Source: Pontibacter mucosus
GTDB taxonomy: Bacteria > Bacteroidota > Bacteroidia > Cytophagales > Hymenobacteraceae
DNA: 64,000 nucleotides
Assembly (NCBI RefSeq): GCF_003054055.1
Contig: NZ_QBKI01000010.1
Location: forward strand, 62,001 to 126,000
Reading direction: 5' to 3'
Positions within the stretch are counted from its first letter, which is position 1; each line of letters opens with the position of its first letter. Below the pieces are notes generated by a model that saw only the letters and a program-made list of their open reading frames with translations, had not been told where the DNA came from and ran no database searches. Below are positions 1-64,000 of the stretch, piece after piece. The position numbers and the translations under genes were made by a program.

Positions 1-344
1 TGGCAGAGCAGCGAGGTGATGTCGCTGAAGCCCACCACCCACTTCGGTTGCTCCTGAAACCGGCTGAAGTCTGCCTGATCGAGGATGCGGGTGGTGCCGT
101 AGCCGCCACGGGCGCAGATAATGGCTTTAATATCAGGACGGTCCAGGGCCTGTTGCAGGTCCTGCAGGCGCAGGGCATCGTCGCCGGCAAACACGCCATA
201 CGTGGCGCCCACGGTGGGGCCAACCTCCACCTCCAGCCCCCACGCCTGCAGCACCTGGATGGCCTGCTCTACGGCTTTGCGGTCTATTTTTCGGGCAGTG
301 GCAATGATGGCAACCTTATCGCCGGGCTGAAGAGGAGTAATCAT
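1..344 (-). CDS. ldcA: Muramoyltetrapeptide (LD-)carboxypeptidase, S66 family, N-terminal part
   Basis: The N-terminal 114 residues of a peptidase of the S66 family, which removes the terminal D-Ala from cytoplasmic murein tetrapeptides during peptidoglycan recycling. The translation begins MITPLQPGDKVAIIATAR, contains the ARGGYGTTRIL segment (residues about 79-88) and reaches GFSDIT, whose serine (S107) is the expected nucleophile. The Glu-His partners of the triad lie beyond the left window edge, so completeness cannot be judged. The start ATG (342-344) is the only sensible one. The gene is divergent from the AbgT transporter at 498. The family call is firm; the exact substrate is inferred from the family. 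Confidence 0.88.
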   Translation of the reverse strand, partial: MITPLQPGDKVAIIATARKIDRKAVEQAIQVLQAWGLEVEVGPTVGATYGVFAGDDALRLQDLQQALDRPDIKAIICARGGYGTTRILDQADFSRFQEQPKWVVGFSDITSLLC

Positions 345-497
345 ATTTTATACTTTGTTTGGCTTAGGGCTAAGTTATAGGTTTTAAGCAAGATTTGCGA
401 ACAAGGCATTTTTTAACCATCTTCGAAAACTTTTTTTTACAGCCGAACACCTCACGCAGCCAGCCTGTGCGAGAAACTAATCAACCTCAACCCTTAT

Positions 498-2024
498 ATG
501 ACACAAGTACAGAAGAAAAAATCAGGCGTGGACAAGTTCCTGTCGGTAGTGGAGCGCATTGGCAATGCCCTGCCGCACCCGGCCACGCTCTTTGCAGGCT
601 TTGCGCTGCTGGTGGTGATTCTGTCGTGGGTGGCGAGCCAGTTTGACATGGCCGTGGTGCACCCCGGCACAGGCCAGACGGTAACACCTGTTAACCTGCT
701 CTCCGCAGAGGGGCTCCATATGATCCTGACCCGCATGGTGACCAACTTCACCGATTTTGCCCCACTGGGTACGGTACTGGTGTCGTTGCTGGGTATTGGT
801 ATTGCCGAGGGAACGGGCCTGATTGGCACGGTGCTGCGGCTGGTGGTGCTGTCGTCGCCGAAGCGCCTGCTTACGTTTGTAATTGTTTTCTCGGGCGTGA
901 TTTCTAACACAGCCTCCGAGGTGGGTTATGTGCTGCTGGTGCCGCTGGCGGCCGTTATCTTTTTGGCTGCCGGGCGTCATCCACTGGCTGGTTTGGCGGC
1001 GGCTTTTGCCGGTGTATCAGGGGGGTATAGTGCCAACCTGCTGCTGGGTACCATCGATCCGCTGTTGGCAGGACTTTCCACGGAGGCTGCCCGTATCATC
1101 GACCCGAACTATATGGTGAACCCTGCCGCCAACTATTACTTCATGTTCGTATCCACGTTTGTGGTGGCGGGACTTGGTACCTGGGTGACGGAGAAAATCG
1201 TGATACCGAGGCTTGGCGAGTATGACGGCGATGAGAAGCCGGAAAGTATAGACCGCCTGAACACACAGGAGAAGCGCGGCCTGCTTTATGCCACCATCTC
1301 CATCCTACTGATGATCGCTTTTATACTTGGCGGCCTGATTCCGGAGAACGGTTACCTGCGCAACCCGGAAACCGGTGACATTCTTAACTCGCCGTTTATG
1401 TCGGGTATTGTGGCCTTTATCTTTATACTTTCCGGGGTGGCTGGTATTGCCTACGGCATCGGGGCCAAAACTATCAAAAACGACAGCGACGTGATGCGTG
1501 GCATGTCCAAGTCGATGGAAACGCTGGGCTCTTACATTGTGCTGGTGTTCTTCGCTGCGCAGTTCGTAGCCTATTTCAACTGGACCAACCTGGGCCTTAT
1601 CCTGGCTATTAATGGCGCCGACACGCTGAAAACAATGGGATTGAGCGGCATTCCGCTGATGATCATGTTTATACTTGTGGCGGCCTCTATTAACATGGTT
1701 ATGGGATCGGCCTCGGCCAAGTGGGCTATTATGGCGCCTGTGTTCATCCCGATGTTTATGCTGCTGGGCTACACGCCGGAGTTTACGCAGGTGGCTTACC
1801 GCATCGGCGATAGCGTGACCAACATCATCTCCCCGATGATGTCGTACTTCGCCCTGATTGTGGCCTTTATCCAGCGCTACGATAAGAAAGCCGGTATCGG
1901 CACGGTTATTTCCACCATGCTGCCATACTCTATTGTGTTCCTGATTGGCTGGGTTATCCTGTTCATCATCTGGATTTTGCTGGATCTGCCTATCGGTCCG
2001 GGCGCGAACCTGTACATGCCTTAG
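498..2024 (+). CDS. AbgT family transporter
   Basis: A 508-residue integral inner-membrane protein of the AbgT family, whose members move p-aminobenzoyl-glutamate or export sulfonamide-like antimetabolites. It has a short basic cytoplasmic N-terminus followed by about a dozen hydrophobic segments. The AbgT-like region around residues 130-190 ([19 protein letters not shown], then the SGGYSANLL helical-hairpin motif) and the C-terminal [19 protein letters not shown] hairpin are recognisable. Length matches the family (about 500). It stands alone, ending at a convergent terminator shared with the minus-strand barrel gene. Transport direction cannot be read from the sequence. Confidence 0.9.
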
Positions 2025-2028
2025 TTTT

Positions 2029-2062
2029 AGACAAAGGACTTTTTGACAAAAGACAAAGGAGT
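2029..2062. repeat. GACAAAGGA-family simple intergenic repeat
   Basis: Two or three near-copies of a GACAAAGGA/GACAAAAGA word directly behind the AbgT stop codon. The same word family recurs at 31549-31640 and 45515-45746, where it forms inverted pairs. Here only one orientation is present. Confidence 0.6.
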
Positions 2063-2083
2063 TCTTTCAAAGTATAAAAATTG

Positions 2084-2120
2084 AAACAGCCGCAGGAACT
2101 GATGCTCCTGCGGCTGTTTT
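2084..2120. terminator. Bidirectional terminator between abgT-like and barrel genes
   Basis: A 13-bp GC-rich stem (AACAGCCGCAGGA / TCCTGCGGCTGTT) with a short loop, A-rich to the left and T-rich to the right. It lies between the convergent genes ending at 2024 (+) and 2140 (-), so it can serve both. Confidence 0.85.
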
Positions 2121-2139
2121 GCTTTCAGTGTGCTGGTTT

Positions 2140-2757
2140 CTACTTTACCAGTTTCAGGCCTAAACTCACCAGAAACTGCTCGTTGCGTACTTTGCCGTCG
2201 GTTAGCTGGCTGGTGTTGGTAAAGTCGCGGTTGATGCGCTCGTAACGCGCGTCCAGGGTGATGGAACCGATGTCAACGCCCAAACCAACCTGGTAGCCCC
2301 AGTCGGAGTTGTCGTAGTAATCTTTAATGGAGCGGCCTTCCTGCCTGGCCGTCAGGAGCATGGAGGCCACGGGGCCAGCCTGCACGCGCGCCACCCGCAG
2401 AAAGTTAAAGCCCACCAGCAGCGGCACATCCAGCCGGTCGAATTTAAACTTCTCCACCCGCACCAGGGTGCTGTTGGGGTCGTCCTTTACCTCTACCTTA
2501 CCGCCCGAGGTGGCAAGTATGGCTTCGGGCTGCAGCAGCAGGCCCAGCAGCTGCAGCCGCACAAAGGCCCCGGCGTGGTAGCCGGTAATGTTATCGGCCG
2601 TAGCGTATTGCTGCGGAGAGTTCTGCACATCGCTTAGCTTTACCTTGGAGGAGCTTACCCCGCCTTTTACACCTGCCTGAAAGAGCTGTGCCTGGGCCGT
2701 TATACTTATCGCCAGCACAGCTATCATCGTCAAAATAGTCTTTCTCATAGCTTTCAA
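2140..2757 (-). CDS. Outer-membrane beta-barrel protein (PorT-like porin family)
   Basis: A 205-residue protein with a clear Sec signal peptide (about residues 1-23, ending ITAQA), followed by the alternating short strands of an OMP_b-brl-type barrel. The mature start (FQAGVKGGVSSSKVKL) and the closing strand (FLVSLGLKLVK, ending in an outer-membrane-like pattern) are typical of the small PorT-like barrels common in Bacteroidota. Expected location is the outer membrane. No enzymatic motif is seen and the precise role is unknown. A paralogue-like barrel sits at 11631. Confidence 0.8.
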   Translation of the reverse strand: MKAMRKTILTMIAVLAISITAQAQLFQAGVKGGVSSSKVKLSDVQNSPQQYATADNITGYHAGAFVRLQLLGLLLQPEAILATSGGKVEVKDDPNSTLVRVEKFKFDRLDVPLLVGFNFLRVARVQAGPVASMLLTARQEGRSIKDYYDNSDWGYQVGLGVDIGSITLDARYERINRDFTNTSQLTDGKVRNEQFLVSLGLKLVK

Positions 2758-2814
2758 AATTTATTGGTCGGAAGGCTGACGTTGTTCTAACGAACTAAAG
2801 TATACGATAATACA

Positions 2815-2846
2815 TAAAAAAAGCCGCCCCCGGGGAGGGGGCGGCT
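2815..2846 (-). terminator. Minus-strand terminator-like hairpin with no assigned gene
   Basis: An 11-bp nearly all-GC stem (AGCCGCCCCC / GGGGGCGGCT) followed on the minus strand by seven T residues, the form of an intrinsic terminator. No minus-strand ORF of substance ends here. The sequence to its right up to about 3060 has no supported gene, so the hairpin may end a small RNA or be a relic. Confidence 0.55.
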
Positions 2847-3060
2847 GTATGCCAAATTCCTTTTTAGGTAGTAGAAAACAGGAATGGGATTCTTTTTATT
2901 TACATCTCACCTTAAACAAAACTTCCCCTTTTGGCTTATGCCACAAAGATAGCCTTTTAAATTTACACGCAGCTGCGGATTTATACGAACAGCCTGTTTT
3001 ATGGCTTTACTTTCAGCTTTTCTTAGACAAACATCCTGATTCGGCCTACAAAAAACATTT

Positions 3061-3110
3061 AGGAGTTAAAGAGTTAGAAAGTTAAAGAGTTAGGGAGTTA
3101 GAAAGTTGGG
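3061..3110. repeat. GAGTTAGAAAGTTA-family repeat, left arm
   Basis: Five near-copies of a GAGTTAG / AAGTTA word in tandem. The complementary orientation occurs at 4291-4327, on the other side of the radical SAM gene, and the same family reappears at 55429-55500 and 55600-55702. The rest of the 2758-3212 gap shows nothing further beyond the hairpin at 2815. Confidence 0.7.
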
Positions 3111-3241
3111 GGTGACAGATTTGCTATGCACTACTCCTAAAGAGATTTTCTACTAATCCAGGCGCAGCCATTTGGCAGGAGCTAAAACAGGGCTGGCAGA
3201 TTCATTTAGGCGTTGATGCCGTATACTTCAAGCATAATTTA

Positions 3242-3249
3242 TACTTTTG
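3242..3249 (+). promoter_or_regulatory. Bacteroidota -7 element (TACTTTTG) before the radical SAM gene
   Basis: An exact match to TAnnTTTG, 21 bp before the ATG at 3270. If used, transcription would start near 3256, which favours the 3270 start over the upstream TTG/ATG at 3213/3216. No convincing -33 TTG at standard spacing was found. Confidence 0.5.
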
Positions 3250-3269
3250 AGCCCACCATACTTCCAAAC

Positions 3270-4247
3270 ATGCGCCTGAGATCGAAGCCGGTACTTTGCA
3301 ATTACTACGTTACCTACCGCTGTAACGCAAAGTGCTCGTTTTGTGATATCTGGGAGCGGCCCTCTCCTTACATCACGCTGGAGGATGTGGCGCAGAACCT
3401 GCGCGACCTGAAGCGGCTGGGGGTGCAGGTGATCGATTTTACCGGCGGCGAGCCTTTGCTGCACCGCCAGATAGACCAGATGCTGGGCATGGCACACGAG
3501 ATGGGCTTTATCACCACGCTCACCACCAACGCCATGCTCTACCCCAAGCTGGCCCAGCGCCTGAAGGGCAAGGTAGACATGCTGCACTTCTCCCTCGACT
3601 CAGCCGACAAGGAAGAGCATGACCGTGGGCGCGGCGTGGCCTGCTACGATTTTGTGATGGAGTCGATTAAGGTGGCGCGGGAGCTGGGCGAGCGGCCGGA
3701 TATTCTGTTCACCGTGTTCCGCCACAACCTGCACCAACTGGAGGAGGTGTACCAGAAGATTATACTTCCGAACAAGCTGGTGCTGATACTTAACCCGGCC
3801 TTTGAGTACAACCAGGTGGAGACCGGCGAGCAGCTGACACCCGAAGAACTCCACTACCTGAGCGAGTTTGGCAAGCGCAGGCAAGTATACCTGAACGAGG
3901 GCTTTGTGCAGCTGCGCCTGGACGGGGGCAACAAAACAGCCAAGCCCGTGTGCCGGGCCGCCAGCACCACGCTGGTGATTTCTCCGGAGAACGAACTTAT
4001 ACTTCCCTGCTACCACCTGGGCACCCAGAGCTTCCCCATTAGCGGCAACCTCTACGCTTTATACTTAAGCCAGGAGGTGGAGGCGCTGAAGCGGCAGGAG
4101 GGAAGGCTGCCGGCCTGCGAGGGCTGCACCATCAACTGCTACATGCAGCCCAGCTTCGCCACAGAACTGAGCACCTACTTCTGGAAAGCCCTCCCCAGCA
4201 CCCTGAAGTATAACTACCTCAAAGGTACCTGGAAGAGGCTGATTTGA
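3270..4247 (+). CDS. Radical SAM protein with C-terminal cysteine-rich (SPASM-like) region
   Basis: About 325 residues from the ATG at 3270; an in-frame TTG/ATG at 3213/3216 would add 19. The AdoMet-cluster motif CNAKCSFC (CxxxCxxC) lies near the N-terminus, followed by the FTGGEPLL glycine motif. The C-terminal third has further cysteines (KPVC, LPCYH and CEGCTINCY) that resemble an auxiliary-cluster region of SPASM or twitch type. It is therefore a radical-forming iron-sulfur enzyme acting on an unknown, possibly peptide or lipid-linked, substrate. No precursor peptide is visible nearby. It is flanked by an inverted pair of GAGTTAG repeats. The start choice rests on the -7 element at 3242. 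Confidence 0.85.
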   Translation: MRLRSKPVLCNYYVTYRCNAKCSFCDIWERPSPYITLEDVAQNLRDLKRLGVQVIDFTGGEPLLHRQIDQMLGMAHEMGFITTLTTNAMLYPKLAQRLKGKVDMLHFSLDSADKEEHDRGRGVACYDFVMESIKVARELGERPDILFTVFRHNLHQLEEVYQKIILPNKLVLILNPAFEYNQVETGEQLTPEELHYLSEFGKRRQVYLNEGFVQLRLDGGNKTAKPVCRAASTTLVISPENELILPCYHLGTQSFPISGNLYALYLSQEVEALKRQEGRLPACEGCTINCYMQPSFATELSTYFWKALPSTLKYNYLKGTWKRLI

Positions 4248-4258
4248 TATTTAACTCT

Positions 4259-4266
4259 TACTTTTG
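4259..4266 (+). promoter_or_regulatory. -7 element (TACTTTTG) before the gamma-carbonic anhydrase gene
   Basis: An exact TAnnTTTG match, 66 bp upstream of the ATG at 4332. The predicted leader would contain the CTAACTC repeat at 4291-4327. Confidence 0.5.
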
Positions 4267-4290
4267 CTGTATCAGGAGCTTAGTGGCTTC

Positions 4291-4327
4291 ACTTTCTAAC
4301 TCCTAAACTCTCTAACTTTTTAACTTA
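4291..4327. repeat. GAGTTAGAAAGTTA-family repeat, right arm (inverted)
   Basis: Complementary orientation of the words at 3061-3110 (ACTTTCTAACTCC and relatives), placed immediately before the carbonic anhydrase start codon. Confidence 0.65.
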
Positions 4328-4331
4328 AACT

Positions 4332-4850
4332 ATGCCAGTTATACTTCCGGTTAAGGGTGTGCGGCCGCAGATGGGCGAAGGCTGCTGGATTGCCGAAAAC
4401 GCAACCATTGTGGGCGATGTGGTGATGGGCGATGAGTGCTCTGTGTGGTTCAACGCCGTTATCCGCGGCGACGTGAACAGCATCCGGATCGGCAACAAGA
4501 CCAACATTCAGGATGGGGCCGTGATCCACTGCACCTACGAGCGGGCTGCGACCACCATCGGCAATAATGTTTCCATTGGCCACAACGCCATCGTGCATGG
4601 CTGTACGGTGCATGACAACGCGCTGGTGGGCATGGGCTCAATTGTGATGGATAACGCCGTGGTGGAGCAGAACTGCATTGTAGCGGCAGGTGCCATCGTG
4701 CTGGAAAACACCGTCTGCGAGTCAGGGTGGATTTATGCAGGCATACCAGCCCGCAAGGTAAAGCAGCTGAGCCAGGAGCAAATCGAAGGCCTCGCCAGAA
4801 CAGCGAATAATTATGTAATGTACAGCAGCTGGTTCAGCGGGAAGGGGTGA
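4332..4850 (+). CDS. Gamma-class carbonic anhydrase-like hexapeptide-repeat protein
   Basis: A 172-residue left-handed beta-helix protein of the YrdA/PaaY/gamma-carbonic anhydrase group. Hexapeptide repeats run from about residue 15 to 140 (for example IAENATIVGDVVMGDECSV). The metal-ligand histidines appear in GAVIHCTYE and IGHNAIVHGC, matching the three-His site between trimer subunits. The IYAGIPARKVK segment before the C-terminal helix is typical. Gamma-class enzymes hydrate CO2 with zinc or iron, but many homologues are only weakly active, so the family is certain and the activity inferred. Cytoplasmic; monocistronic with its own promoter element. Confidence 0.88.
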   Translation: MPVILPVKGVRPQMGEGCWIAENATIVGDVVMGDECSVWFNAVIRGDVNSIRIGNKTNIQDGAVIHCTYERAATTIGNNVSIGHNAIVHGCTVHDNALVGMGSIVMDNAVVEQNCIVAAGAIVLENTVCESGWIYAGIPARKVKQLSQEQIEGLARTANNYVMYSSWFSGKG

Positions 4851-4877
4851 TTCTCTTTTAAGAACTAGAGAAAGGTT

Positions 4878-5480
4878 TTGTAGTGCCGGGTCCAACCACC
4901 CCTAGCCCCTCCTTAGCCAAGGAGGGGAGCCTGTAGTTACTCTGGCTGAAGTATAAGTTTTATAGCGACAGTTCTCGCGCGGACAGGTCGCGACCTGTCC
5001 CTACAAAGTATGGGACTCAGCAAATGATTACACCCCTATTGAGCTTTGCTCGCAAGTTTCGAACTCCCGTTCTCACTTGTCCTCAAGGGGACAGTTTATA
5101 CTTGCTACTCTCTCTGTCATCTCGAGCAGGGCGAGAGATCTATCTGGAATTCTGTATAGATCTCTCCCAAAGGTCGAGATGACAGCAGTAGCAGTGGCTA
5201 TCGAACCTGTTCCCAGCCTTTGGGTTGAGCGCCTCGAGAGGTTCCGGTGCCTGAAAGGCAGCCCGAGGTACGAGGGCAGGAAGCGAAAGCAGCGCGATGC
5301 CCTTATCGAGGGCCCCTTCCCCCAAGGCGAGCCCCCTCGGGCTTGAGAGTTCCAAAGCCAGAGGTGCAACGTTAGGTTTATGTGAACTAGAGGATGAACG
5401 GTGGCTAGAGAGGATAGCTTGTGTCCAATTACAGGAAGCGACGGCTATGGAAGTATAAACTGACAAGTATAAAAGTATAG
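4878..5480. repeat. Dispersed intergenic repeat, copy A
   Basis: A long non-coding block homologous over most of its length to copy B at 14155-14645. Shared landmarks are a GGGTCCAACCACCCCTAGCC start, the palindrome around GGACAGGTCGCGACCTGTCC (5 prime half), GATTACACCCCTA, GCAGCCCGAGG(T/C)ACGAGGG and AACTAGAGGATGAACGG near the end. No coding capacity is conserved between the copies. It fills most of the 4851-5646 gap. Function unknown: it could be a non-autonomous mobile repeat or a structured RNA. Confidence 0.75.
5107..5190. repeat. 84-bp inverted-repeat (MITE-like) insertion in copy A
   Basis: Arms of roughly 28-33 bp: CTGTCATCTCGAG...GAGAGATCT on the left and the complement of the same on the right (ending GAGATGACAG), around a loop of about 15-20 bp. 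Copy B of the surrounding repeat lacks this stretch, so it reads as a separate palindromic insertion. Confidence 0.65.
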
Positions 5481-5528
5481 CCAAAGTATAAAGTATGGAC
5501 AAAGTACAGAGTATGGCTTTTCAAGCCA

Positions 5529-5620
5529 GTCAAGTTGCAAACTTGACACCATAGTAGGACACAAGTCTGAAGACTTGCGCCAGAAGGAGGGAAAGGCACA
5601 AGCGGACGCTTGCGCCAGAA
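5529..5620. repeat. REP-like palindrome array
   Basis: Three short palindromes: CAAGTTgcAAACTTG (5531-5546), CAAGTCtgaaGACTTGCGCCAGAA (from 5562) and CAAGCGgaCGCTTGCGCCAGAA (5599-5620). The last two share a GCGCCAGAA tail. They resemble the RAYT-associated palindromes at 47761 and 62561 in layout but not in stem sequence. Confidence 0.6.
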
Positions 5621-5646
5621 AAGAATGACAGAAGATAAAGTATAAA

Positions 5647-6105
5647 TCAACCCTCCAAATGCTGCAGCACCCGCTGTTGCAGCAGCGCCAGCTTCTCATC
5701 CGGCAGCTGCTCTTGCACAATCTCGAAGAAAACGCGCTCTTCCTGGCGGATGTGCTGCTCCAGCAGTTCCCCTACCTCATGCAACTTATCGGGCAGTTCA
5801 CCTTCGGCCACACCGGGCAGGGCAAGTATAAGCCGCTCCAGTTGGCGATGCTCCGACTGCAGCGCCTCCGCCTGCTCTTTTAGTGCTTGCGAGTAGTCCG
5901 CGGCAAGTATAAATACTGTGTCCTCCTCCAGCTTGAAATGCGGCAACAGGTGCTCCTGCAGGAAGGTAAGCACATAAGCACGCTTTGTAGTGGGAGTGGT
6001 GGGCATTCCTTTGTAGGCAGGCGCGCCATGCTGCAGCAACCTGGCCGTTAGCAGGCCCGCGTGGTGCTGGCGCGAGATCGGTATAAGGCTCTCGTGGCGT
6101 TTCAT
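5647..6105 (-). CDS. Hemerythrin-domain protein
   Basis: A 152-residue all-helical protein of the hemerythrin/HHE cation-binding family. Candidate di-iron ligands are visible as PISRQHHAGL near residue 14, FLQEHLLPHFKLEED (about 48-62), QSEHRQLERL and LLEQHIRQEERVFFE (about 115-130), the standard His/Glu spacing. Such proteins bind O2, NO or iron, or repair iron centres; which applies here is unknown. It starts only 3 nt after the stop of the CNNM/CBS gene, so the two are almost certainly co-transcribed. Confidence 0.85.
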   Translation of the reverse strand: MKRHESLIPISRQHHAGLLTARLLQHGAPAYKGMPTTPTTKRAYVLTFLQEHLLPHFKLEEDTVFILAADYSQALKEQAEALQSEHRQLERLILALPGVAEGELPDKLHEVGELLEQHIRQEERVFFEIVQEQLPDEKLALLQQRVLQHLEG

Positions 6106-6108
6106 TCG

Positions 6109-7425
6109 TTAACCGCGTATTTCCTCCCGATCCTCCTCACGCACCGTCAGCAGCACCCACTCCACGCGGCGGTCCGATTTCTCCAGGATGCGCACCAGGT
6201 ACTGGTTAAAGGTGGTGGTCTCGTTCAGGTTCTCCGGAATCTGCCCGTAAATCACGTTCAGCAGGCCGCCAATCGTTTCATAATCCTCGCCCTCCGGCAA
6301 GGGGTAAGGCAAGTAATCGTTGGCGTCGGACACGGCAGCCGAGCCATTTACCTTATACTCAAAGTCGCTCAGGCGCTCTACAATCGGAGCTTCCTCATCG
6401 TACTCATCCTGAATCTCGCCCACCAGTTCCTCGATAATATCCTCAATGGTGACGATACCCGACACCCCGCCAAACTCATCGGTGGCAATGGCCATGTGCA
6501 GGTGGCGGCGCTGGAACTGCTTCAGCAGGCGGTTGATTTTCTTGGTTTCCGGCACAAAGTAGGCAGGGCGCATCAGATCCTCTATTACAATAGCCTTGCC
6601 TTGGCGTGAAATGCTCAGGATGTCCTTCACGTAAAGTATACCTACAATATTATCGATGTTGCCGCTGTACACGGGCAGGCGGGAGTAGCCTTCGTTAAAG
6701 ATAATCTCCATCAACTCCTGCTCCGGAATGTTTACATCCACGGCCACCATGCGGGTGCGGGGCACCATGATCTGCTTCACCATACGCTCACTGAACAGGA
6801 ACACGTTCTCGATGAGCTCGTGGTGGGAGTCCTGTATGGCGCCGCCCTCCACGCTCTGCTCAAAGAGCAGGCGCAGCTCCTCAGCAGTATGCACCTCAGA
6901 CCCGTGCATGGGTTGTATGCCCATGGCCCGAAGCACCATGTTGGCCAGTCCGTTCAGGAGCCAGATAAACGGGCTGAAAAGGATGTAGAAGAAACGCAGC
7001 GGATACGCAATGGCCAGGGTGGTAGGCTCAGAGCGCTGTATGGCCAGGGATTTTGGGGCCAGCTCGCCAAACACAATGTGCAGCACGGTGATAATGGCAA
7101 AGGAAATGGGCAGCGCGATGGTGTGCGCCAGCGCCTCGCTCCCCTGAAAGCCAAAGGTGTGCATCACGTTGATCACGAGCTTCGCCACCACGCTCTCGCC
7201 AATCCAGCCCAGGCCCAGCGAGGCCAAAGTAATACCCAACTGCGTGGCCGAAAGGTAAGCGTCAAGGTGGGTGAGCATGTGCTGCGCTAGCTTGGCCGCG
7301 GCGCTTCCGGTTTGCGCCCGGAGCTCTATCTGCGAGGCGCGCACCTTTACAATGGCAAACTCTGCCGCCACGAAAAAGCCGTTGAGCAGTACAAGAAATA
7401 TCGTCAGGAGTATATCGAAGACCAT
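6109..7425 (-). CDS. Hemolysin-family (CNNM/CBS, CorC-like) membrane protein
   Basis: 438 residues with the three-part layout of this family. A DUF21/CNNM transmembrane region spans about 1-190 (hydrophobic start MVFDILLTIFLVLLNGFFVA, later GLGWIGESVVAKL). A CBS-domain pair spans about 205-325 (MVPRTRMVAV, IVGILYVKDIL). A C-terminal CorC_HlyC domain spans about 345-430. Relatives are linked to Mg2+ or Co2+ transport or efflux, while the old hemolysin name is historical. The FDEFGG-like segment (ATDEFGGVSGIVTIEDI) is intact. First gene of a two-gene unit with the hemerythrin protein. Confidence 0.9.
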   Translation of the reverse strand: MVFDILLTIFLVLLNGFFVAAEFAIVKVRASQIELRAQTGSAAAKLAQHMLTHLDAYLSATQLGITLASLGLGWIGESVVAKLVINVMHTFGFQGSEALAHTIALPISFAIITVLHIVFGELAPKSLAIQRSEPTTLAIAYPLRFFYILFSPFIWLLNGLANMVLRAMGIQPMHGSEVHTAEELRLLFEQSVEGGAIQDSHHELIENVFLFSERMVKQIMVPRTRMVAVDVNIPEQELMEIIFNEGYSRLPVYSGNIDNIVGILYVKDILSISRQGKAIVIEDLMRPAYFVPETKKINRLLKQFQRRHLHMAIATDEFGGVSGIVTIEDIIEELVGEIQDEYDEEAPIVERLSDFEYKVNGSAAVSDANDYLPYPLPEGEDYETIGGLLNVIYGQIPENLNETTTFNQYLVRILEKSDRRVEWVLLTVREEDREEIRG

Positions 7426-7777
7426 GTTGTATGTTTTTCGCCGTGTTGTATCAGCAAAGCCGTAAAATTAGTAAAATACGTGCTCGTTTTACATGTGTAT
7501 ATGCTGAGGGTACTATATTTTACGACCAACGGCACCAGCAGGGCTGTAAGAGGCGCTTCTCTACTCATTAAATTTTAAGGGAGTACCGGTGCAAAACCTG
7601 CGGCCCGGCCAGGTGTTTATACTTCGCGGGGACAGAAAACCGGTTTAAAGTGTTACGCTCATAGCGCAGCCGAATTATGGCCGGTTATTTGTGGCAGAAG
7701 AGCCAACGTTAGGGCCGCCAAAGCGGTTGTTTAGCAAACATCTCCCGGGTGCGATAGAGCCGCAAGTATAAATTGCA

Positions 7778-7785
7778 TACTTTTG
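7778..7785 (+). promoter_or_regulatory. -7 element (TACTTTTG) before dsbD
   Basis: An exact TAnnTTTG match, 64 bp before the dsbD ATG. The remainder of the 7426-7848 gap between the divergent genes shows no further gene or repeat. Confidence 0.5.
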
Positions 7786-7848
7786 TATTGCCAAATTAAG
7801 CTCAAGACAGCAAAGCAGGCGGCTATGGTTGCCCTGTAAAGTATACAT

Positions 7849-10053
7849 ATGATGACTAGACGTATCACCCCGAAGCAGCTGCTGACCACGTGGCTGTTTT
7901 TTATGATGGCCTTTGTGGTGCAGGCGCAGGTACTCAAACCTGCTACCTGGAGCTATGACGTTTCTAAAAAGGAAATGGCCGTGGGCGAAGAGGTGGAACT
8001 GATCTTTAATGTGAAAATCGACAAAGACTGGTACCTCTACTCCTCTGACTTTGACCCGGACCTGGGCCCGATGGTCACGACGTTCTCTTTCGCCAAGCAC
8101 CCTTCTTACGAGTTGGTGGGCAAGATAAAGCCCGTTAACCCCAAGAAGAAGTATGATGAGCTGTGGGAGGGGGAGTATACCTACTTTGTGGGCACTGCCC
8201 AGTTCCGCCAGAAAATCAGGGTGCTGCAGCCCGATCTGCAGGTAAAAGGCGAATATGAGTACCAGGTTTGTACCGACCTTACCGGCCAGTGCATCCCGTT
8301 TGACGATACGTTCACGTTCTCCAATAGCCAGATAAAGGTAAGCGGCACGGCCGCAAAACCAACCACGCAGCCTGAGGCAAAAGCTGCTACCCAACAACCA
8401 CAGGAGCCTACTAAACAGCAGGATGCTGCACCTGCGCAAGTGCCGGACCTGGCCACTGCCGCCGCCGCTTCTGCCGATACCGATACGGCTGCAGCTCCGG
8501 CAATTGCAGCGACTACAAATGATAACGATACACCCGAGACCATTTCGGCCATACCCGATGCAGCTGAAGGCACCGCTGACGAAGGCCTGTGGGCATTTTT
8601 GCTGATTGCCTTTGGATCAGGGCTGCTAGCGTTGCTGACGCCCTGCGTGTTCCCGATGGTACCCATGACGGTGAGCTTTTTTACCAACAGCAGCGGCAGC
8701 CGGGCGCAGGGAATTCTGAAAGCGCTGGTGTACGGCCTGTCTATCATCGCCATTTACACGTTGGTGGGTACCATTGTGGCCCGGCTTTTCGGTGCCGACG
8801 GAGCCAATTTCCTGAGCACACACTGGCTACCCAACGTGCTGTTCTTCCTCATTTTCATAGTGTTTGCCATGTCGTTTTTCGGCATGTTCGAGATTACGCT
8901 GCCTAGCTCGTGGCTGACTAAAATCGACGCCAAGGCAGATCAGGGCGGTTGGATTGGCGTGTTCTTCATGGCTTTCACGTTGGTGCTGGTTTCCTTCTCC
9001 TGCACCGGCCCGATTGTGGGAAGTATACTGGTGGCCTCTGCCGGCGGCGAGACCATCCGCCCGATTGTGGGCATGTTCGGCTTCTCGCTGGCCTTTGCCC
9101 TGCCTTTCTCCCTGTTTGCCGTGTTCCCGTCGTGGCTGAGCAGCCTGCCGAAATCCGGTGGGTGGCTGAATTCGGTGAAGGTGGTGCTGGGCTTTATAGA
9201 GCTGGCCCTGGCGCTCAAGTTCCTGAGCGTGGCCGACCAGGTATACCACTGGGGGCTGCTGGACCGCGAAGTATACCTGGCCCTTTGGATTGTGATTTTC
9301 ACGCTGATGGGCTTCTACCTGCTGGGCAAACTCAAGTTCTCCCACGACTCGGAGGTGAAGTATATCAGCGTACCGCGCCTGTTCTTCGCCATCATCACCT
9401 TTGGTTTTGTAGTGTACCTGATCCCGGGCCTGTTTGGTGCCCCGCTGAAGGCGCTCTCCGGCTACCTGCCGCCACAAACCACGCAGGATTTCGATATCAA
9501 CAAGATTGTAAGGCAGAACGCAGGAGGCAGTACAGCTGTGGTTGCCGCCAGCAACGAACTCTGCGAGACGCCAAAGTATGGCGATTTCCTGCAGCTGCCC
9601 CACGGGCTACAGGGCTACTTCGACCTGGAGCAGGCCAAAAAATGCGCTGCCGAGCAAGGCAAACCCATCTTTATCGACTTTACCGGCCACGGCTGCGTGA
9701 ACTGCCGCGAGATGGAGCAGAACGTATGGTCAGACCCGGCCGTGCTGAAGCGCCTGCGGGAGAACTACGTAATTGCCGCCCTGTATGTAGATGACCGCAC
9801 CGAACTGCCTGAAAGCGAGCAGTATGTGAGCCCGTACGATGGCAAGTTGAAGAAAACGATAGGCCGGAAGTATGCCGATTATCAGATCACCAAGTTTAAC
9901 GTAAACGCCCAGCCATACTATGTACTGATGGACGAGAACGAGAACGTGCTGGTAAAGCCCACTGCCTATGATCTGAATGTCAATAACTTCGTGAAGTTCC
10001 TCGACGCCGGCGTGGAGGCTTACAATAACAAGCACCAGATGGCCGGAAAGTAG
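7849..10053 (+). CDS. dsbD: Thiol:disulfide interchange protein DsbD
   Basis: A 734-residue protein that passes electrons from cytoplasmic thioredoxin across the inner membrane to periplasmic thiol partners. Layout: signal peptide (about 1-26), N-terminal DsbD-alpha domain (about 30-165), an Ala/Thr/Gln-rich linker (about 170-240), an eight-helix CcdA-like core (about 250-540), then a C-terminal thioredoxin domain. The redox cysteines are visible: C266 in LLTPCVFPMVP, C385 in SFSCTGPIVG, and C616/C619 in the CVNC thioredoxin motif (GHGCVNCREME). A tandem start MM is present; both ATGs are equivalent. It is followed by a strong terminator. Confidence 0.94.
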   Translation: MMTRRITPKQLLTTWLFFMMAFVVQAQVLKPATWSYDVSKKEMAVGEEVELIFNVKIDKDWYLYSSDFDPDLGPMVTTFSFAKHPSYELVGKIKPVNPKKKYDELWEGEYTYFVGTAQFRQKIRVLQPDLQVKGEYEYQVCTDLTGQCIPFDDTFTFSNSQIKVSGTAAKPTTQPEAKAATQQPQEPTKQQDAAPAQVPDLATAAAASADTDTAAAPAIAATTNDNDTPETISAIPDAAEGTADEGLWAFLLIAFGSGLLALLTPCVFPMVPMTVSFFTNSSGSRAQGILKALVYGLSIIAIYTLVGTIVARLFGADGANFLSTHWLPNVLFFLIFIVFAMSFFGMFEITLPSSWLTKIDAKADQGGWIGVFFMAFTLVLVSFSCTGPIVGSILVASAGGETIRPIVGMFGFSLAFALPFSLFAVFPSWLSSLPKSGGWLNSVKVVLGFIELALALKFLSVADQVYHWGLLDREVYLALWIVIFTLMGFYLLGKLKFSHDSEVKYISVPRLFFAIITFGFVVYLIPGLFGAPLKALSGYLPPQTTQDFDINKIVRQNAGGSTAVVAASNELCETPKYGDFLQLPHGLQGYFDLEQAKKCAAEQGKPIFIDFTGHGCVNCREMEQNVWSDPAVLKRLRENYVIAALYVDDRTELPESEQYVSPYDGKLKKTIGRKYADYQITKFNVNAQPYYVLMDENENVLVKPTAYDLNVNNFVKFLDAGVEAYNNKHQMAGK

Positions 10054-10078
10054 ATAGAAAGTATAAAGTATAAAGTAT

Positions 10079-10115
10079 AAATCCCTGTTGCAGCACATGG
10101 CTGCAACAGGGATTT
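10079..10115 (+). terminator. dsbD terminator
   Basis: A stem AAATCCCTGTTGCAGC / GCTGCAACAGGGATTT. Three AAGTATAAA words in a row precede it and TATACTTT follows, so the iterated word extends the inverted repeat. Confidence 0.8.
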
Positions 10116-10219
10116 ATACTTTAAGGACTAACTCGGTGAAGGCAAATGAGCCTCGGTAGGGTTAGCTATACTTTGCCAGACGCTTGCGGGAACTGCGCAC
10201 TCCGCGAGGTCTAAAAACA

Positions 10220-10250
10220 AAAATCCTGACCAGTTCTGGTCAGGATTTTT
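10220..10250 (-). terminator. sodA terminator
   Basis: A stem AAAAATCCTGACCAG / CTGGTCAGGATTTTT with A/T runs on both sides, 46 nt beyond the sodA stop on the minus strand. Confidence 0.82.
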
Positions 10251-10295
10251 GCATATAGTCTTGATACTTGATACGAGTATCGGGATACGCCGAAA

Positions 10296-10904
10296 TTACT
10301 TCGCTTCGTTGTAACGGCGGGTTACTTCCTCCCAGTTCACCACGTTCCAGAAAGCGTTGATGTAATCCGGACGGCGGTTCTGGTAGTTCAGGTAGTAAGC
10401 GTGCTCCCATACGTCCAGGCCCAGGATAGGCTGGCCACCGCATCCTTCTGCAAACGGCATCAGGGTGTTGTCCTGGTTAGGGGTTGAGCATATTTCCAGC
10501 TTGCCATCTTTTACGCACAGCCAGGCCCAGCCAGAGCCAAAACGGGTAGCCGCAGCCGCGTTGAATTTTTCCTTAAACTGGTCGAAAGAACCAAAAGCCG
10601 AGTTGATAGCCTCTGCCAGTTCGCCGGATGGCTGGCCGCCACCGTTCGGAGAAAGGATGGTCCAGAACAGGTTGTGGTTGTAGTAACCGCCACCGTTGTT
10701 GCGAACCGCTTTGTTATCGGCATCAATGCTCGTCATGATTTCCTCGATAGACTTACCTTCCAGCTCCGTTCCGGCAATTGCCTTGTTCAGGTTATCGGTG
10801 TATGCCTGGTGGTGTTTTGTATGGTGGATTTCCATTGTGCGCGCATCGATGTGCGGCTCCAGTGCATCGTAAGCATAAGGTAGTTTCGGAAGTTCGAAAG
10901 CCAT
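10296..10904 (-). CDS. sodA: Superoxide dismutase, Mn/Fe family
   Basis: 202 residues from MAFELPKL, the usual N-terminus. It disproportionates superoxide in the cytoplasm. The four metal ligands are present: H27 (MEIHHTKH), H77 (YYNHNLFW), D164 and H168 (LDVWEHAYY). The GGGYYNH context and absence of the Fe-type glutamine at that position point to a Mn-type or cambialistic enzyme. A longer frame to 10976 exists but is excluded because a -7 element lies at 10974-10981. It sits just downstream of tadA, with its own promoter. Confidence 0.95.
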
Positions 10905-10973
10905 AGTTTTATATAATTTTATGGTTAAAAAATTTGATTGACATACATGCAAATGAGATGTACGGCGTCCCTT

Positions 10974-10981
10974 CAAAGTTA
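10974..10981 (-). promoter_or_regulatory. -7 element (TAACTTTG) of sodA
   Basis: The minus strand reads TAACTTTG, 70 bp before the sodA ATG and overlapping the tadA 3 prime boundary. It sets the sodA start at 10904. Confidence 0.5.
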
Positions 10982-10982
10982 G

Positions 10983-11438
10983 TTAATTTCTTTTAGCCGC
11001 AAAGAAGGAGGCCATCAGGTCGGCGCACTCCTGCGCCATAATGCCGCTTACCATCTCTGTTTTAGGGTGCAGTAGATTCCCTACTCTTCTATAACCGCGT
11101 TTGGGCTCAGATGTTCCGAACACCACCCGTTTTAGCTGTGCCCAGTAACTCGCGCCGGCGCACATCACGCAGGGCTCCACGGTTACGTAAAGCGTGCAGT
11201 CGTGCAGGTACTTGTTGCCCAGGTACTCGGCGGCGGACGTCAGGGCCAGCATCTCGGCGTGGGCCGTCACGTCGTTGAGCTTCTCGGTTTGGTTATAGGC
11301 TTTGGCAATAATGCGGTTGTTGGCCACCACCACAGCCCCAATCGGAATCTCGCCCTCCTCGTAGGCATACTGTGCCTGGCGGTATGCCTGCTGCATGTAA
11401 TACTCATCGCTGTGGATGGATAAAAAATCTGTTGCCAT
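10983..11438 (-). CDS. tadA: tRNA adenosine(34) deaminase TadA / nucleoside deaminase
   Basis: 151 residues of the cytidine-deaminase fold. The zinc site is complete: H60-A-E62 (the proton-shuttle glutamate) and PCVMC with C90 and C93. The order and length match TadA, which converts wobble adenosine 34 to inosine in tRNA-Arg(ACG). A guanine-deaminase-like activity cannot be ruled out from sequence alone, but the N-terminal YYMQQAYRQAQ and C-terminal KTEMVSGIMAQECADLM segments fit TadA well. Cytoplasmic; upstream of sodA on the same strand. Confidence 0.88.
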   Translation of the reverse strand: MATDFLSIHSDEYYMQQAYRQAQYAYEEGEIPIGAVVVANNRIIAKAYNQTEKLNDVTAHAEMLALTSAAEYLGNKYLHDCTLYVTVEPCVMCAGASYWAQLKRVVFGTSEPKRGYRRVGNLLHPKTEMVSGIMAQECADLMASFFAAKRN

Positions 11439-11630
11439 AGGGTAAAGATGAGCACATCAGGTATAAAATACAAGTATACTATACTAGCCTACGGAGTTGC
11501 TACGCGCAGGACTTGTAGGATTTAAGGCTTTTTATGAGAGCTTTAGGCATAAATTATTATTTTGCCTGAAGGGATTGTGTTTTTACCAGTGCGTGTGTGC
11601 CGATTGAGTAACCTGAAACAAGCTTAAAGT

Positions 11631-12293
11631 ATGAAAAAGGCGATAGTTATACTTTTACTGACAGTGGCTGCCTTTCCTGCCTATGCACAGAAAGACTTCA
11701 CACCAGAACTGAGTGTAGGGATCAAAGGCGGTGTTTCCTATTCGCGCTTCAACTTCGAACCCGCCAAAGACCAGGAGTTCCTGCAGGGATATACCGGTGG
11801 AATCATTATAAAGCATGTCGCCCAGCGCAGGGTAGGCGTTCAGATGGAGGTGAATTACGTGCAGAAAGGGTGGACCGAAAGGTTGAGGCCTGGAGTTTCC
11901 TACTCCCGCTCCTTGGATTATGTGGAGGTGCCCCTCCTGACGCACGTAACCATCGGCAACAGAAACACGCGCTTGATTGTAAACCTTGGCCCTTATGCCG
12001 CTTATCTTATTTCGGGCGAAAAGGCCAGCGGCAAACCCGAGGTAGTGGAAGGGGAGGAGGAACCGGATACCGGGTATCAGTTCCGGAGCGTTGACAACTC
12101 CTTCGAGTATGGGTTGGCAGTGGGGCTGGGCATGGTGCAGAAGACATCGTTTGGCAGTTTTCAGCTGGAGGCCAGGGGGCAACACAGCCTGCACGACATC
12201 TTTAGCAGAGCATCAGATGCTTTGTCCTCTAAAAACCAGAACGCCAGCCTCACGCTTGGCTACCTGATAGACTTTGACCTGAAGGAAAAATAA
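11631..12293 (+). CDS. Outer-membrane beta-barrel protein (PorT-like)
   Basis: 220 residues with a signal peptide MKKAIVILLLTVAAFPAYA and then eight or so alternating beta segments (SVGIKGGVSYSRFNF, VGVQMEVNYVQKGW, FQLEARGQHSLHDIF, ASLTLGYLIDFDLKEK). It belongs to the same broad small-barrel class as the gene at 2140. It is predicted to sit in the outer membrane. No ligand or partner can be inferred. Monocistronic, ending at the convergent terminator at 12312. Confidence 0.78.
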   Translation: MKKAIVILLLTVAAFPAYAQKDFTPELSVGIKGGVSYSRFNFEPAKDQEFLQGYTGGIIIKHVAQRRVGVQMEVNYVQKGWTERLRPGVSYSRSLDYVEVPLLTHVTIGNRNTRLIVNLGPYAAYLISGEKASGKPEVVEGEEEPDTGYQFRSVDNSFEYGLAVGLGMVQKTSFGSFQLEARGQHSLHDIFSRASDALSSKNQNASLTLGYLIDFDLKEK

Positions 12294-12311
12294 TTAAGCT
12301 CTTGATGCATA

Positions 12312-12343
12312 AAAAAGCCCTTCCTGTTTGAGGAAGGGCTTTG
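12312..12343. terminator. Convergent terminator
   Basis: A stem AAAGCCCTTCCT / AGGAAGGGCTTT between the barrel gene (+) and the secreted protein gene (-), with A and T runs on the two sides. Confidence 0.82.
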
Positions 12344-12365
12344 TGTTATACTTTGGTCAGTAGCC

Positions 12366-12920
12366 CTATTTTATGGTGATGGAGTTCATCATTTCGCGCG
12401 CTGTAGGCTGCCAGCTGTTCTTCTGGCTGAACGGCACATGCAGGGTAAAGATGTAGAGTTGGTCGTTTTTGATGGTGTACTGGATGATGCTATACTTCTG
12501 CACGGGTGCCAGGTTAGACGCCCCGCGCTCATCGGCCAGGGTGCTCACAAACTCAAAAACCAGAAAGTCGTTCCCCTTCACATTCGTTACGTCCTCCCGG
12601 ATAAAATCCACCTTGGTGAAGCGCTCCAGCAGGTTTGCCTTGTAAAACTCGCGCAGCATGTTCAGGTCCCCGGCCTTAAACTGCGAAGGCCTTTGCGTCA
12701 CGCTGAAGTCTATCTGACCATTAGGGCTGGTATAAACGGCAAGCGGACGCGTGGTGGCAGGGTATTTACGGGCAATGCCATCGTCGGGCATCGGCATAAA
12801 GTCCTGGGGCAGCAGCACACTTACCTCTTTGCTGATCTGGGTTTTCTTCAGTTTGGTTTGGGCAAAGGTAGCACCGGCTATCAGAATAATGGCTAAAAAG
12901 GCTAGGTAACGCATGTTCAT
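12366..12920 (-). CDS. Exported protein of unknown function
   Basis: 184 residues starting MNMRYLAFLAIILIAG with a signal peptide cleaved near TFAQ. The mature part (ISKEVSVLLPQDFMPMPDD...IDFSVTQRPSQFKAGDLNMLREFY) has the length and alternating pattern of the PsbP/DcrB-like fold, but this is only a resemblance. An upstream in-frame extension to 13034 is rejected because a -7 promoter element lies at 12935-12942, just before the signal-peptide start. Periplasmic or surface location is inferred. No partner is evident. Confidence 0.75.
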   Translation of the reverse strand: MNMRYLAFLAIILIAGATFAQTKLKKTQISKEVSVLLPQDFMPMPDDGIARKYPATTRPLAVYTSPNGQIDFSVTQRPSQFKAGDLNMLREFYKANLLERFTKVDFIREDVTNVKGNDFLVFEFVSTLADERGASNLAPVQKYSIIQYTIKNDQLYIFTLHVPFSQKNSWQPTAREMMNSITIK

Positions 12921-12934
12921 TGGTATATACAGAG

Positions 12935-12942
12935 CAAAGCTA
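12935..12942 (-). promoter_or_regulatory. -7 element (TAGCTTTG)
   Basis: An exact TAnnTTTG match on the minus strand, 15 bp from the ATG at 12920, which decides that start. Confidence 0.5.
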
Positions 12943-13180
12943 TCAAATATTAAGGAAAAGGGATGTATACTTTCAGGTGCAATAACTTTGCCAATTCGGC
13001 CGCTTTTATACTTTAAATATGGCTGCAGCTGCAAACATCTTTATCCGGTCGTTGCCGTTATACTTTTAAGATACATCCCGGTGCTATAGCTGCATGACTA
13101 ACAGCAGTTTCCGCAGGATAGTTTGGGAGGGGCGTATCTTTAAAGTATAATTCTGTTTAGCAGCGATAAAGTATAAAACG

Positions 13181-13603
13181 ATGATTGAAAACCTGATTAA
13201 CAACCTGAAAGGCCAGCTTACCGGAGAGCTGCAAAGCAAGTTTAACTTGGAGCCTGAAAAGGCGAACCAGTCCGCTGACCTGGCTAAGGAAAGCGTGGTG
13301 AATGAGCTGAAGCAACGTGCCGGAAGTGGGGACACAGGAGGCCTGCTGGACGTGCTGAAAGGCAACAAGGCTCCCGCCGACAGCAGCGCCACCAACAACA
13401 TCATCAACAAGTATGTGGGTGATCTGACCTCGAAATTGGGTATTCCTCAGAACATTGCCAACCAGATTGCCCCCTTCGCCATTAACTTTATCATGCAAAA
13501 GGTAGCAGGCCAGGCCGGTGCCGGTAACCTGAAGGACAGCGACCTGCTGGGCGGCTTGATGGGCGGCGGCCTGAAAGATAAGCTGGGCGGTCTGTTCAAG
13601 TAA
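13181..13603 (+). CDS. Small DUF937-like protein
   Basis: A 140-residue protein without a signal peptide. The N-terminal half is helical and charged (MIENLINNLKGQLTGELQ), the middle carries the IINKYVGDLTSKLGI segment, and the C-terminus is a glycine/leucine-rich tail (LLGGLMGGGLKDKLGGLFK). The composition and layout resemble DUF937/YidB-like proteins, whose role is unknown. The assignment is by general resemblance only. It is followed by the GtrA gene, which has its own promoter. Confidence 0.7.
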   Translation: MIENLINNLKGQLTGELQSKFNLEPEKANQSADLAKESVVNELKQRAGSGDTGGLLDVLKGNKAPADSSATNNIINKYVGDLTSKLGIPQNIANQIAPFAINFIMQKVAGQAGAGNLKDSDLLGGLMGGGLKDKLGGLFK

Positions 13604-13673
13604 GCGGCTATGCTGACGAAGCGGTAAAGGCCCGGCTTTGGATTTAAGGGTTGGTAGCTTGCCCTAAGTCTGT

Positions 13674-13681
13674 TACTTTTG
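13674..13681 (+). promoter_or_regulatory. -7 element (TACTTTTG) before the GtrA gene
   Basis: An exact match, 46 bp before the ATG at 13727. It rules out the in-frame TTG at 13679 as a start. Confidence 0.5.
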
Positions 13682-13726
13682 CAATTCCGCCCTGTAGCCG
13701 GTGCGGAGTTGCAAAGTATAAACCGC

Positions 13727-14122
13727 ATGTCAGACAGTATACAGAGCCTCTTTTTCAAGTTCCTTAAATTTGGCCTGGTTGGCTTCTCTGGCCTGCTGCT
13801 GGACTTCGGGGTAACCTATCTGGCAAAGGAGAAGCTGCGCTGGAACAAGTATGTGGCCAACAGCCTGGGTTTCTTGCTGGCTACCTGCAGCAACTATTAC
13901 CTCAACCGCATCTGGACCTTCCACAGCCACGACCCTGAGATCGGCTGGCAATACTCCAAGTTCCTGGCCGCTGCCGTGGTGGGCCTGCTGCTCAACAACT
14001 TCATCATTTACCTGCTCACTGAGCGCGCCCGGCTCAATTTCTACGTTTCTAAATTTATCGCCATCGTACTCGTCTTCTTCTGGAATTTCTTTATTAATTA
14101 CCTGTATACTTTTACCAGGTAG
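13727..14122 (+). CDS. GtrA family membrane protein
   Basis: 131 residues with four predicted transmembrane helices, starting MSDSIQSLFFKFLKFGLVG. The GtrA signature is visible in the segments LLDFGVTYLAKEKL, NSLGFLLATCSNYYLNRIWTF and FFWNFFINYLYTF. GtrA-type flippases help move prenyl-linked sugars across the inner membrane for polysaccharide or O-antigen modification. The glycosyltransferase at 14753 is on the opposite strand and may be related, but that is speculative. Confidence 0.88.
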   Translation: MSDSIQSLFFKFLKFGLVGFSGLLLDFGVTYLAKEKLRWNKYVANSLGFLLATCSNYYLNRIWTFHSHDPEIGWQYSKFLAAAVVGLLLNNFIIYLLTERARLNFYVSKFIAIVLVFFWNFFINYLYTFTR

Positions 14123-14154
14123 GTAGTTGTGTCTGTATTCAGGATTGAGAAGAA

Positions 14155-14645
14155 GTGGTAATGGTTACCGGGTCCAACCACCCCTAGCCCCTCCTTATCT
14201 AAGGCGGGGAATTCAGTAGCTTCTTTGGCTGAAGTATAGATTTTGTAGCCTCATCTCGCGCGGACAGGTCGCGTCTGTCCCTACAAGTATAAACCCAGCA
14301 GGCGATTACACCCCTAAAGTCCCCTCGAGGGGACAGTCAGTACTTGTTGCATAGCAAGGGCTGTGGCTATTGGAAACTGATTCCCAGTTTTTCTGGGAGG
14401 CGCCTATGCGAGTTTTTCCGGTGCCGAGCGATAGCGAGGCAGCCCGAGGCACGAGGGCAGGAAAAGCTCCCAGCGCCGAGCGGGAAAACGAGGCCTCCCG
14501 GCCTAGGAGGGCAGAAAGGAGGAGATGAAACGTTAGGTTGGTGGGAACTAGAGGATGAACGGCATCTAGTAAGGATAGCTTGGTTCACGCTGCAGAAAGC
14601 AGGGGCGATGGAAGTATAAACTAGCAAGTATGGAAGTATAATCTA
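14155..14645. repeat. Dispersed intergenic repeat, copy B
   Basis: Homologous to 4878-5480 in the same orientation, without the 84-bp palindromic insertion. It contains the same ordered landmarks (GGGTCCAACCACCCCTAGCC, CGCGCGGACAGGTCGCG, GATTACACCCCTAA, GAACTAGAGGATGAACGG). It fills most of the 14123-14752 gap. Differences between copies are scattered, with no codon-like pattern, which argues against a coding function. Confidence 0.75.
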
Positions 14646-14646
14646 C

Positions 14647-14698
14647 GCGGACTAGCAAGTCCGCAGCAGCATTCGTTCCGGACAAGGATGTCCGGAAC
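14647..14698. repeat. Two REP-like hairpins
   Basis: GCGGACtagcaaGTCCGC (14647-14664) and GTTCCGGACaaggatGTCCGGAAC (14675-14698), directly after copy B. Their position parallels the palindrome array after copy A at 5529-5620, though the stems differ. Confidence 0.55.
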
Positions 14699-14752
14699 AG
14701 CTATTCATTTAAAAGTATAACCCAAGTATAAGTATGGCTTTTCATACTACCA

Positions 14753-16384
14753 CTACCTCACCTGATAAATCTGCACATGCTCATCCTTATGCACCCGTGG
14801 GTTCAGCAGGTGCAGCAGCCGGTCGTAGAGGGATGGGTTGATGGTGTGCTCCAGTTCCAGGCTCGGGAAAACCTGGTGGAGGCGGGCCATGCGCTCTTCC
14901 ATATCTTTGGTACCTACTACCACTACATAATCCGGCTTATAGGGCGAGGCATTGATTTCCTTCTGCAACTCCTCTGGCGTCTTGTCCTTGTTCAGCGTAT
15001 AGGCCATCACGAAGTCCTCCGGCATTGTTTTCTGCCCTTGCAGATACTCCTCCCACACGTAGTCATCATCAATGATGTACTTGTCGTAGACGGCACTGGT
15101 GCGGCCCAGGTAGAAGAGTGGCGGCTTCTTGACGCTGTGGTTGCCAAACTCCAGCACCACGCCGTCCATATCCTGCTTTTCAGAAAGGTATACCAGGGGC
15201 GCCACGCGGCTCTTCTTGGTGTAGGTGAAAGCCATGCCGATGCCAGCCAACAGGTTGAGTACCCAAAAAAAGATCCAGGCGGAGGCCAGTAATTTGCGGC
15301 GGTTTTGCCAGAACGTAGATTGCCGTACATACTCCTGCCAGCCAATCACGCCCAAAATCATAATAAGCGGCAGCAGCGGAAGTATAAAGCGTTCCTGCTT
15401 GTTGGGGAACAGCGAGTGGGCTACAAAAAAAATCAGGCCGCCCCAGAACAGTGCCGGCGCCAGCTTTGCCGTGCGGGCGTACCCCACTACCAGAAACGCA
15501 CTTACCGGCGGTACCAAAAAGCCAAGTATGGTCAGGGCAAAGCGGTATACCGGGCCGGAGCTAAAGTCATGGGCATGCGCGGAGTTATACTGGTAGTAAG
15601 CCACAATGGAGTGGAACGGATAATCAAAAAAGATAATATCGATGACGCCCTGCACGAGGAAAGCCGCCACCAGAAAGCCGAGCAAGACGGCAATGGCTTC
15701 GCGCCACTTGCGCTGGTAGAGCAGCACCAGGCCGGCCCCTGCCCCGAAGAGCACCGTGTGGTAGCGGAATACAAAGGCTAAGGCAAACAACACACCCGCC
15801 CAGAAGTAGGGCATAGTGCGCTTGCGGTCCTCCTGCCCGGCTTTCACCATCAGGTAAAAGGCCGCCAGGTAAGGCGGAATACAGACCATCTCCACCAGGT
15901 TGCGCACGCTCATGAAAGGCATAAACCACACCAGCGCCAGCATCAGGCCCACCATGCGCGCATTGGCTTTGTTAGAAAGGCGCTCCGTTAGCTTGTAGCC
16001 AAAGTATACCACCAGCAGCGAGTACAGCGCATGCACCAGGCGCACCACCGTCATCTTCACCTCCGGGCTAAAAACACCCAGTGCCTCTAAAATATAAAAA
16101 ATGCCGTAGTGGATGAGCACGTAAAACATGCTGTGGCGCGGCGGCATCGGCTCGTTCAGCCATAGCGGGAAACCGTCCAGCCAGCCCTGCGCAATTGTGA
16201 TCACGTCGAAATGGTCGTCGCTGAAAGCAAAGCCCTTTGAGAAGAAAGCAGCCACCAGCCGGATTCCCAATGCGATAATCAGGATAGTCGAAAGCGGGAT
16301 AAGGTAGCGCTCTTGTGGCTGGCCCAGTGTCTCCGCGTCAGCAGTAAAGGCCTTGGCAACAGTTGTTTTGGTGGTACTCTGCAT
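14753..16384 (-). CDS. Integral membrane glycosyltransferase (GT22/GT39-like)
   Basis: 543 residues from the MQSTTK start. A hydrophobic core has about ten transmembrane segments, an early SDDHFDVI motif in the first periplasmic loop (acidic residues typical of GT-C enzymes) and the HSLFPNKQERFILPLLPL segment characteristic of Alg9/PIG-B-type GT22 enzymes. The soluble C-terminal 150 residues end in NPRVHKDEHVQIYQV. It should transfer a sugar from a polyprenyl-phosphate donor; donor and acceptor are unknown. A start 8 codons upstream is excluded because a -7 element at 16406-16413 overlaps it. Confidence 0.82.
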   Translation of the reverse strand: MQSTTKTTVAKAFTADAETLGQPQERYLIPLSTILIIALGIRLVAAFFSKGFAFSDDHFDVITIAQGWLDGFPLWLNEPMPPRHSMFYVLIHYGIFYILEALGVFSPEVKMTVVRLVHALYSLLVVYFGYKLTERLSNKANARMVGLMLALVWFMPFMSVRNLVEMVCIPPYLAAFYLMVKAGQEDRKRTMPYFWAGVLFALAFVFRYHTVLFGAGAGLVLLYQRKWREAIAVLLGFLVAAFLVQGVIDIIFFDYPFHSIVAYYQYNSAHAHDFSSGPVYRFALTILGFLVPPVSAFLVVGYARTAKLAPALFWGGLIFFVAHSLFPNKQERFILPLLPLIMILGVIGWQEYVRQSTFWQNRRKLLASAWIFFWVLNLLAGIGMAFTYTKKSRVAPLVYLSEKQDMDGVVLEFGNHSVKKPPLFYLGRTSAVYDKYIIDDDYVWEEYLQGQKTMPEDFVMAYTLNKDKTPEELQKEINASPYKPDYVVVVGTKDMEERMARLHQVFPSLELEHTINPSLYDRLLHLLNPRVHKDEHVQIYQVR

Positions 16385-16405
16385 GTAGCTAGCTTTATGG
16401 GCCTG

Positions 16406-16413
16406 CAAATTTA
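16406..16413 (-). promoter_or_regulatory. -7 element (TAAATTTG) of the glycosyltransferase gene
   Basis: The minus strand reads TAAATTTG. The predicted transcription start (near 16399) falls after the upstream ATG at 16408, so the ATG at 16384 is preferred. Confidence 0.5.
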
Positions 16414-16486
16414 GCGGTATTTCTTACGAATCTGTAGTACCTTCGCTTTATAATCTGAGAATTAAGGGTGAGCCTGCACATAGCCT

Positions 16487-17350
16487 ATGTTAAAGCGTAA
16501 AATCTGGCTGTTTATACTTGCGTTTGTGCTGCTGGCACTGGGCATCACCTTCTGGCTCATGCGCCGCCACGACGAGGTAAAGTATAAGGAGGTGCTGGTG
16601 CTGGGGCACGCAGGCTCCGGCTTCCTTTCTCCGCTTAATCCCTTCAACCCCTTGCCCTCTAACAGTATGGCCTCCCTTGTGAAGGCGATGGAGGAAAACG
16701 GTGCCGACGGCGTGGAGGTGGACGTGCAGATGAGCCAGGACGGCGTGCTTATACTTTATCACGATGTGTCGCTGGAAAGTATGACCAAAGCCCAGGGCAT
16801 TATCGATAACCTGCAGGCAGCGGAAGTGGTGGGCCTGAAGTATACAGGCGGTTTCTTCTACGACCTTTTCCACGAGGAGGAGATTATTACCCTGGAGGCC
16901 ATGCTGCAGCGCTTCGCCACCTACCCGGAGCTGCCTTACCTGCACATCGATTTACGCAACCACGTGGCCAGCCGCCATTTATACTATGCTCAGACGCTCC
17001 TGGATATGCTGCGTAAGTATAACTATCCCCTCGAAAAACTGGTATTTATCTCTCCGAACGTACAGTTCCTGCTGGCCTTCCGGGAGGTGGAGCCCGCGGC
17101 CCAACTTATGATAGATACGGCCGGCGACTACGAGCAGGCGCTGGTGGAGGCGAAGAACAACGCGCTGCAGGGCATTTGCGCCAACGGCCGGGATGTGTCG
17201 GCAGCGCAGGTGCAGCGGGCAAAGGAGCAGGGGCTGCAGGTAGCCTTGTTCGGAGGCAAGTCGCGTTCCCGCATCGCCCGCATGATCAACATGCAGCCCG
17301 ACGCCATACAGGTGGATAACGTGGCCGCCGCGCGCCAGATGCTGGAGTAA
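16487..17350 (+). CDS. Glycerophosphodiester phosphodiesterase family protein
   Basis: 287 residues. An N-terminal membrane anchor (about 5-25, LFILAFVLLALGITFWLM) precedes a GDPD TIM barrel. Active-site landmarks are LGHAGSG (His in place of the usual HRG), GVEVDVQMSQDG (metal-binding Glu/Asp) and LYHD (second catalytic His). The HRG-to-HAG change is seen in some GDPD relatives and may alter substrate. It is likely an anchored periplasmic enzyme that hydrolyses glycerophosphodiesters. It precedes aspS, which has a separate promoter element. Confidence 0.85.
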   Translation: MLKRKIWLFILAFVLLALGITFWLMRRHDEVKYKEVLVLGHAGSGFLSPLNPFNPLPSNSMASLVKAMEENGADGVEVDVQMSQDGVLILYHDVSLESMTKAQGIIDNLQAAEVVGLKYTGGFFYDLFHEEEIITLEAMLQRFATYPELPYLHIDLRNHVASRHLYYAQTLLDMLRKYNYPLEKLVFISPNVQFLLAFREVEPAAQLMIDTAGDYEQALVEAKNNALQGICANGRDVSAAQVQRAKEQGLQVALFGGKSRSRIARMINMQPDAIQVDNVAAARQMLE

Positions 17351-17388
17351 CATTTGCGACAGATAAAGCAAACCACAGCTAAGATTAT

Positions 17389-17396
17389 TACATTTG
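17389..17396 (+). promoter_or_regulatory. -7 element (TACATTTG) of aspS
   Basis: An exact TAnnTTTG match ending 28 bp before the ATG at 17424. An in-frame TTG at 17394 overlaps it and is rejected as start. Confidence 0.5.
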
Positions 17397-17423
17397 CAGA
17401 AAAGTATACAAGCTAACCATACT

Positions 17424-19184
<1,761 letters not shown>

Positions 19185-19209
19185 CAGCGGTTTATCAACA
19201 ACAAAGATA

Positions 19210-19240
19210 GGCCTGCCCCTGGAAATCAGCGGCAGGCCTT
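19210..19240 (+). terminator. aspS terminator
   Basis: A stem AGGCCTGCC / GGCAGGCCT followed by TTTTGTTTT. Confidence 0.82.
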
Positions 19241-19278
19241 TTGTTTTATCCCCATTTTATACTTTTAGCGGTGGGCAA

Positions 19279-19368
19279 TGTGGATAACTGTGTGGATTGA
19301 AGCATAAAGTCGGCCTTTATCCACGATCTAAAGTATAAATTGCTATAGGAGTGTGGATATGTGGATAA
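19279..19368. promoter_or_regulatory. Cluster of DnaA-box-like 9-mers
   Basis: Five sites in 90 bp: TGTGGATAA at 19279-19287 and 19360-19368 (exact complements of TTATCCACA), plus one-off or near matches TGTGGATTG (19291), TTATCCACG (19317-19325, reverse orientation) and TGTGGATAT (19352). They lie in a gene-free stretch between aspS and the intradiol dioxygenase gene. This could be an origin, a DnaA-titration site or a DnaA-regulated promoter. No AT-rich unwinding element as clear as in model origins was recognised, and dnaA is not in the window. Confidence 0.55.
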
Positions 19369-19447
19369 GCGCTGTTGATGGATGCGTGTGTATCCGCAGG
19401 GGGTGGGTGTACATGTTTTATACTTTTGGTGTGTAGCTACTGGGTAG

Positions 19448-20131
19448 TTATTCCGATGTTGGGTAATCAGGAATGTTCAGCCCAAGTATAATGTTCCGCT
19501 CTGCTACCTGCACTCCGTTCTCCAGCTTCGTCTGCACAATACCGCTGCCACCTCTGTTTTCAAGGTTACGCCGCCAATCACTTGTCAGGCGCGGGTCTCC
19601 TTCAAAAAGAATGTCGTCTATGTAATATTCGTTCGGGAGGTTTGGTTCTTTCACCAGGATATGGATGTGCTGCGGATCTTTTCTGCCAGGATAAGCGCCT
19701 GGGCGGGTTGTATAAATATTGAATTCTCCTTCCTCGCCTGACTTTACCCAGCCCCGGATATGACCGTGTGGTTCTATTTTCTGATCCAACTCGTCGCTGG
19801 TTTTGTAAACTCCCTCACTGTTGGTTTGCCAATAGTAAAGTATAACACCTGAGGCAGGTGTTATGCCATCAGGCATGTATACAGTGCCACTTATCAGCAG
19901 TTTTTGTCCTGGCTCCTTCCAGGCAGCGCTGGTATCTGTGGCGTTGATGCTCTCTGGAATACCGATATACATAAGTTCACAGGTGTCGCAGTTACCGCCT
20001 ACCCTGGAGGAGCCTTGCGGTGTGGCAGAAGCTGCCTCTTTTCCTAGATTCCCATTGACTTGCCCGTTGCAACCAGCGCCCAGTAAAAGTATAAGCAGCG
20101 CTGGTAGGCATCTGTTAGGATGTATAAGCAT
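19448..20131 (-). CDS. Intradiol ring-cleavage dioxygenase-like lipoprotein
   Basis: 227 residues. An N-terminal lipobox (LLLGAGC, lipidated Cys near residue 21) is followed by the beta-sandwich of the intradiol dioxygenase family. Iron-ligand motifs are present: a YYW tyrosine (about 125), PGAYPGRKDPQHIHI with Tyr and two His. Soluble relatives cleave catechol or protocatechuate with Fe(III). Exported Bacteroidota homologues are of unknown substrate. The protein should be membrane-anchored outside the cytoplasm, unlike classical enzymes. No aromatic catabolism genes are nearby. Confidence 0.82.
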   Translation of the reverse strand: MLIHPNRCLPALLILLLGAGCNGQVNGNLGKEAASATPQGSSRVGGNCDTCELMYIGIPESINATDTSAAWKEPGQKLLISGTVYMPDGITPASGVILYYWQTNSEGVYKTSDELDQKIEPHGHIRGWVKSGEEGEFNIYTTRPGAYPGRKDPQHIHILVKEPNLPNEYYIDDILFEGDPRLTSDWRRNLENRGGSGIVQTKLENGVQVAERNIILGLNIPDYPTSE

Positions 20132-20206
20132 AGTTGGAAGTGGTTAATATATACCACTTTATACTTTGTACAGCCATACTTGTTTAGAGTCATTTACTTT
20201 AAAACA

Positions 20207-20238
20207 AGAAAGGCTGCCCTTTTTAGGCAGCCTTTCTT
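20207..20238 (-). terminator. Terminator after nuoN
   Basis: A stem AAGAAAGGCTGCC / GGCAGCCTTTCTT about 20 nt beyond the nuoN stop on the minus strand. It ends the nuoK-N unit. Confidence 0.82.
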
Positions 20239-20256
20239 ATAAAGTATAAACCTTAA

Positions 20257-21645
20257 CTAGAGCAGCTCGCTTACCAGTGCCGGCGCGATACCCAGCAGGA
20301 TAGTCAGCACTGTCAGAACAATCAGCGTGAAGCTGGAAAAGCTATTCACACGGATAGTATCGTAGTTTGCGGCCGGCTGCATGTACATGGCAATTACCAC
20401 GCGCAGGTAGTAGTAGATACCCACAGCGGCAAGTACCACCGCCAGCACCACCAGCCACAGCATGTCCGGGTTAGCCAGCACTGCAGAGAAAACGAAGAAC
20501 TTACCGAAGAAACCTGCTGTAAGCGGAATACCGCCCAGCGACAACATCGAAACCGTCATGGTGAAGGCAAGCAGCGGGTTAGTTTTACCCAAGCCGTTGA
20601 AGGCTTCATACAGATGGCTTCTGCGCTGATCCTGCACCAGCTTCAGTACGCCAAATGCCGCGATGCTGGCAGAAGAGTAGGCAGCGGAATAAAACAGGAT
20701 GGCAGTGTCAGACGACTCGTTGAAGGCAATCAGGGCCATCAGCATGTAACCTGCATGCGAGATACTGGAGTAGGCCATCATGCGCTTAAAGCTCGTCTGG
20801 ATAACGGCACCTATGTTACCAATCACAAGGGTAAGCACCGTAATAGCTACCAGCGTAGGGAACCAGGCGGCATAAGAGGCGGCAAAGGCTGCTACCATCA
20901 GCTTGTAAAAAGCGGCCACACCTGCAGTTTTTACCACCGTAGACATGAAGGCCGTAAACAAAGTAGGCGTGCCTTCATACACATCCGGAGCCCAGAAATG
21001 GAAAGGCGCTGCAGAAATCTTGAAGGAGATACCGATAACAAGTATCAGGATGCCCATTACAAAGATAGAGTCTGGCAGCCCCTCGCTTAAAGCGCTGGCC
21101 TGTGCGGCACTAATCTCGGTGATATTGAAGGTTCCGGTGGCGGCATAGATCAGCACGATACCAAATAGCATGATACCGGTGAAGAAGGAGCCCATCAGGA
21201 AATACTTCAGAGCTGCTTCATTGGAGCGGAGGCTCGTCTTGTCGGAACCTGCCAGTACGTACATCGCAATCGACATAATCTCCACACCGATAAAGAGCAT
21301 GATCAGGTTCTCATAGCCCACCATCATCACGGCTCCCACCAGCGCGAACAGCAGCAGGGAGTAATACTCGCCCAGGTTGGCGTCGTTGTTGGAAATGTAC
21401 TTCTGCGAGAAAGGCAAAAGCAGCAGGGTGGTCAGTGTCATGATGCCCGTAAAAGCCACCGCATAGTTGTCGATGGTGAGCATGTTGCTAAAATATGTCT
21501 GGGTATTGTTCCAGTCGAGCAGGTTAACACCGAAAACAATGGCCAGGAAAACCAGCACAAGCGGCAGAAGCACCTGTTTGTTCTTTGCAAAGCCTGCAAA
21601 GAGGTTCACAATACCAAAGACAGATAGAAGTATGATCGAGGTCAT
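20257..21645 (-). CDS. nuoN: NADH-quinone oxidoreductase subunit N
   Basis: 462 residues, about 14 transmembrane helices, an antiporter-like proton-pumping subunit in the membrane arm of complex I. Conserved features include the Glu in the MLFIGVEIMSIAMYVL helix and the broken-helix lysine region around FKISAAPFHFWAPDVYEGTP. Length matches the family. Last gene of nuoKLMN, 40 nt after nuoM. Confidence 0.95.
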   Translation of the reverse strand: MTSIILLSVFGIVNLFAGFAKNKQVLLPLVLVFLAIVFGVNLLDWNNTQTYFSNMLTIDNYAVAFTGIMTLTTLLLLPFSQKYISNNDANLGEYYSLLLFALVGAVMMVGYENLIMLFIGVEIMSIAMYVLAGSDKTSLRSNEAALKYFLMGSFFTGIMLFGIVLIYAATGTFNITEISAAQASALSEGLPDSIFVMGILILVIGISFKISAAPFHFWAPDVYEGTPTLFTAFMSTVVKTAGVAAFYKLMVAAFAASYAAWFPTLVAITVLTLVIGNIGAVIQTSFKRMMAYSSISHAGYMLMALIAFNESSDTAILFYSAAYSSASIAAFGVLKLVQDQRRSHLYEAFNGLGKTNPLLAFTMTVSMLSLGGIPLTAGFFGKFFVFSAVLANPDMLWLVVLAVVLAAVGIYYYLRVVIAMYMQPAANYDTIRVNSFSSFTLIVLTVLTILLGIAPALVSELL

Positions 21646-21685
21646 GTCGTCGTAATTCTCTAAAACTCTTTATTCTTTTATCCGC

Positions 21686-23137
21686 TTAGCGGTTAATAAT
21701 GCTCAGCAGGGTGTTCACAGCAGGCTCTGAGATGCTCAGGAACGTGTTAGGGAACAAACCGATCCAGAATACCATCACTACCAGCGGAATCAGCACGGCT
21801 TTCTCGTTGAAGGTAAGGTCTGTGAAGTTCTCCGTCGCTTCAGACTTCGTTCCGAACATCACCCCCTGGAACATGCGCAGCATGTACACGGCAGCAAGTA
21901 TAATCGTCAGGCCGGCCACGGCGCCGAAACCTGCCTGGTACTGGAACACGCCGGAAAGCAGCAGGAATTCACCCACAAAACCGTTGGTCAGCGGCAGCCC
22001 CACAGAGCCCAGTAGCAGCACCATAAAGAAGATGGACAGCATCTTGGCGTTCTGCGTGATACCACCCAGGCTGGTGATTTCCCTTGTATTGGTGCGGCTG
22101 AAGATGATATCGATGATGAAGAACAGACCCACTACGTTAATACCGTGGCTCAGCATCTGGATAACGCCGCCCTGCAGGCCCTGCTCGTTCAGGGTAAAGA
22201 TACCCGCGGCAATCAGGCCAACGTGCGCAATGGAGGAGTAGGCCACCAGGCGCTTCAGGTCACGCTGGCGAATGGCAATGATAGAGGCGTACACGATACC
22301 GATGATGGCTAGTACCAGCACCAGCTCATCCCACTGGCTAACACCGTAAGGCACTACGGGTAGTAACCAACGCAGCACACCATAAATACCCATTTTCAGC
22401 ATGATACCCGAAAGCAGCATCGTCGCCTGTGCAGGCGACTCGGTATAAGTATCCGGCTGCCAGGTATGGAAGGGGAACACCGGCATCTTGATAGCAAAGG
22501 CGATAAACAGGAACCAGAAGATCCAGCTCTGCGACTCGGCAGACAGGGTCAGTTGGTAGAAAGCATTTACATCGGAAGAGTGTGTGCCGGGCGTTTGCAG
22601 GTATAAGTATACGAAAGCGGCCAGCATGAACAGTGAGCCAAAGATGGTGTATACAAAGAACTTAAACGTAACGCGGATTCTGTTGGCACCACCCCAAACG
22701 GCAGCGATAAAGTAAATCGGAATAAGGGCCACCTCCCACATAAAGTAGAAGAGGAACGCATCCATGGCCACAAACACGCCAATCAGGCCCGTCTGCATAA
22801 ACAGCACAAGCGCGTAGAAAACATGCGGGTTCTTATACTCGTGTTTGTAAGACGAAAGTATGATAAGCGGCACCAGGAACGTCGTCAGGAGTACCATCAG
22901 CAGGCTGATGCCATCCATTCCGATGCTGAAGCTGATACCTGCGCTTTCAATCCATGGCAGGCTTAGCTTATGCTGCAACGCACCACTCTGCGTGTCGAAG
23001 GCCGAGAGGGCGAAAAGTGACAGCGCAAATTCAACGAGCGCTGCTACAAAGGCCACTTTCTTGGCACCCTGTCCTTTAATAAGCAACACCAGCAGTGCGG
23101 CAAGGGCAGGCCAGAAAAGTAATAGAGCTGTAATCAT
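21686..23137 (-). CDS. nuoM: NADH-quinone oxidoreductase subunit M
   Basis: 483 residues, about 14 transmembrane helices, the second antiporter-like subunit of complex I. Key regions: the essential-glutamate helix FYFMWEVALIPIYF, the central IKMPVFPFHTWQPDTYTESP segment and YSSIAHVGLIAAGIFTL. The motif order is the standard NuoM order. It starts 12 nt after nuoL ends, consistent with co-transcription. Confidence 0.96.
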   Translation of the reverse strand: MITALLLFWPALAALLVLLIKGQGAKKVAFVAALVEFALSLFALSAFDTQSGALQHKLSLPWIESAGISFSIGMDGISLLMVLLTTFLVPLIILSSYKHEYKNPHVFYALVLFMQTGLIGVFVAMDAFLFYFMWEVALIPIYFIAAVWGGANRIRVTFKFFVYTIFGSLFMLAAFVYLYLQTPGTHSSDVNAFYQLTLSAESQSWIFWFLFIAFAIKMPVFPFHTWQPDTYTESPAQATMLLSGIMLKMGIYGVLRWLLPVVPYGVSQWDELVLVLAIIGIVYASIIAIRQRDLKRLVAYSSIAHVGLIAAGIFTLNEQGLQGGVIQMLSHGINVVGLFFIIDIIFSRTNTREITSLGGITQNAKMLSIFFMVLLLGSVGLPLTNGFVGEFLLLSGVFQYQAGFGAVAGLTIILAAVYMLRMFQGVMFGTKSEATENFTDLTFNEKAVLIPLVVMVFWIGLFPNTFLSISEPAVNTLLSIINR

Positions 23138-23149
23138 CTTCTAAGAACC

Positions 23150-25114
23150 TTATCCGATAAAGAAGTTTAAAAATATAATCAGGACGATGCTCAGCACCAT
23201 CACCATCAAATAGAAGCCGATGGCACCGCTCTGCACATGGCGCAGCGTACGGCTGAAGTGGGTGACAAGCTTTCCGAGTCCGTTCACGATACCGTCTACC
23301 ACCAGCAGGTCCACCACGCGGTGGAATGTGGCTGACATCCACATTACCGGCTTTACAACCACGGTGTCGTAGATTTCGTCGATGTAGTATTTGTTGTAAA
23401 CCAGGTTGTGCAGCGGGGAAAGCTTTGTGCCCTCAGGAGCTGGAACCGTGTTCTTGCTCACATAAGTTACATAGGCAATGCCGGCAGCTACAAGGGCTAC
23501 CGCTACTGAAATTCCCATCAGCAGCCATTCAGTGGAATGGTCGAGGTGCATCGGCTCCACTGCGGCCGGGTTAGCTACGCTGGCAAACTGGTAGATAGGA
23601 GCCAGGTAGTTCTGCAGCACGTGCATGTTCTCCCCGAAAATAGGCGGGATGCCTAGGAAACCACCCACCGTGGAAAGTATAGCCAGCACGATCAAAGGCA
23701 ACGTCATGGACATTGGAGACTCGTGCAGGTGTGATTTCTGTGCCTCCGTGCCACGGAATGTTCCAAAGAAAGTCAGGAACAGCAGGCGGAACATGTAGAA
23801 CGAGGTCATAAACGAAACCAGCACTCCCAGGCCCCATAGCAGCTTGCTATGCACCCATACGTGCGCCAGCAGCTCATCCTTAGAGAAGAAACCGGCAAAC
23901 GGCGGGATACCGGAAATGGCTAGCGTGCCAATCAGGAAAGTGACAAAGGTGATAGGCAGGTACTTGCGCAGCCCACCCATGTGGCGGATATCCTGCTCGT
24001 TGCTCATAGCGTGGATAACCGAACCGGCAGCCAGGAACAGCAGCGCCTTGAAGAATGCGTGCGTGAGTACGTGGAAAATAGACGAGGTGAAGGCCATCAC
24101 ACCCAGCGCCAGGAACATATAACCCAGCTGCGATACGGTAGAGTAAGCCAGAACCTTCTTGATATCATTTTGCGCCAGGCCAATGGTGGCAGCCACCAGT
24201 GCCGTGGCTACACCCACAATAGCGATAATCTCCATCGTGGTAGGGGCCAGCGCATACAGTACGTTAGAGCGGAGCACCATGTAGATACCAGCCGTCACCA
24301 TGGTAGCGGCGTGAATCAGAGCTGAAACCGGTGTAGGTCCTGCCATCGCGTCCGGAAGCCAGGTGAAGAGCGGAATCTGCGCACTCTTACCCATAGCACC
24401 CACGAACAACAGCAGCGTAATGGCGATCATCACGCCAGAGTCGATACCGCCGGTGTACTGTGCCGCCTCGGAGAATACCTGCGGGAAAGAAACGGAACCG
24501 AAGGTTATGAATATGAGGAAGATGGCCAGCAGGAAGCCCAGGTCACCGATACGGTTCATCACGAAGGCCTTCTTGGCGGCGTTGTTATAGTTGGTGTTCT
24601 TGTTCCAGAAGCCGATGAGCAGGTAAGAGCAAAGGCCCACGCCTTCCCAGCCCACGAACATCATCACGTAGTTGGAGCCCATCACCAGTAGCAGCATCGA
24701 GAACATGAACAGGTTGATGAAGGCGAAGAACTTCCCGAAGTTCTCGTCGTGGCTCATGTAGCCGGCAGAGTACAGGTGAATCAGGAAACCGATACCGGTT
24801 ACCATCAGCATCATCAGCAGCGTCAGCTGGTCGATCAGGAACGAGAACCCGATTTGCATGGTGCCCACCGAAATCCAGTCGTAGAAGTCAACAGTATAGG
24901 CGCGGCTTCCGTTAGAGGTGAAATCCAGGAACAGGTAAACCGTGATCAGGAAAGAAGCCAGCACTGTGCCGCTACCAATAAAGCTTACCAGGCCCTTGGC
25001 AATACTGCGGTTGCCCAGTCCGTTTATAATGAAGCCGGCCAGCGGCAGCAACGGAACCAGCAGACAAAGCAGTGCCATACCCTGGTTGTTAATCGGCATT
25101 ACAATCTCTTGCAT
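23150..25114 (-). CDS. nuoL: NADH-quinone oxidoreductase subunit L
   Basis: 654 residues, the largest antiporter-like subunit, at the distal end of the membrane arm. Conserved regions: FVGWEGVGLCSYLLIGFW (essential Glu), IPLFTWLPDAMAGPTPVSAL, and AYSTVSQLGYMFLALGV. The C-terminal lateral helix reaches over NuoM and NuoN and is represented by the last 80 residues. An alternative start at MPINNQG five residues in is equally possible. It begins 42 nt after nuoK. Confidence 0.96.
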   Translation of the reverse strand: MQEIVMPINNQGMALLCLLVPLLPLAGFIINGLGNRSIAKGLVSFIGSGTVLASFLITVYLFLDFTSNGSRAYTVDFYDWISVGTMQIGFSFLIDQLTLLMMLMVTGIGFLIHLYSAGYMSHDENFGKFFAFINLFMFSMLLLVMGSNYVMMFVGWEGVGLCSYLLIGFWNKNTNYNNAAKKAFVMNRIGDLGFLLAIFLIFITFGSVSFPQVFSEAAQYTGGIDSGVMIAITLLLFVGAMGKSAQIPLFTWLPDAMAGPTPVSALIHAATMVTAGIYMVLRSNVLYALAPTTMEIIAIVGVATALVAATIGLAQNDIKKVLAYSTVSQLGYMFLALGVMAFTSSIFHVLTHAFFKALLFLAAGSVIHAMSNEQDIRHMGGLRKYLPITFVTFLIGTLAISGIPPFAGFFSKDELLAHVWVHSKLLWGLGVLVSFMTSFYMFRLLFLTFFGTFRGTEAQKSHLHESPMSMTLPLIVLAILSTVGGFLGIPPIFGENMHVLQNYLAPIYQFASVANPAAVEPMHLDHSTEWLLMGISVAVALVAAGIAYVTYVSKNTVPAPEGTKLSPLHNLVYNKYYIDEIYDTVVVKPVMWMSATFHRVVDLLVVDGIVNGLGKLVTHFSRTLRHVQSGAIGFYLMVMVLSIVLIIFLNFFIG

Positions 25115-25156
25115 CTGTGTTAAAAGTTTAAGCTATTCGGCGTATGGTTAGGGCTG

Positions 25157-25486
25157 TTACCACTTCAGGTAGTTCAGCAGTTGTACATCGGTAGAGCGGA
25201 TGTTACGGTAGGTCATCACGATAATGGCCAGACCCACGGTTACTTCGGCGGCGGCAACAGCCATGATGAAGAACACGAACACCTGCGCGCTGGAGTCTCC
25301 CCTGTAAGAGGCGATGGCCGTCAGCAGCAGGTTCACCGAGTTCAGCATCAGCTCCACACACATAAAAATCACGATGGCGTTGCGACGCGTCAGTACGCCG
25401 ATAACACCGATTACAAAAAGAGCCGCGCTGAAATACAGGTAGTAGTCTAACGGGATGGTTCTGATGACCTCAGGAATGTTGTTCAT
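25157..25486 (-). CDS. nuoK: NADH-quinone oxidoreductase subunit K
   Basis: 109 residues with three transmembrane helices and both membrane glutamates in FMCVELMLNSVNLLLTA and AVAAAEVTVGLAIIVMTYR, which form part of the proton channel. It is the first gene of the second nuo unit. Upstream lies a -7 element (25540-25547) and, divergently, the lipoprotein gene, so its transcription appears independent of nuoJ. Confidence 0.95.
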   Translation of the reverse strand: MNNIPEVIRTIPLDYYLYFSAALFVIGVIGVLTRRNAIVIFMCVELMLNSVNLLLTAIASYRGDSSAQVFVFFIMAVAAAEVTVGLAIIVMTYRNIRSTDVQLLNYLKW

Positions 25487-25539
25487 TTTTCTGTGACTGA
25501 GAACGTATACTCAAAAATTACGATCCAAAAATCAAGTCG

Positions 25540-25547
25540 CAAAGTTA
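25540..25547 (-). promoter_or_regulatory. -7 element (TAACTTTG) before nuoK
   Basis: An exact TAnnTTTG match on the minus strand, 54 bp before the nuoK ATG. It supports a separate promoter for nuoKLMN. Confidence 0.5.
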
Positions 25548-25679
25548 TCCCCATTTTTGTAAAAACCATAACATATTTCCCTATTCTTCTTGCCCTACTG
25601 CGGGCTTCCGTGCAATGTTTAGGCGTTCGCAAATCCGGCTTTTGATATTTCCGTGAAAGGATGATACAAAGCCGGTTTA

Positions 25680-25687
25680 TACTTTTG
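25680..25687 (+). promoter_or_regulatory. -7 element (TACTTTTG) before the lipoprotein gene
   Basis: An exact match, 41 bp before the ATG at 25728, diverging from the nuoK element in the same 240-bp gap. Confidence 0.5.
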
Positions 25688-25727
25688 GAACCTGTTTCCG
25701 TAGCTATGGGAATTACTGTTTATACTT

Positions 25728-26777
25728 ATGAGGAAATGCTATTTTTTATGCTTTTTGCTAACCCCGCTGCTCCTGCTGGCCTGTAAATCAAAGCCACCTG
25801 CAGGCAGCAGTTCTACTACTCGATTTACTGAACAACCCGGGCCCGTACAGCTGTCTGCCACCACCACCCGGCAGGTGTTTTACCAAGACTTGCCCTCTGC
25901 CTCAGGGCTGGAGTATACCCAGGGCTCGTTTTTTGTACTTGGCGATGATTCCCCGTTTCTCTACCGGCTGAATGAAAAGTATGAACTGGCACAGCGCTAT
26001 CCCATCTTCGACACCACCAGTTTCAAGGGCGGCCGCATTCCGAAAGACCTTAAGCCGGACCTGGAAAGTATGGCGCTGCTCACCTATGGCCGTGATGAGA
26101 TGCTCATCCTGCTTGGGTCCGGATCTGCCAGAAATCGGGAGGTAGGCTATCTCGTTAACCTGACCAAGAAAATGGAGGTGAAGGAGTTGGATCTGGCCCG
26201 GTTTTATACTTTCCTGAGGCAGGTGCTGCGGCTGGAGGCTAACGAGCAGCTGAACCTGGAGGGCTTGGCGATGGACAAAGCCTATACGTACCTGTTGCAG
26301 CGTACCTTGAGTAAAGGGCAAAATGTGCTTTTCCGTTTCGAGGCGGATGCTTTTGAGGATTTTATTCTTGGTCGTGGTGGTATCCCGGCGGTCGCGGTTT
26401 ATTACTTCAGTCTGCCACAGCTAGGGGAGCTGCATGCCGGCTTCTCCGGAGCCTTTGCCTTGGATGGCGAGCTGTTTTTCACGGCCTCGGTAGAGGAAAC
26501 TCCCAACGCTATTGATGATGGCATGGTGCACGGCAGTTTCCTGGGACGGATAGACTTACGGGCGTTGCCGTATGCCTCCGATGAGGCGAACCCTTTGACG
26601 GTGCCGGTGGTGCAGCTAACGAACGAAGATGGTAACCCTTACCTGGGCAAAGCCGAGTCGGTGGTGGTGCGAAAAGGGGAGGAGGGGAAGTATAAAGTCG
26701 TGGTGGTGTCTGATGATGACAAAGGGCACTCGGAATTGCTGGAGCTGGACTTGACGATTGCGCAGGGGCAGCTGTAA
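25728..26777 (+). CDS. Lipoprotein of unknown function inserted between nuoJ and nuoK
   Basis: 349 residues with a lipoprotein signal (LLTPLLLLACKS, Cys near 19). The mature part has repeated beta-rich segments (GSFFVLGDDSPFLYRLNEKYEL, LESMALLTYGRDEMLILLGSGS, AFALDGELFFTASVEETP, YKVVVVSDDDKGHSELLELDL) suggesting a beta-propeller of the kind found in DUF6929/SdiA-regulated-like proteins; this is an inference. It is transcribed against the surrounding nuo genes, with its own promoter element and a shared terminator at 26800. Base composition looks like its neighbours. No link to complex I is evident. Confidence 0.75.
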   Translation: MRKCYFLCFLLTPLLLLACKSKPPAGSSSTTRFTEQPGPVQLSATTTRQVFYQDLPSASGLEYTQGSFFVLGDDSPFLYRLNEKYELAQRYPIFDTTSFKGGRIPKDLKPDLESMALLTYGRDEMLILLGSGSARNREVGYLVNLTKKMEVKELDLARFYTFLRQVLRLEANEQLNLEGLAMDKAYTYLLQRTLSKGQNVLFRFEADAFEDFILGRGGIPAVAVYYFSLPQLGELHAGFSGAFALDGELFFTASVEETPNAIDDGMVHGSFLGRIDLRALPYASDEANPLTVPVVQLTNEDGNPYLGKAESVVVRKGEEGKYKVVVVSDDDKGHSELLELDLTIAQGQL

Positions 26778-26799
26778 CGTATAGAAGTGCCTAAGTATA

Positions 26800-26843
26800 A
26801 AAAGCAAAAGGCCGGAATCCATACTTCCGGCCTTTTGCTTTTT
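26800..26843. terminator. Bidirectional terminator splitting the nuo cluster
   Basis: A long stem AAAAGCAAAAGGCCGGAA / TTCCGGCCTTTTGCTTTT between the stops of the lipoprotein gene (+) and nuoJ (-). AAGTATA sits on its left and TATACTT on its right, and another ATACTT in the loop. Confidence 0.88.
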
Positions 26844-26865
26844 ATACTTGTAAAGAAAGCGAGTT

Positions 26866-27378
26866 CTAAAAATGACTTTCGCCTTGCTCTTTCTTGCCAA
26901 TCATCACGGCACCCACCATGGCTACCAGGAACAAGATAGAAGCCAGCTCAAAAGGCAGCAGGTATTCGGTGAACAGCACATAGCCCAGGTTCTCCACCAT
27001 ACCCGCCTGCGAGTTGTAAGTCTCCGGGTTAAGGCCTGCAATGGTTGCATCTTTCAGAGCGGCAACGAATACTACGAACATCATACCGCCGGCTATGGCC
27101 CCTGCAAACTTGCTGATCGTGGAGGTTTTGATCTTGTCTCCCGCTTTACTCATGTTCAGGAACATGATCACGAAGAGGAAGAGCACCATGATGGCACCCG
27201 CGTATACGATGATGTTCACCACGGCCAGGAACTGCGCGTTCAGCAGCACATAGTGGCCGGAGATAGTGAAGAATGTAATGATCAGGAACAGTACGCTATG
27301 CACCGGGTTCTTAGACAGAACTACCATCAGGGCACACAGTAGCGTTAGTGAAGCAAGGAAAAAGAAAAGGCTGTCCAT
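26866..27378 (-). CDS. nuoJ: NADH-quinone oxidoreductase subunit J
   Basis: 170 residues with five hydrophobic helices. The third helix carries the pi-bulge region (VNIIVYAGAIMVLFLFVIMFL) that relays conformational change to the pumps. Length is normal. It is the last gene of the nuoA-J unit, 5 nt after nuoI, and ends at the bidirectional terminator at 26800. Confidence 0.95.
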   Translation of the reverse strand: MDSLFFFLASLTLLCALMVVLSKNPVHSVLFLIITFFTISGHYVLLNAQFLAVVNIIVYAGAIMVLFLFVIMFLNMSKAGDKIKTSTISKFAGAIAGGMMFVVFVAALKDATIAGLNPETYNSQAGMVENLGYVLFTEYLLPFELASILFLVAMVGAVMIGKKEQGESHF

Positions 27379-27383
27379 TATGG

Positions 27384-27893
27384 CTATTTCGTTTCAGTGG
27401 TTTTCAGTGGCTCAACCAGGCGGTCTTTGCCATAGATAAATTCGTCGCGCTCAAAGCGGGCAGGGGCAATCTTGTCGTCCTGCAGGAAGATGGCCGCTTT
27501 CGGGCAAGCCTCCTCGCAAAGTCCGCAGAAAATGCAGCGCAGCATGTTCACCTCGTAGGTTACGGCATACTTTTCTTCACGGTATAGGTGCTCCTCCCCG
27601 GCTTTGCGCTCCCCGGCCGTCATGGTGATAGCCTCGGCTGGGCAAGCCACGGCGCACAAGCCACAGGCGGTGCAGCGCTCACGCCCCTGCTCGTCACGCT
27701 TCAGGATGTGCAGGCCTCTCCAGTGCTCGCTACGCTCGCGCGTCTGCTCCGGGTATTGTACCGTTGCTTTCTTTTTGAAGAAGTGCTTCAGCGTGATACC
27801 AAGCCCCTGCGCGATAGCAGGAAGGTAGGCGCGTTCTGCGAACGTCATCTCCTTCTGCGTCACTTCCTTTCTTCTATTTGATAGTGGTTCCAT
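27384..27893 (-). CDS. nuoI: NADH-quinone oxidoreductase subunit I
   Basis: 169 residues carrying the two [4Fe-4S] clusters N6a and N6b, read from CTACGLCAVACP (about 75-86) and CIFCGLCEEACP (about 120-131). It passes electrons from NuoG to cluster N2 in NuoB, in the peripheral arm. The N-terminal amphipathic helix (LGITLKHFFKKK) docks to NuoH. Start codon among several early Met residues is uncertain by up to 15 codons. Confidence 0.95.
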   Translation of the reverse strand: MEPLSNRRKEVTQKEMTFAERAYLPAIAQGLGITLKHFFKKKATVQYPEQTRERSEHWRGLHILKRDEQGRERCTACGLCAVACPAEAITMTAGERKAGEEHLYREEKYAVTYEVNMLRCIFCGLCEEACPKAAIFLQDDKIAPARFERDEFIYGKDRLVEPLKTTETK

Positions 27894-27977
27894 CTCTATG
27901 TCTTTTTGATGCCAGTGCGGGCAGTTTATACTTTAACAGACTGCCGGCCGCTGGCATTCAAAGTTCGATACTATAGT

Positions 27978-29033
27978 TTAAAATAAATAGTCTTTCAGCA
28001 GAATTCCGGCCGCTGTCAGCAGGATGTTCAGGATCGACAGTGGAATCAGGAGGTTCCATCCGAGTTTCATCAGTTGGTCATAGCGGAAGCGCGGCAGTGT
28101 CCAGCGTACCCACATGAAGAAGAAGATGAACAGGAAGATCTTGATAAACATCGCCACCACGCCTACAATCGTTACCACGTTATTGGCCAGCACCGGATCG
28201 CTGATCGCCTGGCGCAGGTTCTCCATGAACGGGAAGTTGTAGGCACCGAAGTATAGCGTAGACATAACAGCCGATACTACGAATATGTTGATATACTCGG
28301 CAAACAGGTACATGCCCAGCTTCATGGAGCCATACTCGGTGTGGTAACCACCAATCAACTCGGCCTCAGACTCGGGCAAGTCAAACGGTGTTCTGTTTGT
28401 CTCTGCAAAGGCACACACCAGGAAGATCAGGAAGCCCAGCGGCTGGTACCAGATGTTCCAGTTAAAACCGGCCTGCTGCTCGGCAATCTCGCGCAGCGAC
28501 AGGGAGCCTGTCATCATCAGCACCGCAATCAGCGAAAGGCCCATGGCCAGCTCGTAGCTGATGTTCTGCGAGGCTGCACGGATGGCGCCCAGGAGCGAGT
28601 ACTTGTTGTTGGAGGCCCAGCCACCGATCATCAGACCATATACACCCAGCGACACCACACCAAAGATGTACAGCACCCCGATGTTTACTTCTATTGCCTG
28701 CAGGTATACTTCGCGGCCACCGATAATCAGCATGTCTCCGAACGGTATTACCGCACTCGACATGGTAGCCACCAGCATGGCCACGCCCGGGCCAAGGATA
28801 AACAGCGCCTTGTTGGCTTTCGTCGGGATGAAATCCTCCTTGAAAAACAGCTTGCCGGCGTCGGCCAGTGGCTGCAGCAAACCAGCCGGACCGGCACGGT
28901 TCGGGCCTACACGGTCCTGGATAAAGGCGGCTATCTTACGCTCAAAGTAAGTCGAGTAGGTGGCTATCAGCAGGGTGATACCGAAGATAACCAGAATGTA
29001 AATCGCTTTGTATAGTAGGTCTACAGACTCCAT
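27978..29033 (-). CDS. nuoH: NADH-quinone oxidoreductase subunit H
   Basis: 351 residues with eight or nine helices, forming most of the quinone entry chamber. The diagnostic segment FAETNRTPFDLPESEAEL and the adjacent GGYHTEYGS are intact, as is the DRVGPNRAGP loop near the N-terminus. It begins 3 nt after nuoG. Length is usual. Confidence 0.96.
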   Translation of the reverse strand: MESVDLLYKAIYILVIFGITLLIATYSTYFERKIAAFIQDRVGPNRAGPAGLLQPLADAGKLFFKEDFIPTKANKALFILGPGVAMLVATMSSAVIPFGDMLIIGGREVYLQAIEVNIGVLYIFGVVSLGVYGLMIGGWASNNKYSLLGAIRAASQNISYELAMGLSLIAVLMMTGSLSLREIAEQQAGFNWNIWYQPLGFLIFLVCAFAETNRTPFDLPESEAELIGGYHTEYGSMKLGMYLFAEYINIFVVSAVMSTLYFGAYNFPFMENLRQAISDPVLANNVVTIVGVVAMFIKIFLFIFFFMWVRWTLPRFRYDQLMKLGWNLLIPLSILNILLTAAGILLKDYLF

Positions 29034-29036
29034 TTC

Positions 29037-30017
29037 TTATTCCTGTGGCAGGTTTTTCTTAGTGGATGTTGGCAGGTTTGGAACGATCGGAACATTTACC
29101 ACCGGCAGCTCATAATGGTTGGCAGAGATAACAGAGTTTCTGTCGATATGGCGCGGTCCTTCGATCGTCCAGTCTTTCACCTCTTTCTTATCAAAGCGGC
29201 AGGTGTTACAGATAAACTCCTCCACCTCGTTGTACTGGTCCTTACGGGCCGTTACGCGCAGCACCTCTTCGCCACGTGTCCAGAGCGTTACCTTGCCGGA
29301 GCAGGTAGGGCAGTCGCGGTGGGCATCCATTGGTTTGGTAAACCACACACGGTTCTTAAAGCGCCATGTCTTGTCTGTCAGGGCTCCCACCGGGCACACG
29401 TCGATCACGTTACCGGAGAAATCGTTGTCGATCACGTTCTCGATGTAGGTACCAATCTCGGCAGCATCGCCACGGCCCAGTACGCCATGCACACGCTTCT
29501 CGGTGATCTGGTCGGCTGTATACACACAGCGGTAGCACAGGATGCAGCGCGTCATGTGCAGCTGGATGTATGGGCCCAGGTCTACTTTGTTGAAGGTGCG
29601 GCGCTCTTCTTCGAAGCGCTGTCCGCTAATGCCGTGCTCGTAAGAAAGATCCTGCAGGCTGCACTCACCGGCCTGGTCGCAGATAGGGCAATCCAGCGGG
29701 TGGTTGATGAGCAGCATCTCCACGATGCCCTTGCGGGCGTTCAGTACATCCTCGTTGGTCGTGTTTTCCACCACCATGCCATCCTGTACCTGCGTGATGC
29801 ACGAGGCAACGAGCTTCGGCATCGGGCGTGGGTCTCTGGTAGAGCCCTGCGTTACCTTTACCAGGCACACACGGCACTTGCCACCGCTGCCCTTTAGCGA
29901 GGTATAGAAGCACATGGCAGGTGGCACCACATCGCCCCCGATTTTTCTTGCAGCCTGAAGTATGGTAGTTCCGTCTTCTACCTCTATCTCAATGCCGTCT
30001 ATCGTTACTTTAGCCAT
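29037..30017 (-). CDS. nuoG: NADH-quinone oxidoreductase subunit G, short form
   Basis: 326 residues, against 680-900 for full-length NuoG. It retains the N-terminal [2Fe-2S] ferredoxin domain (CFYTSLKGSGGKCRVC), the His-Cys ligand block (HPLDCPICDQAGECSL) and the [4Fe-4S] cysteines (CILCYRCV, CPVGAL), then two CxxC pairs (CPTC, CNTC). The molybdopterin-like domain is absent. The clean stop and 3-nt junction with nuoH show that this is the native form, as seen in other Bacteroidota, not a truncation artefact. Role: electron relay in the peripheral arm. Confidence 0.93.
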   Translation of the reverse strand: MAKVTIDGIEIEVEDGTTILQAARKIGGDVVPPAMCFYTSLKGSGGKCRVCLVKVTQGSTRDPRPMPKLVASCITQVQDGMVVENTTNEDVLNARKGIVEMLLINHPLDCPICDQAGECSLQDLSYEHGISGQRFEEERRTFNKVDLGPYIQLHMTRCILCYRCVYTADQITEKRVHGVLGRGDAAEIGTYIENVIDNDFSGNVIDVCPVGALTDKTWRFKNRVWFTKPMDAHRDCPTCSGKVTLWTRGEEVLRVTARKDQYNEVEEFICNTCRFDKKEVKDWTIEGPRHIDRNSVISANHYELPVVNVPIVPNLPTSTKKNLPQE

Positions 30018-30134
30018 TTTAATTATCGTTGTCCGTTTTTCGGTATTCGTTGATCGCGAACACGTTAAACGATTTTAGCTATACTGTTTTAGGTATTCCT
30101 GCCCTTTAAGTATGCAGGAAGTATAATTTTATAC

Positions 30135-31481
30135 TTAAGCTGTTACCGTGTCAAGCTGGCCTCTGTACACCGCACCCGGGGCTGTTGCTTCCTTCGGGTG
30201 CCTGATGTGCCACTCAAACTCGTCGCGGAAGTGACGGATAGCAGCTGCTACCGGCCATGCCGCCGCATCGCCCAGCGGGCAAATGGTGTTGCCTTCTATC
30301 TGCTTGGCTACGCTTACCAGCAGGTCGATGTCCTGCTGATGGCCGTGGCCGTACTCGATGCGGTGCAGCACTTTCTCCATCCAGCCTGTACCCTCACGGC
30401 ATGGGCTGCATTGGCCGCAAGACTCGTGGTGGTAGAAGCGGGCATAGTTCCACGTGTTACGCACAATGCACTGGTCCTCGTCAAACACGATAAAGGCACC
30501 GGAACCCATCATCGAGCCACTTACAAAGCCGCCGTCAGCCAGCGACTCGTAGGTCATCAGGCGATCTTCGCCGGCGGCTGTTTTAAGTATAAGGTTGGCT
30601 GGCAGAATCGGCACGGAAGAACCGCCCGGCACCACGGCCTTCAGCTGTTTTCCTTTCCAGATGCCGCCCAGGTACTCATCCGAGTAGATAAACTCCTCTA
30701 CCGGCACGCCCAGCTCGATTTCGTAAACGCCCGGGTTGTTGATGTTGCCACTGGCAGAGATGAGCTTGGTGCCGGTGCTTCGGCCAATACCAACCTTGGC
30801 ATACTCTGCGCCGCCGTTGTTCACGATCCATGGCACAGAAGAAATTGTCTCCACGTTGTTTACCACAGTAGGGCAGGCAAAAAGGCCTTTCACCGCCGGG
30901 AACGGAGGCTTGTTACGCGGATTGCCGCGCTTGCCTTCCAGCGATTCCAGCAATGCTGTTTCCTCGCCGCAGATATAGGCACCGCCACCGGGTGCCACGT
31001 GCAGGTCCAGGTCGTAGCCGGAGCCAAGTATGTTTTTGCCAAGCAAACCAGCAGCATACGCTTCCGCAATGGCTTTCTCCAGTATGCGCAGCACAAACAA
31101 CAACTCACCGCGAATGTAGATGTAAGAGGTGTTGGCACCCAGCGCGTAGCTCGATGTGATCATGCCCTCAATCAGCGCGTGCGGGTTTTTCTCCATGAAC
31201 CAGCGGTCCTTGAAAGTGCCCGGCTCTGACTCGTCGGCGTTGCACACCAGGTAGCGCGGAACACCCTCCGGCTTAGCCAAAAAGCTCCATTTCATACCCG
31301 TCGGGAAGCCGGCGCCACCACGCCCGCGCAGGCCGGATGTCTTTACCTCTTCCACCACCTCATCCGGAGACATCGTTTTCAGGGCTTTCTCTACCGAGCG
31401 GTAGCCGCCGTGCTTACGGTATACTTCCAGCGTTTCGATGCCGGGAACGTTGATATGCTCAGTTAATATTTTAAGTCCCAT
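30135..31481 (-). CDS. nuoF: NADH-quinone oxidoreductase subunit F
   Basis: 448 residues; oxidises NADH through FMN. Visible sites: the glycine-rich GRGGAGFPTGMKW FMN/NADH loop (about 53-65), ICGEETALLESLEGKRG, and the [4Fe-4S] N3 cysteines in HESCGQCSPCREG plus a later Cys (TICPLGD). All expected residues are present. It lies 163 nt after nuoE, a gap that holds an inverted GACAAAGG repeat. Confidence 0.96.
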   Translation of the reverse strand: MGLKILTEHINVPGIETLEVYRKHGGYRSVEKALKTMSPDEVVEEVKTSGLRGRGGAGFPTGMKWSFLAKPEGVPRYLVCNADESEPGTFKDRWFMEKNPHALIEGMITSSYALGANTSYIYIRGELLFVLRILEKAIAEAYAAGLLGKNILGSGYDLDLHVAPGGGAYICGEETALLESLEGKRGNPRNKPPFPAVKGLFACPTVVNNVETISSVPWIVNNGGAEYAKVGIGRSTGTKLISASGNINNPGVYEIELGVPVEEFIYSDEYLGGIWKGKQLKAVVPGGSSVPILPANLILKTAAGEDRLMTYESLADGGFVSGSMMGSGAFIVFDEDQCIVRNTWNYARFYHHESCGQCSPCREGTGWMEKVLHRIEYGHGHQQDIDLLVSVAKQIEGNTICPLGDAAAWPVAAAIRHFRDEFEWHIRHPKEATAPGAVYRGQLDTVTA

Positions 31482-31548
31482 TTTAGCAGGATATATGGCT
31501 TGACAGTTGCTTTACCGGCAGCCTGCCTGATTACACTTTATTATTTAC

Positions 31549-31640
31549 TGACAAAGGAGTTTTTGACAAAGGACAAATGACTTTTTAATGGTTTGTGTCC
31601 ATCTCCTCTTTTGTCTTTTGTCAATCAGTCTTTTGTCAAA
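31549..31640. repeat. GACAAAGGA-family inverted repeat between nuoE and nuoF
   Basis: Left arm 31549-31590 (GACAAAGGAG, GACAAAGGACAAATGAC) and right arm 31607-31640 (TCTTTTGTCTTTTGTCAATC, TCTTTTGTCAAA), separated by about 16 bp. The arms can pair imperfectly in the polycistronic transcript. Confidence 0.65.
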
Positions 31641-31644
31641 ATTA

Positions 31645-32187
31645 CTACTTCAGGTGATGTGGCTTTTCCACTTCGCTCTGGCGCATCTTTTCCAGGAACT
31701 CGTCCAGCTTTTCTTCGCTGTCGAGGTTCTCGTAGAACTTCTCGCGCACCTGCAGCATCGGTCCTGAGCCGCAAGAGGCCAGGCACTCCACCGGCTTCAG
31801 CGTGAACATCCCGTCGGCAGTGGTCTCGCCTTCCTCAATGCCCAGCTTCTGCTTGATCAGGTCGATGATCTGGTCAGCGCCACGCAGGCAGCAAGGTCCG
31901 GTGCGGCATACTTCCAGCACGTGCTTACCAACCGGCTTGAGGTTGAACATGGTATAGAACGTGGCTACCTCGTATACTTCGATCGGCTGTATGTTCAGGA
32001 TCTCGGCAACCTTGTCCATTACCTCCGGGCTCACCCAACCGCCAAACTCTGCTTGCGCAATGTGCAGGATCGGAAGTATAGCAGACTTCTGGCGTCCTTC
32101 CGGATAGTGGCTGATGTAGCGCTGGATCTCGGCCATTGCCTCATCAGAAAACTTCACTTCGTTTATTGTCTCTGCCATTTTATTCAT
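31645..32187 (-). CDS. nuoE: NADH-quinone oxidoreductase subunit E
   Basis: 180 residues of the thioredoxin-like [2Fe-2S] (N1a) subunit. The four cysteines read as CRTGPC (about 106-111) and CLASCGSGP (about 146-150). Helical N-terminal region is intact. The ATG at 32178 (MAETINE) is as plausible as the ATG at 32187. A second simple repeat sits in the 59-nt gap from nuoD. Confidence 0.94.
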   Translation of the reverse strand: MNKMAETINEVKFSDEAMAEIQRYISHYPEGRQKSAILPILHIAQAEFGGWVSPEVMDKVAEILNIQPIEVYEVATFYTMFNLKPVGKHVLEVCRTGPCCLRGADQIIDLIKQKLGIEEGETTADGMFTLKPVECLASCGSGPMLQVREKFYENLDSEEKLDEFLEKMRQSEVEKPHHLK

Positions 32188-32240
32188 TTATCATCTATCA
32201 TTTAGCAATGATCAATGATCAATGGGAAATGATAATTGTT
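32180..32240. repeat. AATGATCAATGAT-family inverted simple repeat
   Basis: Words TATCATCTATCATTT on the left and AATGATCAATGATC / GGGAAATGATAA on the right, in the gap between nuoD and nuoE and overlapping the nuoE start. Imperfect self-complementarity is evident. Confidence 0.5.
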
Positions 32241-32246
32241 CTAAGT

Positions 32247-33491
32247 TTATGCGTCCAGTTCCCCGGCGATTACGTTCAGGCTGCTCAGCGTCAGGATAGC
32301 GTCGGCCAGCTGCCCACCTTTAATCAGCTCGGTGTAAGACTGATAGTAGATGAAGCATGGGCGACGGAAGTGCAGGCGGTACGGTGTGCGGCCGCCATCG
32401 CTGATCAGGTAGAAGCCAAGCTCTCCGTTGCCTCCCTCCACACTGTGGTATACTTCGCCTACCGGAGCATCAATCTCACCCATCACAATCTTGAAGTGGT
32501 AGATGAGCGCCTCCATGCTGGTGTATACTTTCTGCTTTGGCGGCAGGTAATAATGCGGGGCATCGGCGTGATAAGAGCCTTCGGGCAGGTTTTTGTAGGC
32601 CTGCTCAATGATCTTCAGGCTTTGCCATACTTCCTCGTTGCGCACCAGGTAGCGGTCGTAGGTGTCGCCTTTGGAGCCTACCGGGATTTCGAACTCGAAG
32701 TCGTCGTAAGAGGAGTATGGGTTCATCACGCGCACGTCGTAATCAACGCCGGTGGCACGCAGGTTCGGGCCGGTAAAGCCGTAGCTCAGGGCACGCTCAG
32801 CGGAGATGGCGCCCACGCCCACAGTTCGGTCGATGAAGATACGGTTGCGGGTCAGCATTTTCTCAAACTCCGCCCATACTTTCGGGAAGCGCTTGAGGAA
32901 CTCGCCGATAAGGTGCAGGGCCTTCGGAGAAAGGTCGCGCTCCATGCCACCGATGCGCCCCATGTTGGTCGTCAGACGGGCGCCGCATACCTCCTCATAG
33001 ATATCGTAAATGTGCTCACGCTCCTGCATCACGTACAGGAAGCCGGTAAAGGCACCGGAGTCCACCCCCAGGATCGAGTTACAGATCAGGTGGTCGGAGA
33101 TACGGGCCAGCTCCATCATGATCACGCGGATGTACTGCGCGCGCTTCGGCACCGTGATGCCCAGCAGCTTCTCTACCGTCATGTGATACCCCATGTTATT
33201 GATAGGGGAGGAACAGTAGTTCATGCGGTCGGTCAGCGGCGTGATCTGGTAAAAAGGCCTGCGCTCTGCTATCTTCTCGAAGGCACGGTGGATGTAGCCA
33301 ATCGTTGGCACCGCATCCACAATCACTTCCCCATCCATTTGCAGGATGTTCTGGAAAATACCATGCGTGGCCGGGTGGGTTGGACCCAGGTTGAGCGTGG
33401 TAAGCGGCCGCTCTTCTTTGATGGAGAGTCCGTGGTCTTTGCGGAACTGCTCTATCTCGGTAAGCTCGGCGGTTTTATTTTCAGTAGCCAT
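32247..33491 (-). CDS. nuoD: NADH-quinone oxidoreductase subunit D
   Basis: 414 residues of the 49-kDa subunit, which forms the quinone site with NuoB. Segments such as [13 protein letters not shown] near the N-terminus, the quinone-site histidine in that stretch, and [20 protein letters not shown] are conserved. It is a separate gene from nuoC, unlike the fused NuoCD of E. coli. Confidence 0.96.
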
Positions 33492-33542
33492 TATGGTCTC
33501 CTTTTCTGTCAGTTATAGTATGGGTAACTATAAAAAACTGGC

Positions 33543-34049
33543 TTAACGTCCGAAAAATGTGTTAATCTTATCTTCCCTGGTCTGGTCTTCCAGCGGGTAC
33601 TGCTTCAGCATCGGGTGGTACTCCATCTCCTCGATGTTGAGGATGCGCGTCAGGTTCGGGTGTCCGGTAAAGATAAAGCCGTAAAAATCAAAAGCCTCAC
33701 GCTCCATCCAGTTGGCGGTGGCGTAGAGGTCGGTCATGGTAGGCAATACCGGGTCCGAAGCTGGCCTGTACACTTTTATGCGGATGCGGTAGTTGTGGCG
33801 CAGGCTGTGCAGCTGGTACATCACGCACATCTCCTTATCACCCTGGCCCGGGTAGTGGATACCGCACATGGTGGTCAGGAAGCTGATCTGCAGCTCCTTG
33901 TCGTCGCGCAGGTACTTTATCAGGTCATGAATCGTTTCACGGTTTGTTGTGATCGTCATGATACCATCCGGGTTGTATGGCTCCAGGATGTTTTCTTCCC
34001 CAAACTCGCTGATGATCTTGCCGAGTACGTTTTCGTTTGTAAGCTCCAT
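33543..34049 (-). CDS. nuoC: NADH-quinone oxidoreductase subunit C
   Basis: 168 residues of the 30-kDa subunit, a structural part of the peripheral arm. The signature region [22 protein letters not shown] is present near residue 120. It starts 5 nt after nuoB, so translation is probably coupled. Confidence 0.95.
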
Positions 34050-34054
34050 GCTGC

Positions 34055-34612
34055 TTATTTAATGTTGTATGAGGCTAACAGTGCCTGATATTCCGGAGAG
34101 TCGCGGCGGCGAAGCGATTCGCTTTCAGCCAGCTCCTGCACGCGCATCAGGCCGTCCAGGATTTGCTCAGGGCGTGGCGGGCAGCCCGGCACGTACACGT
34201 CCACCGGCACAATGCGGTCGATGCCCTGCAGTACAGAGTAGGTATCGAAGATACCGCCGGAAGAGGCGCAGGCACCTACGGCAACCACCCAGCGCGGCTC
34301 CGCCATCTGCTCGTACACCTGCTTTACCACCGGGCCCATTTTCTTGGCAATGGTACCCATCACCAGCAGAATGTCGGCCTGGCGCGGCGAGAAGCTTGGG
34401 CGCTCCGAGCCGAAGCGGGAGATATCGTAGTTGGCACCCATGGTGGCCATGTACTCAATACCGCAGCAGGAAGTGGCAAAAGGCAGTGGCCAAAGCGAGT
34501 GCTTACGGGCAAGGCCAATTACTTTCTCCAGGGAGGTGGCAAAGAAACCTGCGCCGGAATAGCCCTCAGGGGCCTCTGCCATGGTAATATCTTTATTGTT
34601 TGTATCGCTCAT
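34055..34612 (-). CDS. nuoB: NADH-quinone oxidoreductase subunit B
   Basis: 185 residues carrying cluster N2, the terminal [4Fe-4S] that reduces quinone. The unusual adjacent cysteines are seen in [11 protein letters not shown], with the others in GACASSGG and [15 protein letters not shown]. Lies 86 nt after nuoA. Confidence 0.96.
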
Positions 34613-34698
34613 GTCAAGATTATTTTGTTGCTCTTAAAGTATGGTTTAAGCCGGCTTTTAGAACAACGGTTAATCCTCAAAAGTTTAATGTTCAGGTC

Positions 34699-35073
34699 CT
34701 ACTTAAGTATACCTTTCTTGATCTCGTATAAGAAGCCTGCCATCAATACGGTCAGGAAAACCAGCATCGGGGTGAAGAACGCCATGCCATACTCCCGGAA
34801 GTTCACCGCCCAGGGGTACATGAAAATGATCTCCACGTCGAAGAGCACGAACAGGATAGCCGTGATGAAGTATTTGTAGGAGATCGGGGTACGGGCATCC
34901 CCCACGGACTCGATACCACTCTCAAAGGCGGCACCCTTTACCTCACTTGTTCGCTTGGGGCCAAGGATGTGGGTAAGCACCAGTGCAAAAACCACAAACC
35001 CGAGCGCGGCCGCAAACTGAATCAGGATAGGGAGAAAGTCCGATGGTAGATACTGATTTACAGATGGTTCCAT
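34699..35073 (-). CDS. nuoA: NADH-quinone oxidoreductase subunit A
   Basis: 124 residues with three transmembrane helices. The conserved loop Cys of NuoA is replaced in AAFESGIESVG (no cysteine), while the helix-2 motif ILFVLFDVEIIFMYPW with its acidic residues is intact. First gene of the complex I cluster, with a -7 element at 35132. Confidence 0.94.
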   Translation of the reverse strand: MEPSVNQYLPSDFLPILIQFAAALGFVVFALVLTHILGPKRTSEVKGAAFESGIESVGDARTPISYKYFITAILFVLFDVEIIFMYPWAVNFREYGMAFFTPMLVFLTVLMAGFLYEIKKGILK

Positions 35074-35131
35074 TACGTTGTGTCGCTTGCTTGAAATTTG
35101 GGAGCAAAATTAGGTATAAATAGCCATTAAT

Positions 35132-35139
35132 CAAAAGTA
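35132..35139 (-). promoter_or_regulatory. -7 element (TACTTTTG) of the nuoA-J operon
   Basis: Exact TAnnTTTG on the minus strand, 59 bp before the nuoA ATG, and continuous with a TATACTT word. Confidence 0.5.
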
Positions 35140-35219
35140 TACCTGCACTGCAAAATAGGTTAAAAGCGTTAGGATAGGTAGGTTCTGAGAAAAATAAAGT
35201 TAAAACAATATTAAATATA

Positions 35220-35254
35220 CAAAGGCCACGCCCCGTTATAGGGCGTGGCCTTTG
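35220..35254 (-). terminator. pruA terminator
   Basis: A stem ACAAAGGCCACGCCC / GGGCGTGGCCTTTGT, 25 nt beyond the pruA stop; it separates pruA from the nuo genes. Confidence 0.83.
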
Positions 35255-35278
35255 TGGTGGCTGCCGTTTGGCCGGCGA

Positions 35279-36913
35279 TTACTTGTTTTCTCCCAGGAAC
35301 GGGTAGCGGTAATCCACTGGCGGAACGAACGTTTCTTTAATAGAACGGGCCGATACCCAGCGCAGCAGGTTCAGCATGGAACCAGCCTTGTCGTTGGTGC
35401 CGGAAGCGCGGGCGCCGCCGAATGGCTGCTGGCCCACCACCGCGCCCGTAGGCTTGTCGTTGATGTAGAAGTTGCCGGCCGCCTGGTCCAGTTTCTTGGT
35501 GGCATACTCCACGGCATAGCGGTCCTGCGAGAAGATAGCGCCGGTCAGGGCGTAAGGCGACGTGGAATTCACCAGCTCTACGGTATCCTCGAAGTTGTTC
35601 TCGTCATACACGTAAATGGTGATCACCGGGCCGAAGATTTCCTCGCACATGGTTACGTACTGCGGGTTGTGCGCAAGAAGCACCGTTGGCTCCACGAAAT
35701 AACCCTTCGACTTGTCATAGTTGCCGCCTGCAATTACCTCTACCTCGTTGCTTTCCTTGGCGTTGTCGATGTAGCGGGCAATCTTGTCAAACGACTTCTC
35801 GTCGATAACGGCGTTGATGAAGTTGCCGAAATCCTCCGGCGCGCCCATCTTGAAGGATTTCAGGTCTTCCTGTACGTAGCCTTTCACCTCGTCCCACAGG
35901 TTGCTTGGGATGTAAGCGCGCGAGGCGGCAGAGCACTTCTGGCCCTGGTACTCGAAGGCGCCGCGGGAGATGGCTGTGGCCAGCGCCTTGGCATCGGCCG
36001 ACTTATGGGCAAGTATAAAGTCCTTGCCGCCGGTCTCGCCCACAATGCGCGGGTATGATTTATACTTGTGGATGTTGGTGCCAATGGTTTTCCAGATGTT
36101 CTGGAACACGCCGGTGCTGCCTGTAAAGTGGATGCCGGCAAAATCAGCGTGGTTGAAGATAACGTCTCCGGCCGTAGGGCCGTCCACATACACCAGGTTG
36201 ATCACACCGTCCGGAAGGCCGGCCTCACGGAACAGCTCCATGATCATCTGAGCGGCATAGATTTGGGTGTTGGCTGGCTTCCAAACCACCACGTTGCCCA
36301 TCATGGCCACGCAGGAAGGCAGGTTACCGGCAATAGCCGTGAAGTTGAACGGCGTCAGGGCAAACACGAACCCTTCTAGCGGGCGGTGCTCCATGCGGTT
36401 CCACACGCCCGGCGAAGACTCAGGCTGCATCTGGTATACTTCGGTGGCATACTGCGCGTTGAAGCGTAGGAAGTCGATCAGCTCGCAGGCAGAGTCAATC
36501 TCGGCCTGATACGCGTTCTTCGACTGGCCCAGCATAGTGGCCGCGTTCAGACGCGCTCTCCAGGGGCCGGCCAATAGCTCGGCAGCCTTAAGGAAAATGC
36601 TGATGCGGTGCTCCCAGCCCATGGCGGCCCAGGCTTCGCGGGCGGCAAGCGCGGCGTTAATGGCTTGTTCCACGTGTGACGCGTCGCCCTCGCTGAAGTG
36701 GCCGAGGATGTGCTGGTGGTCGTGCGGCTGCACGACCGGCTTCTTGGTATCGGTGTATACTTTGTCGCCGCCGATGTACATCGGGATGTCCAGCTGCTTC
36801 GACTTGAGTTCTTTATAGGTGCGCTGCAGTTCCTCGCGCTCCGGGGAGCCCGGCGCATACGATTTTACAGGCTCGTTTACTGGGGTTGGTACTCTGAAAA
36901 ATCCGGTTGCCAT
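35279..36913 (-). CDS. pruA: L-glutamate gamma-semialdehyde (1-pyrroline-5-carboxylate) dehydrogenase
   Basis: 544 residues of the aldehyde dehydrogenase superfamily. It oxidises glutamate semialdehyde to glutamate with NAD+, the second step of proline breakdown. Catalytic Cys is in YQGQKCSAASRAY, the general-base Glu in IVGETGGKDF, and the NAD-binding segment in FTGSTGVFQNIW. Length and the DYRYPFLGENK-like end match the stand-alone type (mitochondrial ALDH4A1-like) and not bifunctional PutA. No proline dehydrogenase is nearby in the window. Confidence 0.95.
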   Translation of the reverse strand: MATGFFRVPTPVNEPVKSYAPGSPEREELQRTYKELKSKQLDIPMYIGGDKVYTDTKKPVVQPHDHQHILGHFSEGDASHVEQAINAALAAREAWAAMGWEHRISIFLKAAELLAGPWRARLNAATMLGQSKNAYQAEIDSACELIDFLRFNAQYATEVYQMQPESSPGVWNRMEHRPLEGFVFALTPFNFTAIAGNLPSCVAMMGNVVVWKPANTQIYAAQMIMELFREAGLPDGVINLVYVDGPTAGDVIFNHADFAGIHFTGSTGVFQNIWKTIGTNIHKYKSYPRIVGETGGKDFILAHKSADAKALATAISRGAFEYQGQKCSAASRAYIPSNLWDEVKGYVQEDLKSFKMGAPEDFGNFINAVIDEKSFDKIARYIDNAKESNEVEVIAGGNYDKSKGYFVEPTVLLAHNPQYVTMCEEIFGPVITIYVYDENNFEDTVELVNSTSPYALTGAIFSQDRYAVEYATKKLDQAAGNFYINDKPTGAVVGQQPFGGARASGTNDKAGSMLNLLRWVSARSIKETFVPPVDYRYPFLGENK

Positions 36914-36982
36914 TATGTATATAGTTACAGATTTGAGAATTAGGTTATATAATGTATACGTAGCCGCCAGGGGCTACCTACA

Positions 36983-36990
36983 CAAAGGTA
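36983..36990 (-). promoter_or_regulatory. -7 element (TACCTTTG) of pruA
   Basis: Exact match on the minus strand, 70 bp before the pruA ATG. The rest of the 36914-37222 gap shows no gene. Confidence 0.5.
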
Positions 36991-37222
36991 AGGCATATTA
37001 TTTGATTTTCCGGCATCAGCAGGCAGCAGGGATTATGCCTTGAGCAGCCGCAAGTATGGGAGTCGCAGGCGCAGGAGGAGATTTCGGAGCCATACTTTCT
37101 GCCTTGTGCTGCTAAATCAATTCATGCCTATTTTATTATATTTCTAAATTATTTATAACTTGATAGCGAGAAAGTAGGGAATTGCCCACTTTATCATAGA
37201 CAGAAAGTTACAGACAGACAAC

Positions 37223-39796
37223 ATGAGAAAACTAACCATTGGGGTATGGGTGCTTGCCCAGGCCATGCTGATGAGCTGCTCCCAAGTTTCCACCGATACT
37301 GCTGCCGTATCGTCCGCCAACGAGGCGAGTGCAGCAGCGCAGGGCCTGGAGCTGAAGTTAGAGTTGGCAGATAATTATCACGAGGGCAAGGCACAGTCCC
37401 GGTCGGTTTTGACGATAACCAACAATGGGGCGGAGGCGCTTCCTGCCAAAGGGTGGAAGCTCTATTTTAACGGAGGTGCCGTCAGGTCGGCCGACACTAC
37501 GCTGGCGGTTGTAAAGCACTTCAACGGCGATCTGCACTACCTGGCTCCGGGGCCGGAGTTTAAGGAAGTGGCGCCTGGTGCGTCGGCTACGGTAGAGGTG
37601 CTGGGCCGCGCCGTCCGGAATGTTTCCAACTTCCCTGTCGGGTTCTACATCGTTTATGACGCGGAGCCTGGAAAAGGTATCCCTGTTTCGCTAAAAGTTG
37701 AGCCGGGAACCCACTTCGATGAGGCCACGCAGCAATTCGCTGCCAAGACCTACGAGGCGAACGCTGCGATACAGGATGTGCCGGTGACAGCACTGACCAA
37801 AGTCTTCCCGACCCCGGTTTCTTACCAGGAAAAAGGAGCCCCTTTTGTGTTAGATGCCAAGGTAAGCCTGGTAGCTGACGCAGACTTCAGAAAAGAAGCA
37901 GAGCACCTGGCAGCGGTATTGGCTACAGCCACAGGGCAACAGCCTGCTGTACAAAGCAGTGCTACCGGCAAGGCGATTTTCCTTAAGAAAAAGCCCGGCA
38001 TGGGAGCAGAGGAGTATACGCTGAGTGTAAACCCCGAGCGGATTGAGATAACCGCTTCCTCAGCTGCAGGTGCCTTCTACGGCGTGCAGTCGCTGAAAAC
38101 GCTGCTGCCGGCCACGGCCTACGCGGGTAAGGCGGCTACGGTAGAAGTGCCCGGCGTAGAGGTGAAGGACGCGCCACGCTTTGGCTACAGAGGCTTTATG
38201 ATGGACATGGCTCGTAACTTCCAGCCGAAGGCGGAGGTGCTGAAGGTGCTGGACGTGATGGCCCTGTACAAGATGAACAAGCTGCACTTCCACTTCAGCG
38301 AGGATGAGGGCTGGCGCCTGGAAATCCGTCCATTGCCGGAGCTTACCGCTGTGGGCGGCACGCGTGCTCACACCACCGATGGCAGTAGCATTGTACCTTC
38401 GTATGGCTCCGGGCCAGATGCAGCAAATAAAGCAGGTACGGGCTTTTACAGCCGGGAAGACTTTATTGAAATCCTGAAATATGCGCGCGACCGCCACATC
38501 GAGGTAATCCCGGAGATAGAGTCGCCGGGCCACGCCAGGGCGGCCATTAAGGCCATGGATGCCCGCTACATGAAGTTGATGGACGAGGGCAAAAAGGAGG
38601 AAGCAGAGCGCTACCTGCTGCGCGACCTGAACGATAAGTCGGTTTACCGCTCGGTGCAGGGCTGGAACGACAACATCATGGACGTGTCGCTGCCATCTAC
38701 CTATACTTTCCTGGAGACTGTGGTGGATGAGCTTATGGCCATGTATAAAGAGGCCGATGCCCCGCTGCACACCATACATTTTGGTGGGGATGAGGTGCCA
38801 ACAGGTGTTTGGGAGAAATCACCCTCCGTGCAGCGCCTCATCAGCCAGAATGCAGAGGTGAAAAATACAGACGACCTGTGGTACTATTACTTCGGCAAGG
38901 TAAACCAGCTGCTCAAGAAGCGCGGCCTGTACCTGTCGGGTTGGGAGGAAATAGGACTGCGAAAGGAAGTTAAGAACGGAAAAGTGAACTGGGTACCGAA
39001 CCAGCAGTTTGCCAATGAAAACTTCCATGTGAATGTATGGAAGAACGACCCTGGCTCAGGAGCCGAGGACCTGGCCTATCGCATGGCGAATGCCGGGTAT
39101 AAAGTCATCCTGACGGGCGTGACCCACTTTTACCTGGACTTGGCCTACAATCCTTCCTATGGCGAGCCGGGCCTCTACTGGGGTGGTTATGTTGACATCG
39201 ACAAACCGTTTTACTTCATCCCTTACGATTACCTACGCAACCTGAAAGAGGATAACAAGGGTAATCCGCTGGACCGCTCCATCATCAAGAGCAAAGAGCC
39301 GCTAACGGAGAAAGGAAAGTCCAATATTGTGGGCATCGAAGCGCCGCTCTGGTCGGAGACAAACCTGACTACCGCAGACTTTGAGTATAAATTGCTGCCT
39401 AAGCTGCTGGGTGTGGCCGAGCGTGCCTGGTCAAAGGACCCGAACTGGGCCAAAGAAAAAGACGCGGCAAAAAGCGAGAAACTCTACAGCCAGGCCTGGT
39501 CTGAGTTCATCAACGTGGTGGGCAAGCGAGAACTGCCACGGCTGGATGCCTACGCAGGCGGGTATGGGTACCGAATCCCTACACCTGGTGCAAAGGTGGT
39601 AGACGGAAAAGTAGCGGCCAATGTGCAGTTCCCTGGCTTTACCATCCGCTACACGACAGACGGCACAGAGCCAACAGCAAATAGCCAGAAGTATACGGCG
39701 CCTATTGAGGCAACCGGAGCCGTGAAGCTGCGGGTGTTTAACGCTGCAGGGCGTGGAGGGCAAACCATCACCATCCAAAATCAAACCTCTATGTAA
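37223..39796 (+). CDS. Beta-N-acetylhexosaminidase, GH20, lipoprotein
   Basis: 857 residues. A lipobox (AMLMSC, Cys near 20) is followed by a CHB_HEX-like carbohydrate-binding domain (about 45-165), a GH20b domain (about 190-310), the GH20 barrel (about 325-690) and a C-terminal CHB_HEX_C-like domain. Catalytic Asp/Glu are D523/E524 in HFGGDEVPTGVW. It should remove terminal GlcNAc or GalNAc from chitooligosaccharides or glycans, at the cell surface or in the periplasm. No PUL partners (SusC/SusD) are adjacent. Monocistronic with a terminator at 39821. Confidence 0.92.
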   Translation: MRKLTIGVWVLAQAMLMSCSQVSTDTAAVSSANEASAAAQGLELKLELADNYHEGKAQSRSVLTITNNGAEALPAKGWKLYFNGGAVRSADTTLAVVKHFNGDLHYLAPGPEFKEVAPGASATVEVLGRAVRNVSNFPVGFYIVYDAEPGKGIPVSLKVEPGTHFDEATQQFAAKTYEANAAIQDVPVTALTKVFPTPVSYQEKGAPFVLDAKVSLVADADFRKEAEHLAAVLATATGQQPAVQSSATGKAIFLKKKPGMGAEEYTLSVNPERIEITASSAAGAFYGVQSLKTLLPATAYAGKAATVEVPGVEVKDAPRFGYRGFMMDMARNFQPKAEVLKVLDVMALYKMNKLHFHFSEDEGWRLEIRPLPELTAVGGTRAHTTDGSSIVPSYGSGPDAANKAGTGFYSREDFIEILKYARDRHIEVIPEIESPGHARAAIKAMDARYMKLMDEGKKEEAERYLLRDLNDKSVYRSVQGWNDNIMDVSLPSTYTFLETVVDELMAMYKEADAPLHTIHFGGDEVPTGVWEKSPSVQRLISQNAEVKNTDDLWYYYFGKVNQLLKKRGLYLSGWEEIGLRKEVKNGKVNWVPNQQFANENFHVNVWKNDPGSGAEDLAYRMANAGYKVILTGVTHFYLDLAYNPSYGEPGLYWGGYVDIDKPFYFIPYDYLRNLKEDNKGNPLDRSIIKSKEPLTEKGKSNIVGIEAPLWSETNLTTADFEYKLLPKLLGVAERAWSKDPNWAKEKDAAKSEKLYSQAWSEFINVVGKRELPRLDAYAGGYGYRIPTPGAKVVDGKVAANVQFPGFTIRYTTDGTEPTANSQKYTAPIEATGAVKLRVFNAAGRGGQTITIQNQTSM

Positions 39797-39820
39797 GCAG
39801 CCTCGGCTGTAGGGGGGCAT

Positions 39821-39870
39821 AAAAAGTATGGCCACAGGTTGCAGTACGCAGCTTGTGGCCATACTTTTTT
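39821..39870 (+). terminator. GH20 gene terminator containing the AAGTAT word
   Basis: Stem arms AAAAAGTATGGCCACA and TGTGGCCATACTTTTT; the iterated word forms part of both arms. The rest of the gap to 40253 has no gene but about eleven AAGTAT/ATACTT hits in 39900-40135. Confidence 0.82.
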
Positions 39871-40253
39871 AACTACAGCTTACCTGCTTCTTTCCGGCTG
39901 ATGTACCAGCTATACTTTTCTACTGTTCAAGCAGCCTTTCTCTCCTTATACAAGTATGATTTTCTGATTTATACTTCCCTTTATACTTTGAAGTATACTT
40001 TGTTTGCTCTTAGACTCTCAGCTCTTTCGGGTTTGCAATCCAAAAGTATAACAGCCGCGATTCGCCATACTTTGAGGAAGTAAATTGCACAAATTTATAC
40101 TTTATACTTGTTGAGAATCAGGTAAAAGTATAACTGTGCGAACAGAAGCCAAGTTTATGAAGTAGCGGAGGGTAACCCAAATTGTATTGTTTTGCGTATA
40201 AGGTTCCGGCCACTGCCAGTAGGCGGTGGGAATAATTAAAAATTTTAAGTACT

Positions 40254-40664
40254 ATGAAAAAGACAACGAAGACCTACGCAAAAGTAATGCTGGCTGCGGC
40301 CCTGGGCTTTTCTTTTGCTGCCGAGGCCGCAAACTATACTTTTGCCGAAGCTAATGCTGCGGTTGTAACGATACAGGATGATAAACTGCCGATGCAGCAG
40401 GAACTGCTGGGCGAGCATGCCGACATAAACGCCATCACGGCCGCCAACATGCGCCAGGCCTACATCACGTTTATGGAGAACGTGCGCGAGCAGAAAGCCA
40501 ACTGGGGCGATACGGAGTGGCAGAACGCCAAAAACGTGCTGGAGCGCCTGAACGCCCACAAGGAGACAGTGGAGAAGGAACTTGGCACCGACGACAAAGG
40601 CAAGATCAAGATGCTGCAGGCCGAGTTCAGAACGCTGGAGACAGGCGGCGACATAAAGGACTAA
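40254..40664 (+). CDS. Small exported protein of unknown function
   Basis: 136 residues: a signal peptide (about 1-25, KVMLAAALGFSFAAEA) then a mainly helical, charged domain (MRQAYITFMENVREQKANWGDTEWQNAKNVLERLNAHKETVEKEL). It resembles small periplasmic helical-bundle proteins, but no family is recognised. Compact, monocistronic, with its own terminator at 40686. Confidence 0.75.
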   Translation: MKKTTKTYAKVMLAAALGFSFAAEAANYTFAEANAAVVTIQDDKLPMQQELLGEHADINAITAANMRQAYITFMENVREQKANWGDTEWQNAKNVLERLNAHKETVEKELGTDDKGKIKMLQAEFRTLETGGDIKD

Positions 40665-40685
40665 GTATATAGCCAAGTATAAACG

Positions 40686-40719
40686 AAAAGGGCGGTGGAG
40701 TTTCCATCGCCCTTTTTTT
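40686..40719. terminator. Convergent terminator
   Basis: Stem AAAAGGGCGGTGG / CCATCGCCCTTTT with a T-run on the right and A-run on the left, between the small exported protein (+) and yjjG (-). Confidence 0.8.
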
Positions 40720-40722
40720 GAT

Positions 40723-41424
40723 TTATAGTATCTGCTTCAGCTCGCTCAGGCAGCTTATCTCGTAGGTCGGTTTTGGCCGTTGGCGCGTCTTTATCCTCTC
40801 GGGGTTAAAGTATACCTGGTCTATGCCGGCGTTGCGGGCACCCTCAACATCGCACTCGAAGTTATCGCCAATCATAAGGCAGTGCTCGGGGTTCACGTCT
40901 ATCCTGTCGAGCAGGTGGCGGAACATGCGCTGGTCCGGTTTTTTATACCCGCAGCACTCCGAGGTAACTACTTCTTTAAAGTAATCGTGCAGCATGGCCG
41001 AGCTCATTTTTACCTGCTGCACCTCCTTAAAGCCATTGGTGATGATGTGGAGGCCATACTTCGGCTGCAGGTACTCCAGCACCTCATAGGTATAAGGAAA
41101 CACGGCTTTCTTGGTGGGGCAGAGCGAAGTGTAGGCTTCCGAAATGCCCTCCGGCACCTCGTGCTCCTCCAGGCCCAGGCCGGTCAGGGTTTTCACGAAG
41201 CGGCTCCGGCGCAGCTCCTGCTGGTCTATCTTGCCTTTGTTGTAGAGGTCCCAGAGGCGCACGTTCACAAATCTATACTTGCGGTAAAACGAGTCGCAGG
41301 TGAATTTGCCATACTTTGCCAGCTCAAACTGCTCGTACAAAGTATACAGGGTCTCTTCAGAGTTCTTCTCAAAATCCCACAGCGTATGGTCCAGGTCGAA
41401 GAGAATGTGTTTGTATGCTTTCAT
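40723..41424 (-). CDS. yjjG: YjjG-family non-canonical pyrimidine nucleotidase (HAD)
   Basis: 233 residues of the HAD phosphatase superfamily. Motif I DLDHTLWDF (nucleophile Asp near residue 10), motif II ITNGFKEVQ, motif III lysine in GYKKPDQRMF, and motif IV IGDNFECDVEGA are all present. E. coli YjjG removes 5 prime phosphate from damaged or non-canonical pyrimidine nucleotides. Cytoplasmic. Confidence 0.87.
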   Translation of the reverse strand: MKAYKHILFDLDHTLWDFEKNSEETLYTLYEQFELAKYGKFTCDSFYRKYRFVNVRLWDLYNKGKIDQQELRRSRFVKTLTGLGLEEHEVPEGISEAYTSLCPTKKAVFPYTYEVLEYLQPKYGLHIITNGFKEVQQVKMSSAMLHDYFKEVVTSECCGYKKPDQRMFRHLLDRIDVNPEHCLMIGDNFECDVEGARNAGIDQVYFNPERIKTRQRPKPTYEISCLSELKQIL

Positions 41425-41561
41425 GTTAAGGTATAACAGGGTCAGGTAGAAGTAAAACGCCTTTGTGGGGCGGATGTTTCGGGAGCAGTGCAGAAAGAGA
41501 TGGCGCCGTTTTGGAACTGCTATACTAAAACGATGGTTCGGGAGTTATACTTTGCCGGGAT

Positions 41562-41948
41562 CTAAGATGCTATCCAGCGGCGGTTCTGCAGCTTCGTGAC
41601 GGCCAGCTCGCGGTTCGAGTACAAAATCTGGTATACTTCCAGGTCCTTCTGCAGGATGGTGTCGCGCTCCATGTAGGAAAAGATCTGGTTTACGAAGTCG
41701 GCCCCCTCATCCTTTATGGAATAGTACACCCACTGGTCCAGCTTGCGGGGGGCCACCAAACCGGCATTGCGCAGGTAAGCCAGGTGGCGCGAGGTCTTCG
41801 TTTGGGTGAAGTCGAGCACCTGCTCCAGGTCGGAGGTGCACATCTCGCGGTTGCGCAGGATCAGGTGAAGTATACGCAGCCTGGACTCGTCGGCAAGAGC
41901 TTTCAATATCTGCTGCCCGAAGGCCAGGCTAAAGTGTTTCAGTCTCAT
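41562..41948 (-). CDS. ArsR/SmtB-type winged-helix transcriptional regulator
   Basis: 128 residues from the ATG at 41948 (MRLKHFS); an upstream extension to 41993 is excluded by the -7 element at 41981-41988. The HTH_5 core is LADESRLRILHLIL followed by TSDLEQVLDFTQTKTSRHLAYLRNAGLV. The metal-site motif of ArsR (ELCVCDL) is degenerate here as EMCTSDL, with one of the two cysteines lost, so classical arsenic sensing is unlikely. A C-terminal helical extension of about 35 residues follows the winged helix. It is divergent from the 42036 gene, with an inverted repeat over its promoter. Confidence 0.82.
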   Translation of the reverse strand: MRLKHFSLAFGQQILKALADESRLRILHLILRNREMCTSDLEQVLDFTQTKTSRHLAYLRNAGLVAPRKLDQWVYYSIKDEGADFVNQIFSYMERDTILQKDLEVYQILYSNRELAVTKLQNRRWIAS

Positions 41949-41980
41949 AAGGGTTGTGATAGTAGCTGGGGAGGCCTGAA

Positions 41981-41988
41981 CAAAATTA
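41981..41988 (-). promoter_or_regulatory. -7 element (TAATTTTG) of the ArsR-type gene
   Basis: Exact TAnnTTTG match on the minus strand, 33 bp before the ATG at 41948. Confidence 0.5.
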
Positions 41989-42006
41989 GCCAAAAGTGGC
42001 TATTAT
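41983..42006. promoter_or_regulatory. Candidate ArsR operator (inverted repeat)
   Basis: A 10-4-10 imperfect inverted repeat: AAATTAGCCA then AAAG then TGGCTATTAT, with 8 of 10 positions paired. It overlaps the regulator's -7 element and lies between two divergent genes whose starts are 88 bp apart, the usual position of an autoregulatory ArsR operator. Confidence 0.45.
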
Positions 42007-42035
42007 AAAAGAATTAATAAGTATAATTGTAGCCT

Positions 42036-42686
42036 ATGACCTTTCCTGCCATACTTCGTGCTTCTCTTCCGAATGCCCTAAAGTGGATGTGGCTACCGCT
42101 GTTTTTGCTGCTGCTGGCGCCTGATAAGGCCGAGGCGCAAGTCAGGCAGCGCGTGGTGCAGCTCTCCGGCTTTGTGGCCACCGGCGACAGCCTGTACGGT
42201 GTGGCGGGGGCAGGCGTTTTTGTGCCGGGCACTAACCGCGGCACCTACACCAACGACTACGGCTACTTCTCTATGCCCGTGCTGGCCGGCGACAGCGTGC
42301 TTTTTGCGGCGCTGGGTTTTAAGACGCAGTACCTCATCATCCCCAAAAACTACGAGAGCCAGAGCTACTCCATCATCATGCAGATGCAGGAAGACCCCAT
42401 GGAACTGCCCACCGTGGAGGTGTTCCCCTGGCCCACCGAACGCGACTTTAAGGAGGCTGTGGCCAACGTAAGGCTCCCCGACAAGGGCACGGCCATCATT
42501 ACCCGCGATTTGGACCCGCGCCGCCTGGAGGAAATGTCCCGCATCACCCCGATGAGCGACGCGCAGAACTTCCGCTTCTGGCAACAACAGCAGATACAAC
42601 AGCAGCAAAACCGGCACATGTACCCCACGGTTAACATGATGGCCATCCCGCAGTTGCTCCGCGGCCTGTTAAACGGCAATAAATAG
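42036..42686 (+). CDS. Carboxypeptidase-regulatory-like-domain exported protein
   Basis: 216 residues: signal peptide (about 1-34, ending DKAEA), then a CarboxypepD_reg-like beta-sandwich (about 40-125, with VVQLSGFVATGDSLYGVAGAGVFV and RGTYTNDYGYFSMPVLAGDS). After this comes a 90-residue tail with a Gln-rich run near 180-193. In Bacteroidota such domains often sit on envelope proteins. It is divergent from the ArsR-type regulator and may be its target (inference). Confidence 0.8.
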   Translation: MTFPAILRASLPNALKWMWLPLFLLLLAPDKAEAQVRQRVVQLSGFVATGDSLYGVAGAGVFVPGTNRGTYTNDYGYFSMPVLAGDSVLFAALGFKTQYLIIPKNYESQSYSIIMQMQEDPMELPTVEVFPWPTERDFKEAVANVRLPDKGTAIITRDLDPRRLEEMSRITPMSDAQNFRFWQQQQIQQQQNRHMYPTVNMMAIPQLLRGLLNGNK

Positions 42687-42866
42687 TAATACAACACTCC
42701 TTCCCGGAAGTATAAGTATGGTATAAGCCCCGGCCTGTGGCGGCGGCAAAATTGTATGCGGCAACTAACAAACCGGCGTTTCGTTTGTTGCCTATATAGT
42801 GCTTTGTGCATTTATATAGCAAAACAACAATGTTTTTGACCGCTACAAGCTTTAACAGACCATATT

Positions 42867-44213
42867 ATGCTTGAACCTGAAGAACTTTCCCTTAACATCC
42901 CTGACACGACAAAACCCCGGGTCGTGATTATTGGCGGGGGCTTTGGAGGTATAAATCTTGCCAAACAGCTCCCGAATAAAGATTTTCAGGTGGTGATGTT
43001 TGACAGGCAGAATTACCACGGCTTCTGGCCGCTGCTCTACCAGGTGGCCTCTGCCGGCCTGGAGCCTGATTCGATTGCCGAGCCGCTGCGCAAGATGTTT
43101 AGCTCCGACAAGTACCCGGACTTCCACTTCCGTCTGGTAAAAGTAACCGGCATTAACCCCGAAGCCCGTACCGTGCACACCGTCATCGGCGACGTGGCCT
43201 ACGACTACCTGGTGATAGCCACCGGCACCAAGCCCAACTACTTCGGCAACGACCAGATAAAGAAATTCGCCTTTCCGCTCAAGCAAATACCTGAGGCCCT
43301 GAACCTGCGCAGCCAGATTTTGCAGTGCTTTGAGCAGGCAAGCATGACCAAGGACCCCGAAAGGCGCCAGGAGCTCATGAACTTCGTGATTGTGGGCGGC
43401 GGCCCTACCGGCGTGGAGCTGGCCGGCGCCCTGGCCGAGATGCGCGCCCACGTGCTGCCTACCGACTACCCCGGCCTGGACTTCAGCCAGATGAACATCA
43501 TCCTGGTGGAGGGCATGGACCGTCTGCTGCCGCCCATGTCGCCGGAGGCAAGCGAGAAAACCTATAAGTACCTGCATGAGCTTGGGGTAGATATCCGGCT
43601 TGGCACGCTCGTGAGCTCTTACGATGGCGTATTGGCCATGCTCAAGAACGGAGAACAGATTAGAACCAACACACTTATCTGGGCGGCAGGCGTATCGGGG
43701 GCCTTGATAGATGGCTTGCCGGAAACCTCCGTGGAGCGCGGCCGCATTCTGGTGAACGAGTATAACCAGGTGCTGGGCTATGATAACATGTTTGCCATTG
43801 GCGATATCGCTTTCATGAAGCTGCCGGACTTTCCGAAGGGGCACCCGGGCGTGGCACAGCCTGCCATCCAGCAGGGCAAACTCTTGGGCAAGAACCTGCC
43901 ACGCCTGCTGCGCAAAGAGCCGCTGGAGCCCTTCAAGTATAAAGACAAGGGTTCGCTGGCCATCATTGGGCGCAACCGTGCCGTAGCCGACCTGCCGGGC
44001 AATTTGCACTTTGGGGGCTTCCTGGCCTGGGTGGTGTGGCTGTTCGTGCACGTGATGGCGCTGGTGGGCTTCCGCAACAAGCTGGTGGTGCTCAGCAACT
44101 GGGCTTACCGGTTCTTCACTTACGAAAACGGCACCCGTCTTATCATCCGTCCTTTTGTGCGGCGCGGCGACAGAATAGGGCGCAAGTTTATCGATAAGTA
44201 TCAGGCGGATTGA
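42867..44213 (+). CDS. Type II NADH:quinone oxidoreductase (NDH-2-like)
   Basis: 448 residues, a two-dinucleotide flavoprotein. FAD-binding Rossmann motif VVIIGGGFGGINLAK (about 19-33), NADH-binding motif FVIVGGGPTGVELAGALAE (about 173-191), second FAD motif NMFAIGDIA (about 305). The C-terminal 80 residues carry an amphipathic or hydrophobic segment (LAWVVWLFVHVMALVGF) that would attach it to the inner membrane. It passes electrons from NADH to quinone without pumping protons, in parallel with complex I encoded in this window. Confidence 0.92.
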   Translation: MLEPEELSLNIPDTTKPRVVIIGGGFGGINLAKQLPNKDFQVVMFDRQNYHGFWPLLYQVASAGLEPDSIAEPLRKMFSSDKYPDFHFRLVKVTGINPEARTVHTVIGDVAYDYLVIATGTKPNYFGNDQIKKFAFPLKQIPEALNLRSQILQCFEQASMTKDPERRQELMNFVIVGGGPTGVELAGALAEMRAHVLPTDYPGLDFSQMNIILVEGMDRLLPPMSPEASEKTYKYLHELGVDIRLGTLVSSYDGVLAMLKNGEQIRTNTLIWAAGVSGALIDGLPETSVERGRILVNEYNQVLGYDNMFAIGDIAFMKLPDFPKGHPGVAQPAIQQGKLLGKNLPRLLRKEPLEPFKYKDKGSLAIIGRNRAVADLPGNLHFGGFLAWVVWLFVHVMALVGFRNKLVVLSNWAYRFFTYENGTRLIIRPFVRRGDRIGRKFIDKYQAD

Positions 44214-44302
44214 TGGGAAGATAGATTAGAAATTGGAGCGAAGCCCTAGAGAATTGCTATTAAAGTATAACTTCACGGGCACAACCTTCTAACCCATCGC
44301 CC

Positions 44303-45505
44303 ATGCAAATGAACGCCTTCTTTACCCGCTTTAAGCTGCCAGCCACGCCAGTGTTGGGGCTGGCAGCTCTTTTGTTTTCTGTAACGGCTTGTAACAATGC
44401 CGTCGAGCAGCAAGACGCAGCTACTACAACTGAACCAGAACCTATGGAAACGAGCATGTTTTACGTGGGCACTTATGCCAAGCCTGAGGAGGAGAGCATC
44501 TTCCTCTACAGCCTGAATTCGGAGACAGGTGAACTGAAGCGCGTGGCCGGCTTTAAGGCCGGAGGGAATCCCTCGTACCTTACATTGGACACTGCCGGGG
44601 AGCACCTGTACGCGGTAAACGAGACCACCAATTTTGAAGGCAAGGAAAGTGGCGCCGTCAGCGCGTTTGCCGTGGGGGCAGAGGGAAAGGAACTGACATT
44701 GCTGAACCAGACCTCATCGGGAGGCGGCGCGCCTTGCCATATCTGGCTTGCCGGGGAAAACACGGTATTGGTAGCTAATTATGTGGGTGGCAATGTGTCC
44801 GCTCTGCCGGTGCAGGAAGATGGACAGTTGGGGCAGCCGCAGGTGCTGCAGCACAAGGGCACCGGCCCGAACGCGCAGCGGCAGGAAAAGCCGCATGCCC
44901 ACTACATCGCCCCATCGCCTGATGGTGAGTATAGCTTTGCCGTGGACCTGGGGGCTGATAAAGTATTTGGGTACAGGCTCGAGGCCGGAAAGCTAACTCC
45001 GAACAATCCTGCCGTGGCCTATACTTCGGCGCCCGGCTCGGGGCCGCGCCACATGGCCTTCCACCCAAGCGGCAAGTATGCCTACCTGCTGCACGAGCTC
45101 AACTCCACGGTAACCGTTCTGGAGTACGATGCCGCGAAAGGCACTTTCACAGAGGCTCAAACCCTGACTACGCTGCCGGAAGATGCCAAGGATGACAATT
45201 ATCCGGCGGCCATTAAAGTATCGGCAGACGGAAAATTCCTGTATACTTCCAACCGCGGGCACAACAGCATTGCCGTGTTCGTCGTGGAACAAGAAGGTAG
45301 CCAACTGAAAACAGTACAACACATCAGCACCGGCGGTGACTGGCCCCGTGATTTCTCCCTCGACCCATCCGGGAGTATACTTTTGGTGGCCAACGAGCGC
45401 TCCAACAACATCACCGCGTTTAAGGTAGACAAAGCCACAGGCAAGCTCTCCGCCACCGGCCAGGAGGCGCAGGTACAGAAACCGGTGAATCTGGTGTTCC
45501 GGTAA
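44303..45505 (+). CDS. Lactonase-family beta-propeller (6-phosphogluconolactonase-like), lipoprotein
   Basis: 400 residues. The N-terminus carries a lipobox-like segment (LLFSVTACNN, Cys near 30), unusual for the cytoplasmic Pgl enzyme. The body is a seven-bladed propeller of the lactonase family (for example YVGTYAKPEEESIFLYSLN, GGGAPCHIWLA, GPRHMAFHPSGKYAYLLHEL, GDWPRDFSLDPSGSILLVA). The catalytic His/Arg/Glu set could be present but was not checked against structures. Either an exported relative or a surface sugar-lactone enzyme. Confidence 0.84.
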   Translation: MQMNAFFTRFKLPATPVLGLAALLFSVTACNNAVEQQDAATTTEPEPMETSMFYVGTYAKPEEESIFLYSLNSETGELKRVAGFKAGGNPSYLTLDTAGEHLYAVNETTNFEGKESGAVSAFAVGAEGKELTLLNQTSSGGGAPCHIWLAGENTVLVANYVGGNVSALPVQEDGQLGQPQVLQHKGTGPNAQRQEKPHAHYIAPSPDGEYSFAVDLGADKVFGYRLEAGKLTPNNPAVAYTSAPGSGPRHMAFHPSGKYAYLLHELNSTVTVLEYDAAKGTFTEAQTLTTLPEDAKDDNYPAAIKVSADGKFLYTSNRGHNSIAVFVVEQEGSQLKTVQHISTGGDWPRDFSLDPSGSILLVANERSNNITAFKVDKATGKLSATGQEAQVQKPVNLVFR

Positions 45506-45514
45506 GTAAGTAAC

Positions 45515-45746
45515 AGGACAAAAGAACTTTAGACAAAGTACAAAAGACACTTCAAGTATAAAGTGTAACAATTCAGGTAGATACCTAAAGTTGTTCCAGG
45601 GTTTATACTTCAAGCTAACTTGGTGCTCATACTTATCATATTATACTTTGAAGTATACCCAAAGCTCCAGACAAGTATAAATAGCCAGTTTACTTGTCTC
45701 CTTCGTCCTTTGTCAAATGGTCTTTTGTCTAACTACCCTTTGTCTA
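45515..45746. repeat. GACAAAAGA-family inverted repeats flanking an AAGTATA-rich spacer
   Basis: Left arm at 45515-45553 (GGACAAAAGAAC, GACAAAGTACAAAAGACAC) and right arm at 45690-45746 (CGTCCTTTGTCAAATGG, TCTTTTGTC, CCTTTGTC). The 140-bp spacer holds several AAGTATA/TATACTT words. Confidence 0.6.
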
Positions 45747-45757
45747 TACTTTAAAAG

Positions 45758-46123
45758 ATGATTGAAATACTTGCAGAGACTCAGGAAGACATGCTGGCCG
45801 TGCGGGTGAGCGGTCAGCTGACCAACGACGACTTTGACCTGTACCGCGAGCAGATCCGGGACAGGATGAAGCGCTACGGATCGGCGCGGCTATACTACGA
45901 GATGGTAAACCTGAGTTGGGTAAAGCCCGGTGCCGCACTGGAAAATGCCCTGTTCGACCTGGTGCACGGCCGTGAGTATGACCGCGTGGCGATGGTAGGT
46001 GAGAAAGTATGGCAGGAGTGGGCCGCCAAGATCATCAGCCCGGTAAAAAAGAAGGGGGTGCGCTACTTTAACCTGGCAGACCGCGAAAAGGCCCTCCGGT
46101 GGGTACAAACGGGAGAGGAATAA
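45758..46123 (+). CDS. SpoIIAA-like (STAS/SEC14-type) small protein
   Basis: 121 residues with the alternating beta/alpha pattern of SpoIIAA-like (DUF3478) proteins: VSGQLTNDDFDLYREQIRDRM, the YYEMVNLSW strand, and DRVAMVGEKVWQEWAAKI. These proteins are small cytoplasmic domains of unknown or signalling-related function. No catalytic residues are expected. Length is normal. Confidence 0.8.
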   Translation: MIEILAETQEDMLAVRVSGQLTNDDFDLYREQIRDRMKRYGSARLYYEMVNLSWVKPGAALENALFDLVHGREYDRVAMVGEKVWQEWAAKIISPVKKKGVRYFNLADREKALRWVQTGEE

Positions 46124-46164
46124 AAAACGCCCGCAGAACCAGCTGGTTCTGCGGGCGTTTTATT
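46124..46164. terminator. Convergent terminator
   Basis: A strong stem AAAACGCCCGCAGAACCAG / CTGGTTCTGCGGGCGTTTT, shared by the SpoIIAA-like gene (+) and the esterase gene (-). Confidence 0.88.
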
Positions 46165-46181
46165 TTTAAAGTATACGGTTG

Positions 46182-47030
46182 CTACTGTGCCAGCGCCTCC
46201 GCGCGCACCTTCTGGAAGAATAGCAGGTGGTACTCCAACGCATTGCCCCAGTAAGCCCAGGTATGGGCACCCGGGCGCTCGATGTACTCATGCGGCACCT
46301 TCTCATACACCAGGCGGCGGTGCAGCTCGCGGTTATCTTCAATCAGGAAGTCATCCACGCCACAGTCAATCATCAACTTAACGCCACTGGCCTTTAGCTG
46401 CGGCACCATGTGCACCACAGAGCGCTGGCGGAACAGCTCCTGGTTTTCCTGCTTTGGCCCCAGCAAGGCCTCTATACTTTCAAGCAGTTTATCCGATTCA
46501 ATTCTGGACACATTCAGGGCCCCGCTCATACTTCCGGCGGCCAGGTACAGCTGCGGGTGGCGCGCCGACAAGTATAAGGCTCCGTGCCCGCCCATACTTA
46601 AGCCCGAGATAAACCGGCCGCTGCGGTCGCTGATGGTGCTATACTTGCGCTCCACCTCTTGCCGCAGCTCCTGCGTGATATACGTCTCGTATTGGCTGGA
46701 TTTGTCCAAGGGGCTGTCGTAGTACCAGCCGCTGAAGCCGCCCTCCGGCGTGACGATAATGAGCTGGTATTTGTCGGCCATACTTTGCAGCAGATCTTTT
46801 TGCGGGGGTGTTTTCAGCCAGTTGCTGAAGTTGCCGCTGTAGCCGTGCAGCAAGTATAAAACCGGGTAAGGCCCGTTCTTTTTCTTGCCGTGGCCCTCAG
46901 GCGTCACCACGCCGGCTTTCAGCGTTTTCTGCATCGAAGGGCTTTGGATAACAAGGGTGTCGACTTTGGCTGCCTCAGCGGTAAGTATACAAAGGAACAG
47001 CAGGAGGAAAGTATAAATTCTCTTTTGCAT
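46182..47030 (-). CDS. Exported alpha/beta-hydrolase (putative esterase family)
   Basis: 282 residues from MQKRIYTF, which opens a signal peptide (ending about 21, TAEA). The fold is of the esterase-D/antigen-85 type. The nucleophile elbow GLSMGGHG gives the Ser, the acid is in CGVDDF, and the His in GAHTWAYW. Such enzymes act as feruloyl or acyl esterases. An upstream Met (47054) is rejected because the signal peptide begins at 47030. Substrate unknown. Confidence 0.87.
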   Translation of the reverse strand: MQKRIYTFLLLFLCILTAEAAKVDTLVIQSPSMQKTLKAGVVTPEGHGKKKNGPYPVLYLLHGYSGNFSNWLKTPPQKDLLQSMADKYQLIIVTPEGGFSGWYYDSPLDKSSQYETYITQELRQEVERKYSTISDRSGRFISGLSMGGHGALYLSARHPQLYLAAGSMSGALNVSRIESDKLLESIEALLGPKQENQELFRQRSVVHMVPQLKASGVKLMIDCGVDDFLIEDNRELHRRLVYEKVPHEYIERPGAHTWAYWGNALEYHLLFFQKVRAEALAQ

Positions 47031-47159
47031 AGCGGTTAAGTATAGGTTATGCAAAATATAGATAAAGCGGTAATTTTTAAAGTATAAATCTGCTTTTAAG
47101 TATAGCGGGTGTCTCTAGCATCAGCGGCTTTGTGGCAAGTATAAATCGGTGTGAAAAGG

Positions 47160-47708
47160 TTATTCGATCAGCGTGACATCTATCAGACCTTTTTCGCCGG
47201 TATAATCTATGGCGCTGCTGTAGCGGTATTCCTGCGGAGCTTCTACAAAGCCTGCTTCAACGGGGTTTTGGTGCAGGTAGTCGAGCCGCTGCTGCATCAT
47301 CTGGTTGTTGAATAGTTCAATTGGGTGGTTGTGGTGCTGCCAGAACTGAAACGTCTCAATGCTGGGGTTTCGGCTGCCGGCCCTCCTGAACATCCACAGC
47401 ATCCATTCTTTGCGGCTTTCCTGGTTATGCTCTTCTATCATCTGAAGTATGGCCTTGGCAGTATGCCGTTTCAAATCCCGAAGTATGCCTTCCATTGGTT
47501 CCTTATTGCTACCGATGATGAGATGAATATGGCTCGTCATGATGCACCAGGCGTATACTTCCAACCCTTTGTATTTGATGCAATACTGTAAACTCTCTAC
47601 CACTACATCCTTATACTCCCGCCGCACAAACACATCAATCCAGTTCACCACTGCAAACGATACAAAGTATAGCTTTGACTGGTCCCGGATTTTATAGTTT
47701 CGGCTCAT
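47160..47708 (-). CDS. REP-associated tyrosine transposase (RAYT), intact
   Basis: 182 residues of the Y1_Tnp (HUH) family. HUH is in SHIHLIIG; the candidate Tyr is in LDYLHQNPVEAGFV, and QEYRYSSAIDY follows. These enzymes nick and mobilise REP palindromes as single strands. The neighbouring palindromes at 47761-47880 lie directly upstream of the gene, the usual arrangement. It resembles the interrupted copy at 62722 (shared MSRNYKI start). Confidence 0.9.
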   Translation of the reverse strand: MSRNYKIRDQSKLYFVSFAVVNWIDVFVRREYKDVVVESLQYCIKYKGLEVYAWCIMTSHIHLIIGSNKEPMEGILRDLKRHTAKAILQMIEEHNQESRKEWMLWMFRRAGSRNPSIETFQFWQHHNHPIELFNNQMMQQRLDYLHQNPVEAGFVEAPQEYRYSSAIDYTGEKGLIDVTLIE

Positions 47709-47760
47709 ACAGAGGCTTTACACAGGTTCAGTTTCTATAGTTGCCATAAGCCTGAATCTG

Positions 47761-47880
47761 CCGCGAGCTTTCAGCTCGTGGTGGTGCATGAGGCAAGCTT
47801 TCAGCTTGCGAAAATATAGTGTAAGGATTACACCAGCTGAAAGCTGGCAGCAATGGAAGCCACGAGCTGAAAGCTCGCGG
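47761..47880. repeat. REP-like palindromes next to the RAYT gene
   Basis: Four GAGCTTTCAGCTC-type palindromes: CCGCGAGCTTTCAGCTCGTGG (with an imperfect stem), CAAGCTTTCAGCTTG, CCAGCTGAAAGCTGG, and CCACGAGCTGAAAGCTCGCGG. The first and last are inverted copies of one another, as in a REPIN. Confidence 0.72.
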
Positions 47881-47892
47881 TAGGCTACAACA

Positions 47893-47925
47893 CAAAAGCC
47901 ATCAGGTAATTACCCGATGGCTTTT
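47893..47925 (-). terminator. Terminator after the DUF4142 gene
   Basis: Stem AAAAGCCATCAGGTAA / TTACCCGATGGCTTTT beyond the stop of the minus-strand gene. Confidence 0.75.
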
Positions 47926-47949
47926 GCCTTTATGTGTAGGAGCCGTTGC

Positions 47950-48675
47950 TTAATCTACAGTGTCTTCAATCTCGTTTGCCATTTTCTCGTGAGACTCCAG
48001 CTTTGGCAAAGTCTTAGCCGCCAGGGTTTTTACCTGTTCATTCTTTGCGTTTCTGGTCTTGGCCTCAAACATGGCGATATCCATTTTATGGGCGCGCTCC
48101 ATGGTGTCCATATAGTCCTCATCAAAGCCGGCGCCGGTTTTGTTGGCAAGCTTATCTACCATGGTTTGGTGCATCGGCATCATGGTGGTTGGCAATTCTA
48201 CACCCATTTCAGAAGCGATAGACTCCATTTCCTGCTTTGCTTCTGTATGGTGATCTATCATCATCTGGGCATACTCCTTCACCTTAGGGTCTGTGGCCTT
48301 CTCAAGCGCCATCTCACCTAGCTCTATCTCCAGTAGGTTGCTGCTGGCGGCTGTCATCATAAAAGTGGCGTCATCCAGGTTAGTCAGGCTGGTCATGTCC
48401 ATGGTGGCATCCATGCCGGAGGTGGCTGTAGCTGCCCCGGTTGCCCCAATAGTTCCGGGTCTGTCAGTGTTGGTGCCTGTCGTGGTCGTGGTGCCGGTGT
48501 TTCCTGTGTTCGTATTAGTGTTGGTGGTAGTTGTTTCATCGGTGGCTCTGCCAGGAGCGGTCACAGTCTCAGACCTTTCCATCGAGGTAGAGTCGGCAGT
48601 AGCAGAGCCTGTGCTGCTGCACGCAGTTGCGGCCATCATCGATCCCGCAACAAAGTATAACATGACTTTTTTCAT
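47950..48675 (-). CDS. DUF4142-domain lipoprotein
   Basis: 241 residues from MKKVMLYF. A lipobox (MMAATACSS, Cys near 19) is followed by a Thr/Asn/Gly low-complexity linker (TTTTNTNTNTGNTGTTTT...) up to about residue 95. The DUF4142 helical bundle then carries TFMMTAASSNLLEIELGEMALEKA, MMIDHHTEAKQEME and DYMDTMERAHKMDIAMFE. DUF4142 proteins are ferritin-like-sized periplasmic bundles of unknown role. The upstream in-frame extension to 48780 lacks a signal and is rejected. Confidence 0.85.
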   Translation of the reverse strand: MKKVMLYFVAGSMMAATACSSTGSATADSTSMERSETVTAPGRATDETTTTNTNTNTGNTGTTTTTGTNTDRPGTIGATGAATATSGMDATMDMTSLTNLDDATFMMTAASSNLLEIELGEMALEKATDPKVKEYAQMMIDHHTEAKQEMESIASEMGVELPTTMMPMHQTMVDKLANKTGAGFDEDYMDTMERAHKMDIAMFEAKTRNAKNEQVKTLAAKTLPKLESHEKMANEIEDTVD

Positions 48676-48868
48676 AGCTTTCAAAGTTTTTAAATCCAAC
48701 TTTTTATACGCCAGCGTTTTAGGGGAGTTGAATTCTGTGCAAAAACAATTTTCATAAACCCATTTAAAACTTTGTTTCAATATGATTAAGTATAGATAAG
48801 TGCAATTTTACAAGATGGCATAAGCTACCCGGGTACCACCTGCATCCAAAAGCACTGGCCCGGAAAAA

Positions 48869-48906
48869 GAAAAAGCGGCACCTCATCAGAAGTACCGCTT
48901 TTTTGT
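48869..48906 (-). terminator. clpB terminator
   Basis: Stem AAAAAGCGGCACC / AGTACCGCTTTTTT with a mismatch near the loop and T-run on the minus strand. Confidence 0.7.
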
Positions 48907-48931
48907 AGCTAAACTTTAAACTAATCTAATC

Positions 48932-51550
48932 TTACTCGTTCGTCGGAATCTGCACATCCACGTTGTTGAAGCGGATGCGGCCATTCTCCAGCACGGCCTC
49001 CACCACCGAGTCTTTGTTGATAGTGCCGGCCAAAATCTCCTTCGACAGCTCGTTGAGCACCTGGCGCTGCAGCACACGCTTCAGCGGACGGGCACCAAAC
49101 TGCGGGTCGTAGCCCTGCTCGCCCAGGTAATCCAGCACCTCTTCGGTAGCGATTAGGCGTATACCGGCTTCGTCCAGTCGGTCCTGGATGTGGCCAAACT
49201 GGATGGTCACGATCTTGCGGATATCCTCGCGGCTCAGCGGACGGAACATCACCAGCTCGTCGATTCGGTTGAGGAACTCCGGCCTAACCGACTTCTTCAG
49301 TAGCTCGAACACCTCGTCCTTGGTGCGCTCGATCACCTCGTCGTGGTTAAACTCATCCATCGTCTCAAAATTGCTCTGGATGATGTGCGAACCGATGTTA
49401 GAGGTCATGATGATAATGGTGTTCTTGAAGTTCACCACGCGGCCCTTACTGTCGGTCAGGCGACCGTCGTCGAGCACCTGCAGCAGGATGTTGAACACGT
49501 CCGGGTGCGCCTTCTCAATCTCATCCAGCAGCACAACTGAGTAGGGCTTGCGGCGCACGGCCTCTGTCAGCTGGCCGCCTTCATCGTAACCGATGTATCC
49601 CGGAGGCGCACCAATCATACGGCTCACGGCGTGGCGCTCCTGGTACTCACTCATATCGATGCGCACCATAGCGTTCTCGTCGTTGAACAGGTAATCGGCC
49701 AGCGCCTTGGCCAGCTCGGTTTTTCCCACACCTGTCGTGCCCAGGAAGATGAAGGAGCCGATAGGACGTTTCGGGTCCTGCATACCGGCGCGGCTGCGGC
49801 GCACGGCGTCGGAGATGGCCTCGATGGCTTCCTCCTGGCCCGCGACACGTTTGCCCAGCTCTTCTTCCAGGTGCAGCAGCTTCTCACGGTCGCTCTGCAG
49901 CATTTTGCTTACCGGAATCCCGGTCCACTTGGCAACCACTTCGGCAATGTCCTCGGAGTTCACTTCCTCTTTCAGCATCGGGTTTTCGCCCTGCATCTGG
50001 CGTACTTGCTCCTGTAGTTCTTTCAGGTGTGCTTCAGCTTCCTGAATCTTGCCGTAGCGCAATTCAGCCACGCGTCCGTAATCGCCGCTGCGTTCGGCCT
50101 GCTCTGCCTCGAGCTTATAGTTCTCGATGTTCTCTTTCTCTTTCTGGATGCCCTCGATGATCTGCTTTTCGTTCTGCCACTTGGCTTTCAGGTCATCGCG
50201 CTTGGTGGACAGTTCGGCGATCTCTTTCGAAAGTATGGCTTCCTTGTCGCGGTCGTTTTCGCGGCGGATGGCCTCCCGCTCGATCTCCAGCTGCATGATG
50301 CGGCGCTGGATCTCATCGAGCTCCACCGGCAGCGAGTCAATTTCGATGCGCAGCTTGGCCGCCGCTTCGTCCATCAGGTCAATGGCCTTGTCGGGTAGGA
50401 AGCGGTCGGTGATGTAGCGGTTGGAAAGCTCCACGGCCGCAATAATGGCGTCATCCTTAATGCGCACCCCATGGTGTACTTCATACTTATCCTTGATGCC
50501 GCGAAGTATGGAAATGGCATCCTGCACGCTTGGCTCATCCACCATCACCGCCTGGAAACGGCGCTCCAGGGCCTTGTCCTTCTCGATATATTTCTGGTAC
50601 TCCTTGAGCGTAGTGGCCCCGATGGCGTGCAGTTCGCCGCGGGCCAGGGCCGGCTTCAGCAGGTTGGCCGCGTCCATGGCGCTGTCGCCACCGGCTCCGG
50701 CGCCAATCAACGTATGGATCTCGTCGATGAAAAGGACAATCTCGCCTTCGGCATCCACCACCTCTTTAATCACCGCCTTCAGGCGCTCCTCGAACTCACC
50801 TTTATACTTGGCACCTGCCACCAGCAGACCCATGTCCAGGCTCATGAGCGTTTTGTTTTTCAGGTTCTCCGGCACGTCGCCACTCACAATGCGCTGTGCC
50901 AGGCCTTCCACAATGGCGGTTTTACCCACGCCAGGCTCACCCAGCAGTACCGGGTTGTTCTTGGTGCGGCGGCTCAGGATCTGCAGCACGCGGCGAATCT
51001 CCTCGTCGCGGCCAATCACCGGGTCGATTTTGCCGCTGCGGGCCATCTCATTCAGGTTGCGGGCATAGCGCTTGAGCGAGTTATACTTGGCCTCGGCATT
51101 CTGGTCGGTTACCTTGGCGCCGCCACGCAGTTCCTTTATTGCTTTCTTGAGGTCTTTCTCGTTAAAGCCCACGTCCTTCATCAGGCTGGCTACCCGGTCG
51201 CGCCCGGCCAGAATGCCCAGCAGCATGTGCTCAATGGCCACATACTCGTCGCCAAACTCTTTTAAGTAGGAGGTCGCTTTTTGCAAAGCCGCTGCCGCGT
51301 CGTTGGCCAAGTATGGACTGCCGCCGCTCACTTTCGGGTAGGCTGCCACTATCTCGTCCAGCTTGCTGTGCAGGATATTGCCGTTGATGTTGAGTTTCTG
51401 GAGCAGGAAGTTGGTTACGTTCTCGTCTGTCTCCAGTATTGCTTTTAAAATATGCCCGGTTTCGATAGCCTGCTGCTGGTTGCCGCCTGCTATCTCGGTG
51501 GCCTTCTGAATGGCCTCCTGGGCTTTGATGGTATAGTTATTAAAGTTCAT
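48932..51550 (-). CDS. clpB: ATP-dependent protein disaggregase ClpB
   Basis: 872 residues, normal length. Domains: Clp N-domain (1-145), NBD1 with Walker [13 protein letters not shown] (about 206-213) and Walker [13 protein letters not shown], the coiled-coil middle domain (about 400-530) that distinguishes ClpB from ClpA, NBD2 with Walker [15 protein letters not shown] and Walker [11 protein letters not shown], and the C-terminal D2-small domain. With DnaK it resolubilises aggregated protein after heat stress. No CIRCE element was recognised upstream. Monocistronic. Confidence 0.97.
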
Positions 51551-51725
51551 ATCGTTTTACCTGTTTTCCCCTGATCTTCATTCTACGAGCTTAGCAGCAA
51601 AGGATACACCAATGGTATTATGGTATGATTTTACTGAAATTATGGCAGGTTGATTTCGTGTAAAATGGATTTTTAAGGACATAATGGCATAAAGGTATCT
51701 GTATTACGAGTATAAAACGGCAAAA

Positions 51726-51744
51726 GGCAGCTCTAGTGGCTGCC
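51726..51744 (-). terminator. Weak hairpin after the YceI-like gene
   Basis: GGCAGC / GCTGCC with a 7-nt loop, followed by TTTTGCC on the minus strand; a weak candidate terminator of the three-gene YceI operon. Confidence 0.45.
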
Positions 51745-51785
51745 TCCTGCTGCTATTCAACTTAATCTAACCTTATCTTGCTTAT

Positions 51786-52349
51786 TTATTCTGCCATATG
51801 CAGTTCCACTGTTACCTGTAGCTCATCTTCCACTTTAAACAGTCCGCCCATTTTTTTGGGGGTGGCCAGGCCCAACTCGGAGAAGTTCAGACAGATGTTG
51901 CCTCTCAGGTTACTGGCGCCTTTACCGGCACAAGGGTAGAAGCTCACGTTCTGCAGCGGAATGCTTTTGCCTGCCACTAACAGGTTCAGCTCGCCTTTGT
52001 AGTTTTTGCCCTCCTGCCGCAGGTACACCACCTCAATTTTGGTGTAAGGGTGCTGGCTGGCGTTCAGCGTCTTCTCGAAATCCTTGTTGAGGAGAATATT
52101 GCCGCAGTTGAAATCCTTTACAGGTATGGCCAGCTTTAGCCTTTCTCCCCGGGGAATCTGCCTGTTGAGCAAAAGTGTATCCTTCTGGCTGCTGCTACTG
52201 GTGTAGGCGCAGTTGATGGTGCCCAGGGAGGTGCCTGCTGCTACGGTTACTTTGTTTCCCGTAATCACGACAAACTCTTTTTTCTCGGGCAGTACTGCTG
52301 CGCTCATCAGCATAGAGGCAGCAACCAGAAAGATACGAACAGGTAACAT
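51786..52349 (-). CDS. YceI-like-domain exported protein
   Basis: 187 residues with an N-terminal signal-like segment (MLPVRIFLVAASMLMSAA). Its middle part resembles YceI: LAIPVKDFNCGNILLNKDF and SQHPYTKIEVVYL, the strand pattern that in YceI lipocalins binds an isoprenoid quinone. It lacks a standard full YceI N-terminal half, so it is a diverged member. Third gene of the operon, starting 12 nt after the porin gene. Confidence 0.75.
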   Translation of the reverse strand: MLPVRIFLVAASMLMSAAVLPEKKEFVVITGNKVTVAAGTSLGTINCAYTSSSSQKDTLLLNRQIPRGERLKLAIPVKDFNCGNILLNKDFEKTLNASQHPYTKIEVVYLRQEGKNYKGELNLLVAGKSIPLQNVSFYPCAGKGASNLRGNICLNFSELGLATPKKMGGLFKVEDELQVTVELHMAE

Positions 52350-52361
52350 GGTTATTTATCT

Positions 52362-53717
52362 TTAGAAAGATATGGCACCTTCAATCATGAAGCCTTCGAA
52401 CTCACCGCCGTGGCGGATGTCTGTCGGAGCAAAGCCTTTGTACTGCTGCTTCACATACTCGGCCTTGGCAAGTATATTCTTCGTCACGAACCAGCCGCCG
52501 CCTACCTGGATTCTGTTCAGGTTCACTTTGTTGTTCAGTACATCCGGAGTAGCGGCCAGTGGGGCCAGGCGTCCTTCTACGGTATTGTAGCGGCCTGCCA
52601 CGTACAGGTTCTCGTTGCTGCCGAAGCGGTACACCACGTCAGTGCCTACTTGTGTCCAGGTGCGGTCTTTTGGCTCGTCGGCTGCGCCTAGTCTGCCTTT
52701 GCCTTTGGCCTGCTCAAAGTTGCCGAAGAGCTCCAGGCCACGGTACTTCACGAACGGGTTGATAACCATGGCTGTGATGCTGTTGGTAAGGCCCGGGTTG
52801 ATGTGACCTGAAGTGAAGTGCGTAGCTGTCGTAACGGCTACACCGCTTGCAATTCTGGCAGGGTCCATCACCAGGTAGTAGCGTGAGCCGGCACGGTCGC
52901 CGCCATACAGGGTGTTTCTCACAGAGCCGGCAGTGGTGTACACAGAGCCCGTTAAGCGTACCCGCAGGTCTTCGTTCAGCTGGCTGTCGTAGCCCAGTTT
53001 ACCGATGAAAGAGGGCTTGCGTTGGTCCGGATTCTGAATACCACCCTGGATTTCACCGCCTGTCACGGAGCCTACCGCCAGGAAGCCATTGTTCTGGTAG
53101 ATAACCTCGGCGCCGATTTCAGTGGTGAAGGCATCCATGATGTAGTTGCCCACGAAGGGGTTGTGCAAGGCATGGGCGTTATCGGTTCTGCGGAAGTGGG
53201 CGTCGCCGTAGTTGATTTCCATGTGGCCCACTTTCAGGGTCAGGTTCTCCATCAGCTTGTCCACCAGCGGGCTGTTCAGGAACTCCGCCTTATCTACCTG
53301 AATGTAGCCACCTTTTACCCAGGCCTCCGGGTGGTGTCTGGAAGACAGGTAGGTAATCAGGTTGAGTCGGATACCGTCGGCCAGCGCCACATCCAGGTTC
53401 AGGTTAGCAGCGGCCAGGTTAAAGCCGTTCTCGATGGGCATCAACTGGTTAAGGTTTACCTCGTTGTTGCCTTGCTGCTGCATCAGGGCTGTGGCCGAGT
53501 TCTTGTGCTTCAGGCCCTGGAACTGCTGTGCAAAGCCGCCGCCAAGTCTCACTTTAATGCCATCAAAGGCTGCTGTGTCTTGCTTCGGCGTTTCGAAGGT
53601 ATTTAGTCCCCTTTTATCGTAAGGGCGGGCGTATGGCAGGTCCGATAAGGTAATCTGCGCAAAAGAGCTCAAGCTTAAGCCAAGCATCAGGCCCAGTGAA
53701 AGTGTAAACTTTTTCAT
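52362..53717 (-). CDS. Outer-membrane porin-like beta-barrel protein
   Basis: 451 residues with a signal peptide (MKKFTLSLGLMLGLSLSSFA) and repeated amphipathic strands (LNLITYLSSRHHPEAWVKGG, LTLKVGHMEINYG, LRVRLTGSVY, YLVMDPARIAS, ILAKAEYVKQQYKGFAPTD and a C-terminal strand ending FMIEGAISF with a terminal Phe). It has a phosphate-porin/alginate-porin-like length. Its substrate is unknown. It starts 21 nt after the YceI gene stop, so it is co-transcribed. Confidence 0.82.
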   Translation of the reverse strand: MKKFTLSLGLMLGLSLSSFAQITLSDLPYARPYDKRGLNTFETPKQDTAAFDGIKVRLGGGFAQQFQGLKHKNSATALMQQQGNNEVNLNQLMPIENGFNLAAANLNLDVALADGIRLNLITYLSSRHHPEAWVKGGYIQVDKAEFLNSPLVDKLMENLTLKVGHMEINYGDAHFRRTDNAHALHNPFVGNYIMDAFTTEIGAEVIYQNNGFLAVGSVTGGEIQGGIQNPDQRKPSFIGKLGYDSQLNEDLRVRLTGSVYTTAGSVRNTLYGGDRAGSRYYLVMDPARIASGVAVTTATHFTSGHINPGLTNSITAMVINPFVKYRGLELFGNFEQAKGKGRLGAADEPKDRTWTQVGTDVVYRFGSNENLYVAGRYNTVEGRLAPLAATPDVLNNKVNLNRIQVGGGWFVTKNILAKAEYVKQQYKGFAPTDIRHGGEFEGFMIEGAISF

Positions 53718-53738
53718 GACGTTCAGTATTTAAAATCG

Positions 53739-54338
53739 TTAGTTTTTTGTGTAAGAAGCAACGGGCTGGAAGCCTACCTTGAAGTTGATTTTAAGCTCGT
53801 TGCCGGTTTTTACAGTGCCTAAAAGCGCTGTGGGTGGCTTGATGCCGAAGTCGGTGAATTTGATGTTCGCCTCGCCTGCCATTTGCACCAGGTTGGATTT
53901 AGTGCTCGTCTCCACGTTAAAAGTCACGGGCTTGGTGGTGCCGGCGATGGTTAGGTTGCCGGTAGCCAGGCCGCGGTTATTGTCCAGTGCGCGGAAAGAG
54001 GTCAGCGTAAACGTGATGTCTGGGAACTTGCTAGCCTTAAGCGACTCGTAAGCCAGGTCGTCCATCTTGGCTGTGCCGCTCTTGATAGATTGGGTCTTCA
54101 TGGTTACGGAAGCCGCCTTCACGTTTTTAAGGGTGGCGCCTTCTAGCACCATTTCAGCTGTACCCTGGGCCTGCGCGGAGGTCATTTCCCAGTCGTGCAG
54201 GGTAGAGGTGCCCTTTACTTTCAGCTCGGGCTTTGCGGCCAGTTTATACTGGTCCTGGGCGAGCAACGTGTTGCCTAAGCTTAGTCCTAAAAGGAGGCTA
54301 AACAGGCTTAGCAGTTTTATGGGGTTAAAAGTTCTCAT
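53739..54338 (-). CDS. YceI family protein
   Basis: 199 residues: a signal peptide (about 1-27, ending LLAQ) and a full YceI domain. It has the start DQYKLAAKPELKVKGTSTLHDWEM, MDDLAYESLKASKFPDITF, and the closing FTDFGIKPPTALLGTVKTGNELKINF. YceI proteins are periplasmic lipocalin-like isoprenoid binders. First gene of a three-gene unit (YceI - porin - YceI-like). Confidence 0.9.
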   Translation of the reverse strand: MRTFNPIKLLSLFSLLLGLSLGNTLLAQDQYKLAAKPELKVKGTSTLHDWEMTSAQAQGTAEMVLEGATLKNVKAASVTMKTQSIKSGTAKMDDLAYESLKASKFPDITFTLTSFRALDNNRGLATGNLTIAGTTKPVTFNVETSTKSNLVQMAGEANIKFTDFGIKPPTALLGTVKTGNELKINFKVGFQPVASYTKN

Positions 54339-54385
54339 GATGCAAGGGGTTAAGGTTTCTACTATTTTGTGTTATTTCTATGATG

Positions 54386-54393
54386 CAAAACTA
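54386..54393 (-). promoter_or_regulatory. -7 element (TAGTTTTG) of the YceI operon
   Basis: Exact match on the minus strand, 48 bp before the ATG at 54338. The rest of the 54339-54736 gap shows no gene or repeat. Confidence 0.5.
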
Positions 54394-54736
54394 TAGCAGC
54401 CCGCCTCCGCAGCGAATGACCTTGCGCAGTTAAAGAAGTGATCTTAGCTGGTATTTAAGATGACGAAAGGCAGTAAATGCCTATAAGAGCTGTATTATGC
54501 CCCCTCTGGCGGCTTTTTCGTGCTTTTAGAGCATGTGAGATTTCCTGTTCAGGTAAGAGAGGTAGAGAAAAAAATATAGCCCGATGGAGGGATGCTGCAT
54601 TCAGTTGGGATTTTGAACGCTGGGGGTTGTGCTGTCTTTTAGAGTGTAACTAATTGACTTTCTGTTTATTGGTGAGTGAAGTGATTCTGAAAATCACCGA
54701 ATCAGAAAAATACAAAAGGGGAGATGCTATACTTTA

Positions 54737-55423
54737 TTACTTCACCTCGCTCTTAAAAACAGCCGCGTAGTGGTCGGCCAGGCGGGTGGGTTCGGGCAGT
54801 TTATACTTGGTGGCGCAGGCCAGGGCTATACTTGTAGCGGACTCCAGGTCCATCAGGTGGCCGGGCGAGACGAAGACAGGCTTGATGTTATCCTTGGTGC
54901 GGAGCACGTTGGCGATGATGTCATCCTTATAGATAAGTGGCGAGACAGAGCCCTTGATTGCAGCCGGCTCTTTATACTTGCCTACCAGTACTTTCTTGGC
55001 CACCCCCATAGTGGGCTTGTTCAGGTGCAGGCCCAAGTGCGTGGCAATGCCCAGGCGCCGCGGGTGCGAAATGCCGTGGCCGTCCACCATGATCAGGTCG
55101 GGCTTTTGTTCCAGCTTCTCGTAGGTTTTTAGCAAATTGGGTGCCTCCCGGAAGGCCAGGAAGCCCGGGATGTAGGGCAACTCGACCGGCCCATGGTGCC
55201 ATACTTTCTCCACCACCTCCAACTCCGGGTACGTCAACAGTATAAATACCGAAAGGATGGTGTCCTCGCCGATAAAGGAGGAGTCGCAGCCTGCTATCAG
55301 CTTCAGGTCAAAGTCCGGCTTCTGGATGACGATGCGCTCCTGCATTTGCCGCTGCTCTTCGGTGAGGCGGGCAAGTATAGCCGGGTCCGGGGCAGGATAG
55401 TCGAAGCGTCGGAAGTAAGCCAT
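54737..55423 (-). CDS. nfi: Endonuclease V (deoxyinosine 3 prime endonuclease)
   Basis: 228 residues. Motifs: AGCDSSF (catalytic Asp), YIPGFLAFREAPNLL (wedge and catalytic Glu), DGHGISHPRRLGIATHLG (metal and substrate binding), VSPGHLMDLESA. Nfi cuts DNA (or RNA) one nucleotide 3 prime to deoxyinosine and other deaminated bases. Start MAYFRRF. Isolated, with the GAGTTAG repeat directly upstream. Confidence 0.92.
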   Translation of the reverse strand: MAYFRRFDYPAPDPAILARLTEEQRQMQERIVIQKPDFDLKLIAGCDSSFIGEDTILSVFILLTYPELEVVEKVWHHGPVELPYIPGFLAFREAPNLLKTYEKLEQKPDLIMVDGHGISHPRRLGIATHLGLHLNKPTMGVAKKVLVGKYKEPAAIKGSVSPLIYKDDIIANVLRTKDNIKPVFVSPGHLMDLESATSIALACATKYKLPEPTRLADHYAAVFKSEVK

Positions 55424-55428
55424 GGTTG

Positions 55429-55500
55429 AGTTGGGGAGTTTGGGAGTTAGAGAGTTTGGGAGTTAGAGAGTTAGAAGGTTAGAAAGTTAAAAAGTAAGGT
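55429..55500. repeat. GAGTTAGAAAGTTA-family repeat, left arm
   Basis: Eight or so tandem near-copies (GAGTTGGGGAGTTTGGGAG, GAGTTAGAAGGTTAGAAAG). Paired in inverse orientation with 55600-55702 across a 100-bp spacer. Confidence 0.68.
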
Positions 55501-55599
55501 ATGGGCTCGGTTTAAAGTATAGTTGATTGTTACGTGCATACGTTTTTTCCTACATAATGGTGATAGCAGTAGAATATAATCATAGTATAGAAGAATCAC

Positions 55600-55702
55600 C
55601 CTCCAACTCATTAACTCCTTAGACGCAACGTATGGCGTCCCTGAGAACCCTCAATTCTTAAACTCTCTAACTCTCTAACTCCCAAACTCTACAACTCCCT
55701 CA
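55600..55702. repeat. GAGTTAGAAAGTTA-family repeat, right arm (inverted)
   Basis: Words CCAACTCATTAACTCC, TTAAACTCTCTAACTC and ACTCCCAAACTC, complementary to the left arm, interrupted by GACGCAACGTATGGCGTC, a second small palindrome. Confidence 0.62.
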
Positions 55703-56344
55703 GGCACTGCAGGGGTAGATTAGCTTGGCGAACAGCAGATACCAGCGGCCCTCTGCAAAGCCGAAGTGAAACTCAAAGGAGGTGGCGGTGTGCAGGACCG
55801 ATTGCTGTACCAGCGGCAAGGTGGCTTCTATCTGTTTTAACTGTGCCGGGGGCAGGTCGGCATACTTCCAGTAGCCGCTTTTCACGAAACGCTCCGGGCC
55901 GGCTGCAAAGCAACCATCCTTGCTATAACCTGATTGGTCCGCGTCGTAATCCATGTCGGCACAGTCGAAGGTAGGCCAGGATTCCTGCTGCAGATCGCAG
56001 GTTTTTCCCTCGTCTTTTATAGTTAGGAAGGAGCGGTCCTGATACTCGCGTTTAAAGCTGCCGATGTCCGTCACAAAGGTCATTTTAGGCATCGCGCCCG
56101 GCTGCTCAATCACCCATAAGCCATACTTTGGGTGCAGAAACTGATTTAGATCGGCTGTATCAGCAGCTTGCAGTGCCGAAAAGAACTGGCTGAACGCCTG
56201 CTCAAAAGTAGTATCGGCTGCCAGCGGCACTTCCTGTTCCGTCTCCAGCGAGTCCGTTCGCTGCGCATTGTCGGGCTTTTTGTCAGGACTGCAGGCGCTT
56301 AGAACCATTAGTAGTGCAAGTATAAAGTAAGCAGGGTATTTCAT
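55700..56344 (-). CDS. Lipoprotein of unknown function
   Basis: 214 residues from MKYPAYFILALLMVLSACS (lipobox Cys near 18), with an upstream in-frame extension rejected. The mature protein is acidic and helical early (TTFEQAFSQFFSALQAADTADLNQFLHP), then has Cys pairs (KTCDL, FDCADMD, DGCFAAG and a C-terminal CSA) that may form disulfides. The layout suggests a secreted small alpha/beta domain, possibly NTF2-like. Family not recognised. Confidence 0.72.
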   Translation of the reverse strand: MKYPAYFILALLMVLSACSPDKKPDNAQRTDSLETEQEVPLAADTTFEQAFSQFFSALQAADTADLNQFLHPKYGLWVIEQPGAMPKMTFVTDIGSFKREYQDRSFLTIKDEGKTCDLQQESWPTFDCADMDYDADQSGYSKDGCFAAGPERFVKSGYWKYADLPPAQLKQIEATLPLVQQSVLHTATSFEFHFGFAEGRWYLLFAKLIYPCSA

Positions 56345-56473
56345 AGGGTTGATCGCTTTTGCTTTGATACGCACAGCGGCGGCAGGTGTATACTTTCTGA
56401 ACTTTGGATAGGGCGGTTCGTAATCAAAGTAGGCAGATAACCAGATACTTATACTGGTGTAAGATAACAAGCT

Positions 56474-57157
56474 ATGATGAACTATACTTTCAACGACAGT
56501 GTCCGGATTGAGCTGAAGGATGCCCATTTAGTTGGCGATCTGGCGATTCCGGAAGGAGCCTCCGGGCTGATTATCTTCTCGCATGGTAGCGGCAGCAGCC
56601 GCCTCAGCAGCCGCAACCGTTTTGTGGCAGATCACTTGCAGCGGTCGGGCTTTGCCACACTGCTCTTCGACTTGCTGACGGAGGAGGAAGACCGGGAGTA
56701 CAGCAACCGCTTCGACATCCCCAAACTCACGCGCCGCCTCATCGACACGACTTACTGGGTGCAGCAGGACCCACGCACCAGCGATTTTAACCTGGCTTAC
56801 TTTGGGGCCAGCACGGGAGCCGCCTCCGCCATTGGAGCCGCTGCCGCTGAGGGACCCGAGATTGTAAAAGCCGTGGTGAGCCGTGGTGGTCGTCCCGACC
56901 TGGCCGATGCCGTGTTACCTGACCTGCGCGTGCCAACGCTGCTGATTGTGGGAGGCAAGGATGAGGAAGTGCTGGCGCTGAACATGCAGGCGCAGGACCA
57001 GATGCAGTGTATTAAGGATTTGGAAATCGTGCCCGACGCTACGCACCTTTTCGAGGAGCCGGGCGCCCTGGAAATGGCTGCCCAACTGGCCACCGACTGG
57101 TTCCGGAAGTATGTGAAACCCGAAAAGCAGCAGCCCTTGCGCCAGGACCAGCCCTAG
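56474..57157 (+). CDS. Alpha/beta-hydrolase (dienelactone hydrolase-like)
   Basis: 227 residues. The nucleophile elbow is FGASTGAASA (GxSxG with Ser near 115); the acid is in VGGKDEEV and the His in PDATHLFEEPG. The first strand motif FSHGSGSSR forms the oxyanion region. It shares the class of hydrolases that in mycobacteria and cyanobacteria are fused to a phosphoribosyltransferase. That partner is the next gene, 182 nt away. No signal peptide; cytoplasmic. Confidence 0.83.
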   Translation: MMNYTFNDSVRIELKDAHLVGDLAIPEGASGLIIFSHGSGSSRLSSRNRFVADHLQRSGFATLLFDLLTEEEDREYSNRFDIPKLTRRLIDTTYWVQQDPRTSDFNLAYFGASTGAASAIGAAAAEGPEIVKAVVSRGGRPDLADAVLPDLRVPTLLIVGGKDEEVLALNMQAQDQMQCIKDLEIVPDATHLFEEPGALEMAAQLATDWFRKYVKPEKQQPLRQDQP

Positions 57158-57165
57158 GATAGTTG

Positions 57166-57330
57166 TGAATGAGTGATTGAGTGAATGAGTAAGAGTGACC
57201 ATGTGCAATTGCAGGTATTGTATCATTAGGTATCCCCTTTGTAGACAGTTAATGTCCTTAGCTATAGCTGCGAATAACGAGTAACGAATAACCAACAACT
57301 AAAAACAATTCACACATTCACTCATTCAAA
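57166..57330. repeat. GAATGAGTGA-family inverted simple repeat
   Basis: Left words GTGAATGAGTGATTGAGTG (57166-57192) and right words CACACATTCACTCATTCA (57309-57330). Between them is an AATAACGAGTAACGAATAAC run (57270-57295). It lies between the hydrolase and phosphoribosyltransferase genes. Confidence 0.55.
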
Positions 57331-57339
57331 ATTAAAACC

Positions 57340-57966
57340 ATGGATATGATCCGAAACAGGGAGGAGGCGGCGCAGCTGCTGGCAGAGCGGCTACAGAAGT
57401 ATACTGGGGAGCAGGGGGTGGTGCTGGCCATTCCGCGCGGTGGCGTGCCGGTAGCTGCCCCGATAGCCAAAAAGCTGGGCATGCCCCTGGAGGTGACGGT
57501 ATCCAAGAAGATAGGCCACCCCCTGAACCCCGAATTCGCCATAGGTGCCGTAAGTATGGACAGCGTCAGTTACAGCCCGCGCCCTGACGTGCCGGAAGAG
57601 TATATTAAGCGGGAGGTCGAGCGCATCCGGGAAAGCCTGAAGCAGAAGTATAAGTTGTTTATGGGCAAGCGGCAGCACATTCCGCTTCAGGACCGTGTGG
57701 TGATCATCGTGGATGATGGCATTGCCACCGGCCGCACGCTGGAAGCCACCGTGGAGTTGGTGCGAAAGGAGCATCCGCGCAAGATTGTGGTGGCGGTGCC
57801 CGTTGCCCCTCCCGAGGCCGCCACGCGCTTCTCTAAGATGGTGGATGATTTTGTTTGCCTGCTCACGCCCCCGTTCTTCCAGGCGGTAGGCCAGTTTTAC
57901 GTAGAGTTCTCCCAAACCTCCGACGAGGAAGTGATACAGCTTTTGGAGGAGCAGGACAAAGTATAA
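57340..57966 (+). CDS. Phosphoribosyltransferase-family protein
   Basis: 208 residues of the type I PRTase fold. The PRPP-binding motif reads VVIIVDDGIATGRTLEA (about 124-140), preceded by VLAIPRGGVPVAAPIA (about 28-42). Members with the hydrolase partner act in an unknown nucleotide or stress pathway. Its stop codon abuts the stop of the convergent GDSL gene with no gap. Confidence 0.84.
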   Translation: MDMIRNREEAAQLLAERLQKYTGEQGVVLAIPRGGVPVAAPIAKKLGMPLEVTVSKKIGHPLNPEFAIGAVSMDSVSYSPRPDVPEEYIKREVERIRESLKQKYKLFMGKRQHIPLQDRVVIIVDDGIATGRTLEATVELVRKEHPRKIVVAVPVAPPEAATRFSKMVDDFVCLLTPPFFQAVGQFYVEFSQTSDEEVIQLLEEQDKV

Positions 57967-59331
57967 CTACCGCTCCACCACAAACTTCGAGAAGTATACT
58001 TTGTCGCCGGCCAGCACCCGCACCAGGTAAATGCCTGCGCCGTGTAGCTGGTCTGTGATTATTTTTGTGCTGAAGGTGCCGTTAGGAGCCTGCGCCAGTT
58101 GCTGTTTGTGCACCAGTTTGCCCTCTTTAGTATACACATGCACGTCGGCTACTTGGCTGGGGTGGCTGTGCTGCAGGTGCAGCGTTACGTGCTGGCCCTT
58201 GCTGCTGGTGGGGTATACTTTCAGCCTCTGCGGTTGCTCTTTCACCTGCACATGCACCACCTGCGACAGGCTGCTGGTGCCGTCTGTGTCTACCTGCTTT
58301 AACCGATAGTATAAGGTACCTGGAGAAGCTGTAGAGTCAGTGAACGTATAGTGCTGCGCCACTACGGTGGTGCCGGCTCCCGCCACACGGCCAATCTCCT
58401 GGAATTCTACCCCATCTTTCGAGCGCTGTACATCAAAATAAGCATTGTCTGTTTCTGATGCGGTTTGCCACTCCAGTTGCACCTGCCCGTTTATACCTGG
58501 GCGGGCGCTGAAACTGGAAAGTTCCACGGGGAGCGGAACGATCACCTCGTTCATGAGGGCGTCGAACCAGCGTTGGGCCATTTTCCGCTCGCCAATAAAG
58601 TTAGGGTGCAGGCCATCGTGCGTGTCGCCCTGGCCTTCGACTGAGTTTGGGTTCCAGGTGGCATCAAAGTCGGTATGTTGGTCTACCACAATTACCGGAG
58701 ACTGAAGCGTGGTGAGTTCCTCTGCAAGGGCAGGGATGCGTGCGTTCAGCTTGCTGATGTTCTGATTTACCTGTACGTTGCCCACGCCTTCATCTGCCGG
58801 AATGAGCTGCGCCATGAAGATGACTACGTCCGGATTATCAGCCCGAATCTGCCGTACCACCTCACGGAGTTCGCCTAGCGTTTCTTCCACACTCTGGTTC
58901 TGGAACATATCGTTTGTGCCCAGGTGCATCAGTACAACATCCGGCGTATACCTGTTGAGCCATTGGCTTAGCCGCTGTTTGTTTCGTTCTCCTTCTTTCC
59001 CGTTAAGTATCTCGTCCACACGCCAGCCCCAGTGGCCTTCGTTTTTGTTCGTGTAAATCTTTCCTTTATAATCAGAGCCCTTTACAGCAGGACTTACGTC
59101 GTCCTTATTTACATCATGTGAGCCGACAAACTCAAAATCCACCTCTGCATCAATCAGCATTTTCCAGAGCTCATAGCGGTAGCTGGGGTGCTTGCCATCG
59201 CCCTGCGTGATGGAGTTGCCCAAAGGCATGATCTTAAGCTGTCCGGAGGCCGGGAAAACTAAAATAGCGAAGCAGGAAATAAGCAGAAAGCGTAAGACGT
59301 GTAAGCTAAGTGAAGTGTAAATTGTACTCAT
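57967..59331 (-). CDS. SGNH/GDSL hydrolase with type IX secretion sorting domain
   Basis: 454 residues: signal peptide (ending about 31), SGNH hydrolase domain (about 33-265; block I GNSITQGD gives the nucleophile Ser, block III LGTNDMF, block V DGLHPN gives Asp/His), a fibronectin-like or Ig-like linker (about 280-375), and a C-terminal type A T9SS sorting domain (about 380-454, ending GIYLVRVLAGDKVYFSKFV). It should be exported across the outer membrane by T9SS and act on acylated carbohydrates or lipids. No polysaccharide locus is nearby. Confidence 0.88.
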   Translation of the reverse strand: MSTIYTSLSLHVLRFLLISCFAILVFPASGQLKIMPLGNSITQGDGKHPSYRYELWKMLIDAEVDFEFVGSHDVNKDDVSPAVKGSDYKGKIYTNKNEGHWGWRVDEILNGKEGERNKQRLSQWLNRYTPDVVLMHLGTNDMFQNQSVEETLGELREVVRQIRADNPDVVIFMAQLIPADEGVGNVQVNQNISKLNARIPALAEELTTLQSPVIVVDQHTDFDATWNPNSVEGQGDTHDGLHPNFIGERKMAQRWFDALMNEVIVPLPVELSSFSARPGINGQVQLEWQTASETDNAYFDVQRSKDGVEFQEIGRVAGAGTTVVAQHYTFTDSTASPGTLYYRLKQVDTDGTSSLSQVVHVQVKEQPQRLKVYPTSSKGQHVTLHLQHSHPSQVADVHVYTKEGKLVHKQQLAQAPNGTFSTKIITDQLHGAGIYLVRVLAGDKVYFSKFVVER

Positions 59332-59641
59332 AAGCTAAATAGTAGGTAAGTAGTAAACGAGCTAACAGGGACGGTAGGTGAGGGGGTAACAGTTACGCGA
59401 GCGGCTGTAAGAATGGGTAAAAGTGAGCTTAGGGTAAGGGAATGTAGCTGTTTTATAAGGGAACGAAACGACTGCCTGCGCTTGCCGAGCAACTGAGGAG
59501 GTCGCCGGAGCTGAAAAAAGTATAACTTTATTGCTGGTGCCTGGTTGCAGTAGCATGGGTCAGGCCTTCTATACTTTGCAGAGGTATGAGTTTTATGCCG
59601 AAGGAAAGCCTTCCTGCATTAGCCTATTTCAAAAAGACTCT

Positions 59642-59649
59642 TATATTTG
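59642..59649 (+). promoter_or_regulatory. -7 element (TATATTTG) of icd
   Basis: Exact TAnnTTTG match, 63 bp before the ATG at 59712. The gap 59332-59711 holds no gene or clear repeat. Confidence 0.5.
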
Positions 59650-59702
59650 CTTTTAGAACTATATGTATTTATCTGCCCATAAACAGCAGTATTTTAATCT
59701 AA

Positions 59703-61940
<2,238 letters not shown>

Positions 61941-61962
61941 GAAGTATAAAGTATAAAAAGAG

Positions 61963-61992
61963 AAAGGCTGCCTGAGTGATCGGGCAGCCTTT
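61963..61992 (+). terminator. icd terminator
   Basis: Stem AAAGGCTGCC / GGCAGCCTTT, then TTCCTTTT; two AAGTATAA words precede it. Confidence 0.82.
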
Positions 61993-62069
61993 TCCTTTTC
62001 ATATCAAATCGATGTGGAAAGTTATTTCATTGAAGACATTCTCCTTGCTTAAGTGGAGATAAACATATA

Positions 62070-62465
62070 TTATTTATTATTTCTGTTGATTACGAAGCGA
62101 CAAAAGCTAAATACTTGTTTGATTACAAAATAAGACCAATAGCCTAAGCATAGAGCTATAAGTATCCAAACGTGAGTGTAGAAACCTTTAATTTTTGATG
62201 GTATACCAATAAACTTCAGCAATATGGTTGCTACCATCATCACAAAAACTGATGCTAGGAAGTAACCAATAAAGAAAGTTAATCCAGCGCCTAATTCATC
62301 TATACCATCTGATATGAAGTTACGCATTTCTTCATGCGTTTTCAAACCTGTCTTAATTAACGTGAATTTTATAAGGTATAGAACCACTGCTAAAAGAGCA
62401 AAGATGCTAACAAGAATGATAGATAGTCCTAGACCATCGTCTGAATCATAAACAAATCTATACAT
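62070..62465 (-). CDS. Small membrane protein of unknown function, AT-rich
   Basis: 131 residues with three hydrophobic helices (SIILVSIFALLAVVLYLI, LTFFIGYFLASVFVMMVATILL, THVWILIALCLGYWSYFVI) and a short basic tail. No family is recognised. The surrounding DNA (about 62000-62540) is visibly poorer in G+C than the rest of the window, and the AAGTAT word is nearly absent there, which suggests recent acquisition. It lies next to the RAYT element. Confidence 0.65.
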   Translation of the reverse strand: MYRFVYDSDDGLGLSIILVSIFALLAVVLYLIKFTLIKTGLKTHEEMRNFISDGIDELGAGLTFFIGYFLASVFVMMVATILLKFIGIPSKIKGFYTHVWILIALCLGYWSYFVIKQVFSFCRFVINRNNK

Positions 62466-62637
62466 AGTAGCATAAATATATAACTAAGGATATTTAAAAC
62501 ATATTTTTTTACTTGCTAACACCTGCTAAGTTAGTAAGCTGTAAGATTTATATCTCTTTTCATGCCGCAAGTTTAGCGCCAGCGCAACTTGTGGCTGCAC
62601 ATGATGCCAGTTTGTAACTGGCGTTTTCCGCAAACTA

Positions 62638-62645
62638 TACTTTTG
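62638..62645 (+). promoter_or_regulatory. -7 element (TACTTTTG) before the interrupted RAYT
   Basis: Exact match 77 bp before the ATG at 62722, inside the left palindrome block. Confidence 0.4.
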
Positions 62646-62721
62646 CCAGTTACAAACTGGCTCCATACCAACCACCAGTTACCGCTGCGCTCAAACTGGC
62701 GGTATGTTCGTATAGTATGCC

Positions 62722-63270
62722 ATGAGCCGAAACTATAAGATCAGTGACCAGAGCCAGCTGCATTTCATTTCTTTCGCAACGATACATTGGATAGATGTCT
62801 TTACAAGACCTGCTTATAAAGACATTGTAGTTGACAGCCTGAATTATTGTATTAAGAACAAAGGGCTGGAAGTACACGCCTGGTGCATCATGTCCAACCA
62901 CGTGCATCTTGTTGTCAGCTCACAAACTGCAAACCAATCCCACATCATCCGCGACCTGAAAAAGCATGCTTCCAAGACCATAGTAAAAGCCATAGTTGAT
63001 AATCCGCAGGAAAGCCGCAAGGAGTGGATGCTCTGGATGTTCGAGCGGGAAGGTAAGCGGAATAGCAATAACTAGGATTTCCAGTTCTGGCAGCAGCACA
63101 ACCAGCCTATTGAACTTAACTCGAATTTTCTAATAGAGCAGAAGCTGAACTACATTCACAACAACCCCGTGGAAGCGGGCTTTGCGTGGGAGCCGCAAGA
63201 TTATCCTTACAGCAGCGCTACAGACTATGCTGGAGGAAAAGGAATGGTTGAAATCATACTTTTAGAATAA
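62722..63270 (+). pseudogene. RAYT transposase interrupted by one amber codon
   Basis: The frame reads MSRNYKISDQSQLHF... to residue 117, where TAG (63073-63075) interrupts it, then continues in the same frame for 65 more codons to TAA at 63268. The downstream part (DFQFWQQHNQPIELN, YIHNNPVEAGFVWEPQDYPY) aligns with the intact copy at 47160 without any frameshift. HUH (NHVHLVV) is in the first part. The probable catalytic tyrosine region (YIHNNPVEAG) is in the second. The product is therefore inactive unless the TAG is read through. Confidence 0.88.
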
Positions 63271-63433
63271 TTTTATCTCCAGTTTGAGCGCAGTGGTAAC
63301 CGGTGGTTTGGCATGGCTGCCGGTCCGTAGAGATATTAATACTTATACTTTCGCCAGTTACAAACTGGCTTCATGTACAGCCACAAGTTACGCTGGCGCT
63401 AAACTTGCGGCATGAGGAACAGAGAGCATAAAA

Positions 63434-63468
63434 GGAGAGCGGCAGCCATACTTTGGCTGCCGCTCTCC
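63434..63468 (-). terminator. Terminator of the CHRD gene
   Basis: Stem GGAGAGCGGCAGCC / GGCTGCCGCTCTCC around an ATACTTT loop, followed by TTTTATG on the minus strand. Confidence 0.78.
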
Positions 63469-63488
63469 TTTTATACTTAAAATATTCC

Positions 63489-64000
63489 CTAATCCGCATT
63501 AACACCTATATCTCCCTGAGCTACGATGACCTGTAATTGTTCTGGGCTCAGGTGCACATTCACATGGCCGTCATACTTCAGCACATCCTTGTAGCCAAAC
63601 GGGGTGCCATCGTCAAGTTCTGCCACGTTAGATATGCTCATGCCCGTGGTACCGTTCACCGGGTTAAAAGTATACACAATGCCGCCACCTTCCTCTGCAG
63701 AGTTTTCGTGTATATGGGCCGGGTGCACACCTCCCTCAGGAGTACCATCCAACGAGATGGTGGCTAAGGCTTCGCCATTTCTTCTTTCTTCAAACAAAAC
63801 GGTACCGCTTATACCGGGTACAGCTGCCTCATTTAGTTCGTAGCGTTTGGCTTTGCCTGTCAGCTCGTTCTGCCCGATATCTCCTTGCGCTACAATTACA
63901 TCCAGTTGGTCCTCGCTCAGGTGCACGTTCAGGTGACCATCGTACTCCATCAGGTCCTCGAAGGTAACAGGAGTACCACTGTCGTCTCTTTGTATAATGG
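63489..64000 (-). CDS. CHRD-repeat protein, C-terminal part
   Basis: The C-terminal 170 residues of an open-ended gene; the frame remains open to the right edge. Two tandem segments share an order: a GTPxxxxDxxxYDGHxNVHLSxxQLxVIVAQGDIG unit at about 63489-63620 and again at about 63850-64000. A linking CHRD-like domain lies between (GTVLFEERRNGEALATISLDG, VHPAHIHENSAEEGG). CHRD domains are found in secreted or surface proteins. Repeat number and N-terminus (signal peptide) lie outside the window. Confidence 0.82.
   Translation of the reverse strand, partial: IIQRDDSGTPVTFEDLMEYDGHLNVHLSEDQLDVIVAQGDIGQNELTGKAKRYELNEAAVPGISGTVLFEERRNGEALATISLDGTPEGGVHPAHIHENSAEEGGGIVYTFNPVNGTTGMSISNVAELDDGTPFGYKDVLKYDGHVNVHLSPEQLQVIVAQGDIGVNAD

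Follow-up and report, generated by a model that had tools for sequence, protein, structure and literature searches.

When DnaA boxes crowd into a short gene-free gap, the gap may be the replication origin, a site elsewhere on the chromosome that acts on DnaA, or a site with no part in initiation. To our knowledge, how initiation is kept to once per cycle has been little studied in the Bacteroidota; a literature search over titles and the opening parts of abstracts returned, among the matches listed, no extra-origin DnaA locus in this phylum, and a search for Pontibacter together with DnaA returned no paper. The question is raised here by the gap downstream of aspS in Pontibacter genome G000, a 5.23-Mb draft in 23 contigs, within a stretch of 64,000 nucleotides (C10:62001-126000; hereafter the window). 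On balance, this gap is probably an extra-origin DnaA titration or inactivation site that is datA-like in layout, a reading drawn from the clustering of the boxes, their conservation, the convergent layout and the position away from the origin.

DnaA boxes in the gap downstream of aspS

The initial annotation described two exact and three near boxes within 90 bp, in a gene-free gap of 260 bp between aspS and a lipoprotein gene. Both descriptions were borne out: the near boxes are those starting at 19317 and 19352 (one mismatch each) and 19291 (two), and the gap measures 263 bp by its ORFs, with a neighbor that matches PF00775 (Table 1). Beyond those 90 bp, the same gap contains two more one-mismatch boxes (19192-19200 and 19246-19254), bringing to six the boxes that match TTATCCACA either exactly (two) or with one mismatch (four). 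The annotation had made no mention of the convergence of the flanking genes, aspS (stop at 19184) and the lipoprotein-like gene (end at 19448), on the gap.

Table 1. Positions of the DnaA boxes downstream of aspS, the flanking genes and a second cluster (window coordinates unless a contig is given; genome counts refer to the 16 Pontibacter genomes that carry the cluster).
Feature	Position	Strand	Basis or remark
aspS, aspartyl-tRNA synthetase	17394-19184	+	PF00152, PF02938
Convergent gap, containing the whole DnaA-box cluster	19185-19447		263 bp; ORFs; conserved in relatives
Box B1, TTATCAACA, 1 mismatch	19192-19200	+	between aspS and the aspS terminator; kept at ≤1 mismatch in 10/16 genomes
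aspS intrinsic-terminator-like hairpin, then T-rich stretch	19209-19239	+	inverted repeat, fold, alignment
Box B2, TTATCCCCA, 1 mismatch	19246-19254	+	box scan
Box B3, exact TTATCCACA	19279-19287	-	kept in 16/16 genomes
Box B4, CAATCCACA, 2 mismatches	19291-19299	-	box scan
Box B5, TTATCCACG, 1 mismatch	19317-19325	+	kept in 12/16 genomes
Box B6, ATATCCACA, 1 mismatch	19352-19360	-	kept in 14/16 genomes
Box B7, exact TTATCCACA	19360-19368	-	kept in 16/16 genomes
Weak box-like TGTTGAT element, 3 mismatches to box, adjoining B7	19373-19381	-	conservation
Lipoprotein-like protein with dioxygenase domain	19448-20131	-	PF00775
Cluster between aldehyde dehydrogenase and ECF sigma genes (ALDH-ECF)	G000 C8:32968-33164 (L011:9969-10165)		box scan

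That chance would rarely produce such a grouping, as the annotation also held, is confirmed for the clustering itself: six boxes were observed where 0.03 were expected in 177 bp (Poisson P ~1e-12), and P is ~1e-7 to 4e-7 once corrected for the scan of the window. The window is not box-rich overall and only the clustering exceeds chance; TTWTNCACA occurs three times against 3.96 expected, and boxes of at most one mismatch number 15 against 11.3 expected, a count reached by 12 of 100 shuffles. The draft genome as a whole contains 54 exact boxes, compared with 18 copies of a reversed control. The AT fraction is 0.55 in the whole gap and 0.47 in the window.

Two features set the layout within the gap. 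The terminator-like hairpin downstream of aspS (fold -25.4 kcal/mol, z -4.6), the stem of which is present in 11 of 11 aligned sequences, separates B1 from all other boxes, and B6 and B7 share one overlapping base. The weak TGTTGAT element beside B7 has a mean major-allele frequency of 0.92 over 16 genomes.

The gap also contains three TTTATACTTT repeats, at 19255, 19330 and 19416. They were considered as part of the element or as promoters and were dropped, being copies of a motif that is dispersed in the genus and varies between copies of the gap. The 8-mer TTATACTT, found at the same three positions, has 98 copies in the window; it occurs 800 times in 800 kb of G020 (13 for its mirror) and 911 times in 900 kb, where a third-order Markov model predicts 82. 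It is strand-symmetric, is richer outside long ORFs (554 of the 911 copies) and just after stop codons, and no copy occurs in 14 kb sampled from Rufibacter or in 83 kb sampled from Hymenobacter. It is similar to a DNA uptake sequence or to a motif of terminator stems.

Conservation of the boxes and turnover of the neighbors

aspS was located in all 50 Pontibacter genomes, and the presence of the cluster among them is all or none: the 300 bp after the gene hold three to eight boxes (at most one mismatch) in 16 genomes and none in the other 34. With 34 of 50 genomes lacking it, the genus can do without the cluster. The closest match with a species name is the aspS locus of Pontibacter chinhatensis (99% identity), and among five named Pontibacter no box was found in P. 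indicus, P. ramchanderi, P. aquaedesilientis and P. virosus. Outside Pontibacter, the matches listed include no aspS locus followed by more than one box within that distance. On the aspS tree, the 16 carriers fall into two clades, one of three genomes and one of 13 in which every member has the cluster, and the tree requires at least two changes in cluster presence.

Among the carriers, the order, orientation and spacing of the boxes are kept, while the spacers and the downstream neighbor vary. Counted from the aspS stop, boxes lie at 94-96 in 16 of 16 genomes, 132-134 in 12, 167-170 in 14 and 175-178 in 16. B5 is missing in G004, G043, G008 and G021; the first three, which have no box at 132-134, each have one at 79-80, and G021 keeps the box register with no exact box. 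B6 is missing in G019 and G022. B2 is kept in 11 of 16 genomes, four of these 11 having exact TTATCCACA, and in the larger clade, 12 of 13 genomes read TGTGGATT at the position of B4.

Pairwise identity averages 0.905 for the four core boxes, compared with 0.553 for the spacers and 0.582 for aspS third codon positions, and a column test gave p ~1e-11. As judged from these alignments, the boxes are under selection. A neutral or chance cluster that simply persisted through recent common ancestry would fit the confinement of the cluster to two clades of the aspS tree; however, relative to G000 the third codon positions have diverged (0.52-0.85 identical) while the core boxes stay conserved (0.83-1.00), and we consider neutral persistence highly improbable.

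The genes around the boxes are less constant than the boxes. aspS lies upstream of the cluster in 16 of 16 copies, and the lipoprotein-like neighbor seen in the window is replaced by other genes in nine of them. Taking the downstream neighbor as the next real-looking gene of at least 70 codons (two short ORFs, one in G008 and one in G001, were passed over as likely spurious), it is a dioxygenase-like lipoprotein in 6/16 copies, a nuoN-type proton-antiporter-like protein in 6/16, a beta-lactamase-family protein in 2/16 and an alpha/beta-hydrolase in 1/16. Family searches covered the window's lipoprotein and nuoN-type genes, two more nuoN-type genes and three others, and the rest were assigned by likeness. 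All four kinds point back at aspS, in 15 of the 15 copies with a neighbor called; the 16th copy (G023, 788 bases of sequence) contributes no call.

Because the next gene is of four kinds and yet convergent in 15 of 16 copies, the cluster does not serve as the promoter site of a fixed neighbor, and a promoter role was rejected on the convergence of the flanking genes and the variability of the second one. An identity as a known RNA family was likewise rejected, all Rfam matches to the gap scoring below the gathering score. These observations bear on a broader alternative, in which the cluster would control transcription, with DnaA serving as a roadblock or regulating either a small RNA or read-through from aspS, and would take no part in initiation. 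The position of the terminator-like hairpin between B1 and the other boxes speaks for transcriptional control, but two flanking genes that both point into the gap, the second of them exchangeable, and the low Rfam scores speak against it, and we regard it as unlikely.

The aspS gap, the chromosomal origin and other box clusters

The initial annotation had allowed that the gap could be oriC and had proposed cumulative GC skew as a check, a distant minimum counting against an origin here. As G000 is a draft in 23 contigs, skew was sampled in relatives whose chromosome is almost closed: in G020 with 40 samples of 20 kb, to which finer sampling was added, and in G001 and G021 with 20 samples of 20 kb each. 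In G020 (C1, 4.98 Mb), cumulative skew has one minimum (4.145-4.250 Mb) and one maximum (1.52-1.625 Mb), which finer sampling narrowed to ~4.225-4.230 Mb and ~1.56 Mb. In this genome the aspS cluster, at 3.5816 Mb, is ~0.65 Mb from the minimum, and skew is negative there and in the samples on either side. In G001, the minimum (~1.99 Mb) and the cluster (1.3205 Mb) are ~0.67 Mb apart, and in G021 the minimum (1.385-1.500 Mb) is 0.48-0.59 Mb from the cluster (0.9078 Mb). In the window, the skew profile is mostly positive on both sides of the cluster.

A better candidate for the origin lies near mnmG. In G020, a 1198-bp gap (4,236,244-4,237,441), two genes downstream of mnmG (PF01134) and preceded by ybeY (PF02130), is ~6-12 kb from the fine skew minimum and contains 14 boxes with two mismatches or fewer, without a single exact one. 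The weighted box score of this gap is 16, compared with a mean of 3.8 and a maximum of 10 in 100 mononucleotide shuffles, and its most AT-rich 40 bp reach 0.88, against 0.70 in the aspS gap. The counterpart in G000 is at about C1:274,584-275,496. We consider the gap near mnmG the likely chromosomal origin of Pontibacter, far from dnaA; in G020, dnaA is at the start of the record, ~0.75 Mb from the skew minimum when C1 is taken as circular, in keeping with the annotation's premise that the origin need not adjoin dnaA.

The aspS gap is not the replication origin. If it were, DnaA would bind the boxes, melt nearby DNA and load the helicase, and it does share with bacterial origins a DnaA-box cluster within a gene-free gap. 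Gene context cannot decide the matter, given the distance of dnaA from the skew minimum in G020, and the competing candidate near mnmG has no exact box. However, an oriC identity is rejected by skew in three relatives, in which the minimum is ~0.48-0.67 Mb away, and by the G020 samples, in which skew keeps its sign on either side of the cluster. Unlike an origin, the aspS gap has no AT-rich unwinding element comparable to that of the G020 candidate beside its boxes, and 34 of 50 congeners lack the cluster, whereas the mnmG-side gap lies near the skew minimum and has weak boxes that score above all shuffles. An origin in the aspS gap thus has next to no probability.

Relative to the oriC candidate, the aspS cluster is at -655, -684 and -676 kb in G020, G001 and G019 (-13.2, -14.5 and -14.2% of the chromosome), the origin of G019 having been positioned by comparing it with G020 and G001 rather than from skew in G019 itself; in G021, the cluster is -0.48 to -0.59 Mb (-8.7 to -10.8%) from the inferred origin. 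A second cluster, with seven boxes of at most one mismatch, lies between aldehyde dehydrogenase and ECF sigma genes, at +515, +553 and +504 kb in G020, G001 and G019 and, in G021, between +0.51 and +0.63 Mb from the inferred origin. It has the same overlapping box pair, TGTGGATATGTGGA(T/A)AA or a one-letter variant, and DNA-level matches to it with E up to 0.01, some of them short or weak, were obtained in 23 of 50 genomes. Because the relatives share synteny, which could by itself produce such similar distances, the agreement does not count separately as a sign of selection for position. Exact boxes lean mildly toward the origin in three relatives, the origin half holding 29/43 (p 0.016), 30/49 (p 0.076) and 33/56 (p 0.11), with one second-contig match left out in G019 and one in G001, and with the G020 count leaving out five of 61 matches.

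A third cluster was observed upstream of mraZ, which heads the division and cell-wall gene cluster, in a region matched in 50 of 50 Pontibacter genomes. In G000 it is a triplet directly upstream of mraZ (C5:42265-42311; L010:9966-10012), consisting of a box, 20 bases and two boxes head to tail, and mraZ was confirmed to adjoin the matched region in 12 of 12 loci examined. Box pairs of the mraZ type (at most one mismatch, counted genome-wide) occur in 49 of 50 Pontibacter genomes and in 26 of 150 other genomes of the family; in the six non-Pontibacter genomes checked, all of one genus, the pair is upstream of mraZ in every case. The triplet suggests that DnaA may control the division cluster. 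A further site in G000 (C1:595473-595664; L013:9874-10065) has five boxes of at most one mismatch, two of them exact, and G020 has an exact pair (3904355 and 3904466) that agrees with it in spacing (111) and directions.

Comparison with known extra-origin loci and a possible role

Among known DnaA loci outside the origin, the closest in layout is datA of E. coli, where the ends of glyY and queG converge on a gap of 269 bp (263 bp in Pontibacter) with four boxes of at most one mismatch. In both organisms, near-consensus boxes lie in a non-coding gap outside oriC, behind a translation gene and a terminator (the tRNA-Gly operon in E. coli, aspS in Pontibacter), and the spacing of the sites is conserved. 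E. coli datA is described as lying ~10% of the chromosome from oriC and behind a terminator or attenuator (PMC5742627, PMC10950094), compared with 9-15% for the cluster in Pontibacter relatives. It restrains initiation by promoting hydrolysis of DnaA-bound ATP (PMC5742627), and read-through of the tRNA operon past the terminator is reported to control IHF at datA (PMC10950094). For datA and the DARS sites of E. coli, sequence, spacing and relative distance to oriC are described as kept across 59 genomes (PMC4585315), and E. coli boxes are described as crowding toward oriC in a way that suits titration (PMC12371093).

The two loci also differ. Their neighbors are not the same and no sequence homology is claimed; B6 and B7 of Pontibacter overlap, and the E. 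coli gap has an annotated 54-bp ORF, yjeV, in its end. An E. coli-type IHF consensus was found in 0 of 16 cluster copies, with a pattern whose controls were mixed. This absence says little, as the pattern, an E. coli consensus, detects a single site in the datA gap but gives no match in the DARS2 region, for which two IHF sites are described (PMC4585315), and the host may use another bending protein. For the datA-like titration site that the initial annotation offered as its alternative, conservation, gene layout and position stand in favor, but no E. coli-type IHF match was obtained. Points against the datA-like reading are that IHF result, with its mixed control, the 34 of 50 genomes without the cluster, the lack of exact boxes in G021 and the weak lean of boxes toward the origin.

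A DARS-like site would bind ADP-DnaA and promote its exchange to ATP-DnaA, and so promote initiation. E. coli DARS1, which we take to lie between uvrB and ybhK, and DARS2 are likewise extra-origin clusters with boxes in both directions, and the uvrB-ybhK gap is convergent too. However, a two-mismatch scan of that gap gave one weak box, and no core spacing was recovered from the E. coli loci to match against the Pontibacter boxes. B5 is opposite to B6 and B7, as in the DARS core (PMC5742627), but it is missing in 4 of 16 copies, and overall a DARS-like role appears improbable.

Clusters outside oriC are also found in B. subtilis, which belongs to a different phylum from Pontibacter. In a review, DnaA-box clusters of B. 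subtilis and Streptomyces are called analogous to datA (PMC5742627). Joint deletion of six B. subtilis clusters is reported to cause early initiation (PMC13220808, PMC5295017), while a review also states that these clusters have no significant role in initiation (PMC5295017). B. subtilis is described as a species without IHF, Hda or datA (PMC5295017, PMC13220808). In G000, three matches to the Hda model were obtained, none at the cut-off, and the best of them is DnaA itself; DnaA of this genome has a full domain IV (PF08299; match to 1j1v_A).

Reading the aspS gap as an extra-origin DnaA site, by analogy with datA, we suggest that its most likely effect is to reduce free or active DnaA, either through titration or through ATP hydrolysis. 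DnaA would bind the cluster cooperatively, through the overlapping B6/B7 pair together with B3 and B5, and the locus would be duplicated early after initiation. The doubled sites could then sequester DnaA or promote hydrolysis of DnaA-bound ATP and so restrain a second initiation in the manner of E. coli datA. A more elaborate version, which we hold only as speculation, is that Pontibacter reached a datA-like locus independently, that aspS read-through could tie the state of DnaA to growth, and that the locus is paired with the ALDH-ECF sink on the other arm. If the paired reading were true, both arms of the chromosome would carry a DnaA sink, in a genus where the one genome tested (G000) shows no Hda.

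The recurrence of the E. coli datA layout in so distant a phylum would suggest an advantage in placing such a site in a convergent gap downstream of a translation gene. A small, deletable and conserved site would also make once-per-cycle control of initiation directly testable in the Bacteroidota.
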